Below are positions 1 to 64,000 of a DNA stretch of 64,000 bases, one piece after another. This DNA is from Lacibacter sp. H375 (GTDB lineage: Bacteria > Bacteroidota > Bacteroidia > Chitinophagales > Chitinophagaceae). The stretch lies in contig NZ_JBBKTT010000001.1 in NCBI RefSeq assembly GCF_037892425.1, positions 620,001-684,000 of the forward strand, in the 5' to 3' direction. The position numbers and the translations under genes are program-made. The notes under the pieces were generated by a model. That model made no database searches. It worked only from the letters and a program-made list of their open reading frames with translations, and was not told where the DNA came from. Every line of letters begins with the position of its first letter. The stretch's first letter is position 1.

Positions 1-379
1 ATCAAGCATCAGTGATATTGGTGGTGGTTTTGCACAAAATAGAAAAACGATCCATGAATATTACGAAGCAATTCAGCAAAAGGAATTGCCTGTGTTCAAA
101 GGCTATTTTCTCACAGATGAAGACAAGGCTTTCCGCAATTATATTCTCAGCATCTGTTGCAGAGATTATGCAGTGTTCAGGAGAGAAGACAGACGACTGA
201 TCGAAAAATATGTATTACCGCAATTGCAGCAACCGCTTGATGATGGATTGATCAATATGAATGATGATGGATTGGTTGTTACAGAAACAGGCCGACAGTT
301 CATCCGCAATATCTGCAGTGCATTTGATCTGTACCTGCAAAGGGAAATTATTACACCGATGTTCAGCAAGGCGATATGA
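1..379 (+). CDS. hemN: Oxygen-independent coproporphyrinogen III oxidase, C-terminal part
   Basis: Only the last ~125 residues are present; the radical-SAM core lies left of the window. The frame is open from base 2 (SSISDIGGGFAQN) and runs to TGA at 377-379, so the apparent ATG at 86 is internal. The tail carries the C-terminal HemN domain, recognisable by RQFIRNICSAFDLYL near the end and by FRNYILSICCRDYAV. The enzyme decarboxylates coproporphyrinogen III to protoporphyrinogen IX without oxygen (known for the family), in parallel with HemF at 6890. It is the outermost member of the heme cluster and is followed at once by a hairpin at 402-420. Assignment is firm for a C-terminal fragment; the catalytic cluster cannot be checked here. 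Confidence 0.9.
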   Translation, partial: SSISDIGGGFAQNRKTIHEYYEAIQQKELPVFKGYFLTDEDKAFRNYILSICCRDYAVFRREDRRLIEKYVLPQLQQPLDDGLINMNDDGLVVTETGRQFIRNICSAFDLYLQREIITPMFSKAI

Positions 380-401
380 TGATGAGTGACGGGTAACAAA
401 A

Positions 402-420
402 AACCCCGTTAGACGGGGTT
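402..420. terminator. Bidirectional terminator hairpin between hemN and the cytochrome gene
   Basis: Stem AACCCCGT / CGGGGTT around a TAGA loop. On the minus strand the stem is followed by a run of T, so it is best placed to end the cytochrome c transcript; on the plus strand it can end hemN. Confidence 0.75.
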
Positions 421-427
421 GTATCTC

Positions 428-787
428 TTATTTCACTTCTCCTTCAACCCACTTTTTAAATACGGCAATTTCTTCAGCTGAAAGCTTTGATTTTTTGAAC
501 GGCATAAACCCTTTTTCACCCGGGTTTAATTCTACACGACGAACGATATCCTGGGCAACTGCTTTTACACTGTCGTAATTATCGAATGGCTTTTTCTTTC
601 CACCTTCTGCAGGCAAATGACAGGGGGCGCACTTTGCAGCGATCAACGGTTTTACACTGCTTTCGTACATCGCAACATGAGCCGCTTGTTTTTTGCTTGC
701 CAAGGTAGCAGCAGATTTTCGTGAACAGGAGAAAATGATAAGTGCAAATGATAAGCACAGTGAGGTCAGTAAAATAAATTTCTTCAT
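428..787 (-). CDS. Small c-type cytochrome lipoprotein
   Basis: A 119-residue protein that begins MKKFILLTSLCLSFALIIFSC, a lipoprotein signal whose lipobox cysteine is followed by SRKS. This start is preferred over an upstream in-frame codon because it opens the signal peptide. A single heme-binding CAPCH motif lies mid-protein, with a candidate axial methionine in GFMPF and a C-terminal helix (AEEIAVFKKWVEGEV) typical of cytochrome c domains. It probably sits in the periplasm or on the outer membrane as an electron carrier. It is transcribed in the same direction as hemJ and hemH, so a heme-dependent protein lies inside the heme synthesis cluster. Its redox partner is unknown. Confidence 0.85.
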   Translation of the reverse strand: MKKFILLTSLCLSFALIIFSCSRKSAATLASKKQAAHVAMYESSVKPLIAAKCAPCHLPAEGGKKKPFDNYDSVKAVAQDIVRRVELNPGEKGFMPFKKSKLSAEEIAVFKKWVEGEVK

Positions 788-876
788 TGATGGCTGTTTG
801 GCTAAAACTAATGATTTTCTTTTCACGACAAACAACCAATTATCACTAAATTCCAGGCAGTAAAAAATAACAGGGT

Positions 877-1419
877 TTACTTGCGCAGCAGCTTATATAT
901 CTTGATTGCGCTCATCAACAGGGCAACAAACAACAACAGTCCCAGCACACCCCACAGCGCACTAAGGTTTTGTTTCACCACTACCAGCATTACAACAGCT
1001 ACTAAAAAAATCGTTGCAACTTCATTCCATATACGGAGTTGCTGTGAAGTGTAGTTAAATACTCCTGCTGTTTGCTGCTTGAAAATCTTATGTAAGGAGA
1101 AATGATAGAGATATAAGAAAAGAACAAAGATGAGTTTGATGAGCATCCATCTTCCTGCGGGGTCAAATACAGTTTTAGAATAACCGCTTTCAAACAAAAC
1201 CCATGTACCAAAGATGAGCGTTAGAATTGCTGACGGCCACGTAATGCCATACCACAAACGTTTCATCATAATACCAAACTGTTCCTGTAATACTTTGCGG
1301 CTTGTTTCATCTTTTGTATTTGCTTCCACATTGTAAATAAAAAGCCTGGGCATATAGAATAAACCCGCAAACCAGGTAACGATGAAGATGATATGGATGG
1401 CTTTAATGTATAAATACAT
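877..1419 (-). CDS. hemJ: Protoporphyrinogen IX oxidase HemJ
   Basis: A 180-residue, four-helix membrane protein of the HemJ (UPF0093) family, which oxidises protoporphyrinogen IX to protoporphyrin IX. The N-terminal KAIHIIFIVTWFAGLFY carries the conserved histidine (His9) and RWMLIKL the conserved lysine (Lys95), corresponding to the His and Lys known to be essential in the family. The ATG at 1417-1419 is chosen; the frame could extend to a TTG at 1434, but that would translate the intergenic repeat at 1421-1451. No HemG or HemY is seen in the cluster, so HemJ is the likely oxidase. It lies downstream of hemH on the same strand. Confidence 0.92.
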   Translation of the reverse strand: MYLYIKAIHIIFIVTWFAGLFYMPRLFIYNVEANTKDETSRKVLQEQFGIMMKRLWYGITWPSAILTLIFGTWVLFESGYSKTVFDPAGRWMLIKLIFVLFLYLYHFSLHKIFKQQTAGVFNYTSQQLRIWNEVATIFLVAVVMLVVVKQNLSALWGVLGLLLFVALLMSAIKIYKLLRK

Positions 1420-1420
1420 G

Positions 1421-1451
1421 TTGTGAATGTTCAATGGTGAATGGTGAATAA
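1421..1451. repeat. Word-like repeat upstream of hemJ
   Basis: Tandem variants of the word GAATGGT/CAATGGT directly in front of the hemJ start codon. The stretch 1431-1451 matches 4426-4446 inside hemC at 18 of 21 positions. A related, complementary word series (CTCACCACTAACCGTTCACC) lies at 1530-1549 next to the hemH stop codon. Confidence 0.55.
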
Positions 1452-1552
1452 ATCACCGCACACTGTTCAAACCCGTTTAATATAAAGATGTAACTATTTA
1501 CTTTAACCTATTTCATTCAAGGCATATTACTCACCACTAACCGTTCACCTCA

Positions 1553-2611
1553 TCACAACACCATCTCCCTCTCTCCCTTCGCCACTCCTTCCACATAGTT
1601 TGCAATCGCTTCCACCCACAACGGATGCACATTCATACAAGGAATCATGGTATAGGTTTCACCGCCTGCTTCTTCAAACGTTTCTTTTCCACGTTCTGCA
1701 ATTTCTTCCAGTGTTTCCAAACAATCACTTACAAATGCCGGGCAAAGGATCAATAATTTTTTGATGCCTTCTTTTGGCATATCACGCAAACGATAATCGG
1801 TGTAAGGTGTTAACCATTGTTCACCTGCTAATCTCGATTGAAACGATAAACTGTATTTATCTTTTGTCAACCCAAGTTTTGCAGCGATCAGTTCTGTTGT
1901 TACAAAACATTGATGCCGGTAACAGGTTGCATGCGCCGTTGAAGCGACATTACAACAATCGCCTGTTTTTAAACAATGACTTTTTGTAGGATCTGATTTT
2001 TTTAAATGACTTTCAGGAATACCGTGATAACTGAACAGAATATGATCGTACTCCTGTTCAAGGTATGGGCGAATATTTTCAGCCATCGCCGTGATATAAT
2101 GCTCTTCATTATAATAAGGCTTAATAAAACTCAGCTTAAAAGAGTACTTATTTTTTGCATGGATCTCTTTTGCACTTTCAACCGCAGTTTCGTAACTACT
2201 CATGGCATAATGCGGATACAATGGCACAGCTATCACTTCATCCAGATCAGGATTTTGTTCCAGCAGTCGATCCAATGCATATTTCACAGTAGGGTTACCG
2301 TAACGCATGGCTATTTCAACCGGCATATCAACTTCTTTATCCAACGCATCACGAAGTTGCTTTGTAAGCACAATCAATGGTGAGCCTTCTTTTGTCCAGA
2401 TGGTGCTGTACGCTTCAGCCGATTTCGGCGCACGGAATCGTGTAATAATTCCCTTCACCAATAACAAGCGTAACAGGTAAGGATAATCGATCACACGCTC
2501 ATCCATCAAAAATTCATTCAAATAACGACGAACATCTTTTACTTCGGTTGAATCAGGCGAACCAAGATTCATTAAAAGGATTCCTTTGCGTGTTGCTTTT
2601 TCCATGTGCAT
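1553..2611 (-). CDS. hemH: Ferrochelatase
   Basis: 352 residues, usual length for the family. It inserts Fe2+ into protoporphyrin IX, the last step to protoheme. The N-terminus has the class motif GILLMNLGSPDS; the active-site histidine is in LFSYHGIPESHL and the conserved C-terminal segment is SFQSRLAGEQWLTPYT. A cysteine-rich stretch (CLKTGDCCNVASTAHATC) sits between them; whether it binds metal or is structural cannot be told here. The start could be the ATG at 2609-2611 or the second ATG two codons on. A TACTTTTG -7 box at 2625-2632 implies a very short leader. It is divergent from hemA across a palindrome-rich 244-bp gap. Confidence 0.96.
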   Translation of the reverse strand: MHMEKATRKGILLMNLGSPDSTEVKDVRRYLNEFLMDERVIDYPYLLRLLLVKGIITRFRAPKSAEAYSTIWTKEGSPLIVLTKQLRDALDKEVDMPVEIAMRYGNPTVKYALDRLLEQNPDLDEVIAVPLYPHYAMSSYETAVESAKEIHAKNKYSFKLSFIKPYYNEEHYITAMAENIRPYLEQEYDHILFSYHGIPESHLKKSDPTKSHCLKTGDCCNVASTAHATCYRHQCFVTTELIAAKLGLTKDKYSLSFQSRLAGEQWLTPYTDYRLRDMPKEGIKKLLILCPAFVSDCLETLEEIAERGKETFEEAGGETYTMIPCMNVHPLWVEAIANYVEGVAKGEREMVL

Positions 2612-2624
2612 TTTTACTGGTTTG

Positions 2625-2632
2625 CAAAAGTA
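2625..2632 (-). promoter_or_regulatory. -7 box of hemH promoter
   Basis: TACTTTTG on the minus strand, an exact match to the Bacteroidota -7 consensus TAnnTTTG, 13 nt before the first hemH ATG. No convincing -33 TTG is seen at the usual distance. Confidence 0.6.
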
Positions 2633-2673
2633 ACGGCATTACAAAACAAAAGTTCATTTTCCAAAGAAATCTG

Positions 2674-2757
2674 CATCAACTGTAGTATTTAAAAGATGAA
2701 CTGTAGTGTTTTTGCTACAAATAATTTGTTGACAACAAACAGCTGTTATCATGATAA
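2674..2757. promoter_or_regulatory. Direct repeat and three palindromes in the hemH-hemA divergent region
   Basis: A direct repeat of AACTGTAGTRTTT starts at 2678 and 2699, 21 bp apart. It is followed by three adjoining perfect palindromes: TTTGTTG-A-CAACAAA (2725-2739), AACAGCTGTT (2738-2747) and TTATCATGATAA (2746-2757). The cluster lies between the hemH -7 box (2625-2632) and the hemA -7 box (2821-2828). Such density suggests regulator sites for heme control, but no regulator is identified. Confidence 0.5.
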
Positions 2758-2820
2758 AAATCAATGGGTAATATGACATTGCAATGACAGATTTTTTAGG
2801 TTCATAGTGCCGTCTGCAAC

Positions 2821-2828
2821 TACATTTG
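2821..2828 (+). promoter_or_regulatory. -7 box of the hemACDEFBL promoter
   Basis: TACATTTG, an exact TAnnTTTG match, 27 nt before the hemA ATG at 2856. It is the only strong promoter-like site seen before the plus-strand heme operon. Confidence 0.65.
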
Positions 2829-2855
2829 CGCTGTAGAATTTCTTACGATTAACAC

Positions 2856-4091
2856 ATGCACAGAACAGGCGCAAAAGACATATCAAAATTTTTTATTGCG
2901 GGTATCAACTATCGCAAAACAGATGCATTGATCAGGGGGCAGTTCGCCGTAAATCCGGAACAATACAATGCTATCCTGCAACTCGCACCTGATTTTGCTG
3001 TGCATGAATTCTTTTTGATCTCTACCTGTAACCGTACAGAGATCTATGGTTTTGCTGACGAGGCTGATCAACTCATTCGCCTGCTTTGCACACAAACCGA
3101 TGGAACGGTTGAACAATTCAGACAACTTTCTTACATCAAACAAGGACAGGAAGCAATCAATCATCTTTTTACTGTAGGTGGTGGATTGGATTCTCAGATA
3201 TTAGGCGATTACGAAATTGTTGGCCAGATCAAACAAGCTGCAAAGCTGGCTAAACAACACGATCGTATTGATGCATTTACTGAGCGTTTGGTGAACTGCA
3301 TGTTGCAATCATCAAAAGCCATTAAGAATAATACAGCCTTAAGCGATGGTACTGTTTCTGTTTCTTTTGCAGCAGTGCAATACATCCGTAAGCACGTTAA
3401 AGCGATCAAGAATAAAAAAATATTATTGCTCGGTACCGGTAAGTTTGGACGCAACACCTGCAAAAACTTAGTGGATTATCTCGGTACAAAAAATATTACG
3501 CTTATCAACCGTACGGAAGAGAAAGCAACAACTTTGGCGCACGAGCTTGGTTTATCATCTGCACCTTTAAATGAATTGGCTGACCATATTAAGCTGGCTG
3601 ATGTTATTCTTGTAGCAACAAATGCTACAGAACCAACAATTTTAAAATCGCATCTTGAAGGATTGAATCATAAACTTATTATTGATCTTTCTATTCCGCA
3701 TAACGTTGAGCAATCAGCAAAAGAATTGCACCATATTACGCTTGTAAATGTGGATGAATTATCGAAGCTGAAAGACGAGACACTGGCCATGCGTGAAGCA
3801 GAAGTGCCTAAAGCAAAAGCCATCATTTCAGAACATATTGCAGAATTTATCGACTGGTATCAGATGCGCAAACATGTGCCTGTATTAAAAGCGGTAAAAA
3901 CAAAGCTGAAAGAAATACATACTTCCCCATTATACATAACTTTGCAACCGCATCATACAGCCTGCACCACGACCGATGAAAAAATTCAACGGGTGATCAA
4001 TGGCATGGCGTCAAAAATGAAGGAGCAAAACCAGCGTGGCTGTTATTATATTGAAGCCATCAATGAGTTTATTGCTACGGGCACAGACTAA
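2856..4091 (+). CDS. hemA: Glutamyl-tRNA reductase
   Basis: 411 residues. It reduces glutamyl-tRNA(Glu) to glutamate-1-semialdehyde with NADPH, the first committed step of the C5 heme route. The catalytic cysteine is in ISTCNRTEIYG, followed by the conserved GLDSQILGDYEIVGQIKQA; a Rossmann NADPH domain starts at KILLLGTGKFG, and the C-terminal dimerisation domain is short. It opens the plus-strand operon and its stop codon is one base from the hemC ATG. The product is passed to HemL (8867). Glutamyl-tRNA reductases are commonly regulated by heme, which would fit the complex upstream region, but that link is inferred. Confidence 0.96.
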   Translation: MHRTGAKDISKFFIAGINYRKTDALIRGQFAVNPEQYNAILQLAPDFAVHEFFLISTCNRTEIYGFADEADQLIRLLCTQTDGTVEQFRQLSYIKQGQEAINHLFTVGGGLDSQILGDYEIVGQIKQAAKLAKQHDRIDAFTERLVNCMLQSSKAIKNNTALSDGTVSVSFAAVQYIRKHVKAIKNKKILLLGTGKFGRNTCKNLVDYLGTKNITLINRTEEKATTLAHELGLSSAPLNELADHIKLADVILVATNATEPTILKSHLEGLNHKLIIDLSIPHNVEQSAKELHHITLVNVDELSKLKDETLAMREAEVPKAKAIISEHIAEFIDWYQMRKHVPVLKAVKTKLKEIHTSPLYITLQPHHTACTTTDEKIQRVINGMASKMKEQNQRGCYYIEAINEFIATGTD

Positions 4092-4092
4092 A

Positions 4093-5031
4093 ATGGGACA
4101 AATCATCCGCATTGGAACAAGAGAAAGTCAATTAGCAGTATGGCAGGCAACACAGGTAAAAGAATTGCTTGCCCAACATGGTTTTACTGCCGAATTAGTT
4201 TACATCAAAAGTGAAGGCGATATCGATTTAAAAACTCCCTTATATGAAATGGGTGTGCAGGGCATTTTCACAAGAAGCCTTGACCTTGCGTTACTCAACA
4301 ACACAATTGATATTGCGGTACACTCCATGAAAGATGTGCCAACGCATTTACCAAAGGGAATCATACAAGCTGCGGTATTACCAAGAGGACCCGTGAAAGA
4401 TCTGTTGGTGTGGAAAGGAGAATGGTCAATGCTGAATGGTGAATGGACCATACCAGGAAAAGCAGAACTACAAATAGCAACAAGCAGCATCAGAAGAAAA
4501 GCACAATGGCTTAATAAATTTCCATCATCACAAATTCATAACCTGCGTGGTAATGTAAATACACGTTTGCGCAAGTTGAAAGAAGAAGATTGGGATGGAG
4601 CCATTTTTGCCGCCGCAGGATTGGAACGCATCAATCTTCGTCCGGAAAATTCTATTGAACTCGATTGGATGTTACCTGCACCTGCACAAGGAGCCATCAT
4701 GGTTGTTTGTCGTGAAGAAGATAGTTATGCGTTGGATGCATGCGTTCATTTTAATGATGCTGATACCGACTTCTGCACAAAGATCGAACGTGATTTCCTG
4801 CGTGCATTAATGGGCGGTTGTTCTACTCCCATCAGCGCTTATGCAGAAATGAAAGATGATGAAGTTCATTTTAAAGGAAATATTTTATCGCTCAATGGAA
4901 AACAAAAAGCTGAATTTGAAATTACCATGCCTGTTTGGGAAGCAACAGACATGGGTTCTTATGCAGCAGAACAAATTTTGAATCACGGTGGACAAGTCAT
5001 CGCAGACAGTATTCAGCATGCAGGAAAGTAA
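4093..5031 (+). CDS. hemC: Hydroxymethylbilane synthase (porphobilinogen deaminase)
   Basis: 312 residues. It polymerises four porphobilinogens to hydroxymethylbilane. It begins MGQIIRIGTRESQLAVWQAT, the family N-terminus, so the ATG at 4093 is used rather than an upstream one inside hemA. The dipyrromethane-cofactor cysteine is in RALMGGCSTPISA, and the substrate-binding arginines are in TSSIRRKAQWL. Between LPRGPVKDLLVW and the IATSSIRR motif there is a stretch KGEWSMLNGEWTIPGKAE whose DNA (4419-4446) is the same word repeat found in front of hemJ, so a repeat seems to have been taken into the coding sequence without breaking the frame. hemD overlaps its end. Confidence 0.96.
   Translation: MGQIIRIGTRESQLAVWQATQVKELLAQHGFTAELVYIKSEGDIDLKTPLYEMGVQGIFTRSLDLALLNNTIDIAVHSMKDVPTHLPKGIIQAAVLPRGPVKDLLVWKGEWSMLNGEWTIPGKAELQIATSSIRRKAQWLNKFPSSQIHNLRGNVNTRLRKLKEEDWDGAIFAAAGLERINLRPENSIELDWMLPAPAQGAIMVVCREEDSYALDACVHFNDADTDFCTKIERDFLRALMGGCSTPISAYAEMKDDEVHFKGNILSLNGKQKAEFEITMPVWEATDMGSYAAEQILNHGGQVIADSIQHAGK
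4419..4446 (+). repeat. Word repeat inside hemC
   Basis: Four irregular copies of the word GAATGG/CAATG, matching the intergenic copy at 1431-1451 at 18 of 21 positions. Here it is translated in frame as part of HemC. Confidence 0.5.
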
Positions 5032-5719
5032 TATTCAAATATTATCTACACGGCCATTGAGTAAATCATTGGTACAAGAAGCGAAAACTATTGGTATTTC
5101 GATTGATGAATTGTCGTTTATTGACACAGAATCTATACTGGACATCGCCACGCAGCAGGAAATTGAACAGGCCTATCTGCAATCTACAACTGTTGTATTC
5201 ACCAGTATGAATGCAGTTGATGCAGTTGTTGCCTGGCAGGATGGACAACTACCTGATTGGGTGATCTATTGTATGGGCAACACCACCAAACAAAAGCTGA
5301 AAGAAAATTTCGGCGATCATAGTGTAGTGGGTACGGCCAATAATGCTGCAGAACTTGCTGAGCTAATTGCAGAAGAAAGTGATGCAGATGAAGTGATCTT
5401 CTTTTGTGGTGAGCAACGCAGAGATGAATTGCCAGCTATTCTCCGCAGCAAAGGAATAGAAGTACAGGAGATCATTGTGTACGAAACAATTCACACACCA
5501 CACAAGGTCAGCAAAGACTATCATGCTATTTTATTTTACAGTCCAAGTGCGGTGAGCAGTTTTTTCAGCAACAATAAAGTACCTGCGCAAACAATTTTGT
5601 TTGCCATTGGTAATACTACAGCAAAAACTATCCAACAATATTGTAATAATACCATCATCATCGGCAAATCACCCGGCAAAGAAGAACTGGTAAGGCAGGC
5701 GATGGAATATTTCTCTTGA
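5018..5719 (+). CDS. hemD: Uroporphyrinogen-III synthase
   Basis: 233 residues, taken from the ATG at 5018 (MQESNIQILSTRPLS), which overlaps the end of hemC by 14 bp; an upstream ATG at 4988 would lengthen the overlap and lacks similarity. The enzyme cyclises hydroxymethylbilane to uroporphyrinogen III with inversion of ring D. The family is poorly conserved, but the two-lobed fold is visible as LSTRPLS and VVFTSMNAVDAVV in the first half and ILFYSPSAVSSFF with FAIGNTTAKTI in the second. Position between hemC and hemE supports the call. Confidence 0.9.
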   Translation: MQESNIQILSTRPLSKSLVQEAKTIGISIDELSFIDTESILDIATQQEIEQAYLQSTTVVFTSMNAVDAVVAWQDGQLPDWVIYCMGNTTKQKLKENFGDHSVVGTANNAAELAELIAEESDADEVIFFCGEQRRDELPAILRSKGIEVQEIIVYETIHTPHKVSKDYHAILFYSPSAVSSFFSNNKVPAQTILFAIGNTTAKTIQQYCNNTIIIGKSPGKEELVRQAMEYFS

Positions 5720-5723
5720 TATA

Positions 5724-5800
5724 GGATGGTGGATGTCTGATTTATGATTTGCAAACAGATCGCTTCAGACATCAGACATCATATATCCTAAATCAGACAT
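5724..5800. repeat. Word repeat and hairpin between hemD and hemE
   Basis: The word ATGTCTGATTTA and its complement ATCAGACATC recur, so GATGTCTGA can pair with TCAGACATC, extended by AGGA/TCCT. It sits inside the operon gap, so it would be transcribed. It could act as a processing or attenuation hairpin, but no function is shown. Confidence 0.55.
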
Positions 5801-5806
5801 TAATTT

Positions 5807-6829
5807 ATGCTTAAGAACGATTTATTATTAAAAGCACTCAGAGGAGAAACTGTAGAACGTCCTCCCGTATGGATGATGCGCCAGGCAGGAAGATATTTAC
5901 CTGATTACATAAAGCTGCGGGAGAAATATGATTTCTTTACCCGTTGCCAAACACCGGAGCTTGCAACGGAGATTACCTTACAACCGGTTGACCAGGTTGG
6001 TGTGGATGCAGCAATTATCTTCAGTGATATTCTTGTAATACCACAAGCAATGGGTGTTGAAGTATTGATGGAAGAAGGTAAAGGACCATCATTGCCGAAA
6101 ACAATTGCTACGCAAAAAGATATTGATGCATTGATCACCACTGGTGCAGAAGAAAGTTTGAAGTATGTGTATGATGCGTTGGCTTTAACCAAAAGAGAAT
6201 TAAATGGGCGTGTACCCTTGATTGGTTTTGCAGGTGCACCGTGGACCATTCTTTGTTATATGGTGGAAGGAAAAGGAAGCAAGACTTGGGATAAAGCAAA
6301 ACAGTTTGCATACACTCAACCTGCAATGGCACACCAACTTTTGCAAAAGATCACTGACATTACCATTGTCTATTTAAAGAACCAGGTGAAAGCAGGTGCA
6401 GATACTGTACAGGTATTTGATAGCTGGGCAGGTTCTTTATCACCAGCCGATTTTAAATTATATGCTCAGCCTTATTTATTCCAGATCGCAGAGGCATTGA
6501 AAGATGATGCGCCGGTGATCTTATTTCCGAAAGGAACCTGGCATGCGTTGAAAGAGATCAGTGAAAGTGCTGCAAGCGGTGTGGGTATCGATTGGTGCAT
6601 TACACCACAAATGGCAAGAGAGTTTACACAGAATAAGATTACGATTCAAGGTAACTTTGATCCTGCAAAATTGCTGGCTCCAATTCCTGAGATCAAGAAG
6701 GCTGTGAAAGAAATGATTGATGCATTTGGCACACAACGATACATTGCTAATCTTGGTCACGGTATTACACCGAATGTACCTGTGGATCATGCAAGAGCAT
6801 TTGTCGATGCAGTGAAAGAATACAAATAA
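5807..6829 (+). CDS. hemE: Uroporphyrinogen decarboxylase
   Basis: 340 residues. It removes the four acetate carboxyls of uroporphyrinogen III to give coproporphyrinogen III. The N-terminal signature [15 protein letters not shown] with its conserved arginine, the GFAGAPWTI motif, the [10 protein letters not shown] loop and the C-terminal [11 protein letters not shown] are all intact. It lies between two intergenic word-repeat hairpins (5724-5800 and 6831-6888), which separate it from hemD and hemF although all read in one direction. Confidence 0.97.
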
Positions 6830-6830
6830 T

Positions 6831-6888
6831 GAATGATGAGAGATGAGTAATCAGAATCTTCTCATCTCTCATCACTGATTACTCATCA
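6831..6888. repeat. Word repeat and hairpin between hemE and hemF
   Basis: Repeated words GATGAG / CTCATC. Two alternative pairings are possible: GATGAGTAATCAG with CTGATTACTCATC, or GATGAGAGATGAG with CTCATCTCTCATC. It occupies nearly the whole gap and ends at the hemF start codon. Confidence 0.55.
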
Positions 6889-6889
6889 T

Positions 6890-7855
6890 ATGGACGTTAA
6901 AGAAACCTGGATATCATTCATTCACGATTTGCAGAACCGCATCTGCACTGCATTGGAGCAAAGCGATGGCAAAGCAACTTTTGTAGAAGATGCATGGGAA
7001 CGCCCCGAAGGTGGTGGTGGCAAAACACGTGTGATCGCTAATGGAAATGTAATTGAGAAGGGTGGTGTCAATACATCTATCGTGTTTGGTGATGTTACTG
7101 ATGCAATGAGAACACAACTCAAGATCAACGGAGCAAAATGGTTTGCCTGTGGTTTGAGTTTGGTGATTCATCCCATCAATCCATTTGTACCAACAGTACA
7201 TTGTAATTACCGCATGTTCGAGTTGTATAATGAAAACGATGAAGTGATCGACAGGTGGTTTGGTGGTGGTACCGATCTGACTCCTTATTATTTATTTGAA
7301 GAAGACGCAAAGCATTTTCATCAGACCTACAAAAATGCATGCGATGCATTTGACGTGTCGTTCTATCCTAAGTTCAAAAAAGAATGTGATAACTATTTTG
7401 TGAACTGGCATCGCAATGCTGAACGCAGAGGTATTGGTGGTATCTTCTACGATTACCAAAGAGCAACTGAACAACAAGATGTAACTTTCTGGATCGAGTT
7501 TGCGAAGAAATGCGGCAATGCATTTATTGATGCGTACATTCCCATCGTTGAAAAAAGAAAGCACACAACGTATACAGCGGAAAATAAACACTGGCAGGAA
7601 ATACGCAGAGGAAGATATGTTGAGTTTAACTTAGTACACGATCGTGGTACACTGTTCGGTTTAAAAACCAACGGACGTATTGAAAGTATTTTGATGAGCT
7701 TACCTCCTACTGTCCGGTTTGAATATAATTATCAACCTGCGTTTGGTAGTGAAGAATATAAATTGCAGGAAGCTTGTCTGCATCCGAGAGAATGGCTGAA
7801 TGAAATAAGTGAAGAAGAAAGAATTGCGTGGGCAAAGCGATCGAATTCATGTTAA
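6890..7855 (+). CDS. hemF: Oxygen-dependent coproporphyrinogen III oxidase
   Basis: 321 residues. It uses O2 to decarboxylate coproporphyrinogen III to protoporphyrinogen IX. Family motifs are present in order: WERPEGGGGKTRVI, the CGLSLVIHPINPFVPTVHCNYR block, DRWFGGGTDLTPYY, GIGGIFYDY, and the C-terminal YVEFNLVHDRGT with LMSLPPTVRF. Together with the hemN tail at the left edge, the cluster can do this step with or without oxygen. Its gap to hemB is only 17 bp. Confidence 0.97.
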   Translation: MDVKETWISFIHDLQNRICTALEQSDGKATFVEDAWERPEGGGGKTRVIANGNVIEKGGVNTSIVFGDVTDAMRTQLKINGAKWFACGLSLVIHPINPFVPTVHCNYRMFELYNENDEVIDRWFGGGTDLTPYYLFEEDAKHFHQTYKNACDAFDVSFYPKFKKECDNYFVNWHRNAERRGIGGIFYDYQRATEQQDVTFWIEFAKKCGNAFIDAYIPIVEKRKHTTYTAENKHWQEIRRGRYVEFNLVHDRGTLFGLKTNGRIESILMSLPPTVRFEYNYQPAFGSEEYKLQEACLHPREWLNEISEEERIAWAKRSNSC

Positions 7856-7872
7856 CAGATTAAACTCGTTCT

Positions 7873-8850
7873 ATGTATTTACAAAGAAGAAACAGAATCA
7901 CCCGTCAATCATCTGCTATCAGAAGCATGGTGAGTGAAACGATTCTTACACCAAACGACTTTATCGTTCCGCTTTTCATTGACGAAGGCGAGAATGTAAG
8001 AACAGAGATCGCTTCTATGCCCGGCTACTACCGCAACAGTTTAGATGTAACGGTGAAGGAAGTGAAAGATCTATGGAGTATGGGTTTAAAAAGTGTATTG
8101 CTCTTTGTAAAATCAAAAGACGAATTAAAAGATAACACCGGTAAAGAAGCATGGAACAAAGATGGACTGATGCAACGCAGCATCAAAGCCATTAAAGATG
8201 CTGTACCGGAAATATATGTAATGACAGATGTCGCATTAGATCCTTATTCTTCTTATGGACATGACGGTATTGTGAAAGATGGACAGATCGTAAATGACGA
8301 AACTGTTGAAGCCTTGGTGAAGATGAGTATCAGTCATGCAGAAGCAGGTGCTGATATGGTTGCACCAAGTGATATGATGGATGGAAGAATCGGTGCTATC
8401 AGAAAGGGTTTGGAAGAAAATAATTTCATCAACACCGGCATCATGAGCTACAGTGCAAAATATGCATCATGCTTCTATGGACCTTTCCGTGATGCACTCG
8501 ATAGTGCACCCGGCTTTGGTGATAAGAAAACATACCAGATGGATTATTCCAATAGAATTGAAGCCATCAAAGAAACGTTGATGGATGTAGAAGAAGGTGC
8601 AGACATTGTAATGGTAAAACCTGCATTAAGTTATTTAGATATCATTCGTGAGGTGAAGAACGCTGTGGATGTTCCGGTGAGTGCATATAACATCAGCGGT
8701 GAATATGCCATGATCAAAGCAGCAGCAGAAAAAGGCTGGATCAATGAAGACAAAGCGATCATGGAAGTATTGACTTCGATCAAACGTGCAGGTGCTGATT
8801 TGATCGCTACCTATTTTGCGAAAGATTTTATTAGAATTACTGGCCAGTAA
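7873..8850 (+). CDS. hemB: Delta-aminolevulinic acid dehydratase (porphobilinogen synthase)
   Basis: 325 residues. It joins two 5-aminolevulinates to porphobilinogen. The Schiff-base lysines are in MSYSAKYAS and [10 protein letters not shown]. The metal site, which in zinc enzymes is a three-cysteine motif, here reads [17 protein letters not shown]: the cysteines are replaced by Ala/Asp, the pattern of the zinc-independent, often magnesium-stimulated class. The order hemF-hemB-hemL places early and late pathway enzymes side by side. Confidence 0.96.
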
Positions 8851-8866
8851 GGCAAAACATAAAGAG

Positions 8867-10150
8867 ATGTACGAAAAAAGCAAAGAACTATTCGAACGGG
8901 CACAGAAAAGTATTCCTGGTGGAGTGAATTCCCCGGTACGTGCATTTAAAAGTGTAGGCGGCACGCCGCTCTTCATGCAAAAAGCAAAAGGTGCTTACAT
9001 GTATGATGCAGATGGCAATCAATACATCGATTACATTGCTTCGTGGGGACCAATGATTCTTGGTCATGCACATGAACCAATTGTAAAAGCTATCCAGGAA
9101 AAAGCACTTGATTCAACTTCATTCGGTGCACCAACTGAATTGGAAATTGAAATGGCCGAACTCATTTTGAGTATGGTGCCGAATGTGGATATGATCCGCA
9201 TGGTAAGTAGCGGCACAGAAGCTTGTATGAGTGCTGTTCGTTTGGCAAGAGGTTTTACAGGAAGAAATAAGATCATCAAGTTTGAAGGACATTATCACGG
9301 TCATGCAGATTCATTTTTAGTGAAAGCAGGAAGTGGCGTTGCGACGTTTAACATTCAAATAGTGCCTGGTGTAACAGCGGGTGTAGCAAAAGATACATTA
9401 ACTGCTGCTTACAATGATCTCGATGCAGTAAAGAAATTAGCAGAAGACCATAAAGGAGAAATTGCAGCCATCATCGTTGAACCTGTTGCAGGCAACATGG
9501 GTTGCATTTTACCACAAGCTGGTTTTCATGAAGGTTTGCGCAAGTTGTGTGATGAAGAAGGAATCGTTTTCATTTTTGATGAAGTGATGACCGGCTTCCG
9601 TTTAGCACCCGGTGGTGCACAGGAACGTCTCGGCATTAAAGCAGACTTGGTTACTTATGGAAAAGTAATTGGTGGCGGCATGCCTGTTGGTGCATTTGGC
9701 GGCAAAAAAGAAATTATGCAGCACATTGCTCCGTTGGGAAATGTGTACCAGGCAGGAACATTAAGTGGTAATCCTATTGCGATGATCGCAGGCTTTACAT
9801 TGCTGACTGAGTTAAAGAACAACCCTTCCATCTATAAAGAGCTTGAAGAAAAAACCATTTACTTACGTGATGGCTTGAACGAAGTATTGAAAGCTTGGAG
9901 GCAACCATATATCATCAATCAGCTTGGTTCAATGATCAGCGTGCATTTCAGTGAACATGCAGTTACAGATTTTGCAACAGCAGCATCTGCAAATAACGAG
10001 TTATTCAAAAAGTATTTTCATGCAATGTTGAAGCGTGGAGTTTATTTACCTCCTTCTGCATTTGAAAGCTGGTTCCTCAACAACGCTTTGACGTATGAAG
10101 ATCTCGATAAGACTATTGCTGCAACAAAAGAAAGTTTACAGGAGCTATAA
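8867..10150 (+). CDS. hemL: Glutamate-1-semialdehyde 2,1-aminomutase
   Basis: 427 residues from [19 protein letters not shown]; the ATG at 8867 is 16 bp after hemB and fits the family N-terminus, while an ATG at 8816 would overlap hemB. It turns glutamate-1-semialdehyde into 5-aminolevulinate. The [10 protein letters not shown] motif, the class III aminotransferase aspartate in [11 protein letters not shown], and the PLP lysine in [18 protein letters not shown] are intact. It is the last gene of the heme operon and is followed by a strong hairpin. Confidence 0.97.
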
Positions 10151-10152
10151 AC

Positions 10153-10187
10153 AATAAAGCGACCCGCCTCGGCGGGTCACTTTATTT
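10153..10187. terminator. Bidirectional terminator between hemL and the PepSY gene
   Basis: GACCCGCC / GGCGGGTC stem with a TC loop at 10161-10178, flanked by AATAAAG and CTTTATT that extend the pairing. The two genes converge, so it can serve both. Confidence 0.85.
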
Positions 10188-11493
10188 ATGCTACTTTTTC
10201 ATCACCTGTTAATGCAACAACAGGTTCTTCTTTTTTGTTTTTCGTTTTCTTCTTCATCTTGTTCAGCCAGATCATTGTACCTGTGATCGGCAAACTCGTT
10301 GCGATCAGGCAAGCAAGGAAATAAAGAATCTTCGTAAACGTACCATATACATTTCCAACGTGAATGGCCTTGATAGAACCAGCCACTCGTTCATTAAAAG
10401 GTTTCTTCTTAAAAATATCCAGCTTCACCACTTTCCCATTCTTTGGATCCATGGTAATTCTGTCGCCCGCAGCAGGAGCAAAGAAGCCCAGCTTTGTTTT
10501 TGTGATCATTGTTTTTGCATCTGCATCGGCAGGTAATGTGATCACATAATTTCCATTATACGCTAATAATTTATCCGCTTCTTTTACATAATCAGCAATT
10601 GATAACTGGACAGTAGCTAACGCTGTTGTATCTGCTGCAACTTCTTTCTTTCCTTCGCCTTCTTTGCGTTCGCTTTTTGCTTGTCCTTCTTTACGCTCTC
10701 CTCCTTTTCCTGCTTCAACTGGTTTGTATGTGCCCAGTGTTTTCTGTAATCCTTTTCTATACCATTCAAACGACCATTGCGGACCGGTCAATCCCATCAA
10801 CAATAAAAAGATCAATGAATAAAATGCAAGACTGTTATGCAAGTCATGATTCACACGTTTCCATCCGGCATTCCATTTTATTTTTAATCCTTGTCGCCAA
10901 TGTTTTACTTTTTGTGGAAACCAGATGATCAAACCTGTAATACATCCCAGAGTAAAAATGATCGTTGCCCAACCTGTGATCATACTTCCCAGCTTCCTGT
11001 TTTCCAAACCATCGATGATAGGTTTCTTCACTTTATCCAATAACAACCAACGATGTAAACTGAACATCGTTCCCATAAATTCTTTGGTACCATTCTTTTC
11101 TTTGGAGTTGCCAACGATAGCGCCTGTGTATGGATTCACCATATAGGTTGTGCCACCTCTCGCTGTGCTGTCTTCCTTCTTCTTTACATTGAATTGATAA
11201 GTTCGGTTTAACTCTGCAGGAATCGTCACACTTGCAATAGTGCCGCCTGTTTCCTGTTTTACTTTTTCTAATAGCGAATCAACAGGAATACGTTCTTTAC
11301 CTGTAACAGGTTGCACTTTGTATAAATGCGGCGCAGCTTTTTCAGTAAGCTCCGTATTAAAAACATATACTGTTCCGCTAAAACAAACAGCAATTACAAT
11401 TAATGCACTGCTGAGTCCCAACCAGAGATGTATGTCATTAAACAACTTTCTTATTCTTTGCCACCTGGTTTTTTGTGTGGTTATTTTGGCCAT
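10186..11493 (-). CDS. PepSY-associated transmembrane protein
   Basis: 435 residues of the PepSY_TM family. The N-terminal helix ALIVIAVCFSGTVYVF follows an IHLWLGL segment with a likely heme-ligand histidine; two more helices surround ITGWATIIFTLGCITGLIIWFP and the SLAFYSLIFLLLMGLTGP region, and a last helix is near KILYFLACLIATSLPITG. A charged low-complexity insert (GKGGERKEGQAKSERKEGEG) lies in the soluble part. Relatives are found beside siderophore receptors and some act as ferric-siderophore reductases; here it follows a TonB receptor on the same strand, so a role in iron release is inferred. A strong hairpin at 11533-11571 separates it from the receptor gene. Confidence 0.88.
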   Translation of the reverse strand: MAKITTQKTRWQRIRKLFNDIHLWLGLSSALIVIAVCFSGTVYVFNTELTEKAAPHLYKVQPVTGKERIPVDSLLEKVKQETGGTIASVTIPAELNRTYQFNVKKKEDSTARGGTTYMVNPYTGAIVGNSKEKNGTKEFMGTMFSLHRWLLLDKVKKPIIDGLENRKLGSMITGWATIIFTLGCITGLIIWFPQKVKHWRQGLKIKWNAGWKRVNHDLHNSLAFYSLIFLLLMGLTGPQWSFEWYRKGLQKTLGTYKPVEAGKGGERKEGQAKSERKEGEGKKEVAADTTALATVQLSIADYVKEADKLLAYNGNYVITLPADADAKTMITKTKLGFFAPAAGDRITMDPKNGKVVKLDIFKKKPFNERVAGSIKAIHVGNVYGTFTKILYFLACLIATSLPITGTMIWLNKMKKKTKNKKEEPVVALTGDEKVA

Positions 11494-11532
11494 TTTAATC
11501 TCTATTATCTTCTTTTACGATTTGTTTAGTAT

Positions 11533-11571
11533 GTCAAAAAGGGATCGCATTGCTACGAGTCCCTTTTTGAC
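11533..11571. terminator. Long perfect hairpin between receptor and PepSY gene
   Basis: A 12-bp perfect stem GTCAAAAAGGGA / TCCCTTTTTGAC around a 15-nt loop. It lies between two genes read in the same direction, so it may be a terminator, an attenuator giving less PepSY protein than receptor, or an RNA processing site. Confidence 0.7.
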
Positions 11572-11593
11572 GTCTTTTATTTATTTTTCCTGC

Positions 11594-14053
11594 TTAGAAT
11601 TTGTAAGAAACAGTTGCTACAAAATTACGTGGCGGAATCGGGTTGATGCTATAATTCTCATGCACGTAATAATTATATGTATTAGTGATATTCGCAAGCT
11701 TAGCAAGTACCGATACTTTTTTATAAGTGTAGCCAACACTTGCATCAATTGTATTGAAACCGTTGATGCCAAAACTTCTGTTCAAGATGCTGCCGTTTGC
11801 CTGGTATGTGTCGTTCCAACCCACAACACGGTCGCCAATATAGTTATACACGAATCCAAATTTCAAACTCTTCAATGTTCCTTTTCCAACAGTGTAAAAA
11901 GCGGATGCATTGGCTGTGTGTTGAGGTGTGTTTACCAAACGCTGACCTTCCACAAAACTTCCGTTTCCTTTGTTGGTTTTGTTGTAGTACATATGATTAT
12001 AGCTGTAACCCGCTACAACAAACAATCCTTCAACGGGGCGACCCTGGATATCCACTTCAATACCTTGACTGATCGTTTGTCCGCTCAATTGTTTAATGGC
12101 TGTATTTGTATTTGGATTACCGTTTGCATCTTCCAATGCTATCACAGGAAAGTTGTTATTGATGATCTGGTAAAGCGTAAGGTTTGCACTCAGCTTTCTT
12201 TCAAAGAAATCATTTTTGATACCCAGCTCAAACTGATCAATGATTGAAGGTTTTAATGGATTGAAAAAAATATCCGTACCTGTGTTAGGTGTAAACGAGT
12301 TTGCATAACTCGCAAACAACGACATCTTTTCAGTTGGCTGATAGACCAATCCCACTCTTGGAGAAAAAGCCTTATCAATTTGTGCTTTAGTATAAGCTAC
12401 TGAATCATTTTTCAACAGGTAAGTTGTTTTTGTTGGATCTGTATGTTGGTAAGACCAACGAACCCCGGCAAGCAATTTCAATTTCTTTGTAATAGCAACC
12501 AAGTCCTGCACATAAACACCAAAACGTGTTACAGGTATTTCTGCACGTGTGCTCCATACTGCATTTGGAATATCTGTTCGTTGAACAAATTTCGAAGGAT
12601 CTAAAATATTAATTGTGTCGTAAATAGTTCCTGTGATAGCAGATGCAAGGTTTGCTGTTTGATACTGATCTGCGTCAATACCTGCAAGCAGTTTATGGTA
12701 CATTCCGCCGGTTTTAAATTCACCGGTTAAATTCACCTGTGCTGCATAGTAATCTTCTTTGTTATCGAACTTACCAAGCGGACGCTTCCATTTTCCTGTA
12801 GGATCGGCCTGTATTCTTTCAACTGAATAATAATCTCTGTGGTAAAATGCTTTTGATACACCTCCACTCAACTGCCAATCGCTGTTAAAACGATGTTCAA
12901 CTTCGGAACCAACTGTAGATTGAATTGTGTGCGTATACTGCCAATTAGTACCCATAAATCTTGAGCGGGGTACATCAGCTATTTGTTTACCTACATTGGT
13001 AGAAGACGTTGTGCCAATCGTTCCGATACCAAAGTCAGGAGTAAAATCATGCTTCAAATAATCACCCTGTACAATTAATGTTGTTTTATCGCCAAGGTTA
13101 AACAATAACGAAGGGTTTACATAATAACGTTTTGAGGTTACAGACTCCCTGAAACTGTTAGCTGATTCACAAGTACCGTTAACCCTGAAGGCAATTTTCT
13201 TTGACAATGGACCATACACATCGAATGCTGGTTTGTATAAATCAAAACTTCCGGTTCGCATACTCACTTCACCACCAAAATCGAATTTTGGTTTTTTGCT
13301 ACGCATGTTTACAATACCGCCCGGAGCAACGTTACCATAAAGAATAGCTGCACTTCCTTTTAATACTTCTACACTTTCCAAAGAGCTGACTTCAGGCATT
13401 GCACCGCTGTTGATGCGGAAACCATTTTTAAACATGTTGTTATTGCCAAAGCTGTAACCTCTTGCATAAAACGCTTCCTGCGTATTACCACGGGTTGTAC
13501 CTAAATAAACACCGTTTACATTTTTAATCACATCGCTCAAACGCTGCGCCTGTTGGTTACGAATTACCGGCTCTCCGATAATTGCAACAGCCTGTGGCAG
13601 ATCCATTGATTTGATGTTCACTTTCCCAACAGAAGTAATTTTTTCATTTGCATTGCTTGATGATCTGATGATGATTTCTTCTAATTCAGTTTCATTTTCA
13701 GTTAATACAAAATCTTGGATTGCAGACTCCCCTTTTTTGATTTCTATAACAGCTTCCACTGTTTTCAACCCGGTAAATGAAACAATAAGGGTGTATCGAC
13801 CTTCAGGAACAGAATAAAAGAAATATTCACCGGCATCGTTGGTGATGGTTCCCTTATTGGTTTCCTTCATGATAATATTCACAAAACCGGCAGGTTTTCC
13901 ATCCTTTGTACGTACAATACCCTTTACTATGGGAGCAGGAGTAGGATTTGTCACCAAAGTGTGGTTTGCAGCACCTGTATTATTTAAATTATTTTGAGCT
14001 GATACTGATAAACTGATAAGTCCGAGACTAAGCGTTAGTAATGTCCGATTCAT
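11594..14053 (-). CDS. TonB-dependent siderophore receptor with carboxypeptidase-like N-terminal domain
   Basis: 819 residues. A signal peptide (MNRTLLTLSLGLISLSVSAQ) is followed by a carboxypeptidase-regulatory-like domain (VKGIVRTKDGKPAGFVNIIM to about residue 125), then a plug domain (GEPVIRNQQAQRLSDVIKNV; YARGYSFGNNNMFKNG; VEVLKGSAAILYGNVAPGG), and a 22-strand barrel ending in FVATVSYKF. The plug motifs are those of the FhuA/FhuE/FpvA-type siderophore receptors, so the cargo is probably an iron chelate; the exact ligand cannot be read. The promoter carries the tandem operator at 14101-14141 and a GAAATTTG -7 box at 14075-14082. PepSY gene follows. Confidence 0.93.
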   Translation of the reverse strand: MNRTLLTLSLGLISLSVSAQNNLNNTGAANHTLVTNPTPAPIVKGIVRTKDGKPAGFVNIIMKETNKGTITNDAGEYFFYSVPEGRYTLIVSFTGLKTVEAVIEIKKGESAIQDFVLTENETELEEIIIRSSSNANEKITSVGKVNIKSMDLPQAVAIIGEPVIRNQQAQRLSDVIKNVNGVYLGTTRGNTQEAFYARGYSFGNNNMFKNGFRINSGAMPEVSSLESVEVLKGSAAILYGNVAPGGIVNMRSKKPKFDFGGEVSMRTGSFDLYKPAFDVYGPLSKKIAFRVNGTCESANSFRESVTSKRYYVNPSLLFNLGDKTTLIVQGDYLKHDFTPDFGIGTIGTTSSTNVGKQIADVPRSRFMGTNWQYTHTIQSTVGSEVEHRFNSDWQLSGGVSKAFYHRDYYSVERIQADPTGKWKRPLGKFDNKEDYYAAQVNLTGEFKTGGMYHKLLAGIDADQYQTANLASAITGTIYDTINILDPSKFVQRTDIPNAVWSTRAEIPVTRFGVYVQDLVAITKKLKLLAGVRWSYQHTDPTKTTYLLKNDSVAYTKAQIDKAFSPRVGLVYQPTEKMSLFASYANSFTPNTGTDIFFNPLKPSIIDQFELGIKNDFFERKLSANLTLYQIINNNFPVIALEDANGNPNTNTAIKQLSGQTISQGIEVDIQGRPVEGLFVVAGYSYNHMYYNKTNKGNGSFVEGQRLVNTPQHTANASAFYTVGKGTLKSLKFGFVYNYIGDRVVGWNDTYQANGSILNRSFGINGFNTIDASVGYTYKKVSVLAKLANITNTYNYYVHENYSINPIPPRNFVATVSYKF

Positions 14054-14100
14054 AATTCACATTTTATTCGGATGCAAATTTCACTTATCAACACCCATTT

Positions 14101-14141
14101 CATTTACACAATGAGGAAAAGCGTTTACGCAATACGAAAAC
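14101..14141 (-). promoter_or_regulatory. AraC-type tandem operator upstream of first TonB receptor
   Basis: Two direct repeats of TTTACRCAAT..G.AAAA begin at 14103 and 14124, 21 bp (two helical turns) apart. A near-identical element lies at 16528-16567 before the second receptor gene. The near edge is 18 bp from the putative -7 box in both cases. The adjacent AraC regulator (16592-17530) is the obvious candidate to bind. Confidence 0.75.
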
Positions 14142-14175
14142 AACGAGTTAGAAACCTTTTGAACAAAATGGCATA

Positions 14176-14207
14176 AAAAAAACTTCACAATAAGGTGAAG
14201 TTTTTTT
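14176..14207. terminator. Terminator after second TonB receptor gene
   Basis: AAAAACTTCAC / GTGAAGTTTTT hairpin with an AATAAG loop just after the stop of the gene ending at 14224; A and T runs on both sides make it bidirectional. Confidence 0.85.
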
Positions 14208-14223
14208 GATAATCTGTTCCAGT

Positions 14224-16482
14224 TTAGAATTTTGCTCCAACGCTGACGAAGAACGTCCTTCCATCTGCCGGCATTGCACCCGGACCCGGATAGCCGCCCG
14301 CCCTGCGTGTGAAATATTTTTCGTTTGTGAAATTATTAATACCTGCTTTGATATTTAGATTTTTATTGAAGCGATAAGACGCCGTTAAATCAGTAACAGT
14401 ATATGCAGGAATAATTCCGTTTTGTGCATTTGCTGTTGGTGCAACTGTATTGTTTGCATCGGCAAATGCATCACTTACATAGCTTACCTGTGTGGTGAAG
14501 GAAAATCCTTTGAACGAATAAGTTAAACCACTTCTTACAATATGCTCCGGTGCGTTTTCCACTTTTTTATTCTGCAGATTGCTTTCAACCAACTGGTTGC
14601 TGCTGTTCTTTGTTATCACTTTAAAGTTTCCATAACGGGCATCTGTGAAACCATAAGAAACAAACAGGTTAATATCGCCCCATGTTGATTTTTCAGTAAT
14701 TGCTTTTACCGGGCTGAATTCTACCAAGGCCTCAATTCCTTTGCTTGTGCTGTTGCCCACATTTGTACGATAGTTATAAAAACTTCCATCGGTGCGTTGT
14801 TGTACAATGGTGCCGATACGGTTATTGTATTGCAGGTAAAATGCACTTACATCAAAAAATAGATATGAACCAAAACGTCCACGGTAGCCTAAATCAGCAT
14901 TATACCCCTTCGCATCTTTAATATCCTGGTCCACAACATCGGTTGTGGGTGGCGCTGTTAAATCAGCAAACTGTACAGGGCGGTAAGCTTGTGTAATATT
15001 TGCATAGAGTTCGCTCATTGATGTAACATGATATTCTGCTCCTACGCCGGCAAGAACAAATCCACGGCTGCGTTTTTGATTCTGTAACAACACTTCATTT
15101 CCGGCACTGAAACCATTTCGTCCGCTTGCTTGTCCGGTAATATATTCATAACGTAACCCGGGGATAATGATCAACTTTTCAGAAATTCTGAAAATGTTTT
15201 CTGCATGTAAAGCTGCATTGATCGTATTGAAGTCAATATCTCTTGTCCAGATACCGTCACTCACCCTCATATCATAATCTGTTCCTGTAGTTCCTTTTCC
15301 ATCAGCTGCATAACGGAGTGTTGTGCCTTTGTATAAACGCCCGCCCAATGAAAATGAGTTGTTCATTTTACCAAGCTTGTAGGCGCCGAGATAACGTACT
15401 TCCAATCCATAATTCCTGTAATCATCTTCGTTCAGGTTACGTGCATTGTATTGATTGGTGGTTTTGTTGATGGTATCCTTTACAATTATTCCCGCAGATG
15501 GCATAAAGCCAACACTGTTCCTGTCGCCATGTACTGCAAATAACTTTACATTCAAACGTGAATTTTCACTGAATTTATAATTGCTGATTAGTGCGGCAGT
15601 TGTCCAGGTAACATCAAACCAGTTCCGGCTTCTGAAACTTTGTTTGATATCTTGTTTCAATTGCGCATCTGTTAATCCACCAGGTTGCTGGCTACGCATG
15701 TTGCTGCGCATCAACTCTGCAGTAATCGAAAATTTATCAGTAAAACGATAAGTAAATGTTCCGAAGCCGGAGTTATTATAGTAACGGCTGTTCTGCCTGT
15801 ATCCATCTGCGTTACGATGGTCAAAGAAACCATAGTAATGATATTTCTTTGTTTCACCACCTACAGCATTATAACTATTAAACAAGCCGTTGCTGCCAAT
15901 GGTTTGTTGTGTTTCAAACTCAAACGGTTTATTAATCTCACTACCGTTTCGTAAAATATAATTAACCATGCCGCCAAACTGCGGACCGTATTGGAGCGAA
16001 CCATGCCCTCTTATAATTTCAATCCGTTGAACTGCCTGTAACTGCGGATTGTAGTATGCTTCCGGATAACCGTAAGGATCGGCAGCAATATCATAACCGT
16101 TTTGTCTTGTATTAAACTCCCAGCTGCGGTTAGGGCTCAATCCTCTTGCAGCAATACCGATCTGTATACCACTGCCATCACTTTCCCAAATTTGAATACC
16201 GGGAATTTTAGCTACCACTTGCCGCATGGTATTGGTAACTACGTTTCCCTGCACATTATCAACTACAATTAATGAGTTCTTCTTACCCGCATTGATATTT
16301 ACACCAACAATTTCCGGTAAGAAATGTACATCAGCACGGCTGTTACGGCCAACCACTGTTATGTCGGCCAGGTATTTTGTATGGAGACGACTGCTGTCTG
16401 TTTTTGTTGAATCCTGTTGAGCTGTTGTTTGTAAAGCTATTATTGCCAGGCAAATTGTGATAATGGTTCTGTTCATGTTCAT
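14224..16482 (-). CDS. TonB-dependent receptor, FecA-like
   Basis: 752 residues from MNMNRTIITICLAIIALQ, a signal peptide; an ATG two codons later is equally possible and a start at 16521 is too far upstream and would translate the promoter. Unlike its neighbour it lacks the carboxypeptidase-like domain. The plug reads IAARGLSPNRSWEFNTRQNG, DPYGYPEAYYNPQLQAVQRI and RGHGSLQYGPQFGGMVNYIL; the YGPQ-GG-VNY pattern is that of the ferric citrate receptor FecA and relatives. The barrel ends FFVSVGAKF. The tandem operator at 16528-16567 lies 46 bp before the start. Ferric citrate as cargo is a guess from the plug. Confidence 0.92.
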   Translation of the reverse strand: MNMNRTIITICLAIIALQTTAQQDSTKTDSSRLHTKYLADITVVGRNSRADVHFLPEIVGVNINAGKKNSLIVVDNVQGNVVTNTMRQVVAKIPGIQIWESDGSGIQIGIAARGLSPNRSWEFNTRQNGYDIAADPYGYPEAYYNPQLQAVQRIEIIRGHGSLQYGPQFGGMVNYILRNGSEINKPFEFETQQTIGSNGLFNSYNAVGGETKKYHYYGFFDHRNADGYRQNSRYYNNSGFGTFTYRFTDKFSITAELMRSNMRSQQPGGLTDAQLKQDIKQSFRSRNWFDVTWTTAALISNYKFSENSRLNVKLFAVHGDRNSVGFMPSAGIIVKDTINKTTNQYNARNLNEDDYRNYGLEVRYLGAYKLGKMNNSFSLGGRLYKGTTLRYAADGKGTTGTDYDMRVSDGIWTRDIDFNTINAALHAENIFRISEKLIIIPGLRYEYITGQASGRNGFSAGNEVLLQNQKRSRGFVLAGVGAEYHVTSMSELYANITQAYRPVQFADLTAPPTTDVVDQDIKDAKGYNADLGYRGRFGSYLFFDVSAFYLQYNNRIGTIVQQRTDGSFYNYRTNVGNSTSKGIEALVEFSPVKAITEKSTWGDINLFVSYGFTDARYGNFKVITKNSSNQLVESNLQNKKVENAPEHIVRSGLTYSFKGFSFTTQVSYVSDAFADANNTVAPTANAQNGIIPAYTVTDLTASYRFNKNLNIKAGINNFTNEKYFTRRAGGYPGPGAMPADGRTFFVSVGAKF

Positions 16483-16501
16483 TTCCAAGTTTAATCGGGG
16501 G

Positions 16502-16509
16502 CAAAGGTG
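16502..16509 (-). promoter_or_regulatory. -7 box of second TonB receptor gene
   Basis: CACCTTTG on the minus strand, 7 of 8 to TAnnTTTG, 18 bp from the tandem operator, the same spacing as at the first receptor gene. No -33 box is seen; an activator bound at the operator could replace it. Confidence 0.5.
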
Positions 16510-16527
16510 CGTTACAACCATTCAAAT

Positions 16528-16567
16528 CATTTACAGAATAAGGAAAACTGTTTACGCAATACGGAAA
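16528..16567 (-). promoter_or_regulatory. AraC-type tandem operator upstream of second TonB receptor
   Basis: TTTAC-based direct repeats start at 16530 and 16551, again 21 bp apart. About 34 of 40 positions agree with the element at 14101-14141, including the invariant GTTTACGCAATACG. Confidence 0.75.
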
Positions 16568-16591
16568 GCCTCAGAAAAAAATGAACAGGTA

Positions 16592-17530
16592 TTAGTTTGT
16601 TCTGAACAACAATTCACAAGGTTTCAGCCCTGTGTGTTTTTTAAACGCAGTAGAAAAGTGTGAGATAGAGGAATAACCGAGTAATGCACTTACTTCAGTA
16701 ACGCTTAATCCTTTTTCGTATAAAAGATATTTAGCGTGTTCCATACGTTGGCTTTGATAAAATTCGAAGATTGTAGTTCCGAACATTTCTTTGAACCCTT
16801 TTTTCAAATAACATTCGTTGGTACCCACTTTACGGCTCAATTCCTTAATGGTGATGGGCTCGCCAATACGTTGCAATAAAATTTCCCGGGCCTGCAGAAT
16901 GGTATCTTTTGCGTTATCTGTTGCAAGAAAACGGCAGACAAAACTTTCCTCGGCTTTCTGATCTGTTAAACATTCCAATCCATACAACAGCAATGTTTGC
17001 AACTGGCTGTTTACATAAATATTCTCGAGTGCATTACTGTAATTATGCTGTACCAGGTTATCCAATACCGTTCTTATACGGCTGCAAAGATTAACCGTTG
17101 TGCTGAACGATTGCTTCTCTTTAAACGCCAGCACACGCTCACTTTTTGTTGTAATAGTTTTACCCTTTACAAACGGAGTAAGGTAGGAAGGAGAAAAACG
17201 AAACATGAATACATCGATGGTGGGTTCTGCTATACAATCGGTTGAAGTTTTTTTACAAACCCCGTTTGCGCAGGTTTTGCTGTTGCAATATTTATTGCCG
17301 TTGATGCAGAAACGCAGCTCAATGTTTCGCTCCTTTGATTGCTTAGGTTGAGAATTGTACACAAGCACAGCTGTATCTTCCTGTGTAACATGTGGCAGCA
17401 ATTTGTAGCGATAAATGCCATACTGCACCGAGCCGGGAATTTGCTTTTCCTGCTCATACACCAAGTCCAGCTCATGCGTTAAGAGCGGGTTTCGGTTGGT
17501 GAGTGTGAGTAATTCGTTCAACTGCTGCAT
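16592..17530 (-). CDS. AraC family regulator with cysteine cluster
   Basis: 312 residues from the ATG at 17528-17530 (MQQLNELLTLTNRN); a longer frame to 17569 would run through the promoter. The C-terminal ~100 residues form the double helix-turn-helix of AraC (ITIKELSRKVGTNECYLKKGFKEM; LSVTEVSALLGYSSISHFSTAF). The N-terminal sensor half has five cysteines at 75, 82, 87, 92 and 99 (FCINGNKYC, KTCANGVCKK, TDC). Relatives next to siderophore receptors (PchR/YbtA type) activate receptor genes when the siderophore is present; here the matching operators before both receptor genes support that. The cysteines could bind metal or an Fe-S cluster, which is speculation. Confidence 0.9.
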   Translation of the reverse strand: MQQLNELLTLTNRNPLLTHELDLVYEQEKQIPGSVQYGIYRYKLLPHVTQEDTAVLVYNSQPKQSKERNIELRFCINGNKYCNSKTCANGVCKKTSTDCIAEPTIDVFMFRFSPSYLTPFVKGKTITTKSERVLAFKEKQSFSTTVNLCSRIRTVLDNLVQHNYSNALENIYVNSQLQTLLLYGLECLTDQKAEESFVCRFLATDNAKDTILQAREILLQRIGEPITIKELSRKVGTNECYLKKGFKEMFGTTIFEFYQSQRMEHAKYLLYEKGLSVTEVSALLGYSSISHFSTAFKKHTGLKPCELLFRTN

Positions 17531-17536
17531 CGGGTG

Positions 17537-17544
17537 CAAAGATA
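17537..17544 (-). promoter_or_regulatory. -7 box of the AraC gene, six bases before ATG
   Basis: TATCTTTG, exact consensus, then six bases, then ATG. Transcription would start at or next to the A of ATG, predicting a leaderless mRNA. Confidence 0.6.
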
Positions 17545-17713
17545 GGTCATAAAACAGGGCTACTATCATGGGCTATTGACAGAGTTTTGTCATGTTTTTG
17601 GCGTGAAAAAGAACCGATGTTTCGTCTCCTTTTTCAAGAATTCCACTACCTGTTTCAAACCCTTCATTTTCAGTAATAAAATTGTGGATTTCTTGATACA
17701 AAATCGGCTTTAA

Positions 17714-19795
<2,082 letters not shown>

Positions 19796-19820
19796 GGCGG
19801 ATTTTTATACAAATCATACG

Positions 19821-19847
19821 AGCGGCCCGTCAATCCGGGTCGCTTTT
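19821..19847 (+). terminator. gyrB terminator
   Basis: AGCGGCCCG / CGGGTCGCT stem (one G-T pair) with a short loop, followed by five T. Confidence 0.85.
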
Positions 19848-19910
19848 TATTGATTTTCAACGTGTAGTGGCTGTGGAAAGCATTTTGAGCCCTTTTTTAG
19901 CGAAAATCTG

Positions 19911-19918
19911 TACTTTAG
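19911..19918 (+). promoter_or_regulatory. -7 box for the 65-residue protein gene
   Basis: TACTTTAG, 7 of 8 to consensus, 54 nt before the ATG. A TTG lies at 19885-19887, slightly further than the usual -33 spacing. Confidence 0.45.
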
Positions 19919-19972
19919 CCCGAACCGAGAGACGGTAATTATTAACTAACCCCTCATAAAAAAATTTCAATT

Positions 19973-20170
19973 ATGGAATTAACAGCGTATAACGTAAAGA
20001 CAAAAGAAAAGAACGTTCCTATCCAGAATGCGGTTGTTGAGCGTACAGCTAAAGGTGGATACATTGCTAAAGGTGATGATGGAAAAGGTAACAAACTTAC
20101 TGCCTTATTAGGCGAAGCAAAAGCTCTGGCCGCAATTGCTGCAGGCACTGCAAAAAAAGGCTGGGATTAA
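19973..20170 (+). CDS. Small conserved protein of unknown function (65 aa)
   Basis: A hydrophilic, lysine-rich 65-residue protein (start MELTAYNVKTKEKNV) with a middle section KGGYIAKGDDGKGNKLTALL and a C-terminal alanine-rich helix (GEAKALAAIAAGTAKKGWD). It has no signal peptide or membrane segment. It stands alone between two terminators with its own promoter, the arrangement of a highly expressed single gene. The pattern recalls short Bacteroidota proteins annotated only as hypothetical; I cannot name a function. The basic character and the GYIAKGDDGKGNK segment could fit nucleic acid binding or a ribosome-associated role, but nothing in the sequence proves it. Confidence 0.8.
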   Translation: MELTAYNVKTKEKNVPIQNAVVERTAKGGYIAKGDDGKGNKLTALLGEAKALAAIAAGTAKKGWD

Positions 20171-20184
20171 TTTTATTCTACCCA

Positions 20185-20223
20185 TAAAAAAAGTCGTTCT
20201 GCTTACGTGGAACGACTTTTTTA
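20185..20223. terminator. Bidirectional terminator
   Basis: AAAAAGTCGTTC / GAACGACTTTTTT stem at the convergent junction of the 65-aa gene and the lipoprotein gene. Confidence 0.88.
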
Positions 20224-20246
20224 TTTGAGTGCTACTTTTTGTTTTT

Positions 20247-20903
20247 CTACAATGGAAATCTTCTTGCAATAGCTCTTGTTACATTTTGAATTGATTGCTG
20301 GAAGGGATAGTTCCAGTCGGTCTGGTTGGTAAAGCGTGTGCTCCAGACAGTATAACCTTCCTTCACCAAAGCGCTGCTCACAAACATATCACTTGTGCGT
20401 GCCATTCCTGTTGGCACACCAATACCCGGCACGGTGCGGTTAAGAATACCACCTACTACATCAACACCCATTGCCACTTCATTACTTAGGATATGGTTCT
20501 GTGTTACCTTGGTTGATACAACCGCATCAACACCCAGTATTTTTGAAAGCTCAGCAGGATCCATTTGCCATGATGCGGAATCAGTGATCCCTTTTTCTTC
20601 CAATAGTTTCTTTGTGCGTTCTGAACTCTGAAATTGAACTTGTGAATAACGACGAAGGCGGGTATCAACATACTGCACCAGGTCGATGTACAAAGCACGG
20701 TTAAGAAAGGTGGAGTTTTTAGCCACCATCTCACTCACTTGTTCAGGCGTTAATTTCTTTGGAATGTTTCCGGTTACTTCTAATTGAGCAGGAAGAATGG
20801 CAATGGTGCGGATGTTATATTGCTGCACCCGTTCCATCATTCGTTTTCTTGCGCAAGAGGTAATCAGTAATGAGAGAGAGATCAAGAGTAAAACTTGTTT
20901 CAT
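20247..20903 (-). CDS. Lipoprotein of unknown function
   Basis: 218 residues. Signal MKQVLLLISLSLLITSC with a clear lipobox (LLITSC) predicts a lipid anchor at Cys17. The mature part begins with a strand IRTIAILPAQLEVTG and continues with alternating strands and helices (DAVVSTKVTQNH; GYTVWSTRFTNQTDW), an arrangement like the TolB-N/LpoB/CsgG family of lipoproteins, but the similarity is structural guesswork. The C-terminal RAIARRFPL is typical of such lipoproteins. Monocistronic by terminators on both sides. Confidence 0.8.
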   Translation of the reverse strand: MKQVLLLISLSLLITSCARKRMMERVQQYNIRTIAILPAQLEVTGNIPKKLTPEQVSEMVAKNSTFLNRALYIDLVQYVDTRLRRYSQVQFQSSERTKKLLEEKGITDSASWQMDPAELSKILGVDAVVSTKVTQNHILSNEVAMGVDVVGGILNRTVPGIGVPTGMARTSDMFVSSALVKEGYTVWSTRFTNQTDWNYPFQQSIQNVTRAIARRFPL

Positions 20904-20972
20904 AAAGTTTCGGTTTTTATTGAATAATACAATGTGTCATAGATATTGGAACAATTGCAATACCAAAAATAA

Positions 20973-21000
20973 TAAAGGCTTTCGTTTATGAAAGCCTTTA
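20973..21000. terminator. Terminator after the DUF4870 gene
   Basis: Perfect 11-bp stem TAAAGGCTTTC / GAAAGCCTTTA with a six-base loop. Confidence 0.85.
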
Positions 21001-21028
21001 TCAATGAATTAACTTAAAAAAAGTAAAA

Positions 21029-21394
21029 CTACTTGATGAAGCGAATGGTAAACGGATAACGGTACAGTACATCATCAGCTGCTTTTACAGCTGCAATAAT
21101 GTACAGGATAAGTGAACCGATCCCGATAGCGATCAACAGGAAAAAACCTATAATTAAAAATATCAGCGGTATACAAATGATACAATAAATGAAAATGCTG
21201 ATCTGAAAATTCAATACTTCTTTCGCATGCTCACCTATATAACGTGATTCATCTTTTTTTACGAGGTAAATAATTAATGCAGGAATAATGGAAAAGAAGA
21301 TCGATAAAACATGTGTAAGAATAGCAATAGAGCGTTCGTCGCCACTTACCTGTGCGTACCTGATCTCACTTGAATTTGCAAAGTTTTGTTCCAT
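21029..21394 (-). CDS. DUF4870 membrane protein
   Basis: 121 residues from the ATG at 21392-21394 (MEQNFANSSEIRYAQVSGDERS); the frame is open further up but without a better start. DUF4870 features: an N-terminal helix with DERSIAILTHVLSIFFSIIPALIIYLVKK, the conserved HAKEVLNFQISIFIYCII segment, and a final helix before VLYRYPFTIRFIK. Three to four membrane helices. Function unknown in the family. It is a single gene with its own terminator at 20973. Confidence 0.88.
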   Translation of the reverse strand: MEQNFANSSEIRYAQVSGDERSIAILTHVLSIFFSIIPALIIYLVKKDESRYIGEHAKEVLNFQISIFIYCIICIPLIFLIIGFFLLIAIGIGSLILYIIAAVKAADDVLYRYPFTIRFIK

Positions 21395-21562
21395 GAATGA
21401 AGGTTTAATGTTTAAAAAATGATCGGTTAAAGACGGAAGAAACAGCAACTTTGTACATTTAAAAATAAGAAGAAATTGGGTGGATTAAGAAAAAGTACCC
21501 ATTTATTCAGTTGGAAGTTTTTCCGCCTGATCCAAATAAGAAAAATTTGTTGATGAGAAGAC

Positions 21563-24500
21563 TTATGCAGTAATGGGTTTTTCCACCACGGCTGCATGCA
21601 TTCTCGTCAGGAGACGAAGCAATGCTTCCATACCGTTTATGTCACGCACTACGAGCAGGAAGAGTTTGCCCGTTTGTTTCAGTTGTGCTTTGTTGAGAGA
21701 CGTTTGCACAAACTGCATGATACCCTGGAACACTGGTGATTCAAAGTAAGGAGAATCAGGATTATTGATGAAGTAGCAACGCAGCGTTTGTTCTTTCAAG
21801 GTCATTTTTTCAAAGCCGAGTTCCACTGCTAACTTTCGGCAACGCACAGTTGTAAACAAATCTTCCACTTGTGGAGGTATCGGACCAAAACGATCAATGA
21901 GTTCTTTATGGAATTCAACCAGATCTTCTTCGTTCTCACAATTATCTAATCGGGTATATAAACTTAACCGTTCACCGATACTTTCAACATAAGCATCAGG
22001 AATAAGTATTTCAAGATCAGTATCGATCAGACAATCTTTTACATAATTCTCTTGTTCGAGAATTTCATCTTTAAACAGCTCACGGAATTTCGTACGCTTC
22101 AATTCACGGATGGCTTCATCCAACACCTTCTGATACATTTCAAACCCGATCTCTGCCATGAAACCACTTTGTTCACCACCCAGCATATTACCCGCACCAC
22201 GTATATCCAAATCACGCATGGCAATCTGGAAACCGCTTCCCAACTCACTATGCTGTTCTAATGTTTGCAAACGTTTTCTCGAATCGTTTGGTAATGTACT
22301 CATAGGTGGAGCCAGCAAATAACAAAATGCTTTCTTGTTACTGCGGCCTACTCGTCCACGCAACTGATGCAGATCACTTAAACCAAACTGGTGTGCATTG
22401 TTGATCATGATGGTATTCACATTAGGAATATCAACTCCGCTTTCAACAATGTTCGTGCAAACCAACACATCATATTTTTTGCCGATAAAATCGAAGATGC
22501 GCTCTTCAAGATCATGACCTTCCATTTGTCCGTGTGCAAAACCAATGCTGAGATCAGGACACAAACGTTGAATGATGGCAGCCATTTCAGCCAACCCTGC
22601 AATTCGGTTATGAATAAAGAACACCTGTCCTCCACGTTCTGTTTCAAAGTAAATAGCATCACGGATAAAATCTTCCTGGAACACCTGCACTTCCGTTTGT
22701 ATCGGCTGGCGGTTTGGTGGCGGTGTATTCATGATACTCAGATCCCTTGCACCCATTAAACTAAACTGCAATGTACGTGGAATAGGTGTTGCCGTTAGTG
22801 TAAGTGAATCCACATTCGTTTTTAATGTTTTGATCTTTTCTTTATGACCAACTCCAAATTTCTGTTCCTCATCCACCACCAGCAAACCAAGATCTTTAAA
22901 CTTTACATCCTTGGCCAACAGCGCATGCGTGCCAACAATGATATCAACTTTTCCTTCCTGTAATTTCTGATAGGTTTCCTTTTTCTCTTTTGCTGATTTG
23001 AAACGATTCACATAATCAACCGTAACAGGAAAATCTTTCAATCGCTCCTGGAATGTTTTGTAATGTTGATAGGCAAGAATGGTTGTGGGCACCATGATAG
23101 CAGCCTGCTTACCATCGCATACTGTTTTAAAAGCAGCACGTACAGCAATCTCTGTTTTACCAAAGCCCACATCACCACATACCAAACGATCCATGGGTGA
23201 TGGCGCTTCCATATCTTTTTTTACATCTGCCGTTGCTTTGCTTTGATCGGGCGTGTCTTCGTACATAAACGAAGCTTCCAGTTCTGTTTGCAGATAACTG
23301 TCCGGTGTATGTTGAAATCCTTGTTGTGCTTTACGTTGAGCATACAGTTGAATCAAATCGAAAGCAATCTCTTTTACTTTGGTCTTTGTTTTTTCTTTCA
23401 GTCGCTGCCATGCATCGCTGCCCAGCTTGTTGATCTTCGGTACACTCCCTTCTTTACCTGTATACTTCGATATCTTATGCAGTGAATTTATGTTCACGTA
23501 CAAAATATCACTGTCCTTATAGATCAACCTTACTGCTTCCTGCATTACACCATTCACTTCTATCTTTTGCAAACCACTGTATGTACCAACACCATGATCG
23601 ATATGCGTTACATAATCACCCGGCTGTAATTCTTTTAATGCACGAATGGTTAATGCCTTACTCTTGTTGTATGCCTGCTTGACTTTATATTTATGATAGC
23701 GCTGGAAAATTTCATGATCGGTATAGCAAATAATTTTCAGGTCTTCGTCAATAAATCCTTCATGAATAGCTAATGCAATGGGTGTGAAAGGAATCTCTGC
23801 TTTCAGATCAGTAAATATGCTGTGCAAGCGTTCGAGTTGCTTAGGATTCTCAGCAAAAATGAATATTTCAAATTTCTTTGTACCCCAACTCTTCAAATCA
23901 TTAATCAGCAATTCAAACTGCCGGTTGAATGCAGGTTGAAGTTTGGTATGATATTCCAGTTCAAACTTGTTCTTCTCTTCAACAGTATTTAATAAGTGGG
24001 GTTCATAACCAAATTCAATGGTATGATGTTGCTGTATCTGTTCTTCAACAATAGCAGCAGTAATAAAATCCTGTTCATTCAGATCGATCTTTTCCAATCG
24101 CTCATCATCATCACGTTCCTGTTTTGAAACGGGCAATTTCAAGAACTGCTCCATATCTTCTTCCATAGTAAGCAGTCGTTCTTTCATCACATCAAAATCC
24201 TTTACCCATACAATGGTATTATCGGGTAAAAATTCAAACAACGAAACTTTCTCGCCACTTTCAAATTGTGTTTCCACATTGGGAATGATGCTTACCTGCG
24301 CCAACCTTCGTTCACTCAACTGTGTTTCGGGATCGAATATGCGGATGCTGTCTACATCATTACCAAACAACTCCAAACGATAAGGCTTTTCGTTACCAAA
24401 TGAGTAAATATCGAGGATACCACCACGTACTGCAAACTGCCCTGGTTGATATACAAAGTCGGTACGTTCAAAACCCAGATCAACCAGAAAACCCATCATA

Positions 24501-24982
24501 TTATCAACGTCTAATGTGTCGTTGGTTTTAATGAGCAGCATATTGCCTTGTAACTTTTTCGGCAACACAACTTTTTCAAACAACGCATCCGGATATGTAA
24601 CCAAAGCGCCCACACGTTGACCGGTTGGCATGGAAAATTTCGTCAGCGCTTCCGTACGCAACATTACATGCGAGGAGTTGAGCAAACGAAAATTCTTGGG
24701 ATGTTTGAATGATGACGGGAAGTAAAAAAGGTTGAGTTCTTTTGTGATACTTTCCAGCGAATTGTGAAAGTATGCGGCTTCTTCTGCATCATTTACGATA
24801 AACACATGATTGTACTGCTCCAGCGAAGAATGGTTAAAAACCGAAGCTGCCACGAACTGTGATGAGCTTCCCAACAGGTTCTTGAGATAGATCCGTTGAG
24901 TTTGGGAAAAAGAAAGCCTGTCCGCCAATTGAAAAAGGCGGGGATCATCATTAAATTTTTTCTGCAACAACTCAAAATTCAC
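21563..24982 (-). CDS. mfd: Transcription-repair coupling factor
   Basis: About 1,139 residues. It displaces stalled RNA polymerase and recruits UvrA. Order of domains: UvrB-like N-terminal region; the polymerase-interacting domain (LQPGDYVTHIDHGVGTYSGL); a RecG-like translocase with Walker A GDVGFGKTEIAVR, the DEEQ box (LVVDEEQKFGVGHKE), TATPIPRTL and QLRGRVGRS; and a C-terminal TRCF domain. A TTG at 24989-24991 opens the frame but lies inside a perfect TATCTTTG -7 box, so I choose the GTG at 24980-24982, giving VNFELLQKKFNDDPRL, which fits the usual N-terminus. This predicts a leaderless mRNA. Confidence 0.96.
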   Translation of the reverse strand: MNFELLQKKFNDDPRLFQLADRLSFSQTQRIYLKNLLGSSSQFVAASVFNHSSLEQYNHVFIVNDAEEAAYFHNSLESITKELNLFYFPSSFKHPKNFRLLNSSHVMLRTEALTKFSMPTGQRVGALVTYPDALFEKVVLPKKLQGNMLLIKTNDTLDVDNMMGFLVDLGFERTDFVYQPGQFAVRGGILDIYSFGNEKPYRLELFGNDVDSIRIFDPETQLSERRLAQVSIIPNVETQFESGEKVSLFEFLPDNTIVWVKDFDVMKERLLTMEEDMEQFLKLPVSKQERDDDERLEKIDLNEQDFITAAIVEEQIQQHHTIEFGYEPHLLNTVEEKNKFELEYHTKLQPAFNRQFELLINDLKSWGTKKFEIFIFAENPKQLERLHSIFTDLKAEIPFTPIALAIHEGFIDEDLKIICYTDHEIFQRYHKYKVKQAYNKSKALTIRALKELQPGDYVTHIDHGVGTYSGLQKIEVNGVMQEAVRLIYKDSDILYVNINSLHKISKYTGKEGSVPKINKLGSDAWQRLKEKTKTKVKEIAFDLIQLYAQRKAQQGFQHTPDSYLQTELEASFMYEDTPDQSKATADVKKDMEAPSPMDRLVCGDVGFGKTEIAVRAAFKTVCDGKQAAIMVPTTILAYQHYKTFQERLKDFPVTVDYVNRFKSAKEKKETYQKLQEGKVDIIVGTHALLAKDVKFKDLGLLVVDEEQKFGVGHKEKIKTLKTNVDSLTLTATPIPRTLQFSLMGARDLSIMNTPPPNRQPIQTEVQVFQEDFIRDAIYFETERGGQVFFIHNRIAGLAEMAAIIQRLCPDLSIGFAHGQMEGHDLEERIFDFIGKKYDVLVCTNIVESGVDIPNVNTIMINNAHQFGLSDLHQLRGRVGRSNKKAFCYLLAPPMSTLPNDSRKRLQTLEQHSELGSGFQIAMRDLDIRGAGNMLGGEQSGFMAEIGFEMYQKVLDEAIRELKRTKFRELFKDEILEQENYVKDCLIDTDLEILIPDAYVESIGERLSLYTRLDNCENEEDLVEFHKELIDRFGPIPPQVEDLFTTVRCRKLAVELGFEKMTLKEQTLRCYFINNPDSPYFESPVFQGIMQFVQTSLNKAQLKQTGKLFLLVVRDINGMEALLRLLTRMHAAVVEKPITA

Positions 24983-24988
24983 AGGCGG

Positions 24989-24996
24989 CAAAGATA
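24989..24996 (-). promoter_or_regulatory. -7 box of mfd, six bases before the GTG
   Basis: TATCTTTG, exact consensus, then CCGCCT, then GTG. It decides the start of mfd and again predicts leaderless transcription. Confidence 0.6.
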
Positions 24997-25065
24997 CGGT
25001 TAGAATGAGGATTTTTGTGCATGTCTGATTGTTCGGAAGGCTTCCTTTTTCGGGAAAGAATACCT

Positions 25066-25073
25066 ATTTTTGA
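25066..25073 (+). promoter_or_regulatory. -7 box upstream of the S8 protease
   Basis: TATTTTTG, exact consensus, within TACCTATTTTTGAA, a 14-mer also found at the flippase promoter (35391-35404). The start codon is about 110 nt further on, so the leader would be long. Confidence 0.5.
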
Positions 25074-25183
25074 ACTGAATCCAAATATGTAAAACCTACT
25101 TCATGAATTACCGCCATCCGTATGTACAGCCACACTCTTGTTCATTCAGGCAAATACTCCATTTTACTTACCTGTTCAGAAAT

Positions 25184-28100
25184 ATGAAAAAAGCCTTTTT
25201 GCTGACTGTTTTACTGTGCAGTATCAACTCATCAATTGCACAAAAGAAGGTCACCACACTCCGTTTGAAAGCTGGCGATGTTGCCATCCAGGGAAATATG
25301 GAAGCAGAAACCATTACAAAAGAATTCAGGAAAGGTCGTTTTGGAGAATGGACTTACTCTTTACTTGCTTTTGAAAAACCTGTTACGAATGCACAACAAC
25401 TTGCATTGAAAGGTATGGGGATTGAATTATTAAGCTATCTGCCTGACAATAGCTACCAGGTGCGCATGAAAAGGATGCCGATGTTTTCGCAACTCTTTGG
25501 TGCGGGTGTAAGAGCAATGATCAATATGCCCGGTTCGGCTAAGCTAGGCCGTGAGTTAAATACTCTGTTGCCAGCGCAACAACCTGAAACCGTACTATTG
25601 CTTAATCTTCAGTTGCAGCCTGGTGTTAAATGGAATGAAGTAAAGGAAACTCTCTCAGGGTATGAAGTTGTATTAACAAAATCAGACTATCTCAACCAAG
25701 GGCTTGCACAAGTGAACTTTCCTGCTAAAAATATTACGGCGGTCAGCAATTTGCCTTTTGTTTCCTTTTTAAACGCATCTTTTTTGCAACCAACGCCGTT
25801 GAATCAACGTGAAAGAGGTTTATTTGGGTTAACGAATCTTACAAGTTCAGAAGTTGCCGGTAGAAATTTAAGTGGACTTGGGACCACTGTTGGTGTTGGA
25901 GATAATGCAGATCCACTTCATCTTGATAACACAAAAAACGTATTAAACAGGAATCCTTCCTTTACAACAAATAACCATGGCCGGCAGGTAACGGGTGTAG
26001 TTGGTGGTGATGGGCTTATCGAAGAAAGGTACAAAGGTGTTGCGCCCAATAGTTTATTGATCGTAGATTACTTTGACCTGGTTCTTACAAAATCGGCAAC
26101 TTATTTTACGGATTTTGGAATGACAGTTACCAACAATTCTTATTTCAATGGTTTGGCCGGCTGTCCCGGGAATAGTGATTATAATGAGTTGAGCGTTTAT
26201 GTTGATCAACAGATCTATAACAATCCTTTTTTGCAACACATTTTTTCAGCTGGTAACGATGGTCAACGTGTTTGTTCGCCCTATCCACTTTCATTTGCAA
26301 CGATCAAGAGCGGATACCAGGTTGGAAAGAATGTTCTTGACGTGGCCGATTACCATGTTGGTACAGATGTATTAAATCTCAGCTCAAGTAAAGGACCCGT
26401 TGAAGATGGACGGTTAAAACCTGAAATTACCGCTAGTGGTGTAAATGTATTTACAACGAGTAACAACAACACATATGCTGCGGGTTTCGGTACAAGTTTT
26501 TCTTCTCCCTACGTTGCCGGTGTGTGGGCTTTACTTACAGAACGATACAAACAACTTCATTCAAATACTCTTCCAAAATCTGCTTTGATAAAAGCTGCGC
26601 TATGTAATTCCGCTGATGACAGGGGAAATAGTGGGCCAGACTATGGTTATGGTTTTGGACTTGTGAATCCACGCAGAGCAGTTGAATTACTCGAAAATAA
26701 TCGATACTTCATCGGGTCCCTTTCAACAGGGGGTGCTTCATCGCAGATCATTTCCGTGCCTGCAAATACTAAGCAAGTAAAAGTGATGTTATATTGGCAC
26801 GATAAAGAAGCTTCGCCTCTTGCATCAACTGCATTGGTCAACGATCTCGATCTCTCCGTTACTGACGGAGCAACCACATATCTTCCATGGACACTTAATC
26901 CATCCCCTGCAACTGTAAATAATCCTGCAATAAGAGGATTCGATCATATCAACAATATTGAGCAGGTTACAATTGACAATCCCGGTGCAAACATCAGCAT
27001 TAACCTCAGCGGTTTTAACGTGCCCAACGGTCCGCAGGAATACTTTGTAGTTTATGAATTTTTGAAAGATGAAATTGTTCTTGAACATCCATATGGCGGA
27101 GAACGATTTGTTCCCGGAGTTGAAGAGATCATTAAATGGAATGCCAAAGATAACAGTACTAATACGTTCACTATTGAAATATCAGTTGACGATGGTACTA
27201 CCTGGAGTGTAGTTGATGCGAATGTTCCAGCCGATCAACACCGCTATAGATGGACCGGCATCCCCAATACCCCAACCAACAAAGGAAAAATAAGAATCAC
27301 AAGAAATGGTGGTGGTGCAGCAGCTACAAGCCCGGGAAACTTTACCATTCTTTCACAACCAACGCTTACAGCAACTGTTCCTTGCGAAGGTTATGTAAAC
27401 CTTTCTTGGACAGCTGTAACAGGTGCTTCAGATTATGAAGTACTACAATTAAATGATGGGGCATTTTCATCATTAGGAACAACTAACACATTGAATTATC
27501 GTGTAAGTGGATTGAACAAAACACAAACTTATTGGTTTACTGTGCGTGCACGAATAACTGATTCATTAGGCCTTCGTGCAGTTGCCAGAAGTATAACCCC
27601 TACTCTTGCCACGGCATGTACTGCTTCAGAATTTGACAATGATCTCAAAATAGATTCACTACTTTCTCCAATTCATGGAAGAGAAAATACAAGTATTGGT
27701 TTATCAGCAACCCAACCAATTACTGTGCGTATCAAAAATCTTGATAATGTTGCAACAAGCAGTACGTACAATATTTCTTACCAAATAAACGGCGGTATAG
27801 TTGTAACAGAATCATCTGCTGTTTCCATTGCTGCCAATTCAACCGTAAATTATACGTTTGCAGCAACTGCAAATTTATCTGCACCAGGTATCTATAATAT
27901 TAAGATAACAGTTAAACAAACTGGCGACGCACAAACTGCCAATGATGAACTTACCTATGTTGTGAAGCATATTGCAAACCCGCCAGTGAACCTACCTTTT
28001 GCTGAAACGTTTGAAGCAACAGGGAATGATGAATACAAAACAAATTTCTTTGCATTAACCAATGCAGATCGATTTGACTATTTAAATACCTCCAATGGCA

Positions 28101-30214
28101 GGTTACGCACATTTGTTAATTCAGGTGTAGCGGTTAACGGAAGTAAGGCCATTACGCTTGATGCTATCAATTACAATGGAGGGCTGGCAGGAAACAGCGT
28201 TACAGGCACTATTAATCTCAGCAGTTACACAGCAACACAAGGTTTACGTTTTGATTTCAATTTTAAAAATCACGGACAATTAAAACAACCCGGAACCGGA
28301 GTATGGATGCGTGGCAGCGATACTCAACCTTGGGTGCTTGTGTATAATCTTTCAAACAATCAAGGTAATCTTGGCGAAGTAAAACGTGTAAGCATCAACA
28401 TCAACGAATTAGGACAAACAGTAAGTTCAAGTTTCCAGATCCGGTTCGATCAGATAAGCAGTACATCGGCAAATAATGCAACGTATGATATTGGCGGATA
28501 CGATCAAGACGATGGATTTACCTTTGATGATATTCGTATTGTGCAGGCAAGTAATGATGTGTTACTTACCCAATTAGTAGCGCCTGATACATTTAATTGC
28601 ACTCCGGGAAATGCGAGCATCACGATCAAAGTAAAAAATACCACGGCTACTACTTTCACGAATGTTCCTGTTTATTACCGTATCAATAATGGAACAGCTG
28701 TTGCCGGATCAATTCCTTCTTTGGCAGGAAATACAGAGCTTGATTTTACATTTCCTACACAAGCCGATCTGTCCGCATTCAAAGCATATGAAATTGATAC
28801 ATGGGTGCAGCTCAGTGGCGATGATTATCCGGTGAACGATAGTATTAATAACCGTTTTGTTTACAGCAGCCCTGTGATCAGTTCGTTTCCATATCTCGAA
28901 CGTTTTGATAACTCCAATGGAAACTGGTTTACAGATACACTCAGTTACAGCAGCTGGCGTTGGGGCAAGCCTTCTAAAACATTAATGAACCGTTCTGCAA
29001 GCGAAGGCAAAGGTTGGTTTACCATGCTCAGTAATGCCTATAAACCAAATGAAAATTCTTATCTCTATTCACCTTGTTTCAATTTAAGCAGTTTAACACA
29101 GCCTGTTTTAAGCTTCAGCCATATTACGCAGCAGGAAGATAATTGTAATTGTGATTATCACACATTGGAATACAGTACAGACAATGGTAACACATGGCAA
29201 CGATTGACTGCTACTAATGGTACCAACTGGTTTGATTCATCTGTGAATCAATCTTGGAAAAAAAGTATTCAGCGTTGGCATGTATCAAGTACTGAAGTGC
29301 CGAATGCTTCCAACATCCGTTTCCGCATTTTCGTTTCAAGTGATGAAGCAGCTCAGTATGAAGGTATTGGTATTGATGATATTCACATCTTTGAAAAAGC
29401 AACGATCTATACTGGTGTTGATGTATTGAATTTAAATCAATCAGTAAGTGGAAATAACTGGGTACATTTTAACAGCAGCGGAACAAGAATTGCATCAATT
29501 CATCCAATGGGTCAAAATCTTGGCAGCACAGATGTAAGTGCATTTATCAATGCGGGACCTGTTCGCACAATGAATAATCAGTACTACCTCGACCGTAACT
29601 TAGTGATCCGTTCAACTATTGCGCCGAATGATAGTGTACTAGTGCGATTCTATTTTACAGAACAGGAAGCAAAAGCTTTGATCGATGCAACTGGCTGCGC
29701 TCTTTGTATCAAACTTACTGATGCATACCTGGCGGCAGTTACCAAATACAACGGAAGTGCCTCCTTTGAAAATGGAGTATTGAATGACGGAGCAGATGGA
29801 ACATTCCAATTCATTGATTCAGGAAAGGTTGATGTAATACCATTCAACAATGGTTATTATGCAGAGTTTAAAGTGAAGAGCTTCTCTGAATTCTGGATCA
29901 ATGCTGTAGATATGGGTCTCACCCAAACAGTAACTGATGTAAATGATGTAACCGGTACAGGTATCTTTATTAAAAATGTTTATACCGATGATGCCGGCGG
30001 CTTGTTCATTAATGCAGGTAACAAAACTCAGATACGTGAAATGAATATCCGTATCATAAACGCCATGGGCCAGGAAGTCATGAGCAAACAAACCTCTTAC
30101 TCCGATACAAGGCTCAACATCAACAACCTTTCAAGCGGCATCTACTTTGTTGAAATAAGAGACAGAAAAGGTAAAGAACAGTTCGTAAAAAAGATCGTAA
30201 GAACTACAAACTAA
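25184..30214 (+). CDS. Secreted S8 (subtilisin-like) serine protease with T9SS sorting domain
   Basis: 1,676 residues from the ATG at 25184 (MKKAFLLTVLLCSINSSIAQ, a signal peptide); an ATG at 25103 precedes it without a signal. The catalytic triad is Asp240 (VGVGDNAD), His265 (NNHGRQVTG) and Ser438 (GFGTSFSSPYVAG), with the oxyanion Asn358 (FSAGNDG). After the protease come a P-domain-like jelly roll (~residues 510-610), a fibronectin-type region, two CARDB-type domains (NLDNVATSSTYNI; VKNTTATTFTNVPVYYRI), two MAM/concanavalin-like regions, and a C-terminal type IX sorting domain (MNIRIINAMGQEVMSK; LSSGIYFVEIRD). It is probably exported to the cell surface or medium; substrate unknown. It is monocistronic. 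Confidence 0.93.
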   Translation: MKKAFLLTVLLCSINSSIAQKKVTTLRLKAGDVAIQGNMEAETITKEFRKGRFGEWTYSLLAFEKPVTNAQQLALKGMGIELLSYLPDNSYQVRMKRMPMFSQLFGAGVRAMINMPGSAKLGRELNTLLPAQQPETVLLLNLQLQPGVKWNEVKETLSGYEVVLTKSDYLNQGLAQVNFPAKNITAVSNLPFVSFLNASFLQPTPLNQRERGLFGLTNLTSSEVAGRNLSGLGTTVGVGDNADPLHLDNTKNVLNRNPSFTTNNHGRQVTGVVGGDGLIEERYKGVAPNSLLIVDYFDLVLTKSATYFTDFGMTVTNNSYFNGLAGCPGNSDYNELSVYVDQQIYNNPFLQHIFSAGNDGQRVCSPYPLSFATIKSGYQVGKNVLDVADYHVGTDVLNLSSSKGPVEDGRLKPEITASGVNVFTTSNNNTYAAGFGTSFSSPYVAGVWALLTERYKQLHSNTLPKSALIKAALCNSADDRGNSGPDYGYGFGLVNPRRAVELLENNRYFIGSLSTGGASSQIISVPANTKQVKVMLYWHDKEASPLASTALVNDLDLSVTDGATTYLPWTLNPSPATVNNPAIRGFDHINNIEQVTIDNPGANISINLSGFNVPNGPQEYFVVYEFLKDEIVLEHPYGGERFVPGVEEIIKWNAKDNSTNTFTIEISVDDGTTWSVVDANVPADQHRYRWTGIPNTPTNKGKIRITRNGGGAAATSPGNFTILSQPTLTATVPCEGYVNLSWTAVTGASDYEVLQLNDGAFSSLGTTNTLNYRVSGLNKTQTYWFTVRARITDSLGLRAVARSITPTLATACTASEFDNDLKIDSLLSPIHGRENTSIGLSATQPITVRIKNLDNVATSSTYNISYQINGGIVVTESSAVSIAANSTVNYTFAATANLSAPGIYNIKITVKQTGDAQTANDELTYVVKHIANPPVNLPFAETFEATGNDEYKTNFFALTNADRFDYLNTSNGRLRTFVNSGVAVNGSKAITLDAINYNGGLAGNSVTGTINLSSYTATQGLRFDFNFKNHGQLKQPGTGVWMRGSDTQPWVLVYNLSNNQGNLGEVKRVSININELGQTVSSSFQIRFDQISSTSANNATYDIGGYDQDDGFTFDDIRIVQASNDVLLTQLVAPDTFNCTPGNASITIKVKNTTATTFTNVPVYYRINNGTAVAGSIPSLAGNTELDFTFPTQADLSAFKAYEIDTWVQLSGDDYPVNDSINNRFVYSSPVISSFPYLERFDNSNGNWFTDTLSYSSWRWGKPSKTLMNRSASEGKGWFTMLSNAYKPNENSYLYSPCFNLSSLTQPVLSFSHITQQEDNCNCDYHTLEYSTDNGNTWQRLTATNGTNWFDSSVNQSWKKSIQRWHVSSTEVPNASNIRFRIFVSSDEAAQYEGIGIDDIHIFEKATIYTGVDVLNLNQSVSGNNWVHFNSSGTRIASIHPMGQNLGSTDVSAFINAGPVRTMNNQYYLDRNLVIRSTIAPNDSVLVRFYFTEQEAKALIDATGCALCIKLTDAYLAAVTKYNGSASFENGVLNDGADGTFQFIDSGKVDVIPFNNGYYAEFKVKSFSEFWINAVDMGLTQTVTDVNDVTGTGIFIKNVYTDDAGGLFINAGNKTQIREMNIRIINAMGQEVMSKQTSYSDTRLNINNLSSGIYFVEIRDRKGKEQFVKKIVRTTN

Positions 30215-30233
30215 ATAAGACGAGATGTCTGCA

Positions 30234-30270
30234 AAAAGAAAAGTCCCCTGTTAGTACGGGGGACTTTTCT
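30234..30270. terminator. Bidirectional terminator after the S8 protease
   Basis: AAAAGAAAAGTCCCC / GGGGACTTTTCTTTT stem at the convergent junction with the 116-aa gene. Confidence 0.88.
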
Positions 30271-30290
30271 TTTGTATGTTGTTGCAAGTT

Positions 30291-30641
30291 TTAACCGATT
30301 TTTCCGAGAGGTATTTTTCTTACTTTCTCATCTTCTTCCTCATCGATATGTGAAACAGGATACGGAATTTTTGCTTTTTCCAATGTTTCAGCTAATTGCT
30401 TATTTGTCTTTGCAAAATGAAGTATTTCTTTATGTGCCGCCAACATCTCATCTTCTAATTCCAATATTCTTTTTTCTTTCGACATTACCTGCTTTTTGCC
30501 GATCCTGACGCCAATAAACCCAACCACAAGCATAATACCTGCAAAGAGAATTACGTGAATTTCAAGAGTCGATTGAGTAATGCCGAAAATTCCGCCTAGG
30601 GTGACACCGAGGATTTCAAGGGTTAATTGAGTAAGGTTCAT
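30291..30641 (-). CDS. Small membrane protein with cytoplasmic coiled coil
   Basis: 116 residues, unrecognised. An N-terminal segment (LTLEILGVTLGGIFGITQST) and one clear membrane helix (HVILFAGIMLVVGFIGVRIG) are followed by a charged heptad region (KEKRILELEDEMLAAHKEIL and on) and an acidic tail IDEEEDEKVRKIPLGKIG. It is likely an inner-membrane anchor with a coiled coil in the cytoplasm. It shares a terminator with the protease and ends before the glyS gene; no functional link is seen. The 116-bp gap upstream holds AT-rich sequence with no clear promoter. Confidence 0.7.
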   Translation of the reverse strand: MNLTQLTLEILGVTLGGIFGITQSTLEIHVILFAGIMLVVGFIGVRIGKKQVMSKEKRILELEDEMLAAHKEILHFAKTNKQLAETLEKAKIPYPVSHIDEEEDEKVRKIPLGKIG

Positions 30642-30757
30642 TTGTTCCTTTGTTTTGTTCTCAAATTCATCGTCAGGAAACGATTTTATTGATTTGGGTA
30701 TACAATTATATTATGTATAAGTTACTTATCGACGGCAAATTAGTTCACTTTCGCCAA

Positions 30758-32215
30758 CTATGCAACACTATTGAGGATAAATTGTTTAACGGCAGATAAC
30801 GGCATGCGTTCCTGCATCAAAGTATCCCTGTTCCGGATGGTCACTGTATTGTCTTCCTTGGTCTGATGATCGACCGTTACACAGAAAGGCGTTCCAATGG
30901 CGTCCTGGCGGCGATAACGCTTGCCGATTGTGTCTTTTTCCTCGTAAAAGCAGTGGAAATGTGGTCGACACTCATTCATCAACTGCCCGGCAATTTCTGG
31001 CAAACCATCTTTTTTCGTGAGCGGGAAAACAGCCAGTTTGATGGGGGCTATTTTCACCGGTAAACGCAAAACGGTCCTGATTTCAGTTTTTCCCTCTTCA
31101 GCGGTAGGCACTTCTTCCTCGTGGTAAGAATTGCTGAGCACGGTAAGGAATAAGCGATCCAGACCAACCGATGTTTCCACTACATACGGGATATAATTGC
31201 CAAAAGGTTTTCCTTCAGCATTCAGATCGTTATCGAAATACTGCATTTTCTTTTTGCTGAACTCCTGGTGGCGGCGTAGATCGTAATCAGTACGTGAATG
31301 GATGCCTTCCAATTCTTTCCAGCCAAACGGGAATTCAAATTCAATATCTACAGCAGCGTTGGCATAATGTGCCAACTTAATATGGTCGTGAAAACGGAGT
31401 TTTTCAGCAGGCAGACCTAAGTCTTTATGCCACTGCAAACGGGTTTCTTTCCATTTTGCATACCAATCGAGCTCAGTGCCGGGGCGAACGAAGAACTGCA
31501 TTTCCATTTGTTCAAACTCCCGCATGCGGAAAATGAACTGGCGGGCAACAATCTCGTTACGGAAAGCCTTACCTGTTTGGGCAATACCAAACGGGATTTT
31601 CATCCGTCCGCTTTTTTGCACATTCAGGAAATTCACGAATATCCCTTGTGCTGTTTCAGGGCGGAGGTACACAATATTATCTTCTGGATTATCACTTGAC
31701 ACAGCTCCAAACTCAGTTGAAAACATGAGGTTGAACTGGCGTACATCGGTCCAGTTGGCCGTGCCGCTTACAGAACATTTGATCTTATTTTCTTCGATAA
31801 GTTGTTTGATACCCACAAAATCATCTGCAGCTAACAACTGTTCCATTTTGGCGATCAATGCTGCTGATTCAGAATCAGAAAGGGTTTCTGCATGCGCTTC
31901 AATTAGATGATCTACACGGTAACGCTTTTTGCTGTCTTTGTTATCGATCATAGGATCACTGAAATTATCAACGTGACCGCTGGCTTTCCAGGTTGTGGGA
32001 TGCATGAAGATGGCTGCGTCAATACCAACGATATTGTCGTGCAGCTGGGTCATGCTTTTCCACCAAAAATCACGGATGTTCTTTTTCAACTGTGCACCAA
32101 GCTGACCATAATCGTATACCGCACTTAAGCCATCATAAATTTCAGATGACTGGAAAATATAGCCATACTCTTTTGAGTGGGAGATAATGTTTGCAAAAAG
32201 CTTCTCGTTCGCCAT
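30758..32215 (-). CDS. glyS: Glycine--tRNA ligase (dimeric type)
   Basis: 485 residues from MANEKLFANIISHSKEYG; the frame is open to 32311 but that extension would translate the promoter and the word repeat. It is the single-chain alpha2-type class II synthetase, with motif 2 around FRNEIVARQFIFRMREFEQMEMQFFV and the GLDRLFLTVL motif 3, and a C-terminal anticodon-binding domain (IKLAVFPLTKK ... IGKRYRRQDAIGTPFCVTVD). It charges tRNA(Gly). A TATCTTTG box lies 22 nt upstream. Confidence 0.96.
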   Translation of the reverse strand: MANEKLFANIISHSKEYGYIFQSSEIYDGLSAVYDYGQLGAQLKKNIRDFWWKSMTQLHDNIVGIDAAIFMHPTTWKASGHVDNFSDPMIDNKDSKKRYRVDHLIEAHAETLSDSESAALIAKMEQLLAADDFVGIKQLIEENKIKCSVSGTANWTDVRQFNLMFSTEFGAVSSDNPEDNIVYLRPETAQGIFVNFLNVQKSGRMKIPFGIAQTGKAFRNEIVARQFIFRMREFEQMEMQFFVRPGTELDWYAKWKETRLQWHKDLGLPAEKLRFHDHIKLAHYANAAVDIEFEFPFGWKELEGIHSRTDYDLRRHQEFSKKKMQYFDNDLNAEGKPFGNYIPYVVETSVGLDRLFLTVLSNSYHEEEVPTAEEGKTEIRTVLRLPVKIAPIKLAVFPLTKKDGLPEIAGQLMNECRPHFHCFYEEKDTIGKRYRRQDAIGTPFCVTVDHQTKEDNTVTIRNRDTLMQERMPLSAVKQFILNSVA

Positions 32216-32237
32216 GTTCGCTGTTTTTGAAGGTGGG

Positions 32238-32245
32238 CAAAGATA
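32238..32245 (-). promoter_or_regulatory. -7 box of glyS promoter
   Basis: TATCTTTG, exact consensus, 22 nt before the chosen ATG; this supports the shorter glyS start. Confidence 0.6.
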
Positions 32246-32256
32246 AGTGTTTGAAG

Positions 32257-32314
32257 GCGCAAGACGAAAGGAACGAGGAACAAGAAAGAAAATCCATAAA
32301 CTAAATTCCAAAGC
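32257..32314. repeat. Word-like repeat between glyS and the MazG-like gene
   Basis: Degenerate series of CAAGACGAAAG / GAACGAGGAACAAG / AAAGCACAAGA words. A second, AT-only series (CAAATTTTTTTAAATTCC, TTCTCAAATT) lies at 32669-32700 between the MazG-like gene and dtd. Confidence 0.35.
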
Positions 32315-32321
32315 ACAAGAC

Positions 32322-32660
32322 CTATTTTAATTTTTCATTCCCTTGATGCCGGTTTGCATCCCTGATATTCTTCTTTTCAAAATTCTTCTGTAACGCTTCT
32401 GTCAGATCAATACCAGTTTGGTTGGCCAGACAAATGAGTACCCACAGTACATCAGCCATTTCATCTCCCAACTCTTTGCCCTTATCACTTTCTTTGAATG
32501 ATTGCTCGCCATACTTCCGTACCATTAATCTCGACAACTCTCCTATTTCTTCCATGAGAATGCCAAGATTTGTAAGCTCATTAAAATAACGAACACCTAC
32601 GGTTTTGATCCATTGATCAACGTGAAGCTGTGCCTGTTTAATTGTAAGTTCTGTGCTCAT
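32322..32660 (-). CDS. MazG-like nucleotide pyrophosphohydrolase
   Basis: 112 residues, all-alpha NTP pyrophosphohydrolase fold. The metal-binding signature is GILMEEIGELSRLMVRKYG (EExxE) and ELGDEMADVLWVLICLANQTG (ExxDE..D). Such short single-domain enzymes hydrolyse (d)NTPs to NMPs and are thought to clean the nucleotide pool; the substrate is not readable here. It is read in the same direction as dtd and glyS, probably as one transcript with dtd (38-bp gap). Confidence 0.88.
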   Translation of the reverse strand: MSTELTIKQAQLHVDQWIKTVGVRYFNELTNLGILMEEIGELSRLMVRKYGEQSFKESDKGKELGDEMADVLWVLICLANQTGIDLTEALQKNFEKKNIRDANRHQGNEKLK

Positions 32661-32698
32661 GTTATTTTCAAATTTTTTTAAATTCCTTAATTCTCAAA

Positions 32699-33151
32699 TT
32701 ATTCCGTGCTCTTCGTATCAATCACAATCGTCACCGGCCCATCGTTCAACAATTCTACTTTCATATCGGCACCAAAAATGCCGGTTTGTATTTTTTTACC
32801 AAGATCGGTTTCAAGTTGAGCGATCATTTTTTCGTACATCGGTATAGCAACATCCGGCTTACTGGCTTTGATGTACGATGGTCGGTTTCCTTTTTTTGTT
32901 GAAGCATGTAATGTAAACTGGCTCACCAATAAGATATCGCCATCAATATCTTTCACACTCAAATTCATTACTCCATTCTCATCATCAAAAATGCGCAGGT
33001 TCACAATTTTACTGCTTAACCATTCAATATCTTCAGTAGTATCTGCATCTTCAACACCCATTAATACCAGCAAACCTTTCTGAATAGAACCTGTTATGTT
33101 TCCATCAACTTTAACAGAGGCAAAAGCTGTTCGTTGCAGTACCGCTCTCAT
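32699..33151 (-). CDS. dtd: D-aminoacyl-tRNA deacylase
   Basis: 150 residues, full length. It hydrolyses D-amino acids from mischarged tRNA. The two signature motifs are present: LLVSQFTLHASTKKGNRPSY (the SQFTL motif) and NDGPVTIVID (the Gly-cis-Pro motif), with the N-terminus MRAVLQRTAFASVKVDG. It is divergent from arfB, another translation quality-control gene, with 59 bp between. Confidence 0.96.
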   Translation of the reverse strand: MRAVLQRTAFASVKVDGNITGSIQKGLLVLMGVEDADTTEDIEWLSSKIVNLRIFDDENGVMNLSVKDIDGDILLVSQFTLHASTKKGNRPSYIKASKPDVAIPMYEKMIAQLETDLGKKIQTGIFGADMKVELLNDGPVTIVIDTKSTE

Positions 33152-33210
33152 ATTTCGTTCAATTGGTTGTAAATTCGATCACCGAAAATACAACGCTTCG
33201 GTTTTGATGC

Positions 33211-33618
33211 ATGATAAAAGATGTGAGTACAGAAATACAGTTCCAGACGGCACGAAGTGGTGGCGCCGGCGGGCAAAATGTAAACAAGGTGGAGACCATG
33301 GTGATGGGTTATTGGCATATTGCATCGTCTGCGCTTGTAACCGAACAACAAAAAATAGTATTGCAGGAAAAACTCAGCAATCGTATTAATAAGGAAGGGA
33401 CACTGATCGTTAAAAGCCAGGTGCACCGCAGCCAGCAGGCAAACAAACAGGAAGTAATTGAAAAAATCAACCAACTTATTTCGGTTGCTCTCACACCTAA
33501 AAAAGCAAGAATAGCCAGCAAGCCGTCGAAAGCTTCGAAAGAAAGACGTATTGAATCGAAGAAAAAACAGAGCGAGCATAAACAAAGTCGCCAAAAGATC
33601 CGTTTATCTGATTTTTAG
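33211..33618 (+). CDS. arfB: Alternative ribosome-rescue factor ArfB (peptidyl-tRNA hydrolase)
   Basis: 135 residues, short class I release-factor domain with the catalytic GGQ in [15 protein letters not shown] and no codon-recognition domain. The C-terminal tail is highly basic (SKASKERRIESKKKQSEHKQ, then SRQKIRLSDF), as in ArfB/YaeJ, where it enters the empty mRNA channel of a stalled ribosome. The true RF1 of this window (59659-60720) is a separate gene. Two bases separate its stop from the cytochrome c peroxidase start, so the two may be co-transcribed, an unusual pairing. Confidence 0.94.
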   Translation: MIKDVSTEIQFQTARSGGAGGQNVNKVETMVMGYWHIASSALVTEQQKIVLQEKLSNRINKEGTLIVKSQVHRSQQANKQEVIEKINQLISVALTPKKARIASKPSKASKERRIESKKKQSEHKQSRQKIRLSDF

Positions 33619-33620
33619 TA

Positions 33621-34652
33621 ATGCAGAAAAGAAACACCATCCTCTTCATTCTGACATCTGTGTTATTGTTTACATGGCTGATTGAAAGCTGTCGTAAAAA
33701 TGATCTTATACTTACACCCTATACTGTACAAATTCCATCGCACTTCCCACAAACTGACTATTACCAACGCAACCCTATTACCAAAGAAGGTTTCGAATTG
33801 GGCCGACGTTTGTTTTACGACAGACGCTTTTCTGTTGATGGAAGTATTTCCTGCGGTTCCTGTCATCAACAAGGTGCGGCTTTTGGTACTTATGATCATG
33901 ATCTCAGTCATGGTGTAAATGGTTCACACGGCATTCGCAATGCCATGAGTTTATTCAATCTTGCCTGGCAAACTTCGTATGGTTGGGATGGAAAATATGC
34001 ATCGCTTGATGCAGTTTATGCAGCACACATCAACAGCCCAATTGAATTTGGCGAGAACATCAACAACATCATCAATAAAATAAAAACGGATAGCCGATAC
34101 ATTGAGCAATTTAAAACTGTGTACGGCTCTTCATATATTAATCAGCCACGTGTTTATAATGCACTCACCCAATTTGTAAGTGCATTCATCAGCAGCGCAA
34201 CAAAATATGATTCGGTAAAACAAAACATGAAGACGTTTACCACAAGTGAACAGGCAGGTTACACGGTGTTTCTCAACAAATGCAACAGTTGCCATGCAGA
34301 ACCATTGTTCACTGATTTTTCTTATCGCAATAATGGACTACCGCTTAATATTTTTAATGATAAAGGAAGGATGGCGGCTACCGGCAGCAAGGCTGATTCA
34401 TTAAAATTTCGTGTGCCTTCGCTGCGGAATTTATTTAAGAGCTACCCTTTTTTACACGATGGCAGGTTTATTGGCTTTGAGCAGATCTTTGAACATTACA
34501 ATTCGGGTGTGCAACAAAGTACTACGATTGATCCTTTACTCAGCAACGGAATTCAACTTTCAGCTGCCGAACGAACAGCTTTGGTTGATTTCTTCCGCAC
34601 GTTAACCGATAACAATTTTACAACAAAGAGCAACTTTGCGGCACCACAATAA
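33621..34652 (+). CDS. Diheme cytochrome c peroxidase (MauG/CcpA family)
   Basis: 343 residues. The signal ILFILTSVLLFTWLIESC ends in a lipobox-like LIESC, so it is probably a periplasm-facing lipoprotein. Two heme sites are seen: SISCGSCHQQGAAFG near residue 80 and FLNKCNSCHAEPLFTD near residue 215. The FRVPSLRNL and PFLHDGRF motifs are typical of the family. It is thought to reduce H2O2 with electrons from cytochromes, or to modify proteins like MauG. It starts 2 bp after arfB. Confidence 0.93.
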   Translation: MQKRNTILFILTSVLLFTWLIESCRKNDLILTPYTVQIPSHFPQTDYYQRNPITKEGFELGRRLFYDRRFSVDGSISCGSCHQQGAAFGTYDHDLSHGVNGSHGIRNAMSLFNLAWQTSYGWDGKYASLDAVYAAHINSPIEFGENINNIINKIKTDSRYIEQFKTVYGSSYINQPRVYNALTQFVSAFISSATKYDSVKQNMKTFTTSEQAGYTVFLNKCNSCHAEPLFTDFSYRNNGLPLNIFNDKGRMAATGSKADSLKFRVPSLRNLFKSYPFLHDGRFIGFEQIFEHYNSGVQQSTTIDPLLSNGIQLSAAERTALVDFFRTLTDNNFTTKSNFAAPQ

Positions 34653-34654
34653 AA

Positions 34655-34676
34655 AAGCCCCGTTAATCGGGGCTCT
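34655..34676. terminator. Bidirectional terminator
   Basis: AAGCCCCG / CGGGGCT stem; on the minus strand it is followed by six T. It ends both the peroxidase gene and the coiled-coil gene. Confidence 0.88.
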
Positions 34677-34680
34677 TGCT

Positions 34681-35322
34681 TTATGCTGTTTTTCGTCTTG
34701 CTCTTAATACATCCAATGCTTTTTTCTGATTCTCTACTTCGCCTTTCTGCTTTTCGATGTTCTTTTTGTTTTCTTCAATATCATCTTCCAGTTTCTTTTT
34801 CTTCTTCTCAAGGCTTCCGCTTTCCTCTTCATAGTCTTTCAGTTTCTTTTCATTCGACTTCACTTTGTCTTCCTGGCCTTTTATCTCTACTTCTAAAGCT
34901 TGTGCTTCGGCCAAAGGAATAAATCCGAGGCAGTATTGTTTGATCTTTGAAATTAGTACCGCATCATCCGTAGGTTTTACGTAATTCTCATAACCACGGG
35001 ATACAACAAAATAAACATTACTCTCATCCTTTTCCTTGCGACTCTTACGCTCCACTTTCAATAACAAATCAAAAGTTTCCTCAGTTATTTCAGGAAGGCG
35101 TACAGCTTTGTAAGTATAAACGCCTTTACTTTCTCTAGCGCTGTACCCCATTTGGCTGAATTTTTGCCGTATGGCATCTTCTGTTACGGAAGCAGTGTAA
35201 GGTATCTCGGTAATTACTGCAGGAATTTTTTTCTTCTGTACTTCCAGCTCACCAAAAGTTTGCGCACTTGCGTACATTGTAACCAGTAAACTTGCAAGTA
35301 ACGTGTAGATTTGTTTCTTCAT
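34681..35322 (-). CDS. Secreted protein with C-terminal coiled coil
   Basis: 213 residues from MKKQIYTLLASLLVTMYASAQ, a signal peptide; an upstream extension to 35379 has no signal and is rejected. A globular first part (residues ~25-135) has no family I recognise. From about residue 140 to the end the chain is one long charged coiled coil (EIKGQEDKVKSNEKKLKDYE, followed by EESGSLEKKKKKLEDDIEEN). It is likely periplasmic and perhaps a spacer or cell-wall-associated protein. A TATCTTAG -7-like box is at 35342-35349. Confidence 0.75.
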   Translation of the reverse strand: MKKQIYTLLASLLVTMYASAQTFGELEVQKKKIPAVITEIPYTASVTEDAIRQKFSQMGYSARESKGVYTYKAVRLPEITEETFDLLLKVERKSRKEKDESNVYFVVSRGYENYVKPTDDAVLISKIKQYCLGFIPLAEAQALEVEIKGQEDKVKSNEKKLKDYEEESGSLEKKKKKLEDDIEENKKNIEKQKGEVENQKKALDVLRARRKTA

Positions 35323-35394
35323 AACATTCAATTTTGTGGTACTAAGATAAAAAACAAGCCCTATGTGTTGCATGAACATCGAAATATGTTTACC

Positions 35395-35402
35395 TATTTT
35401 TG
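35395..35402 (+). promoter_or_regulatory. -7 box of the flippase gene
   Basis: TATTTTTG, exact consensus; the surrounding 14-mer is the same as at the S8 protease promoter. It lies 20 nt before the TTG start. A TTG at 35368-35370 may be a distant -33 box. Confidence 0.5.
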
Positions 35403-35422
35403 AAGAATCTTAATTTCGCTGA

Positions 35423-36934
35423 TTGAGTACCATTAAAAAACTAGCAGGACAAACGCTGTGGTATGGCTTACCTACTATTGCCAGCCGCTTTTTGGGTTAT
35501 TTAATGAATATGGCATTGCCATTCATTTTTGCGCAACCATCTGCAACTGCCAATCTCACCCAGGTATATGCCATTATTCCTTTTCTCAACATCCTGTTTA
35601 CTTACGGTGTGGAAACAGCTTATTTCCGCTACTCCAATGAAAAAGACAGATCAACACTTTATAACACATTAAGCCTTTCCATCTTTGGTACAACAATCCT
35701 TTTTACAGTATTGTTGTATTTTTTTCAATCACCCATTGCTTCGGCAGCAGGTCTTTCTGAAAATCCGGAATACATAACATGGATGCTGGCAATTCTCTTC
35801 TTCGATACCTTGGCAACTCTGCCTTTCGCCCGTTTACGGCAGGAGAACCGGCCAAAAAAATATGCATTTGTTCGTGTTGCCGGAATTGTGGTGAACATAT
35901 TGGTCGTATTTCTTTTTCTTGGCTTTTTCCCTGCCTACGCAAAAGAAAATCCCGATAGCTTCATCGGCACATTCTTCAACAAAAAGATTGGAATAGGTTA
36001 TTATCTGATCGGGAATCTTTGCGGAAGCATCTTTACGTTTTTGCTGTTGTGGAAAGAATGGAAACAGATAAACTTGCGCTTTGACACAGGCATGTGGAAG
36101 GAGGTAATGAATTACAGCTATCCCCTAATTATTGTGGGTTTGGGTGGAATGATCAATGATATGCTGAGCCGTTTGGTTTACCAACATGTAGTTGATCTGC
36201 CGGAACAACAGGCCAAACATGAATTAGGTGTTTTTGCAAATATTTACCGTATTGCTGTTTTGATCACCATTATGATACAGGCATTCCGAATGGCAGCTGA
36301 GCCCTTCTTTTTCAACCGGTCAAAAGACGAAGATGCACATCGTACCTATGCACGCATCATGAAGTTTTTTGTGATTGCCTGTTGCTTTATGTTCTTGTTC
36401 ATTGGTCTCTATTTAGATGTATTGAAATGGATCATCACTCTAAAATCAAAAGCATGGGGCGAGGGAATGAATGTTGTATTGCTATTGGCAATGGGTAACG
36501 TTTTTCTCGGCATTTATTACAACCTGAGCATCTGGTACAAGCTGACCAATAAAAATTTATATGGTGCAGCCATTACAATAGGCGGCGCTCTCATTACTGT
36601 TGGATTGAATATTGTCCTTATTCCAAAATATCATTATTGGGGTGCTGCTATCGCTACGTTTACCTGTTACTTGTTTATGATGATAGCAAGTTATATACTG
36701 GGTCAGAAATACTATCCTGTTCCATATACCAAGAAAAAGCTTATTTCATACCTGGTGCTTGTTAGCATGATCGTGCTATTACATCGCAGCATTACATATT
36801 TCTATACACCTCTTTGGTTCAGTATTGCTACAGGAACATTATTACTTGCCTTGTTTACTAGGTTTGTAATAAAAATCGAACGCAAAGAATTACAGAAGCT
36901 CCCCTACGTCGGCAAATTCATTTCAGCCAATTAA
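35423..36934 (+). CDS. Oligosaccharide flippase / polysaccharide biosynthesis protein (MOP superfamily)
   Basis: 503 residues with about 12-14 membrane helices and the N-terminal pattern LAGQTLWYGLPTIASRFLGYL of Wzx-like flippases. It would move a lipid-linked sugar across the inner membrane for surface polysaccharide or glycan synthesis. The start is TTG: an in-frame TGA lies directly before it and no ATG is available before residue 28. Its last 12 bp overlap the 3' end of the convergent metallo-hydrolase gene. No glycosyltransferases are nearby, so the substrate is unknown. Confidence 0.85.
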   Translation: MSTIKKLAGQTLWYGLPTIASRFLGYLMNMALPFIFAQPSATANLTQVYAIIPFLNILFTYGVETAYFRYSNEKDRSTLYNTLSLSIFGTTILFTVLLYFFQSPIASAAGLSENPEYITWMLAILFFDTLATLPFARLRQENRPKKYAFVRVAGIVVNILVVFLFLGFFPAYAKENPDSFIGTFFNKKIGIGYYLIGNLCGSIFTFLLLWKEWKQINLRFDTGMWKEVMNYSYPLIIVGLGGMINDMLSRLVYQHVVDLPEQQAKHELGVFANIYRIAVLITIMIQAFRMAAEPFFFNRSKDEDAHRTYARIMKFFVIACCFMFLFIGLYLDVLKWIITLKSKAWGEGMNVVLLLAMGNVFLGIYYNLSIWYKLTNKNLYGAAITIGGALITVGLNIVLIPKYHYWGAAIATFTCYLFMMIASYILGQKYYPVPYTKKKLISYLVLVSMIVLLHRSITYFYTPLWFSIATGTLLLALFTRFVIKIERKELQKLPYVGKFISAN

Positions 36935-37564
36935 AAAAGGATTGTTTCTTTTTTCATACCCGATGGTAGTAGAAGGGCCATGCCCGCCGAACACAATTGT
37001 TTCGTCAGGCAACACAAAAAGTTGTGTTCTTATGCTGTTTAGCAGGGTTTGATGATGACCTCCCGGCAAATCGGTGCGTCCTATACTTTCACGGAACAAT
37101 ACATCACCGCCAATTACAAAATTCTGCTCCTTGCAATAAAAACAAACATGGCCCGGTGCATGTCCCGGGGTGAACAGCACCGTTAGCTTATCATCGCCCA
37201 TCTCCAATTCATCCCCTTCTTTCAACCAATGCAGCGGACCATTATAATTATCAAACGGCAGGTTCCACATTAAACCACTGGCCGGGGCAAAGTCTAATAC
37301 CTGTTTTTCGTTGGCATGCAGGTGCAGTTCCAAACCATAAGTTTCGTAGACCCATTTATTTCCAAACACATGATCGAGATGGCAATGTGTATTAAGCAAC
37401 TGTATGGGTTGTAATTGCGTTTGTTTAAGAAAAGAAGCCAATTCATCACGCTCTTCTTCAAAATAACAGCCGGGGTCAATAATGAAGGCCTTCTTTTGTT
37501 CGTTATAGAGGATATATGTGTTCTCCTGAACAGGGCTGAATGTAAAAGCTTTAACAGTGAACAT
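36923..37564 (-). CDS. MBL-fold metallo-hydrolase (glyoxalase II-like)
   Basis: 213 residues. Metallo-beta-lactamase fold with the zinc motif NTHCHLDHVFG, the second histidine in TPGHAPGHVCFY, the aspartate in VIGGDVLFRESIGRTDLPGG and a final histidine in IVFGGHGPSTTIG. This group includes hydroxyacylglutathione-hydrolase-like enzymes that act on thioesters; in bacteria without glutathione the substrate may be another thiol adduct. Its 3' end overlaps the flippase gene by 12 bp. Confidence 0.92.
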   Translation of the reverse strand: MFTVKAFTFSPVQENTYILYNEQKKAFIIDPGCYFEEERDELASFLKQTQLQPIQLLNTHCHLDHVFGNKWVYETYGLELHLHANEKQVLDFAPASGLMWNLPFDNYNGPLHWLKEGDELEMGDDKLTVLFTPGHAPGHVCFYCKEQNFVIGGDVLFRESIGRTDLPGGHHQTLLNSIRTQLFVLPDETIVFGGHGPSTTIGYEKRNNPFLIG

Positions 37565-37634
37565 GGATTGATTTTTGTACTTTTAAATGTCGGTTTTCCC
37601 AAACCTGATTCTCTAAATGATATAACACGAAAAT

Positions 37635-40600
37635 ATGCGAATTCAAGTGAACGGTTTTCTTCGTCTTGCGGCAACAGTATCATTCATCTTTATTTTAATC
37701 CTGAACCATGCTTCTGCGCAGATAAACATGGTGGAGTTCGGGAAAAACCGGGTTCAGCACACCAAATTCAAATGGAGCTTTTACCAAAGTCCCAATTTCA
37801 ACGTTCATTACACAATAAATGGATTGGAACTGGCGAAGTTTGCCACACAGGTAGCCGAAGCTGAACTTCCCACACTTGAAGATTTTATTGAGTTCGGTAT
37901 TCAACGCAGGATCAACATTGTTCTTTACAACAACTTCAACGATTATAAACAATCGAATATTGGTATTGGTCTTGATATTCCAAACGCCGGCGGTTTAACC
38001 AAACTGGTGAATAATAAGATGGTGGTGTATTACAATGGCGATCATAACGATCTCCGCCGCCAGATACGTGAAGGCATAGCCAAGGTGTTGGTTGAAAGTA
38101 TGCTGTTTGGTGATGACCTTGGTGAGTTTGCACAAAACCAGGCATTGCTTGATCTTCCAAAATGGATGACCGATGGTTACATTTCTTACGCCGCTGAAAA
38201 CTGGAGCACTAAACTCGATAACGAATTAAAAAGTGCCATGATTGGTGCCGACTATAAAAGTTTTTATCATTTCGCTTACGAGCAACCACGTTTGGCCGGT
38301 CACGCATTCTGGTATTACATAGAAGAAAAATACCGCCGTGAAAACGTAACATATCTGCTGTACCTCAGCCGCATTTACAAAAACGTAAACAGGGCTACAC
38401 AAACCGTAGCTAAGAAAAAGCTGAAAGATGTATTGAAAGATTTCATGCTTTACAACCGTGATAAATATTTTAAAGATATCCGTGCAAGAAGAAATGTTCC
38501 CAGTGGCCGTTTAACTGTTCCAAAAGAAATTGGCAAGAATGACTATTTCCGTTTCCAGGCAAATCCTAATCCAAAAAGTTTTACTTACGCAGTAGTTGAA
38601 TACCGAAAAGGACAAACAAGAGTGATCCTGAATGAGAATTTCATTTCTGAAAAAGTATTGTGGAAGAGTGGTGTTCGCAACCTGGAAGAAAAACCAAATC
38701 CAAATTATCCGTTGCTGGCTTGGGATCCAAAAGGTACACGAATTGCCATGATCGTTTGGGAGAAAGGGAAAGTATTGTTGAATGTGTACGATGCGTTCCG
38801 CCGTATTAAAACAGTGAAGAATGTTGAACTTCCGTTTGAACAGGTTAATGATATGCAATACATGCTCGATCCAAATACATTAGTGATGAGTGCGGTGAAA
38901 GGCGGCCAGAGTGATGTGTTTGTTTACAAGATCGACAAACAAACTGCAGAGCAGGTAACCAATGATGTGTATGATGATCTTGATGCGAGCTTTGTAGCTT
39001 TCCCAAACAAAACAGGTATTATCTTCTCGAGTAACCGTCCATCGCCAAACGCTGCAACCGGCGATACAGTATTACCAAAAGAACGTTACAATGTTTTCCT
39101 GATCGACAACTGGAACAAATCTGAATTCAAACAAATATCACAGCTCAGCAATATCAAATATGGTAATGCCCGATTCCCGACACAATACAATATGAATCAC
39201 TTCACCTTTATTAGTGATGAGAATGGTATTGGTAACCGCTGGGCCGGGTTCTTTAGTACAACTGCTGCCGGTTTAGATACCATCTTCCAGGTAGGTGATG
39301 AAATATTACGTAATCCTGAACCAAAAGAACTTGATTCAACGCTGAAAGCCTGGAACAAACAGGAACCTGATTCAATATTTACATTTCGTGTAACGGATGA
39401 CAGCTCCTATACTTTCCCAATGAGTAATTACCAAAGCAGTGTATTGGAAACACGCATTGCCGGTGATAACGGGCAGGTAACAGAAGTTAACCGTCAAGGT
39501 GAATTTAAATTCCTCTATAAACTGAAAGTAGATGAAAATACTTTGCGTAAACGTAATGTAAATGCAAGACCAACCGAGTACATCAAACGGATGACAAGAC
39601 TCGACAAGATCGCTGGTGAGAATACTCAGAACAGAACCGATATTGTTGACAGCACGACTAATCAGAAACCAGCAACAGATTTCTTTGAAACAGAATTCAA
39701 GAACGATTCTATTCAGCCGGGCGAAAAACTGATGGGTGCAAAAAAACAGAGCCAGGAAGAAGTGCTGGCTCGTATGCGGTTATTTCCTTACGTCAAGAAA
39801 TATTTTGTTGATAATGTGACTACCAATTTTGCTTCGAACGGTGCGCTACTCATCAACCGTTTTCAACCCTATACAGGAGCCACTGGTCCTGTAAATCTCG
39901 GTAACGGCAATCCATTGAATGCAATGACAAGAGTGGGTGCCATGGAGTTTTTAGAAGATTATAAATTCAGTGGTGCTTTCCGCATCAATTATGGTTTGCA
40001 GGATAATGAAGTGTTCATGCGGTTCGATAATCTTAAACGTCGTATCGATTGGGGCTTATCTTATTATCGTGCAGCTTCTACTAATGTTACACTGCAAACT
40101 TCAAGGGGAATATTTCCGGTGAAGACATTCAACAGTATTTACCAGGTGAATGTTGCTTATCCATTAAATGAAGTGCAACGGATTCAGGTGATCGGCGGCA
40201 TACGTAGAGATGTGTATATTGTAAAAAGCGATGATGCCATTCCGGGCTCTTTAGCTGAACCTGATTACGATGAGAATTTCGCAATGGGTAGAGTTGAATT
40301 TGTACATGATAATACCATCAACCCTGTTACGAATATCTGGCATGGCTTCCGTGCAAAAGGATGGGTGGAAATGTTTAACCGCTTAGGTGGTAACTATTCT
40401 GAACGCCCCGGCGACCTGACATTTAATTTCGGTTTTGATGCAAGACATTACCTACGCATCTACCGCAATTTTATCTGGGCTGTTCGTGGAGCTGCAGATG
40501 TATCGTGGGGTGATAACAAGTTTATTTATTATCTCGGTGGTACAGATGGTTGGTTAATGTTCGGACCAAATGCGGTTACAAGAAATGGTGTAACAAAAGA

Positions 40601-41078
40601 GCGCTACTTCAATACTGCAAATAAGCCGGCACCTGATCAGAGTTATGTGTATGAGTCACTAGCTGTAAACCTGCGTGGTTTTACACAAAATGCAGCCAAT
40701 GGAAATAATGCACTTGTGATAAATAGTGAACTTCGTTTGCCTGTGTTTACAACATTCTTTAATAAACCGATCAATAATGCTTTCCTCCGCAATTTCCAGT
40801 TAACTCAGTTTATTGATCTTGGTACTGCATGGAACGGACGTTATGATAAAATCGGAAGACCGGAAGTCACTTACACAGATTTGTCTAACCCAACAAACCC
40901 GGGACCGGTATCAGTAACAATTAAAGCGCCTGGTATTGGACCATTCCTTGGTAGTTATGGTTTTGGTGCAAGAAGTACATTACTTGGTTACTTCCTTCGT
41001 TTTGATGCAGGTTGGCAAATGAATGGTTTCTTTAAAGGAAAACCGGTAATGCATGTATCAGTAGGACTCGATTTCTAA
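37635..41078 (+). CDS. Large outer-membrane protein: peptidase-MA-like, TolB-propeller-like and Omp85-like parts
   Basis: 1,147 residues. Signal peptide MRIQVNGFLRLAATVSFIFI...ASAQ. Residues ~30-270 resemble a peptidase-MA-like region (FYQSPNFNVHYTINGLELAK; DLRRQIREGIAKVLVESM; LPKWMTDGYISYAAENW) but lack a HEXXH zinc motif, so it is probably not catalytic. Residues ~300-560 look like a PD40/WD-type propeller (NYPLLAWDPKGTRIAMIVWE; GIIFSSNRPSP). The C-terminal ~400 residues match the barrel of Omp85/surface-antigen proteins (FDARHYLRIYRNFIWAVRGA; YLGGTDGWLMFGPN; INSELRLPVF; LTQFIDLGTAWNG; MHVSVGLDF). I infer an outer-membrane protein with a large periplasmic or surface part. Its terminator lies within the next gene's coding end. 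Confidence 0.8.
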   Translation: MRIQVNGFLRLAATVSFIFILILNHASAQINMVEFGKNRVQHTKFKWSFYQSPNFNVHYTINGLELAKFATQVAEAELPTLEDFIEFGIQRRINIVLYNNFNDYKQSNIGIGLDIPNAGGLTKLVNNKMVVYYNGDHNDLRRQIREGIAKVLVESMLFGDDLGEFAQNQALLDLPKWMTDGYISYAAENWSTKLDNELKSAMIGADYKSFYHFAYEQPRLAGHAFWYYIEEKYRRENVTYLLYLSRIYKNVNRATQTVAKKKLKDVLKDFMLYNRDKYFKDIRARRNVPSGRLTVPKEIGKNDYFRFQANPNPKSFTYAVVEYRKGQTRVILNENFISEKVLWKSGVRNLEEKPNPNYPLLAWDPKGTRIAMIVWEKGKVLLNVYDAFRRIKTVKNVELPFEQVNDMQYMLDPNTLVMSAVKGGQSDVFVYKIDKQTAEQVTNDVYDDLDASFVAFPNKTGIIFSSNRPSPNAATGDTVLPKERYNVFLIDNWNKSEFKQISQLSNIKYGNARFPTQYNMNHFTFISDENGIGNRWAGFFSTTAAGLDTIFQVGDEILRNPEPKELDSTLKAWNKQEPDSIFTFRVTDDSSYTFPMSNYQSSVLETRIAGDNGQVTEVNRQGEFKFLYKLKVDENTLRKRNVNARPTEYIKRMTRLDKIAGENTQNRTDIVDSTTNQKPATDFFETEFKNDSIQPGEKLMGAKKQSQEEVLARMRLFPYVKKYFVDNVTTNFASNGALLINRFQPYTGATGPVNLGNGNPLNAMTRVGAMEFLEDYKFSGAFRINYGLQDNEVFMRFDNLKRRIDWGLSYYRAASTNVTLQTSRGIFPVKTFNSIYQVNVAYPLNEVQRIQVIGGIRRDVYIVKSDDAIPGSLAEPDYDENFAMGRVEFVHDNTINPVTNIWHGFRAKGWVEMFNRLGGNYSERPGDLTFNFGFDARHYLRIYRNFIWAVRGAADVSWGDNKFIYYLGGTDGWLMFGPNAVTRNGVTKERYFNTANKPAPDQSYVYESLAVNLRGFTQNAANGNNALVINSELRLPVFTTFFNKPINNAFLRNFQLTQFIDLGTAWNGRYDKIGRPEVTYTDLSNPTNPGPVSVTIKAPGIGPFLGSYGFGARSTLLGYFLRFDAGWQMNGFFKGKPVMHVSVGLDF

Positions 41079-41080
41079 AT

Positions 41081-41725
41081 TTAATTTTTGTTTGATAAGG
41101 ATGCCTGCTCACTAAAATGAGCAGGCATTTTTTTAAGTGTTTCATAGATCAGCAACAGCACAACTGCAAAAAGAATGGTTACCGCCCACACCCGTGGATG
41201 TGATGCCGGCGAAATAATTTTCGATAATATCCCCTGCATAAGGTCAAACGGTTGTGTTACCAAATGCCAGCTGTTATAACGATCGTACCTGCCGAGATAA
41301 ATACCAAAACCACAGAGTACAAAAAAACTTAAGATCATTGGCCTCACCTGAGCAATGGAAAAACGTTTCAACAACAGCTGCTCAATATTCCGTAAGGAAT
41401 ACAAACCCATCAATAATCCATTCCATGCAGCCATGAATAGTAATACAAGGTCATAATATAATGGAACACCCACCCTTTCCTGCAAATGAAAAAGATCGGT
41501 GATGAGATAAGGTGAATTAGGAAAGAACAGTAACCATAAACAGAACAGCGATACATTCCGAATGGAGAATTTCGCATCCTTGATCATACTGCTGAACAGC
41601 AGTGGCAACCATGCAAGAAAAAGATTCCACGGAATGAACAGGAAAAGAAAATTTCCCGTGTACCATACTCGAAATAAATAAAGTAAAAACGAAAAACCAA
41701 CCGAATAGATCAAAATGTTTTTCAT
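41081..41725 (-). CDS. DUF1361 membrane protein
   Basis: 214 residues, six or so membrane helices. DUF1361 is seen in LFFPNSPYLITDLFHL, PLYYDLVLLFMAAWNGLLMG, and FGIYLGRYDRYNSWHLV. Function unknown in the family. Its last codons (encoding KKMPAHFSEQASLSNKN) are the DNA of a rho-independent terminator used by the convergent gene. It overlaps dgkA by 4 bp (ATGA), so the two are translationally coupled. Confidence 0.88.
   Translation of the reverse strand: MKNILIYSVGFSFLLYLFRVWYTGNFLFLFIPWNLFLAWLPLLFSSMIKDAKFSIRNVSLFCLWLLFFPNSPYLITDLFHLQERVGVPLYYDLVLLFMAAWNGLLMGLYSLRNIEQLLLKRFSIAQVRPMILSFFVLCGFGIYLGRYDRYNSWHLVTQPFDLMQGILSKIISPASHPRVWAVTILFAVVLLLIYETLKKMPAHFSEQASLSNKN
41101..41134 (+). terminator. 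Terminator of the large outer-membrane gene, inside DUF1361 coding sequence
   Basis: Perfect 11-bp stem ATGCCTGCTCA / TGAGCAGGCAT with a six-base loop, followed by seven T on the plus strand. It lies wholly within the C-terminal codons of the convergent gene. Confidence 0.85.
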
Positions 41726-42072
41726 GCTGAAAAAAGTGAAATGAGTTTAGGAAGAAAAATAATGAGTGCTGCAACAACACTACCTGTTGCTGCAACCAAC
41801 ACAGCAGCAGCAGCAATGTCTTTTACTTTTTTAATGACGGGATGCTGTTCGGGATGAACCATATTGCATAGCTCTTCAATTGCTGTATTGATTAGTTCAA
41901 ATGAGATCACCAATACAATGCAAAGAATTATAACGATCCACTCTGTTAAAGTGAGGCTAAAATAAAATCCTGCAATACATGCCAAAACCGCTGCAATGAT
42001 ATGTATACGCATATTTACTTCACTCCCCAATGCTGAGATCAATCCGTTAATGGCATACCTGAATTTTTTCAT
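41722..42072 (-). CDS. dgkA: Diacylglycerol kinase family protein
   Basis: 116 residues, the small integral-membrane DgkA type with three helices. The signature ELINTAIEELCNMVHPEQHP and KKVKDIAAAAVLVAA are present; the usual Asp after the Glu motif is Asn, as in some undecaprenol kinases. It phosphorylates a lipid alcohol (diacylglycerol or undecaprenol; not distinguishable). It is followed by DUF1361 with a 4-bp overlap. Confidence 0.9.
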   Translation of the reverse strand: MKKFRYAINGLISALGSEVNMRIHIIAAVLACIAGFYFSLTLTEWIVIILCIVLVISFELINTAIEELCNMVHPEQHPVIKKVKDIAAAAVLVAATGSVVAALIIFLPKLISLFSA

Positions 42073-42139
42073 ATTCTTCTATGATGATAAAAACATATCT
42101 CGTTTTGATGAAAATGTTGTCATAAAGAATCATTTAAAG

Positions 42140-42613
42140 TTATGAATGAACTTGTTGTTGAACAACTGTAAGTGGTTGTTCCATTATACCAAACCAATCC
42201 ATGTTTTCAAGACTTTTTGACTGCTTTCCTCTCTGCCATGCTTTTTTAAAAGAACTGTAATATTCCGGCATTGTTACCAAACCATAGATAACTGTTGCCA
42301 ACACCGGGAACGAAACCCGTCCGTTTGCCAACATGAAAAACTGCAAACTAACCTCACCTTCATCTGTAAAAGGATAATTAAGCACTACATGTTTTATATC
42401 GTGCCGCTCATAATAAGGAAGCAGGCGCAGGTTTTCTGCATTCAGCAGTTGCCATAATTCATTTCCCACTGTTTCAAATGGCAAGGCGCTGAGTTGCTCC
42501 ATGCTATAAGGAAACTTTTTCTTCCTTCTTACGATCTTCAATATCGGCAACGCAATTGTGTGGGTAAGCATTACCAGTATATTACTGCGGAGTTTTTTCA
42601 ATATACGTTTCAT
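42140..42613 (-). CDS. Coq4-like protein
   Basis: 157 residues. After a basic N-terminal segment it has PYYERHDIKHVVLNYPFTDE followed by GEVSLQFFM, which holds HDxxHx11E (His71, Asp72, His75, Glu87), the metal-site motif of the Coq4 family of ubiquinone biosynthesis. Bacteroidota make menaquinone, so a ubiquinone role is unlikely; a quinone, lipid or scaffold role is open. It is the last gene of the CreD operon and overlaps creD by 4 bp. Confidence 0.75.
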   Translation of the reverse strand: MKRILKKLRSNILVMLTHTIALPILKIVRRKKKFPYSMEQLSALPFETVGNELWQLLNAENLRLLPYYERHDIKHVVLNYPFTDEGEVSLQFFMLANGRVSFPVLATVIYGLVTMPEYYSSFKKAWQRGKQSKSLENMDWFGIMEQPLTVVQQQVHS

Positions 42614-43971
42614 GATACAGTTGTATTATCGTTAATTGTTTCAGTTGCTGTTATTTTCTTTCCTTCTCCATACCAATCGATCTTACGGGAGTAATACATC
42701 ACAATAGCAAGCAGGATAAATAAACCAATACTTCCAAACAGCAACGCACCATCCTGTAACTGGATAAGAATATAAATAAAACCGTACAACGATGAGAGGA
42801 ATACAAGCAACGCAATGGCAATAGCTGATTGTTTAAAAATGCTGTAGGTATATGATGTTATTAAGCCAATCGTAGCAACAGATGCAATGAGGTAGCCGAT
42901 ATTAAAACCTGTATATTCTGAAACAGACAACAGCAATGTATAAAATATACAAAGTGCCAATCCCACCAACACATATTGCAATGGATGCACACTTCGCTTT
43001 TTCAATGTTTCAATAAAAAAGTAAAGAAAAAACGTAAGTGCTATAAAAAGCAACGCATATTTTACTGTACGCATGGTTTTACTGTACGAATCAACACCCT
43101 GTAATAATTCTACACCGAATGCAAACCCGTCAATATTCTGTTTGCCTTCCTTCCACATCTGCGGAATATCACGGGTGAAATGAAGGATGTTCCAACTGGC
43201 AGTAAATCCTTTGTCAGTAATTGCATGTTGAGTTGGTAAAAATTTACCGTCAAACGAAGGATCGGGCCATGTTGATCGCAATTGCACATTGGTTTGTTTA
43301 CCAAGTGGTGTAAAGTAAAGCCGCTCCGAACCTTTTAATTTCAATTTGAGTTCATAAGACTGTGCTGAATCTTTTAATGCCATTGCATTTTTCAATAAAC
43401 TGCTTACACCTGAGCCGGCAATATCTGTTGGCGGAAAACCGGGGTCCATTTCTGATGATGCACCATTCCAGTTTAATGATAATGCTTCTGCAATTCCTCT
43501 GTTATCGGATATGCCCAAGCAAAGCCTCACTTCATTCCACAAAACATCAGCAGGGTCAATACCAAGCTGCGAAAGTTGTATCGGCAAAAATTTTCCACTG
43601 ATCGTTAGGTCTGATTTATAAAGAATGATCTTAAAAATACTTCTGCTGCGTTCTTCTGGAATTAATTCGCCATTGATGTTTTCTGATTCGGGGAGGTAAT
43701 GCATCATTCGCTTTACCATCATCACTTTGCCTTTGTCATCCACAAATTTCTCCTGGTAGGGAATCATTAAAAAAGGACCACTTACTGTTTGTGCCGATGC
43801 CCATTTAGAGCTTACTTCAGCTATCACTTCACGTTGCCTGTCTTGACGCTCACGTACCAATTCCATAATAAATGCTGTTGGAATCAATAATACAAGAACG
43901 AGAAAACCTACAAGGATAGATTTAATAAAGATGCCATACCGTTGCCAGAAAGAAGGTTGTTGCGTGTCCAT
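42610..43971 (-). CDS. creD: CreD-like inner membrane protein
   Basis: 453 residues from the ATG at 43969-43971 (MDTQQPSFWQRYGIFIKSIL), which follows the operator at 43990-44006. CreD family: one N-terminal helix, a large periplasmic part (SGPFLMIPYQEKFVD; FTPLGKQTNVQLRSTWPDPS; FTASWNILHFTRDIPQMW; FGVELLQGVDSYSKTMRTVKY), then about five helices at the C-terminus. In E. coli CreD belongs to the Cre regulon and affects envelope integrity. Here its regulator appears to be the winged-helix protein upstream, not CreBC. Confidence 0.93.
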   Translation of the reverse strand: MDTQQPSFWQRYGIFIKSILVGFLVLVLLIPTAFIMELVRERQDRQREVIAEVSSKWASAQTVSGPFLMIPYQEKFVDDKGKVMMVKRMMHYLPESENINGELIPEERSRSIFKIILYKSDLTISGKFLPIQLSQLGIDPADVLWNEVRLCLGISDNRGIAEALSLNWNGASSEMDPGFPPTDIAGSGVSSLLKNAMALKDSAQSYELKLKLKGSERLYFTPLGKQTNVQLRSTWPDPSFDGKFLPTQHAITDKGFTASWNILHFTRDIPQMWKEGKQNIDGFAFGVELLQGVDSYSKTMRTVKYALLFIALTFFLYFFIETLKKRSVHPLQYVLVGLALCIFYTLLLSVSEYTGFNIGYLIASVATIGLITSYTYSIFKQSAIAIALLVFLSSLYGFIYILIQLQDGALLFGSIGLFILLAIVMYYSRKIDWYGEGKKITATETINDNTTVS

Positions 43972-43989
43972 TTTGTTTATTTTAAAAGT

Positions 43990-44006
43990 ACTTTGAATTT
44001 CAAAGT
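43990..44006 (-). promoter_or_regulatory. Palindromic operator at the creD promoter
   Basis: ACTTTGAA-T-TTCAAAGT, a perfect 8-bp inverted repeat 18 bp before the creD ATG. It covers an AAACTTTG -7-like box (7 of 8). A second copy is at 45012-45028. Confidence 0.75.
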
Positions 44007-44022
44007 TTAGATACAAAAAAAT

Positions 44023-44325
44023 TTACTTCCCCATTTGTTTGATCATTTGCTCCAATGCATCGAGGTGTAACCTGAATGCTTTCTCACCCGCTTTCGTAAC
44101 TGCATACGTTGTATTTGTTTTACGTCCAACAAATCCTTTGTTCACTTTAACGTAGCCGTTTTCTTCCAGTGCTTTAAGATGCGATGCAAGATTTCCATCG
44201 GTTACATTGATCAGTTCTTTCAGCTCATTAAAACTTACCTGCGCATTTACCATTAACGCACTCATTACGCCTAACCTTACCCGGCTATCGAACACCTTTT
44301 GTAACTGTTCTATCGGATTCTTCAT
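44023..44325 (-). CDS. Winged-helix transcriptional regulator
   Basis: 100 residues with a winged helix-turn-helix of the MarR/ArsR-like HTH_34 type: FDSRVRLGVMSALMVNAQVS, the recognition region NELKELINVTDGNLASHLKA, LEENGYVKVNKGFVGRKTNT and a C-terminal dimerisation helix. Such proteins often repress their own operon. It overlaps the preceding membrane-protein gene by 4 bp. The 17-bp palindromes at both promoters of the operon are the likely binding sites. Confidence 0.9.
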   Translation of the reverse strand: MKNPIEQLQKVFDSRVRLGVMSALMVNAQVSFNELKELINVTDGNLASHLKALEENGYVKVNKGFVGRKTNTTYAVTKAGEKAFRLHLDALEQMIKQMGK

Positions 44326-45005
44326 ACTTTCTTCTCCATTTGCATGGGCTGTCGTTCATATTTATTCCACATCACTATTCCATATATAATGTGTAACAGT
44401 CCAAAACCTGCGGCCCAAAAATAAAGTCCATACCCCGGAAACCAACAATTAATTACTCCCAATGCAGTGATTACATAACCAAGAAAACGAATTTCTCCGA
44501 AAGTATACTTCGCTCCATTGATCAATGCGATACCATAAAAGATCAAACAACCCGGAGCAATTAAACCATACACGCCGGCTTCAATCAATTTCAAAAGAAA
44601 CAAACCTCCGGCTACCAATGGCACTGCAATATTCCAGATCATTCTTTTTGCAGTTGATCCCCACACCGGCACACCTTGTCTTTTACTTCTGATATAGGTA
44701 AAGAATACAGCCAATACAATTGCAGAAATTAATGTGAGCACGGCTATTGTAAATAACCGGCTACCCATGAAAGAACGAAGCATATCCACACCATCGCTGC
44801 TATAACTATCTCCTATTAAACCGGATCTTCTTACGCCTGACCCATCAGAACTTTCGATCACATCATAAGCAAACCAGGCTCCGGTTAATGCACACAAACC
44901 TGCAGCAATACCACTTAAGCCACTAAGACTGATAAAGCGACTGCTGCGGTCCATCATATTACGGATGTCCTGGATAGTTTCAAGCGTTTGATTCTGGCTA
45001 TTCAT
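44322..45005 (-). CDS. Membrane protein of the CreD operon
   Basis: 227 residues. A helix at RSSRFISLSGLSGIAAGLCALTG is followed by five more (LFTIAVLTLISAIVLAVFF; MIWNIAVPLVAGGLFLLKLI; YGLIAPGCLIFYGIALINGA; FLGYVITALGVINCWFPGYG; YFWAAGFGLLHIIYGIVMW). Function unknown. It is the first gene of the operon with the winged-helix regulator, creD and the Coq4-like gene; proteins of this kind commonly accompany that regulator in Bacteroidota, so they may be partners in an envelope response. Confidence 0.8.
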   Translation of the reverse strand: MNSQNQTLETIQDIRNMMDRSSRFISLSGLSGIAAGLCALTGAWFAYDVIESSDGSGVRRSGLIGDSYSSDGVDMLRSFMGSRLFTIAVLTLISAIVLAVFFTYIRSKRQGVPVWGSTAKRMIWNIAVPLVAGGLFLLKLIEAGVYGLIAPGCLIFYGIALINGAKYTFGEIRFLGYVITALGVINCWFPGYGLYFWAAGFGLLHIIYGIVMWNKYERQPMQMEKKV

Positions 45006-45011
45006 AAAAGC

Positions 45012-45028
45012 ACTTTGAATTGCAAAGT
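45012..45028 (-). promoter_or_regulatory. Palindromic operator at the operon promoter
   Basis: ACTTTG-AATTG-CAAAGT, 16 of 17 bases identical to the site at 43990-44006, ending six bases before the ATG. It includes a TTACTTTG -7-like box, so binding would block the polymerase. Confidence 0.75.
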
Positions 45029-45173
45029 AAATGGTTTTTTATCTATTACTCAAACTATCCTTTGGTCTTTTTAACAGAAAGTTTTGGAAAACAATCAGCT
45101 ATCGTAAAAACCCTGACAGGATGAGCGGCTTGGATTCACTATTTTTATCGCTCGAAACAATCGCATTAACCGG

Positions 45174-47672
45174 ATGAAGTATATCGTTTCCCTTGTGCTG
45201 AGTACCTTTTGCATCTTAAACATAACGGCGCAAACAAAAGTTGTTTCCGGTATTATTAAAGATTCACACTCCGATGAACCTATTCCTTTCGCATCTGTAC
45301 AGTTGAAAAATACAACGATTGGTAAGTTGAGCGATTCAGCAGGTTTATTTTCATTGCACCTTACTGCAATCGCAGCAACCGATTCTTTGCTCGTTAGTTA
45401 TGTTGGCTATAACAGCATGACCATTGCATTACCATCTACATCAAAAGACACTATATTCTTAACGATTCAACTTGAACGTGGCAGTGCAGGAAAAGAAGTA
45501 GTGGTGAAATCGAAATACGGAAGAGGCTGGATATTGTGGCGAAAAGTGGTGCGACAAAAACCTGTTAATGACCGTTACCGTTTCGAAAACTTTGGCTATG
45601 AATTATACAATAAGCTGGAGCTCGATATTAACCGCTTCAATAAGGACAAGTTTAAGAACATCGGACCTCTCAAACCATTTGGTTTTATACTCGATCAAAC
45701 AGTTGACAGCACCAGTGAAGACAAACCTTTTCTGCCGATCTTTCTCACGGAAACTATTTCCAATTACTACTTTCAGAAATCGCCGCTACGCCGACGGGAA
45801 GAGATCAAAGCCAGCCGCACATCGGGTGTAGATAATGAAAGTGTACAGAAATTACTGGGTGGCATGGATCAAAACATCAATGTGTACAATAACTACATTC
45901 CGATTTTTGATAAACGTTTCATCAGTCCTATCAGCGATAATGGCGATGCATTTTATAGTTATCGTGTACCCGATACACAATTTGTAGCAGGCAAACGTTT
46001 CTTTCATCTTGTGTTTACGCCCAAGCGAAAAGGAGAAAATACGTTTGAAGGTGATTGCTGGATACATGATACCACATTTGCCGTACAGAAAATGAACCTG
46101 CGATTATCGAAAGAAGCAAATGTGAATTATGTGGAGAAGTTAAGTATTGTGCAGGAATACAAATTTGTGAACGACTCTATTTGGTTTTTGCTGAAGGATA
46201 AGTTTATTATTGATGTGGCACCAATTGGCAAACAGAAGTTTGGGGTTACTGGGCGGAAGACCACTACCTATAAAGACGTTCTCATCAATTCAGGTGTGGT
46301 GTGGGAACAATTGCAGAAAAATAAAAAACTGGAAGAAACAATACTGCTTGCAGGTTCAACCCAACAACCGGAAACTTATTGGAAAGAGTCAAGGCATGAA
46401 GAACTTGCGAAAAATGAGAAGGCCATTTACAGCATGATCGATACGTTGCAGAAGATGCCGCTATTTAAACGCTACAGCGATATTGCTACTTTTCTTGCAA
46501 CAGGATACAAAGCATTCGGAAGTTTTGAATATGGTCCGTGGTTCAACGTGATGAGTTCAAATGTGGTGGAAGGCTTCCGCACAAGATTGGATATCGGAAC
46601 AAGTACAAACTTCAGTAAAACATGGTGGTTACGTGGTTATCTTGCTTATGGATTTACAGATAAAAAATTTAAAGGGCGTGCAGAGATCACACACCTTTTC
46701 AAACGTGACCCCCGGGTTCGAATGTACCTGTCGTACACAAATGATTATGATAACGGACAACGCTATTATGATGAAGTGGGAACCGACAACGTGTTTACTT
46801 TAGCGGCACGTAAATCGCAAGTACCTATTAAGTTCCTTCGTGTAGAACAACAACGTATTGAATTTTCGAAGGAAACACATGCTGGCTTCACTTTCGAAGT
46901 ATCTGCCACACGTAAGAAATTTGATCCTGTCCGTTCTTTGCCTAGTAAGTCAATTTATCCAGATGGAGTTGGTGAGGCTTTAAATAATTCTGAAGTGGGC
47001 TTTCGTATTCGTTATGCTTATCTTGAACGTTTCCTCGAAGGAACATTCTTACGATCCAGCTTAGGCAGCCCCTATCCTATTGCAGAAATAAAATATGCAA
47101 GAGGTTTCCCTGGTTTCTTAAAAAGTAATTATCAGTATCATCGTTTAACTGCATCAATACACGATTATTTTAAGATCGCTAATCTTGGTGAACTGTATTA
47201 TAATGTTTATGGTGGTAAGATCTATGGTACACTTCCTTTCCCATTATTAGAAATTCATCCCGGTAATGAAATCTTCTACTACAATAAATATGCGTTCAAT
47301 CTTATGAACAGGTTTGAATACTTGAGTGATGAATATGCCGGCGTAAACGTTGAACATAATATTGGCAATGGTATGTTCCGTTTATTAGGACCAACACGCA
47401 AACTGAAGTTGCGCCAGTTCTGGACAGCAAAAGTTTTATGGGGAAGTTTGAGTGATGCCAACCGCAGCTTTAACCAGGTTGGAGCCATCTTTGATCGTGG
47501 TCACCAATTCCAATCGCTCAATGGAAAAACATATATGGAAGTAGGCACGGGTGTTGATAATATTTTCCGTGTATTGCGGTTCGATTTTATCTGGCGACTG
47601 TCACCACAACCATTACCGGAGGAACGCTATAAACGTTTTGGTATTTTTGGAAGTTTCAGGTTGCAGTTTTAG
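45174..47672 (+). CDS. DUF5686 and carboxypeptidase-like domain outer-membrane protein
   Basis: 832 residues. Signal MKYIVSLVLSTFCILNITAQ, then a carboxypeptidase-regulatory-like domain (VVSGIIKDSHSDEPIPFASV; GLFSLHLTAIAATDSLLVSY) to about residue 110, then the DUF5686 region, a beta-barrel-like domain ending FGIFGSFRLQF. The family is confined to Bacteroidota and of unknown function; no TonB plug is present. It has a TATTTTTA -7-like box at 45140-45147. It converges with an aminotransferase gene with 19 bp between and no terminator seen. Confidence 0.9.
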   Translation: MKYIVSLVLSTFCILNITAQTKVVSGIIKDSHSDEPIPFASVQLKNTTIGKLSDSAGLFSLHLTAIAATDSLLVSYVGYNSMTIALPSTSKDTIFLTIQLERGSAGKEVVVKSKYGRGWILWRKVVRQKPVNDRYRFENFGYELYNKLELDINRFNKDKFKNIGPLKPFGFILDQTVDSTSEDKPFLPIFLTETISNYYFQKSPLRRREEIKASRTSGVDNESVQKLLGGMDQNINVYNNYIPIFDKRFISPISDNGDAFYSYRVPDTQFVAGKRFFHLVFTPKRKGENTFEGDCWIHDTTFAVQKMNLRLSKEANVNYVEKLSIVQEYKFVNDSIWFLLKDKFIIDVAPIGKQKFGVTGRKTTTYKDVLINSGVVWEQLQKNKKLEETILLAGSTQQPETYWKESRHEELAKNEKAIYSMIDTLQKMPLFKRYSDIATFLATGYKAFGSFEYGPWFNVMSSNVVEGFRTRLDIGTSTNFSKTWWLRGYLAYGFTDKKFKGRAEITHLFKRDPRVRMYLSYTNDYDNGQRYYDEVGTDNVFTLAARKSQVPIKFLRVEQQRIEFSKETHAGFTFEVSATRKKFDPVRSLPSKSIYPDGVGEALNNSEVGFRIRYAYLERFLEGTFLRSSLGSPYPIAEIKYARGFPGFLKSNYQYHRLTASIHDYFKIANLGELYYNVYGGKIYGTLPFPLLEIHPGNEIFYYNKYAFNLMNRFEYLSDEYAGVNVEHNIGNGMFRLLGPTRKLKLRQFWTAKVLWGSLSDANRSFNQVGAIFDRGHQFQSLNGKTYMEVGTGVDNIFRVLRFDFIWRLSPQPLPEERYKRFGIFGSFRLQF

Positions 47673-47691
47673 AAATGACAGCAAAGAAAAA

Positions 47692-48873
47692 TCATAACTG
47701 ATCCAAACACTCAATTATCACTTCGCATGCTTTTGTAATGTCTTCTTCAGAAATTGTTAATGGTGGCGCAATACGCAAACAATTTGATGCAAATAAAAAC
47801 CAATCTGTAATCACGCCTTTTGCAATGCAGGCATCAATTACTTTCTTATTTGTTTCAAAACTATCGAATACAACGGCCATCATCAAACCCCGTGAACGTA
47901 CTGCTTCAATTTTAGGATGATGCAGTAATGTGCGGAAGAGAATTTCTTTTTCGGCGACACCCTTTACCAATTCTTCTTCAAGTAATACATTCATGGCGGC
48001 CATACCTGCGGCACAACAAACCGGGTGACCACCGAAGGTTGTAATATGACCGAGCACCGGATTCTCCGTAAACTTCCACATCAATTCTTTATCGGCAATA
48101 AATGCTCCTAAGGGCATTCCACCGCCCAATGCTTTTCCTAATAATAAAGTATCAGGCACTATGTCAAACTGTTCAAAAGCCCAAAGTGAACCATTTCGCC
48201 CAAATCCACATTGTATCTCATCCAATACTAACAGGGCGCCCGTTTCGTTACAGCGCTTACGCAAGGCTGTTATCCACTCTTTCAACGGAGCATTTACACC
48301 TGCTTCTGCCTGGATAGTTTCAGCAATTACACAAGCTGTATTACTTCCAATCAGCTCCAAAGCTTCGAAAGAATTATAATCTGCATGATGAACTCCGGGT
48401 AATAACGGACGAAACGAGTTCCGCCAATATTCGTCGCCCATAACACTTAATGCACCTTGAGTGCTGCCGTGGTAACTATTATTAAATGCAACAATTTCTG
48501 TGCGACCTGTCACCCGTTTAGCCAGTTTCATTGCACCTTCGGTTGCTTCTGTGCCGGAATTGGTAAAATAAACAGAGTTGAGGGATGCGGGTAAATGATC
48601 GGTGAGCAGTTTGGCATATTGCACTTCCGGGCTTTCAATAAACTCGCCGTACACAAGCAGATGCATGTATTTGTCAACCTGTTGTTTAATGGCTTCCACT
48701 ACTTTGGGGTGGCAATGCCCCACATTACAAACACTAATACCTGCAATAAGATCAAGATATTCTTTACCATCAGCATCCCACATGCGACAATCTTCAGCCT
48801 TCATTATTTCCAAAGCCAATGGTGCTGGCGAAGTTTGAGCCACATGCTGTAAAAAAAGTTGACGCTGGTGCAT
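47692..48873 (-). CDS. Class III aminotransferase (ArgD/ornithine aminotransferase-like)
   Basis: 393 residues from the ATG at 48871-48873 (MHQRQLFLQHVAQTSP); an upstream TTG lies in the promoter. PLP enzyme of the acetylornithine/4-aminobutyrate group, with VLDEIQCGFGRNGSLWAFE (PLP-binding Asp) and LLGKALGGGMPLGAF (PLP lysine), and the substrate loop TNSGTEATEGAMKLAKRVTG. Substrate not certain: no arg genes are nearby and the N-terminus FLQHVAQTSPAPLALEI is that of a Bacteroidota-specific aspartate aminotransferase family group. A GACATTTG box lies 9 nt upstream. Confidence 0.9.
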   Translation of the reverse strand: MHQRQLFLQHVAQTSPAPLALEIMKAEDCRMWDADGKEYLDLIAGISVCNVGHCHPKVVEAIKQQVDKYMHLLVYGEFIESPEVQYAKLLTDHLPASLNSVYFTNSGTEATEGAMKLAKRVTGRTEIVAFNNSYHGSTQGALSVMGDEYWRNSFRPLLPGVHHADYNSFEALELIGSNTACVIAETIQAEAGVNAPLKEWITALRKRCNETGALLVLDEIQCGFGRNGSLWAFEQFDIVPDTLLLGKALGGGMPLGAFIADKELMWKFTENPVLGHITTFGGHPVCCAAGMAAMNVLLEEELVKGVAEKEILFRTLLHHPKIEAVRSRGLMMAVVFDSFETNKKVIDACIAKGVITDWFLFASNCLRIAPPLTISEEDITKACEVIIECLDQL

Positions 48874-49107
48874 AAGTGGATGCAAATGTCGGTAAATAGT
48901 TTGTTGACCTCAAATTGATGGTTATTTAAACCGGTATCGTTGCCACTGCGTATATCTCTAGAATTAAGTTGAATGAACCGGTAAGAACATGGCCTTTATG
49001 GGCAGAAGAGGTTAAAAAACGGATAATTACTTTAAAAAACAGGGGAAACATTATGTACCCTCAGAAAACATTACGAAATTTACAGACGAACTTAAACCAC
49101 ATTCCGT

Positions 49108-49641
49108 ATGCCCGTAATTCTTCCTGTAGAAGGCGTTTTTCCACAATTTGGCGACGATTGCTTTATAGCTCCTAATGCTACTATCGTAGGCGATGTAGTA
49201 ATGGGTAATGAATGCAGTGTGTGGTTTAATGCGGTTGTGCGGGGAGATGTAAACAGCATCATATTGGGCAACAAAGTGAATATACAGGATGGGGCGGTGT
49301 TACATGCTACATACCAAAAGACGAAAACCATTGTTGGTAACAACGTGAGCATTGGACACAATGCCATTGTTCATGGTTGCACGGTGCATGATGATGTGTT
49401 GATAGGGATGGGAGCTATTGTTATGGATAATGCCATCATCAACAGCAATTCCATAATTGCAGCAGGTGCAGTGGTTTTGGAGGGAACAGTGGTAGAAGCG
49501 GGAAGCATATATGCAGGGGTTCCTGCCAAAAAAGTAAAAGACATCAGCCAAGAGCTTATCCATGGCGAGATCAACCGAATAGCTAATAACTATATCAAGT
49601 ATTCCGGTTGGTTTAAAGATGCCTTAACAGAAAATAGCTGA
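49108..49641 (+). CDS. Gamma-carbonic anhydrase family protein
   Basis: 177 residues, left-handed parallel beta-helix with hexapeptide repeats. Zinc-ligand histidines are in QDGAVLHATYQ and GHNAIVHGCTV; the RGDVNSIILGNKVNIQDG segment is the family signature. It may hydrate CO2 or be a related metal protein (PaaY/YrdA type), which cannot be separated by sequence alone. The C-terminal helix (LIHGEINRIANNYIKY) is usual. The preceding 234-bp gap (48874-49107) has only a short doubtful frame and no clear promoter. Confidence 0.92.
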   Translation: MPVILPVEGVFPQFGDDCFIAPNATIVGDVVMGNECSVWFNAVVRGDVNSIILGNKVNIQDGAVLHATYQKTKTIVGNNVSIGHNAIVHGCTVHDDVLIGMGAIVMDNAIINSNSIIAAGAVVLEGTVVEAGSIYAGVPAKKVKDISQELIHGEINRIANNYIKYSGWFKDALTENS

Positions 49642-49690
49642 TTACGGTACGAACATTGTCTATATCCAAATGTTAAACAAGAATAATTAT

Positions 49691-49864
49691 ATGAAACAGA
49701 TCACCAAAGCAGCGCTCGTCGTAATATTACTGTCTTTCATGACAAGTTGCAATGTGTTTAAACGAACACCCAAGGAAGGATGTCCAACCAATGGCAAGAA
49801 TGTTGGAGCCGAGAAGTTACTGAGCGGTGAAAAGGTGAAAAAAGCGAAACGATTTAACAGCTAA
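49691..49864 (+). CDS. Small lipoprotein
   Basis: 57 residues, MKQITKAALVVILLSFMTSC with a lipobox (FMTSC), so the mature protein is about 38 residues: NVFKRTPKEGCPTNGKNVG followed by a basic tail. A start 7 codons earlier is possible, but the shorter one opens the signal. Small lipoproteins of this kind (KEGCPxNGxNxGAE) are seen in Chitinophagaceae without known function. It lies between the carbonic anhydrase and a 104-aa gene. Confidence 0.78.
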   Translation: MKQITKAALVVILLSFMTSCNVFKRTPKEGCPTNGKNVGAEKLLSGEKVKKAKRFNS

Positions 49865-49914
49865 ATAATATAAAGAGAACTAACCCCATTTATAACACCA
49901 TAAAAATTACCGCT

Positions 49915-50229
49915 ATGAATCCAACATTACGCAACCATGTAGGATATAACGAAGCCGTCCTTGACGATGATGCCAGTTATGAAAAATTTCATCGCTGGGC
50001 GGATGTTCTTGCCGATAAGTTAAAAATCTCCTTTACCAAGAAGCTTGATGATTTTGAAGCCCTTTACTGGGATTTTATTTACAAAGGCACTGCCCTTACG
50101 CTCAGCTTTAATATTTTCAATGGTATTTCTGTGTTTCCGTCATTGGAAGAAAAGAGTGAACATTTTGAAAATGCAGCCATTGCCGAACTCGTTGATGCGT
50201 TGAAGGATGCTGATCCCGGTGAAGCATAA
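49915..50229 (+). CDS. Conserved hypothetical protein (104 aa)
   Basis: Start MNPTLRNHVGYNEAVLDDDA. A soluble alpha/beta protein with no signal or membrane segment; the middle holds KLDDFEALYWDFIYKGTALTLSFNIFNGISVFP and the end is acidic (ALKDADPGEA). It looks like a small standalone fold rather than a fragment. I do not recognise a family. It converges with rsgA across 55 bp with no clear terminator. Confidence 0.65.
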   Translation: MNPTLRNHVGYNEAVLDDDASYEKFHRWADVLADKLKISFTKKLDDFEALYWDFIYKGTALTLSFNIFNGISVFPSLEEKSEHFENAAIAELVDALKDADPGEA

Positions 50230-50284
50230 GTAAGCTTACCAATATTGAAGTAACTATTAAGAAGCAAAGAAGATGAAGTGCGGC

Positions 50285-51214
50285 TTAGTAGTTTTTTTTT
50301 GTCTCAATTGTGGCAAGAATTCCGCAATAACTGATATAACGAAGTGGATGAATTTCCTCTTTTGACACGGCTGCTTTTACTGCACAGCCCGGTTCTTCAA
50401 GATGTAAACAGTTATTAAATTGACAATCGTTGATGAGCACCCGCATCTCCGGGAAATAATGAGAGAGTTCTTGCCGGCTGATATCAACGAGACCAAATTC
50501 CTTTACACCAGGTGTATCAATGATCTTTCCGCCGAATGGCAAATCGTACATTTCAGCAAAGGTGGTAGTGTGCATTCCCTTGCCACTCCAGCCACTTACT
50601 TCCTCAGTTCGCAGCAAAAGATCGGGCATCAATGCATTGATGAAAGTCGACTTTCCTACACCAGAATGACCGCTCAATAACGTTACTTTATCTCTCAATG
50701 TTATTTTAATATCATCAATTCCCAAACCGGTTTCCATAGAAGCCAGAATCACTTTGTAGCCAACCGCTTCATACATTTCTTTCCAGTCTTCAAATTGAGC
50801 CTGCTCTTTTTTCTTATAAACATCTGACTTGTTAAAAACGATCACACTTGGAATATGATACGCTTCAGATGCAATCAGAAACCGATCAATAAACCCCTGG
50901 GACGTTCGAGGTTCTTTTAATGTAGCAAACAATAAACTCTGATCGAGGTTGGAAGCAATAATGTGGTGCTGGTGTTTGTTAGCGGGACTTTGGCGATTAA
51001 TATAGTTCCTGCGATCAGCAATAGCAGTGATCATGACTGTTTGTTCCAGATCATTTTCCATTTCGATCTCCACTTCATCGCCAACTGCAATGGGATTGGT
51101 TGAAGTAAATCCATCGATCTTAAACTTCCCTTTAATACGTGCCTGCACGATCTTGCCTTCTTCTGTTTTGGCAACATACCAACTTCCGGTCGATTTATAA
51201 ATGAGGGCTTTCAT
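50285..51214 (-). CDS. rsgA: Ribosome small subunit biogenesis GTPase RsgA
   Basis: 309 residues from the ATG at 51212-51214. Circularly permuted GTPase: an OB-fold domain, then G4 (VFNKSDV), G1 (LSGHSGVGKSTFINAL), G3 (IDTPGVKEFG), and a C-terminal zinc-binding region (INDCQFNNCLHLEEPGCAVK) with Cys/His ligands. It checks late maturation of the 30S subunit. A TTTCTTTG box six bases before the ATG predicts a leaderless mRNA. The ATG ten codons earlier in the same frame (51244) is rejected because it lies upstream of that box. Confidence 0.96.
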   Translation of the reverse strand: MKALIYKSTGSWYVAKTEEGKIVQARIKGKFKIDGFTSTNPIAVGDEVEIEMENDLEQTVMITAIADRRNYINRQSPANKHQHHIIASNLDQSLLFATLKEPRTSQGFIDRFLIASEAYHIPSVIVFNKSDVYKKKEQAQFEDWKEMYEAVGYKVILASMETGLGIDDIKITLRDKVTLLSGHSGVGKSTFINALMPDLLLRTEEVSGWSGKGMHTTTFAEMYDLPFGGKIIDTPGVKEFGLVDISRQELSHYFPEMRVLINDCQFNNCLHLEEPGCAVKAAVSKEEIHPLRYISYCGILATIETKKNY

Positions 51215-51220
51215 GCAATG

Positions 51221-51228
51221 CAAAGAAA
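51221..51228 (-). promoter_or_regulatory. -7 box of rsgA, six bases before ATG
   Basis: TTTCTTTG, 7 of 8 to consensus, then CATTGC, then ATG; same geometry as mfd, the AraC gene and the 55,410 gene. Confidence 0.45.
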
Positions 51229-51238
51229 AGTGATTATT

Positions 51239-51376
51239 TGCCACGAAGGCATGGAAAAATCATTTGCCACAAAGTCCCAAAGACACAAGAAATACAAAGG
51301 AAAATAATTAGACAGATAAGATGAATTAAGAAATTAAAGGTTGGGGGGCAACTTTGTGCCTTCGAGTATTTGCGGC
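51239..51376. repeat. Word repeat and hairpin between rsgA and BatA
   Basis: GCCACGAAGGCA and GCCACAAAGTC on one side match CAACTTTGTGCCTTCGAG on the other, so CGAAGGCA/TGCCTTCG and ACAAAGT/ACTTTGT can pair, with CACAAG-type words between. Such GCCAC(A/G)AAGGCAC words recur in the genomes of this group. Confidence 0.55.
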
Positions 51377-51381
51377 ACAAA

Positions 51382-52386
51382 TCATGGAAACTTCCGCAGC
51401 ACTTTGTAACGCAACCATGCTTCAATCAACAAAAGTATTACCACTGCTATGGCAAATGGATAAAACTCTTCTTTATAACGGGAGAATGTACTTGTTTCAA
51501 TTTTTGATTTTTCCAGTTGATCAATATCTGCATAGATCTTACTGAGGCTTTCATTATCCTTTGCACGGAAATAACTGCCGCCGGTTTCATTTGCTATTTC
51601 ACGTAACAGTCTTTCATCAATATTAACTTTCTCCATGGTACGCACCACACCACCAGTTGTCTGTTGTGGTAAAGCGGCAAATCCTTCTGTTCCCATACCA
51701 ATAGTGTATACTTTTACCTGGTAGGCCTTGGCAATTTCTTTGGCCGTACTGGGAGGGATCAATCCGCCGTTATTCTCACCATCAGTTAACAGTATCACCA
51801 CTTTGCTTTTCGATTCACTTGTTTTCAAACGCTCTACACTGGTTGATAGGCCCGAGCCGATGGCAGTACCATCCTGCAGAATACCACTACGCACTGCATA
51901 GATCTGGCTTTTGAGTGCAGCATAATCTGTTGTTGGCGGACATTGTGTAAATGATTCGCCGGAGAAAATAACCAACCCAATACGATCCGTTTTTCTAGCA
52001 TCAACAAAATCCGATGCTACTTTCTTCATGGCTTCCAACCTGTTTGGACTAAAATCTTCCGCCAGCATACTGCCGCTCACATCCATGCAAAGGATAATAT
52101 CAATGCCCTCTCCTTCCACACGTTCTTCACTGCTTCTTGTTTGTGGACGGGCAACAGCAACGATCAGCAATGCAAGTGAAAGCAAACGAAGAACAAAAGG
52201 TAAATGACGCAAAACGTTTTTCGAACTACCAGTCTTGCGATAAATACCCAATGATGAAACGGTAACTGATGAGGATGATCTTTTATGACTGATGATATAC
52301 CAAACAATCAGCAATGGCAACAATAACAGCAACCATAGCAGGTAAGGATAAGCAAATACAATATGTTGATACCACTCGTTAAGCAT
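51382..52386 (-). CDS. batA: BatA-type VWA-domain membrane protein
   Basis: 334 residues. N-terminal helices (YPYLLWLLLLLPLLIVWYI; LRLLSLALLIVAVARP), then a von Willebrand A domain with the MIDAS motif DIILCMDVSGSMLAEDF, TDGEN and the conserved TAIGSGL loop, and a C-terminal helix (FYPFAIAVVILLLIEAWL). Part of the Bacteroidota aerotolerance/Bat system, whose molecular role is unclear. It is the last gene of the operon, read from moxR through DUF58 and the BatD-like gene. No batB, batC or batE follows. Confidence 0.93.
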   Translation of the reverse strand: MLNEWYQHIVFAYPYLLWLLLLLPLLIVWYIISHKRSSSSVTVSSLGIYRKTGSSKNVLRHLPFVLRLLSLALLIVAVARPQTRSSEERVEGEGIDIILCMDVSGSMLAEDFSPNRLEAMKKVASDFVDARKTDRIGLVIFSGESFTQCPPTTDYAALKSQIYAVRSGILQDGTAIGSGLSTSVERLKTSESKSKVVILLTDGENNGGLIPPSTAKEIAKAYQVKVYTIGMGTEGFAALPQQTTGGVVRTMEKVNIDERLLREIANETGGSYFRAKDNESLSKIYADIDQLEKSKIETSTFSRYKEEFYPFAIAVVILLLIEAWLRYKVLRKFP

Positions 52387-53272
52387 CGGGTTTCAATTCT
52401 TTTTCTGATTGTTTGACGGTTGTTTCCATTCGTTCAATTGTTTGCAGACATTCATCTTTAGGTGCAGCAAACTTGGCAAACTTTACCGCATCGCCTAAAC
52501 GAAGTGCTTGTATGATGTTGATGAGCGTTTCATTGAGCACATAAGGCTTCAACTCCATCGCAAATTCATCTGTTGTTAACCTGGTAAATGGCTGCTGAAG
52601 TTTACGTTCGTAATAACGTTTCACAGCAAGTGACAGATCAGAGAAGTTTTTCTTTTGAATGAGTTGCGTATCCCAGTCCTCTGCTTTCAATCGTTTTGTT
52701 GTGATAAGGAAATCTTCCAATGGCGTATTTGCCGATTCTTCAATAACAGTGCCGATTTTTTTCTTCTTCCATCTTCTAAACAGGATGATCAACCAGATCA
52801 ACGCAATAACAGCAGCAGCAGCTACTGCATAACCGATCCATGCTTCACCGGAATTAACATCAATAATGGGTTTTACATCGTTCAGCAATTGGTTACCTGT
52901 TGTATCGTATTCGATCAGTATTTCCTTTATTGGAAAAGTCACTAACTGCTCTTTGTCATTTACGTTTGAAGGGATAACAGCTGTTACGTTTTCAACCACC
53001 CACAGGCCGCTGTCAAAACTGGTGATTGTGATTTCACGTTTCAACAAGTCTGTTGTATCAAACGAAACATATTCAAAGTGAGGAATACTGTCCGGAAATT
53101 TCCAATGTACTTCAGCATTACGACTGATGGCTTTTAATTCAAACCTGAGCTTTACCGGCTCGCCAATAAATATTTTTTCTTTTGATGCTGTTACAACAGG
53201 AGTTACCTGGGCCATCGCAGACAGGCCCATCATCAAAAAACAAATTACAATTAAAAATTCCCGTCTGATCAT
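52379..53272 (-). CDS. BatD-like membrane protein of the MoxR operon
   Basis: 297 residues. Signal peptide MIRREFLIVICFLMMGLSAMAQ, a beta-rich extracytoplasmic part (VTPVVTASKEKIFIGEPVKL), one membrane helix (IGYAVAAAAVIALIWLIILF), and a cytoplasmic helical domain (DFLITTKRLKAEDWDTQLI; FSDLSLAVKRYYERKL). It overlaps batA by 8 bp. Order and topology fit the short BatD/BatG-like protein between DUF58 and BatA; the family name is uncertain. Confidence 0.8.
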   Translation of the reverse strand: MIRREFLIVICFLMMGLSAMAQVTPVVTASKEKIFIGEPVKLRFELKAISRNAEVHWKFPDSIPHFEYVSFDTTDLLKREITITSFDSGLWVVENVTAVIPSNVNDKEQLVTFPIKEILIEYDTTGNQLLNDVKPIIDVNSGEAWIGYAVAAAAVIALIWLIILFRRWKKKKIGTVIEESANTPLEDFLITTKRLKAEDWDTQLIQKKNFSDLSLAVKRYYERKLQQPFTRLTTDEFAMELKPYVLNETLINIIQALRLGDAVKFAKFAAPKDECLQTIERMETTVKQSEKELKPDA

Positions 53273-54141
53273 CTGCTCCTGTTAATGAAAAATTTCTGTA
53301 ACACTTTTACATAATCATCTCCTGCCCGCATATGCAAAAGATCGGCTCCCGAACGGCGGAAAACATCTTTCACATGATCATTATGCTTATGAAAATCTTT
53401 TTCGTATTCAAAACGAACCAATGAACTTGATGTATCGATCCAACGTTGCTCACCTGTTTCTGCATCAGCCACCTGCAATAATCCTGCATCGGGCAAACGC
53501 ATATCAAGTTGATCGTAAATTTTAATACCAATCACGTCATGCTTTTTACAGGCAACACGCAACGCATCTTCATAGCCCTTTCCTAAAAAATCACTGATGA
53601 GGAAGCATATGCTTTTTCTACGGCATACATTATTGAACATGCGGAATGCATCAATATAATTAGTTTGCTTTGATGCAGCATCATTGCTCAGCATTTCACG
53701 TACAATATAAAGTGTATGCTGTTTTGCTTTCTTTGGTGCGATGAAACGTTGCACTTTATCACCAAACAAAATAGCACCAACTTTATCATTATTATTTACT
53801 GCTGAAAAAGCAAGTACCGCAGCTAACTCAGTTACAAGATCTTTCTTTCGTTGCAGATGTGTACCAAAACTGATGCTTGCACTGTTATCAATCAAAAGAA
53901 ATACACTTTGCTCACGCTCTTCTTCAAACACTTTACTGTAAGGATGTGCGTAGCGTGCACTCACATTCCAATCAATAAAACGAATATCATCACCGGGCTG
54001 GTATTCACGCACTTCTTTATAACTCATCCCCTGTCCTTTGAACGCCGAATGATACTCACCCGTGAACATGTGATTGGTAAGCCGCTTGCTTTTTATTTCA
54101 AGTGCCCGTACTTTCTTTAATATTTCTTCCGTAGTTAACAA
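53269..54141 (-). CDS. DUF58 domain protein
   Basis: 290 residues with the DUF58 signature GEYHSAFKGQGMSYKEVREY and QPGDDIRFIDWNVSARYAHP, a VWA-like fold (VFLLIDNSASISFG), and RVACKKHDVIGIKIYD. It is the partner of MoxR ATPases. The start is TTG at 54139-54141: an in-frame stop lies 14 codons upstream with no ATG between, and homologues begin at this point. The word repeat at 54142-54180 lies right in front of it. It overlaps the next gene by 4 bp. Confidence 0.93.
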   Translation of the reverse strand: MLTTEEILKKVRALEIKSKRLTNHMFTGEYHSAFKGQGMSYKEVREYQPGDDIRFIDWNVSARYAHPYSKVFEEEREQSVFLLIDNSASISFGTHLQRKKDLVTELAAVLAFSAVNNNDKVGAILFGDKVQRFIAPKKAKQHTLYIVREMLSNDAASKQTNYIDAFRMFNNVCRRKSICFLISDFLGKGYEDALRVACKKHDVIGIKIYDQLDMRLPDAGLLQVADAETGEQRWIDTSSSLVRFEYEKDFHKHNDHVKDVFRRSGADLLHMRAGDDYVKVLQKFFINRSR

Positions 54142-54185
54142 GAGAAGTTCTGAGTTTTGAAGTTCTGCGTTGAATACTGATTATG
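54142..54185. repeat. Word repeat between moxR and the DUF58 gene
   Basis: AAGTTCTGAGTTTTG / AAGTTCTGCGTTG / AATACTG words in series, filling most of the 62-bp gap inside the operon. Confidence 0.5.
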
Positions 54186-54203
54186 TTGTTATAAGTAAAT
54201 TGC

Positions 54204-55205
54204 TTAAGGCACTTTCACTGCATTCATAATCTGGGTGATGATCTCTTCAACTGATATATTTTCTGCCTCTGCTTCGTAAGTTAATCCAAGACGATGGCGC
54301 AATACATCTGCTGCAATTGTGCGTACATCTTCCGGTAACACATATCCACGCTTATTAAGAAATGCCACCGATTTAGATGCGAGAGCCATATTAATAGAAG
54401 CTCTTGGAGAACCACCATAAGCTATTAATGGTTTGAGACTACTTAAACCAACCTGTTCAGGTTTACGTGTTGCAAATACAATATCAAGAATATAATTCTC
54501 AATTTTTTCATCCATATAAATGGTACGTGCAAGATCACGTGCTTCTGTTACTTCACGCATTGAAACAACCGGATTAATTACAGGAGAAGCTATCTGTTGT
54601 GTATTCTGGCGAATGATCAATTGCTCTTGTTCTTTTGTTGGATAGTTCACCACCACTTTCAACATAAAACGATCCTGCTGGGCTTCAGGCAACGGATAAG
54701 TTCCTTCCTGCTCCAATGGGTTTTGTGTAGCCAAGACAAGAAAGGGTTCTTCCAGTTTGTAAGTATGTTCCCCAATTGTTACCTGGCGTTCCTGCATTGC
54801 TTCGAGTAAAGCACTTTGCACTTTTGCAGGGGCACGGTTAATTTCATCAGCCAACACAAAATTGGCGAAGATGGGTCCACGACGCACAAAGAATTCATTC
54901 TTCTGCTGGTTATAGATCATGGTGCCAATTACATCGGCCGGTAACATATCAGGAGTAAACTGGATACGGCTGAATTTTGCATTGATAGCTTGAGAAAGCG
55001 TTTTAATCGCCAATGTTTTTGCTAGACCGGGCACACCTTCCAATAAAATATGACCGTTACCCAACAAGCCAATCAATAAACGATCGACCATATATTGTTG
55101 TCCTACCAATACTTTTCCAACTTCTGCACGCAGACGGTCGAGAAAACTTCCGGCATATTCAATTTTTTCATTCAGGACTTTTATGTCTTCTGCGGTTTTT
55201 AACAT
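54204..55205 (-). CDS. MoxR family AAA+ ATPase
   Basis: 333 residues from the ATG at 55203-55205 (MLKTAEDIKVLNEKIEYAG); an upstream extension is rejected. Walker A LLEGVPGLAKTLAIKTL, Walker B FVLADEINRAPAKVQSALLE, sensor region ATQNPLEQEGTYPLPEAQQDRF. MoxR ATPases act as chaperones with DUF58 and VWA partners, both encoded next. First gene of the operon; no consensus -7 box is visible upstream. Confidence 0.95.
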   Translation of the reverse strand: MLKTAEDIKVLNEKIEYAGSFLDRLRAEVGKVLVGQQYMVDRLLIGLLGNGHILLEGVPGLAKTLAIKTLSQAINAKFSRIQFTPDMLPADVIGTMIYNQQKNEFFVRRGPIFANFVLADEINRAPAKVQSALLEAMQERQVTIGEHTYKLEEPFLVLATQNPLEQEGTYPLPEAQQDRFMLKVVVNYPTKEQEQLIIRQNTQQIASPVINPVVSMREVTEARDLARTIYMDEKIENYILDIVFATRKPEQVGLSSLKPLIAYGGSPRASINMALASKSVAFLNKRGYVLPEDVRTIAADVLRHRLGLTYEAEAENISVEEIITQIMNAVKVP

Positions 55206-55335
55206 GTAATCTCGGTTTAGGTTGTGAAAATACAATGCCGTTTGCTTAAGCGAAAATCATTTTATAAACGGTTGTATCTTAAAATCATTTCCCATCACGC
55301 AAAAAGAAGGCCGAATTTCAAAAAGTCGACCGCCA

Positions 55336-55395
55336 TTAGTACTTAGTATAATTACTTCAGCTACAGCTTACAACTATCCACTATCGGCTATCCAC
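55336..55395. repeat. Word repeat upstream of the 55,410 gene
   Basis: Words TTAGTA / TTCAGCTACAGCTTACA, then CCACTATCGG / CTATCCACTATC in tandem, running straight into the -7 box at 55396. The MoxR gene lies on the other side. Confidence 0.5.
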
Positions 55396-55403
55396 TATCT
55401 TTG
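55396..55403 (+). promoter_or_regulatory. -7 box six bases before the ATG at 55410
   Basis: TATCTTTG, exact consensus, then CAGCCT, then ATG. It argues against the TTG at 55401 (inside the box) as start and predicts a leaderless mRNA. Confidence 0.6.
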
Positions 55404-55409
55404 CAGCCT

Positions 55410-55754
55410 ATGGATGCAGCGAATGATCTTTTTGTAAGGTGGATGCACCTTGAACAGAAAATGGTAGAACGTTTTGGAAAAAAGCCCGACCTGGAGGCAA
55501 TTCTCTTCCTCATCGGTGTACAGGAGTTTGGTGAGTTGAAAGAAAAATATACTAAGGAGCAAAAGCAGGATTTGATGCACGTAGCAGTTTGCTCTCTCCT
55601 TTCCCAAAGTGGTTATTTTGAATTTGATGATTATGATAAAGATGGATGGCCCCATTTTAAACAGTTGAAAGCCATGCCCAGCATGGATATGCGTGAGCAG
55701 GAGAATTTCATCAAGGACCATGTACTGCTCTACTTTGAACAAAAAGGATTTTAA
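55410..55754 (+). CDS. Conserved hypothetical protein (114 aa)
   Basis: MDAANDLFVRWMHLEQKMVERF... No signal or membrane segment; helix-rich with a DDYDKDGWPHFKQLK segment. I recognise the pattern only as a Bacteroidota hypothetical protein. The start is the ATG placed six bases after the -7 box. Its stop codon directly abuts the cyclophilin start, so they form an operon. Confidence 0.75.
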   Translation: MDAANDLFVRWMHLEQKMVERFGKKPDLEAILFLIGVQEFGELKEKYTKEQKQDLMHVAVCSLLSQSGYFEFDDYDKDGWPHFKQLKAMPSMDMREQENFIKDHVLLYFEQKGF

Positions 55755-56417
55755 ATGCGATTGTCTGTTTTATTGATCTGCTTTCTTCTTCTCATTGCTG
55801 ATGCGGGTGCCCGTAACCGTAAGGTGAAGATCATTACAACAAAAGGAACTATTGTTGTTCAGTTGAGCGATAAAACGCCCAAACACCGGGACAACTTCAT
55901 CAAGTTGGTAAAACAGGGCTATTATAATGGCATATTGTTTCATCGTGTGATCAAGGAATTTATGATCCAGGCGGGTGATGACTCAACTAAAAATCCTGTT
56001 CCCGGCAAACGTTATGGCAGCGGAGGCTTGAAAAATAAAATACCAGCCGAGTTTGATATTTCGCTTTTTCATAAAAGAGGTGTGCTGGCAGCAGCACGTG
56101 ATAATAATCCTGAAAAGGCAAGCAGTGGCAGCCATTTTTATATTGTGCAGGGAAAAGTTCACACAGACAGTTCGCTTAACGAAATAGAAGAAAAAAGACT
56201 AGGTGGACGAAAACTTCCCCCTCACCATCGTGCTGTATATAAACAAATTGGTGGCAGCCCGCATCTCGATCAGAACTACACAGTTTTTGGCGAAGTGATG
56301 AAAGGTATTGAGGTTGTGGATACGATTGCGCAGTCAGAGCGTGATCAATACGACAGACCCAAGGAAGATATCCGCATCATTAAAATGAAACTGAAGAAGA
56401 AATTTTTATTTTTCTGA
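55755..56417 (+). CDS. Periplasmic peptidyl-prolyl isomerase (cyclophilin type)
   Basis: 220 residues. Signal [19 protein letters not shown], then a cyclophilin domain ([73 protein letters not shown]). An insert ([20 protein letters not shown]) is typical of Bacteroidota members. It helps fold exported proteins. Start abuts the previous stop. Confidence 0.94.
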
Positions 56418-56463
56418 TTGCAGGAAAACAATCAATTTAGCAGCGTTTAAAAATAACTACATC

Positions 56464-56841
56464 ATGAACTTTCCAGAGAATCTCCGCTACACAAAAGACC
56501 ACGAATGGATCAGCTTAGAAGGCAATGTTGCAACAATTGGAATTACTGATTTTGCACAGTGTGAATTGGGCGATATTGTTTATGTTGATATCAACACTGT
56601 TGGAAAAACATTGAACGCTGAAGAAGTATTTGGTACTGTGGAAGCGGTAAAAACTGTAAGTGATTTGTTTTTACCTGTTGCCGGTACTATTGCTGAAGTT
56701 AACAGTGCTTTGAATGATAAACCCGAAGCTGTAAACAACGATCCCTATGGTGAAGGTTGGATGGTGAAAGTTACAGTAACCAACCCTGCTGATGTTGAAG
56801 CTTTGATGGATGCTGCTGCATATGGTGCACTGGTTGCATAA
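56464..56841 (+). CDS. gcvH: Glycine cleavage system H protein
   Basis: 125 residues. The lipoyl domain carries Lys63 in [15 protein letters not shown], the site of lipoylation. It shuttles the aminomethyl group between the P and T proteins and the dihydrolipoamide dehydrogenase. No gcvP or gcvT is nearby. Its TAA overlaps the next ATG (TAATG), so the VanZ-like gene is coupled. Confidence 0.97.
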
Positions 56842-57257
56842 TGAAACAACAACTCCGGAAATATCTTTATACAAAATGGCCGGCCATTATTTGGTCGGTC
56901 ATTATTTTTTTATTGCTGGTAATGCCACCAATTAACATCAGCCCAAAAAAAACATTAGAGTTTTCAGGTCTTGATAAGACCATCCATTTTCTTCTGTTTG
57001 GAATAATGCTGTGGTTGTGGGGTTATTATCAGAAAACAGTTTCTTCAGCAGGAAAAAATCTTGTTCTTCAATTATGCTTCATCACCATGGTTGTGATTGT
57101 TTATGGTATTGTAATGGAATATGTGCAGGATTGGGTAGGGCGTGACTTTGATGTGTGGGATATGGTTGCCGACGCTGCCGGCGCTATAGTCGCTTTTTTT
57201 ATACTGTTAGTACAAAAAGAAGACCCCGGTGGAAACCGGGGTCGAAACCAAAACTAA
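56841..57257 (+). CDS. VanZ-like membrane protein
   Basis: 138 residues with four helices (WPAIIWSVIIFLLLVMPPI; TIHFLLFGIMLWLWGYY; LCFITMVVIVYGIVMEYVQD; DMVADAAGAIVAFFILLVQ). The VanZ family signature KTIHFLLFG and DFDVWDMVADAAGA are present. Function unknown; some relatives confer low-level glycopeptide resistance. The C-terminal 12 codons overlap the hairpin of unit A of the tandem element (57222-57243). Confidence 0.88.
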   Translation: MKQQLRKYLYTKWPAIIWSVIIFLLLVMPPINISPKKTLEFSGLDKTIHFLLFGIMLWLWGYYQKTVSSAGKNLVLQLCFITMVVIVYGIVMEYVQDWVGRDFDVWDMVADAAGAIVAFFILLVQKEDPGGNRGRNQN

Positions 57258-57521
57258 CTGCTTATGAGAAAAATTTAAATTCAGATTTGTTACACAAAGT
57301 TCGGTCAATCACTCACTCCAAACTGTCAGCTACTTGTTAATATTTCCTGAAACGTTGTGTTTTTAAAAACGGGTCCCGGTAGAAACCGGGACCGTTAACC
57401 AAAACTAACTGCTTATGAGAAAATTGACTGCTTTAAAGATCTTGTACATTTAAGACGCTAACCTCATTCCAAAGTTTGCTCTCCATCTGTTAAAAAATCC
57501 TAAAAGGATATATCAGCGTCT
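57222..57521 (-). ncRNA. Tandem ~150-nt hairpin element, possible twin small RNAs
   Basis: Two units about 150-151 nt apart. Each has a hairpin (57222-57243 and 57372-57393; stems GACCCCGGT/ACCGGGGTC and GGTCCCGGT/ACCGGGACC) followed by an identical 27-nt block (57246-57272 and 57397-57423, containing ACTAACTGCTTATGAG). Exactly 39 nt further each unit has a weaker matching block (CTCAYTCCAAA). Read on the minus strand, each hairpin is followed by a T-run, so each unit would be a ~100-nt transcript ending in its own terminator. Alternatively they are tandem 3' ends of the DUF937 transcript. No protein is plausible; frames from the ATG stop after 4 and 12 codons. Confidence 0.5.
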
Positions 57522-57640
57522 CGATGCTATATCACACATTTCGAAAACCATGCCAATTGGTTAGATGCTGAATTTATTAACGATTCCCGCAGGTCTTATT
57601 ACCAATCAAGAAAAGTTAGAAATCATTCATTAAAAGTCAG
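57522..57640. other. Rest of the 57,258-57,640 gene-free stretch
   Basis: Besides the tandem element the 383-bp gap holds a partial inverted repeat GATATATCAGC...GCTATATC (57508-57533) and the palindrome CCAATTGG (57553-57560). No open frame or promoter is convincing. Confidence 0.4.
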
Positions 57641-58228
57641 TTACCGGCCAAACAACCCCTTTACAATATCCATCATTCCTCCCCCACCTTTTTGTTGCTG
57701 CTCTGCGGCACCACCTTTTACCATATTAATAATATCGTTCAAATCGGTATCTCCGTCCCCATCTCTATCGAGGCCGCCCCCTTGTGTAATCCGACTTAAC
57801 ATGCCCTGCAGATCAAGGCCACCAGTTTTTCCGCCGGTGAGTGAACTGAAAATACCTTGCAGATCGAAGCTGTTATCACCAGGGTCATTGGTTTTTGAGA
57901 TAAACTTTTGCAAAACGGCAGGCAACAGGCTGCTCACAATGCCACCGGCCTGACCCTGATTCAGACTAAATTTATTCATCAGCGACTGAACTGCATTGAC
58001 CGAAAGCTGATTGGCCAAAGGATTACTCTGCAGATCACCTCCTCTACCACCTAACAAGCTAAGAACATCGTTAAACTGCCCACCAGCCAATGCCTGTTGC
58101 AGCCCTCCGGAAATATTGTTGGTTACATCCGCAATCGCTTCATCATTTCGTTCATTGGGAATATCAGGGTTTTGAATAATTGCTGAACCTGCCTGTTCTT
58201 TCACCAAATTGAAAAGTTGTTCCAACAT
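57641..58228 (-). CDS. DUF937 protein with a calcium-loop motif
   Basis: 195 residues from MLEQLFNLVKEQAGSAII; upstream codons to 58261 have no similarity. DUF937 proteins are helical and of unknown function. Near residue 160 there is DRDGDGDTDLNDIINMV, which fits a calcium loop (acidic residues at 1, 3, 5, 9 and 12), followed by a glycine-rich linker and a conserved end MMDIVKGLFGR. Glycine-rich repeats (GGLDLQGML, GGGLDRDGDG) flank it. No signal peptide. The motif suggests calcium-dependent folding, which is inference. Confidence 0.85.
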   Translation of the reverse strand: MLEQLFNLVKEQAGSAIIQNPDIPNERNDEAIADVTNNISGGLQQALAGGQFNDVLSLLGGRGGDLQSNPLANQLSVNAVQSLMNKFSLNQGQAGGIVSSLLPAVLQKFISKTNDPGDNSFDLQGIFSSLTGGKTGGLDLQGMLSRITQGGGLDRDGDGDTDLNDIINMVKGGAAEQQQKGGGGMMDIVKGLFGR

Positions 58229-58345
58229 AATCGTTTGCTGTTTAAAAGATGGTACAATCAAATTACATGAAAAAAAACTCTAATGCAAGCAATCCATATA
58301 ATTTCTTTGTTATGATAATATCAGCAGACAATCACAAAACAAAAG

Positions 58346-58364
58346 ACCCGGGTACTCTCCGGGT
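58346..58364 (-). terminator. Terminator of the metallopeptidase gene
   Basis: ACCCGG / CCGGGT stem, followed on the minus strand by TCTTTTG, just after the stop at 58392. Confidence 0.8.
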
Positions 58365-58391
58365 ATACTAATTATATCATAAAGTAGCTGC

Positions 58392-59324
58392 TTAACGAAC
58401 TTTATTTGCAATGAGTCTTGCATCATCCTGCATTGTATTGCAACCAGAATAAGCGGTACCTACCCACCATTTTCCTACCGGTTGATAATAAGAAACGCCC
58501 ATGATGGGTGCTTCGCCATTACCTCCCGGATTGTAATCGGCAACGAAATTGCAGTTAGCATCATACTTTGTCTGGTGATTTAAACCAAGTGTATGGCCTG
58601 CTTCATGTGAAACCGCTTCCCAATTATATTTCTGGTTATAGCCAAGGGCTTTGGAGAATACAAACGCTGGAATATCCATGCCCCAGCTAATTGTATTTAA
58701 GTAAGCAACACCACCAGCACCACCGTACCATGAATTGTTTTCTGTAATGATCACACGTTGGCGTTTTGCAGCACTTGCGGCAAAGTAAACTGTAGAATCA
58801 GTTGTAACAACGATTGTAGGGAATACAGAATAATCACTCTTTACTTCGGTTAGAATGTTTGCAATTTCTGTACTTGAAAAACCAGAAGGTGTGCAGTTAA
58901 TTGTAATGCCACCGTTCCAATATGGAGTGGTTACTGTTTGTCCATCAAAATCAAGGAAAATAACCCATGATGAAGTAGAAACTGGTGTTGTCGGGTTTGT
59001 TGTTATGCTGTTGTTATCACAAGCGTCGCCTGTACCGTCTTTGTCAGTATCGAGTTGATCAGGATTGTAAGTGGAAGGACAGTTATCTGATGCATCTGCA
59101 ATGCCGTCTCTATCCCTGTCTCTTCCTTTTGCTGAAATGTTTGTTTCAGAGATATCTCCTCTTCTTACATTGTTGTAATTGCCTTTCAGGAAATCACATG
59201 TCTCAAGTTTTTTTGATGCTGATTGCTGTTTAAGCAACTCGGTTGTTTCGGTTTGAACGCTGTCTTCTTTTTGACAAGCAGCTGCACAGAATAGCAGCAA
59301 AGAATAGAAAAGTACCCTTTTCAT
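58392..59324 (-). CDS. Zinc metallopeptidase lipoprotein with thrombospondin-3 repeats
   Basis: 310 residues. Lipoprotein signal [17 protein letters not shown]; then two calcium-binding thrombospondin type 3 repeats ([32 protein letters not shown], ~residues 68-103); then a metzincin-like domain with the zinc motif [13 protein letters not shown] (HEXXHXXGXXH, near residue 240) and IMGVSYYQP as a possible Met-turn. It is likely an extracellular or surface-bound protease. Its specificity is unknown. Upstream, 59325-59658 has no good promoter match. Confidence 0.9.
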
Positions 59325-59658
59325 AGAGATTTGGATTTTATTGGATTTTAAAAATTGGTTGTTTTCTCAGCAGGCAAGTTTCTCTTCCCTGCTTCGTAAG
59401 TTTATTCTTAATTTTTTAGCGTGATTGATTTAGAAAACATAATGCCAAAAATGAAAGTTTATTTCATTTCGAGCCAAAATAGTGATGATTATGACTTCCG
59501 CAGCTATTGAAATTGGTCTGTGGGCTGCAAAAGCAACATCATCTCTACCTGTCTTCTTCCAAAGAGCATGTAAAGAAACTCATTCTTTCTTGCCCGTATT
59601 ATCGAGCAAAGAAGCATTCGCTTGTAGTTTTAAATTGATACCTCTTCAGGGTTTACTA
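59325..59658. other. 334-bp gap between the metallopeptidase gene and prfA
   Basis: AT-rich. It holds the metallopeptidase promoter region and the 3' flank of prfA. A frame from 59482 (plus) runs into prfA and looks spurious. I see no repeat, RNA gene or terminator here. Confidence 0.4.
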
Positions 59659-60720
59659 TTACTGCAGAGTAAGTTTTTCTGCATTCTCAGCAAACTGCAG
59701 TGCATCGATGAGCTCCTCAATTTCGCCATTGAGTACTGCATCTAAGTTATAAAGTGTGAGACCGATGCGGTGATCGGTTACACGCCCTTGGGGATAATTA
59801 TAGGTTCTGATCTTGGCGCTTCTATCGCCGGTACTCACTAAACTTTTTCGTTGGCGGGCAATCTCTTCTTCATGTTTACGCACTTGCTCCTCATATAAAC
59901 GGGTACGCATCATCTGCATCGCTTTTTCCCGGTTGGCCAATTGTGTGCGCTCTGTTTGACAGATCACTACTGTACCGGTTGGTATATGCGTAAGCATTAC
60001 TTTGGTTTCAACTTTGTTTACATTCTGTCCACCGGCACCACCACTTCGTGATGTTTCCATCTTAACATCACTTTCCCGCAATTCAAAATCAATTTCTTCT
60101 GCTTCCGGCATCACGGCTACGGTTGCGGCACTGGTGTGTACACGACCACTGGTTTCAGTTGCCGGCACACGTTGCACACGGTGTACACCGCTTTCAAATT
60201 TCAACGTACCATATACATCATCGCCCGTAACTTCTAATTGCACTTCCTTGTATCCGCCAACAGTTCCTTCGCTTTCGCTAAGGATTGTTGTTTTCCATCC
60301 ACGACGCTCACAATATTTAATATACATCCGCAACAGATCACCTGCAAACAAGCTCGCTTCATCGCCACCCGTTCCTGCACGTACTTCAAGAATGGCATTC
60401 TTATCATCCTGAGGATCTTTTGGAATAAGCAATTGACGGATGTGTTTCTCTAACTCATCCTTTTTCTCTTCCAACATTGGCAATTCTTCTTTTGCCATTT
60501 CACGTAACTCTTCATCGCTACCATTCAGTGCTTCTTTATAACTCTGCAGATCGGATAGTACAGCAAGATATTCCCTACGGGATTGTACCAGTTTTTCCAG
60601 GCTGCGGTACTCTTTACTCAACGCCGAAAACTGCTTGTTGTTGGCAACAATTTCGGGATTGGTTAATGCCACACCAACTTCATCAAACCTTGCCTGGATA
60701 GCTTCTAATTTATCTAACAT
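59659..60720 (-). CDS. prfA: Peptide chain release factor 1
   Basis: 353 residues. Releases the peptide at UAA and UAG. GGQ motif in [19 protein letters not shown] and the RF1 tripeptide PAT in [15 protein letters not shown]. The acidic N-terminal domain and [20 protein letters not shown] are usual. It shares a symmetric divergent promoter with the amidohydrolase gene. Confidence 0.97.
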
Positions 60721-60756
60721 AAATAACTGTGTTCCTGAGAGGGAATTGTTTAGTCT

Positions 60757-60777
60757 TAAATTTGAGCGGCAAATTTA
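60757..60777. promoter_or_regulatory. Overlapping divergent promoters of prfA and the amidohydrolase gene
   Basis: TAAATTTG (60757-60764) on the plus strand and the same box on the minus strand (60770-60777), five bases apart, both exact TAnnTTTG. Each -7 box lies in the start region of the other, so polymerase can occupy only one at a time. Confidence 0.65.
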
Positions 60778-60790
60778 AATGAATTAACGC

Positions 60791-61966
60791 ATGCGCTACA
60801 GGAAATTAAGAGCAGACAGGTTGTTTGATGGATATGGGTTCAGAAACGATGATGATATATTGGTTACAGATGAAGAAGGGGTTATTATTGATATTGTTAC
60901 ATCTGTTCATGCGGGTGACGATGTTGAACAACTGTCAGGGATTCTTTCACCCGGATTGATCAACTGCCATTGCCATCTGGAGTTAAGTCATTTGAAAAAC
61001 ATGATTCCTCCGCATACAGGTTTAATCGATTTTTTATGCTCTGTTGTAACAAAACGTGGGTTTGAAGCTGATAACATTGCGGCTGCTATTGCAGAAGCTG
61101 AGCAGGAAATGTTTAAAAACGGAACAGTTGCAGTTGGTGATATCGGCAATACTGCAGATACAGCTTTTGTAAAAAGTAGTAGCAAGATCCGCTGGCAGAA
61201 TTTTGTGGAGGTGTTGGGATTTTATGATGCGAAAGCAGAAGAAAACATCAAGAATTATCAGGCAATAGCAAACGAGTTGAATAGTGTACTTCGTACTTCC
61301 AACTTCGCACATCGTACTTCTCTGGTTCCACATGCACCTTACAGTGTTTCTGCAAAAACATTTCAGCTGATCAACGAAGCAACTGCCGGACAGATCATTT
61401 CAATTCACAACCAGGAGAATCCCGCCGAAGATGAATTGTATAAAACAGGTAGTGGCGATTTTCTAAAACTGTTTCGTGTGTTTGGTATCGAGTCTTCACC
61501 ATTTCCAATAACAGGAAAAAGTTCTATCAGTTCGTATTTACCTTTTTTCAATAATAGCCAAACGATTTTTCTGGTGCATAATACATTCATGCCAGAAGAA
61601 GATATTGTTTGGGCAAACGATTATGCTTCAGAAAATGGATTAAAAGTGATCTACTGTTTGTGCCCCAATGCTAATTTGTATATTGAAAACAAAGTGCCGC
61701 AGGTTTCTTTATTTCAAAAACATAATTGTGAGTTGGTGTTGGGAACAGATAGTTATAGCAGCAACTGGCAGTTAAGTATTGCAAAAGAAATACAAACCTT
61801 ACTGCAACATACTTCTATATCCATTGAACAAGCTTTGCAAATGGCAACAATCAACGGTGCAAAAGCTTTGCAGTGGGATAATGAATTAGGAAGTTTTAAA
61901 AAGGGAAAAAAACCGGGTGTTGTAATACTTGCAGAAGACTTCAGCAGTTCAGAAAGGTTATTGTAA
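60791..61966 (+). CDS. Amidohydrolase family protein
   Basis: 391 residues, subtype III amidohydrolase: metal motif LINCHCHLELSH, TSLVPHAPYSVSAKTF, ISIHNQENPAEDEL and the catalytic aspartate in LVLGTDSYSSNWQL. It is close to the deaminase group that includes aminodeoxyfutalosine deaminase of the futalosine menaquinone route, but no mqn gene is nearby, so the substrate is left open. The segment NSVLRTSNFAHRTS is encoded by a word repeat (61285-61320). Promoter at 60757. Confidence 0.85.
   Translation: MRYRKLRADRLFDGYGFRNDDDILVTDEEGVIIDIVTSVHAGDDVEQLSGILSPGLINCHCHLELSHLKNMIPPHTGLIDFLCSVVTKRGFEADNIAAAIAEAEQEMFKNGTVAVGDIGNTADTAFVKSSSKIRWQNFVEVLGFYDAKAEENIKNYQAIANELNSVLRTSNFAHRTSLVPHAPYSVSAKTFQLINEATAGQIISIHNQENPAEDELYKTGSGDFLKLFRVFGIESSPFPITGKSSISSYLPFFNNSQTIFLVHNTFMPEEDIVWANDYASENGLKVIYCLCPNANLYIENKVPQVSLFQKHNCELVLGTDSYSSNWQLSIAKEIQTLLQHTSISIEQALQMATINGAKALQWDNELGSFKKGKKPGVVILAEDFSSSERLL
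61285..61320 (+). repeat. Word repeat inside the amidohydrolase gene
   Basis: Degenerate repeats of CGTACTTC / CAACTTCGCA, read in frame as VLRTSNFAHRTS, just before the conserved SLVPHAPYS motif. The style is the same as the intergenic repeats. Confidence 0.4.
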
Positions 61967-61996
61967 CATTACCTCTCTCCTTCAATCTTGACTATG

Positions 61997-62040
61997 CACA
62001 GGAGTCATCACTCATTATTGATCACTCATCATTCATCTTC
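61997..62040. repeat. Word repeat between the amidohydrolase gene and recO
   Basis: CATCACTCATTATTG / ATCACTCATCATTCATC words filling most of the convergent gap. No classical terminator is visible here. Confidence 0.5.
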
Positions 62041-62788
62041 ACGGTTCCATGATCTGCTGCAATACCGGTAACGTTTTCATCTTTGAAAAATCGGGCATAT
62101 GAAACATGTAAAACACTTCAACTGCTTCAAGCAACTGACGGCGTTGCAGATAATTCATTGGAATTTCGGTTAACTCATTTGGCTGCATAGCTTTCAATAA
62201 TTCGCTGATGAGTTTTGCAGATTCCCCTTCTATAAAATAAACGTGCTGCGGATAATGTTCGGCAAAACTTCCTTCCTGCAGATCGAAAATAGTATATCGT
62301 TCCGCATCTTCTGTATTCATTTGGAAACCGAAAAAATTAGTAAGATGCAACGAAAAGTACAAAGGGAAATTAGCAGTTACAGCAGACGATGCTTTATCTA
62401 ATTGCATCAATGCTTCTTCAACAAAATAAAACAGATCAGGATTATTTTCGGGTTGCTTTACACATTTCTGTAACAGTTCCATCATGTAGAGCAGTACACT
62501 GTTTTTTATAACATCAGCAAACAACTCTTCATACAAATAACTCCATCGGAATTCCTTTATACGTTGAAGGTTTTTTACATCATGATGATAAACGATTAGC
62601 TCGAGAATAGCACCCGGTTGAAAATAATTGGCTTTAGCCCCGCCCTTCTTTGCGTTTGTTCTTACCCCTTGCACAATATAACTCTGCAATCCATACAATT
62701 CAGTATAGGCCGATACAATTAAACTTGTTTCGCCATACTTTACTGTTCGTAAAATAACTGCCTTTGTTTTATGGAGCACATTACTCAA
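62039..62788 (-). CDS. recO: DNA repair protein RecO
   Basis: 249 residues. OB-fold start MSNVLHKTKAVILRTVKYGE and TSLIVSAYTELYGLQSYIV, then a helical C-terminal domain. The zinc-finger cysteines of many RecO proteins are absent. It loads RecA with RecF/RecR. The start codon is TTG at 62786-62788: an in-frame TGA lies two codons upstream and no ATG is available. It begins 7 bp after the previous stop, so it is in an operon with the propeller protein. Confidence 0.93.
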   Translation of the reverse strand: MSNVLHKTKAVILRTVKYGETSLIVSAYTELYGLQSYIVQGVRTNAKKGGAKANYFQPGAILELIVYHHDVKNLQRIKEFRWSYLYEELFADVIKNSVLLYMMELLQKCVKQPENNPDLFYFVEEALMQLDKASSAVTANFPLYFSLHLTNFFGFQMNTEDAERYTIFDLQEGSFAEHYPQHVYFIEGESAKLISELLKAMQPNELTEIPMNYLQRRQLLEAVEVFYMFHMPDFSKMKTLPVLQQIMEP

Positions 62789-62795
62789 TCTTCAC

Positions 62796-64000
62796 TTATT
62801 TTATAAATACGATCTTGCCTACTTGTTTCTCTGCACCAAATTCATCTTTTGCCAATACCATGTATACTCCGCTTGACACACGTTGGTTTCTATAATCTCT
62901 TCCATTCCAAATTGCCTGCCCACCCAATGATCTTGTTTGAAAAACTAACCGTCCATTTAACTCTACAATTTTTACAATAGAATTTTCCGGTAAGCCACGA
63001 ATCCCAATGTTACCATTGTAACCCGGTGGCACAGGGCTAGGAAACACAATTACTTTATCTGGATTTTCGTTCACATCTGTTGCACCTGCACGATAGCTGC
63101 AAATACCATTGAAGGTTGAAAAATATACTTCACCGGTTTTTGGATCAATTGCAATACGAATGATTGCGTTACTCAACAACGGACTGTTTTCTGCAGTAAA
63201 TCGTTCCAACACTTTTTCTCCATCAGCACTGATTAACCAAACACCATTGCGTGTGCCTACCCATTTGCGGTTGGCAGCATCAACAGCTATTGCCCGGACA
63301 TCTTCATTCTCGAATAGAAATCCTGCAAAATTATCCTGTTGCACAACCGGCTGAAAAGCTTCACATCCGTTTGTTGTAAATACTTCACCAGGGCATTGAA
63401 TAATTGCAATGCCTTTATCTGTGCCTAACCAGATAAAACCATCTTTATCCTTCACCATGCAGTTCACTGCATTACTTGGCAGGTTACCGCTGCCTCTTCC
63501 GGTTTGAAACCATTTCCAACGATCATCACCAGTGTTATCGATTGACGCTCCATGATTATAAACAAACAGTCCATTTCCCTGCGGCACTTGTATCCATTTC
63601 TGATCAGCATCATCAATCAATATTGCACCTACCATATTATCCTGAATTAAAAAAGGCACACGAAACTGTTGCCAGTTTCCGTCTGCTTTTTTTACTAAAA
63701 AATTATTAGAGCCGGCGAAATTGCTGACCCATAAATTATTGGCCGCATCAAAAGCCATACCTCCAACACGATAATTATTTGGGTCGCCAACAGCAACATT
63801 CAAAGGCGAATTCTGTTTGTAGATCTTGTATTGGGTGGCTGATTTAAATTCTACCAAACCACCACCAAATGATCCCGCATAAATTGTTTCATCTCGTGGA
63901 TCAATAGCAATACTGATAACATCAAATACCGTATCCATAAAGGATAAATTAGTTCGATTGTAATCTTTCCATTCGTTACCATCAAACGTAAAAAAACCTG
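62796..64000 (-). CDS. Two-component-regulator propeller protein with T9SS sorting domain (PorZ-like), 5' truncated
   Basis: At least 400 residues; the frame stays open to the window edge (FFTFDGNEWKDYNRTNLSF before the ATG at 63938), so the true start is outside. Propeller repeats (DVISIAIDPRDETIYAGSFG; VNCMVKDKDGFIWLGTDKGI; VDAANRKWVGTRNGVWLI) are followed by a type IX C-terminal domain (VIVFPSPVPPGYNGNIGIRG; VSSGVYMVLAKDEFG). PorZ has this make-up and stays at the cell surface as part of T9SS; a secreted propeller protein is the alternative. Confidence 0.7.
   Translation of the reverse strand, partial: GFFTFDGNEWKDYNRTNLSFMDTVFDVISIAIDPRDETIYAGSFGGGLVEFKSATQYKIYKQNSPLNVAVGDPNNYRVGGMAFDAANNLWVSNFAGSNNFLVKKADGNWQQFRVPFLIQDNMVGAILIDDADQKWIQVPQGNGLFVYNHGASIDNTGDDRWKWFQTGRGSGNLPSNAVNCMVKDKDGFIWLGTDKGIAIIQCPGEVFTTNGCEAFQPVVQQDNFAGFLFENEDVRAIAVDAANRKWVGTRNGVWLISADGEKVLERFTAENSPLLSNAIIRIAIDPKTGEVYFSTFNGICSYRAGATDVNENPDKVIVFPSPVPPGYNGNIGIRGLPENSIVKIVELNGRLVFQTRSLGGQAIWNGRDYRNQRVSSGVYMVLAKDEFGAEKQVGKIVFIK

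Follow-up and report, generated by a model that had tools for sequence, protein, structure and literature searches.

Two matching tandem elements precede two genes for TonB-dependent receptors in the window, the whole 64-kb stretch of DNA analysed here, and a gene for an AraC-family regulator lies next to them. We consider, with a probability of about three in four, that these elements are class II AraC operators of an iron-uptake regulon, bound by the adjacent AraC protein; binding, activation and iron sensing are what we infer. Across the family Chitinophagaceae, the element marks mostly genes predicted to serve iron and haem uptake, and to judge by these target genes the regulon would be for iron. 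Chitinophagaceae are common in soil and fresh water, and the control of iron uptake in this family is not described in the literature searched. In most of its members Fur, the usual iron regulator, seems from the sequences to be missing, and the AraC regulator may do the job done by Fur in other families of the class. Beyond the original prediction, the analysis provides a longer half-site, a family-wide set of sites mostly at iron-uptake genes, conserved cysteines in the regulator, and a family largely without canonical Fur. The outcome is a defined operator, a candidate regulator and a list of targets including uncharacterised outer-membrane and DUF proteins. It opens a direct test of whether, in one family, Fur gave way to an activator of the AraC type whose cysteine cluster possibly senses metal.

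Table 1. Operators, promoter boxes and genes of the window
Feature	Position	Strand	Remarks
Operator A, promoter-proximal half-site (TTTCCTCATTGTGTAAAT)	14102..14119	-	exact match to TTTYCNNATTNNGTAAAY
Operator A, promoter-distal half-site (TTTTCGTATTGCGTAAAC)	14123..14140	-	exact match; tandem pair, 21-bp period
Operator B, promoter-proximal half-site (TTTCCTTATTCTGTAAAT)	16529..16546	-	exact match to TTTYCNNATTNNGTAAAY
Operator B, promoter-distal half-site (TTTCCGTATTGCGTAAAC)	16550..16567	-	exact match; tandem pair, 21-bp period
Receptor A -7-like box GAAATTTG	14075..14082	-	TTTG at offset 23 from operator end
Receptor B -7-like box CACCTTTG	16502..16509	-	TTTG at offset 23 from operator end
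PepSY_TM protein, downstream of receptor A	10186..11493	-	PF03929 E 2.2e-57
Receptor A, TonB-dependent siderophore receptor with CarboxypepD_reg domain	11594..14053	-	PF00593, PF07715, PF13715
Perfect inverted repeat AAAAAAACTTCAC-AATAAG-GTGAAGTTTTTTT, T runs, after receptor B	14176..14207	.	arms verified
Receptor B, TonB-dependent siderophore/FecA-like	14224..16521	-	PF00593, PF07715
araC, AraC-family regulator	16592..17569	-	PF12833 E 3.3e-20, PF00165 E 5.9e-12
gyrB, divergent to araC	17798-19795		named by sequence and position

The genes follow each other on the minus strand in the order araC, receptor B, receptor A, PepSY_TM (Table 1). Against TIGR01783, whose cut-off is 223.5 bits, receptor A scores above (278.5 bits) and receptor B below (157.9 bits). 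The PepSY_TM protein we take, from the role associated with its family, to be perhaps a ferrisiderophore reductase. The araC start is probably the ATG at 17530 (312 aa), where the alignment of related sequences begins; the protein has its cysteine cluster in the N-terminal part. For receptor B the longest ORF would start at 16521, ahead of the -7 box, so that translation probably begins at the ATG at 16482. The inverted repeat after receptor B is absent from the output of a consensus scan; it is probably a terminator that ends the receptor B transcript and separates the two transcripts, in which case a separate promoter would be required for each receptor.

The elements at 14101-14141 and 16528-16568 share 35 of their 41 bases (for the first 40 bases the count is also 35, where the original prediction had about 34), and the next-best place for the element on both strands of the window reaches 25/41. 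Both are oriented on the minus strand, toward the receptor genes, and consist of two tandem copies of an 18-bp half-site, TTTYCNNATTNNGTAAAY, with a period of 21 bp when the repeats are aligned. Each half-site contains two boxes, TTTYC and GTAAAY. The TTTAC-type repeats first put forward as the half-site are real and have the 21-bp spacing given for them, but they are only part of the 18-bp unit. Exact matches to TTTYCNNATTNNGTAAAY number four in the 64 kb, all in operators A and B, while at up to 2 mismatches there are 6 for 5.6 expected; the half-site signal is hence carried by exactness and pairing. In the 5.08-Mb genome to which the window belongs, the tandem pattern with up to 3 mismatches finds two sites, both exact and both in the window, and its reversed control none. 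The genome-wide search for the pair that had been proposed, run at 21-bp spacing, thus returns the two window sites only, as does a relaxed pattern with TTYG at +23. Occurrence at many unrelated genes or in coding sequence at chance frequency, which had been named as the refuting case, is absent in this genome, and in the family 5 of the 121 sites examined lie within an ORF of at least 150 aa. The 64-kb scan detected no exact half-site upstream of araC itself.

Recurrence of the element was analysed in 294 genomes of the family. The tandem pattern, with up to 3 mismatches, gave 124 sites in 82 genomes versus 1 match for the reversed control; since this pattern itself imposes the 21-bp period, the family-wide evidence lies solely in the surplus of 124 sites to 1. 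The relaxed pattern with TTYG at +23 was dropped for the counts: it occurred in 180 of the 294 genomes, but its reversed control in about 60. The 121 sites examined are the 124 minus two (genomes G086 and G215) and one duplicate identical over 100 bases. They are distributed as follows: 5 without mismatch, 12 with one, 29 with two and 75 with three.

Downstream of these sites a TTTG is found at an offset of 23 bp in 73 cases and 24 bp in 23 cases, and any other single offset in at most 6. A TTTG at 23 or 24 bp accompanies 5/5, 12/12, 22/29 and 57/75 of the sites with zero, one, two and three mismatches respectively, so that the 25 of 121 sites without it all have 2-3 mismatches. As the -7 box is absent from the search pattern, this spacing is independent evidence. 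In the logo of the 96 sites with fixed spacing, the -7 box reads TAnnTTTGC, with T at 47% and A at 81% before the TTTG, and positions that the pattern left open are conserved as well (C 85% at position 11, G 53% at position 10). The logo has no counterpart of a -33 box in the stretch that separates the operator from the -7 box. By its sequence, the -7 box would be of the Bacteroidetes form; for sigma A of Flavobacterium psychrophilum, TAnnTTTG at -12 to -5 is reported (PMC9723704). A sigma-70 promoter scan listed no promoter at either window operator, as expected for a Bacteroidetes promoter. In both window promoters 19 bp separate the inner half-site from the -7-like box; the 18 bp first given reflects another choice of edge, and the distance is indeed fixed in both.

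This is the arrangement of a class II promoter: the operator occupies the -33/-35 place, its spacing is fixed in 96/121 sites, and the -33 element is poor. The original prediction of a class II site common to two unlike receptors agrees, at the level of sequence, with the spacing, the absent -33 box, the 21-bp repeats and the adjacent araC. The AraC protein would occupy both half-sites, whose two boxes, about one turn apart, suit two helix-turn-helix motifs per monomer. The half-sites are repeated in the same direction with a period of two DNA turns (21 bp), and the inner subunit would sit at the would-be -33 box. As the promoters have no good -33 box and offer only a -7 box of the TAnnTTTG type, RNA polymerase is most likely brought to them by the protein at the operator. 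The two operators would start both receptor transcripts at once but separately, receptor A together with its PepSY_TM partner.

To characterize the genes under the element, the first downstream ORFs were considered. Seven of the 121 sites have no ORF by our rule, leaving 114, and two sites share one, leaving 113 distinct ORFs. A TonB-receptor plug domain was detected in 67 of the 113 (38/56 + 29/57) and PepSY_TM in 9 (3 + 6), both at E <= 1e-5. In blastp against the window proteins 76 of the 114 ORFs match (receptor A 46, receptor B 20, PepSY protein 10), compared to 1 of 38 ORFs at decoy places, which are 30 loci of the own genome found with a mis-spaced pattern (spacer one base short). Two ABM proteins also follow the operator, and the one scanned resembles models of the haem-degrading HmuQ/IsdG, below their cut-offs. 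Other first ORFs encode DUF6607 (3), DUF4856 (2), DUF6686 (2) and a periplasmic binding protein (1), and single cases with no evident link to iron are ankyrin, PKD/CHU_C, HPP, S41 peptidase and CDP-alcohol transferase proteins. In 8 loci the gene directly following the operator encodes a member of an unannotated family of about 410 aa, one copy being cut short.

The loci of the ~410-aa family are L134, L141, L159, L160, L162, L180, L192 and, in part, L075. Its members look outer-membrane-like by eye, and relatives follow araC in two named loci (L233:7665-8855 and L245:5969-7147). No NCBIfam match was found for the four scanned (L134, L141, L160, L180) and no Pfam match for three (L134, L141, L180). 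Among the DUF proteins, DUF6607 (L135, L174, L185), DUF4856 (L175, L184), DUF6686 (L138), DUF6662 (L161) and a homologue in L194 have the TTTG at offset 23 in all eight loci. The DUF proteins of these eight loci are candidate members of the iron regulon.

The regulator shows two features of AraC/XylS proteins: a C-terminal domain with two helix-turn-helix motifs, found by PF12833, by PF00165 and by fold, and a candidate operator of direct repeats that are spaced by about two turns (21-bp period at both window sites). A structure model was obtained (mean pLDDT 77.4, pTM 0.55). The fold of its DNA-binding domain matches AraT, YesN, MarA, Rns and ToxT with TM-scores by target length of 0.70-0.85 for domain-only entries, while full-length matches (Rns, ToxT) are poor (0.3-0.4). 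No sequence match of the sensor part to solved structures was found, all 17 matches falling within residues 209-312. A sensor-domain profile run on 345 genomes of the class matches 7 at E <= 1e-8, all of them Chitinophagaceae; among the 8 family genomes in this class sample, G031 alone has no match.

In the family, an AraC match at E <= 1e-30 is present in 272 of 294 genomes, classed by hand into 218 strong and 54 weak matches (about 1e-31 to 1e-46). The 22 genomes without match include two taken to be G280 and G287, which stand in no row. The own genome has 25 AraC-type matches in all, the next best of which scores 69 bits vs 695. Gene context and cysteines were considered in the best 80 of 487 araC loci, which carry Chitinophagaceae names or broader Bacteroidetes labels. 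The cysteine alignment has 80 rows, the window and 79 loci (L293 being too short), all among the closest relatives. In these relatives Cys75, 82, 92, 99, 187, 240 and 305 are present in 80/80 sequences and Cys149 and Cys199 in 79/80, and an extra cysteine column near position 89 is occupied in 70/80. From this conservation we hypothesise that the regulator probably senses iron status, an Fe-S cluster or the redox state through these cysteines. A search for iron-sulphur AraC regulators gave no relevant paper, as judged by abstracts.

The distribution of Fur (PF01475) was compared between the family and the rest of the class. PF01475 matches in 219 of 294 family genomes but reaches E <= 2e-16 (at least 89 bits) in only 4, the next best being 58 bits, whereas in the rest of the class sample it matches in 314 of 337 genomes, 307 of them at E <= 2e-16; the contrast is mostly that of one family with the rest, so that a single evolutionary event may underlie it. 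The four family genomes with canonical Fur are three of genus g32 without AraC match (G031, G125, G192) and G245, which has 6% contamination and does have the AraC. The other two g32 genomes have neither AraC match nor canonical Fur. Canonical Fur is thus present in 3 of the 22 genomes without AraC match and in 0 of the 54 with a weak one; the mutual exclusion of AraC and Fur is imperfect. The window's genome lacks the canonical Fur expected for a Fur regulon: its one PF01475 match scores 56.6 bits over positions 2-96 of 121, canonical ones being listed at about 90-112 bits, and among NCBIfam models it comes nearest to Zur, at a score well under the cut-off. A Fur role for this protein is, on these scores, unlikely. 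Its gene (G000:C1:1410137-1410433, locus L215) lies near SCO1/SenC- and MerC-like genes, both recognised by eye.

The fullest form of our reading is that this cysteine-cluster AraC, found only within the family in the class sample, replaced Fur as the global iron control, being an activator under starvation that senses iron or Fe-S directly; we put it forward tentatively, at somewhat below even odds. Such a regulator would resemble Fur in its broad control of iron uptake. Fur, however, is an unrelated protein and an iron-loaded repressor (PMC9478572), and here the direct-repeat operator at -33 points to activation. The same source describes MliR of Bizionia argentinensis, likewise a non-Fur iron regulator and proposed activator of a Bacteroidetes species, which is MerR-like and without conserved cysteines (PMC9478572); its protein family is unrelated. 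An AraC-family gene, BT1385, is listed in the iron-dependent stimulon of Bacteroides thetaiotaomicron (PMC10434189). No description of the present regulator or operator was found in the literature searched, of which subscription journals were mostly no part.

YbtA and AlcR are AraC-type activators of siderophore uptake genes. The AraC protein of the window could be of this type, i.e. sense one ferric siderophore and activate its uptake, another protein sensing iron status. This is the main rival reading, possible but unlikely. PchR, the pyochelin regulator of Pseudomonas aeruginosa, is an AraC-type activator of siderophore uptake genes that needs pyochelin-Fe(III) (PMC8477383), and in the window araC does lie beside two receptor genes and a PepSY_TM gene. 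This neighbourhood is not general: in the best 80 of 487 loci, araC is mostly beside gyrB (divergent in 58 of 75 loci with enough sequence), and only 14 of 77 loci encode, in the 3 kb downstream of it, a homologue of a receptor or of the PepSY protein, our measure of a siderophore system beside the regulator (only homologues of the window proteins were counted). On this count we gave up the idea of a receptor gene as the constant neighbour of araC. Furthermore, a strong match to the regulator is present in 218/294 family genomes and a weak one in a further 54, and the operator also precedes unlike receptors, HmuQ/IsdG-like ABM proteins and others. PchR, likened here by description, serves one siderophore and works with Fur (PMC8477383); here a single conserved regulator with a cysteine cluster has many likely targets of differing kinds, in a family where canonical Fur is mostly absent.

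The link between the regulator and the element was examined by position and by co-occurrence. A profile built from the 96 sites, run on the best 80 of 487 araC loci, gave 25 matches (shuffled-sequence control: 1). Of these, 14 fall in the 63.5 kb made up by the first 800 bp behind araC, 1 in the 421 kb upstream of it, 9 in 371 kb further downstream and 1 at the araC end; this count is partly circular, as several loci are training loci, and three loci give neighbouring pairs. Among the 218 genomes with a strong AraC match, 72 have sites with up to 3 mismatches and 37 have sites with up to 2; among the 76 with a weak match or none, the corresponding numbers are 10 (6 and 4) and 2 (Fisher p about 0.0006 and 0.0007, uncorrected for kinship). 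Against the link, 146 of the 218 strong-AraC genomes contain no match within 3 mismatches of the pattern, which is derived from the window.

It could be proposed that araC is a mere neighbour and that the element is bound by another regulator: a second AraC-type protein, a Fur-family protein or one of unknown kind. With 25 AraC-type matches in the genome another such protein could bind it, the nearly palindromic half-site could suit a dimer of another kind of protein, a Fur-family protein is present, and 10 of the 76 genomes that lack a strong orthologue carry the site all the same. We hold this improbable in view of the concentration of the element directly behind araC in other genera, its co-occurrence with strong orthologues at the p values above, to be read without correction for kinship, and the 21-bp direct repeats, which suit AraC proteins.

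Returning to activation by the adjacent AraC protein, its mode of action has also been weighed against repression, in which the bound protein would cover the -33 region. The operator does overlie the -33 position in 96/121 sites. However, with no conserved -33 box there is little native promoter to repress, and a -7 spacing fixed to 1 bp is needed for activation and not for repression, which makes repression very unlikely. A recent local duplication of the promoter, the likeness being functionless, has a negligible chance and was rejected: the two copies are 2.4 kb apart and identical at 35/41 bases, but their flanks differ, the element recurs with fixed spacing in 82/294 family genomes, and in a genus-mate it is intact before a diverged receptor A.

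In this genus-mate (G292) receptor A is 58% identical to that of the window, receptor B 97% and the PepSY_TM protein 91%. Despite the divergence of receptor A its operator (L064) is without mismatch to the pattern, which looks like an exchange of the receptor with its control left unchanged. Divergent copies of the operator, 46-47 bp apart from start to start, were observed at L102 and L103 in two genomes of one genus (G114 and G185), and G114 has a third copy nearby.
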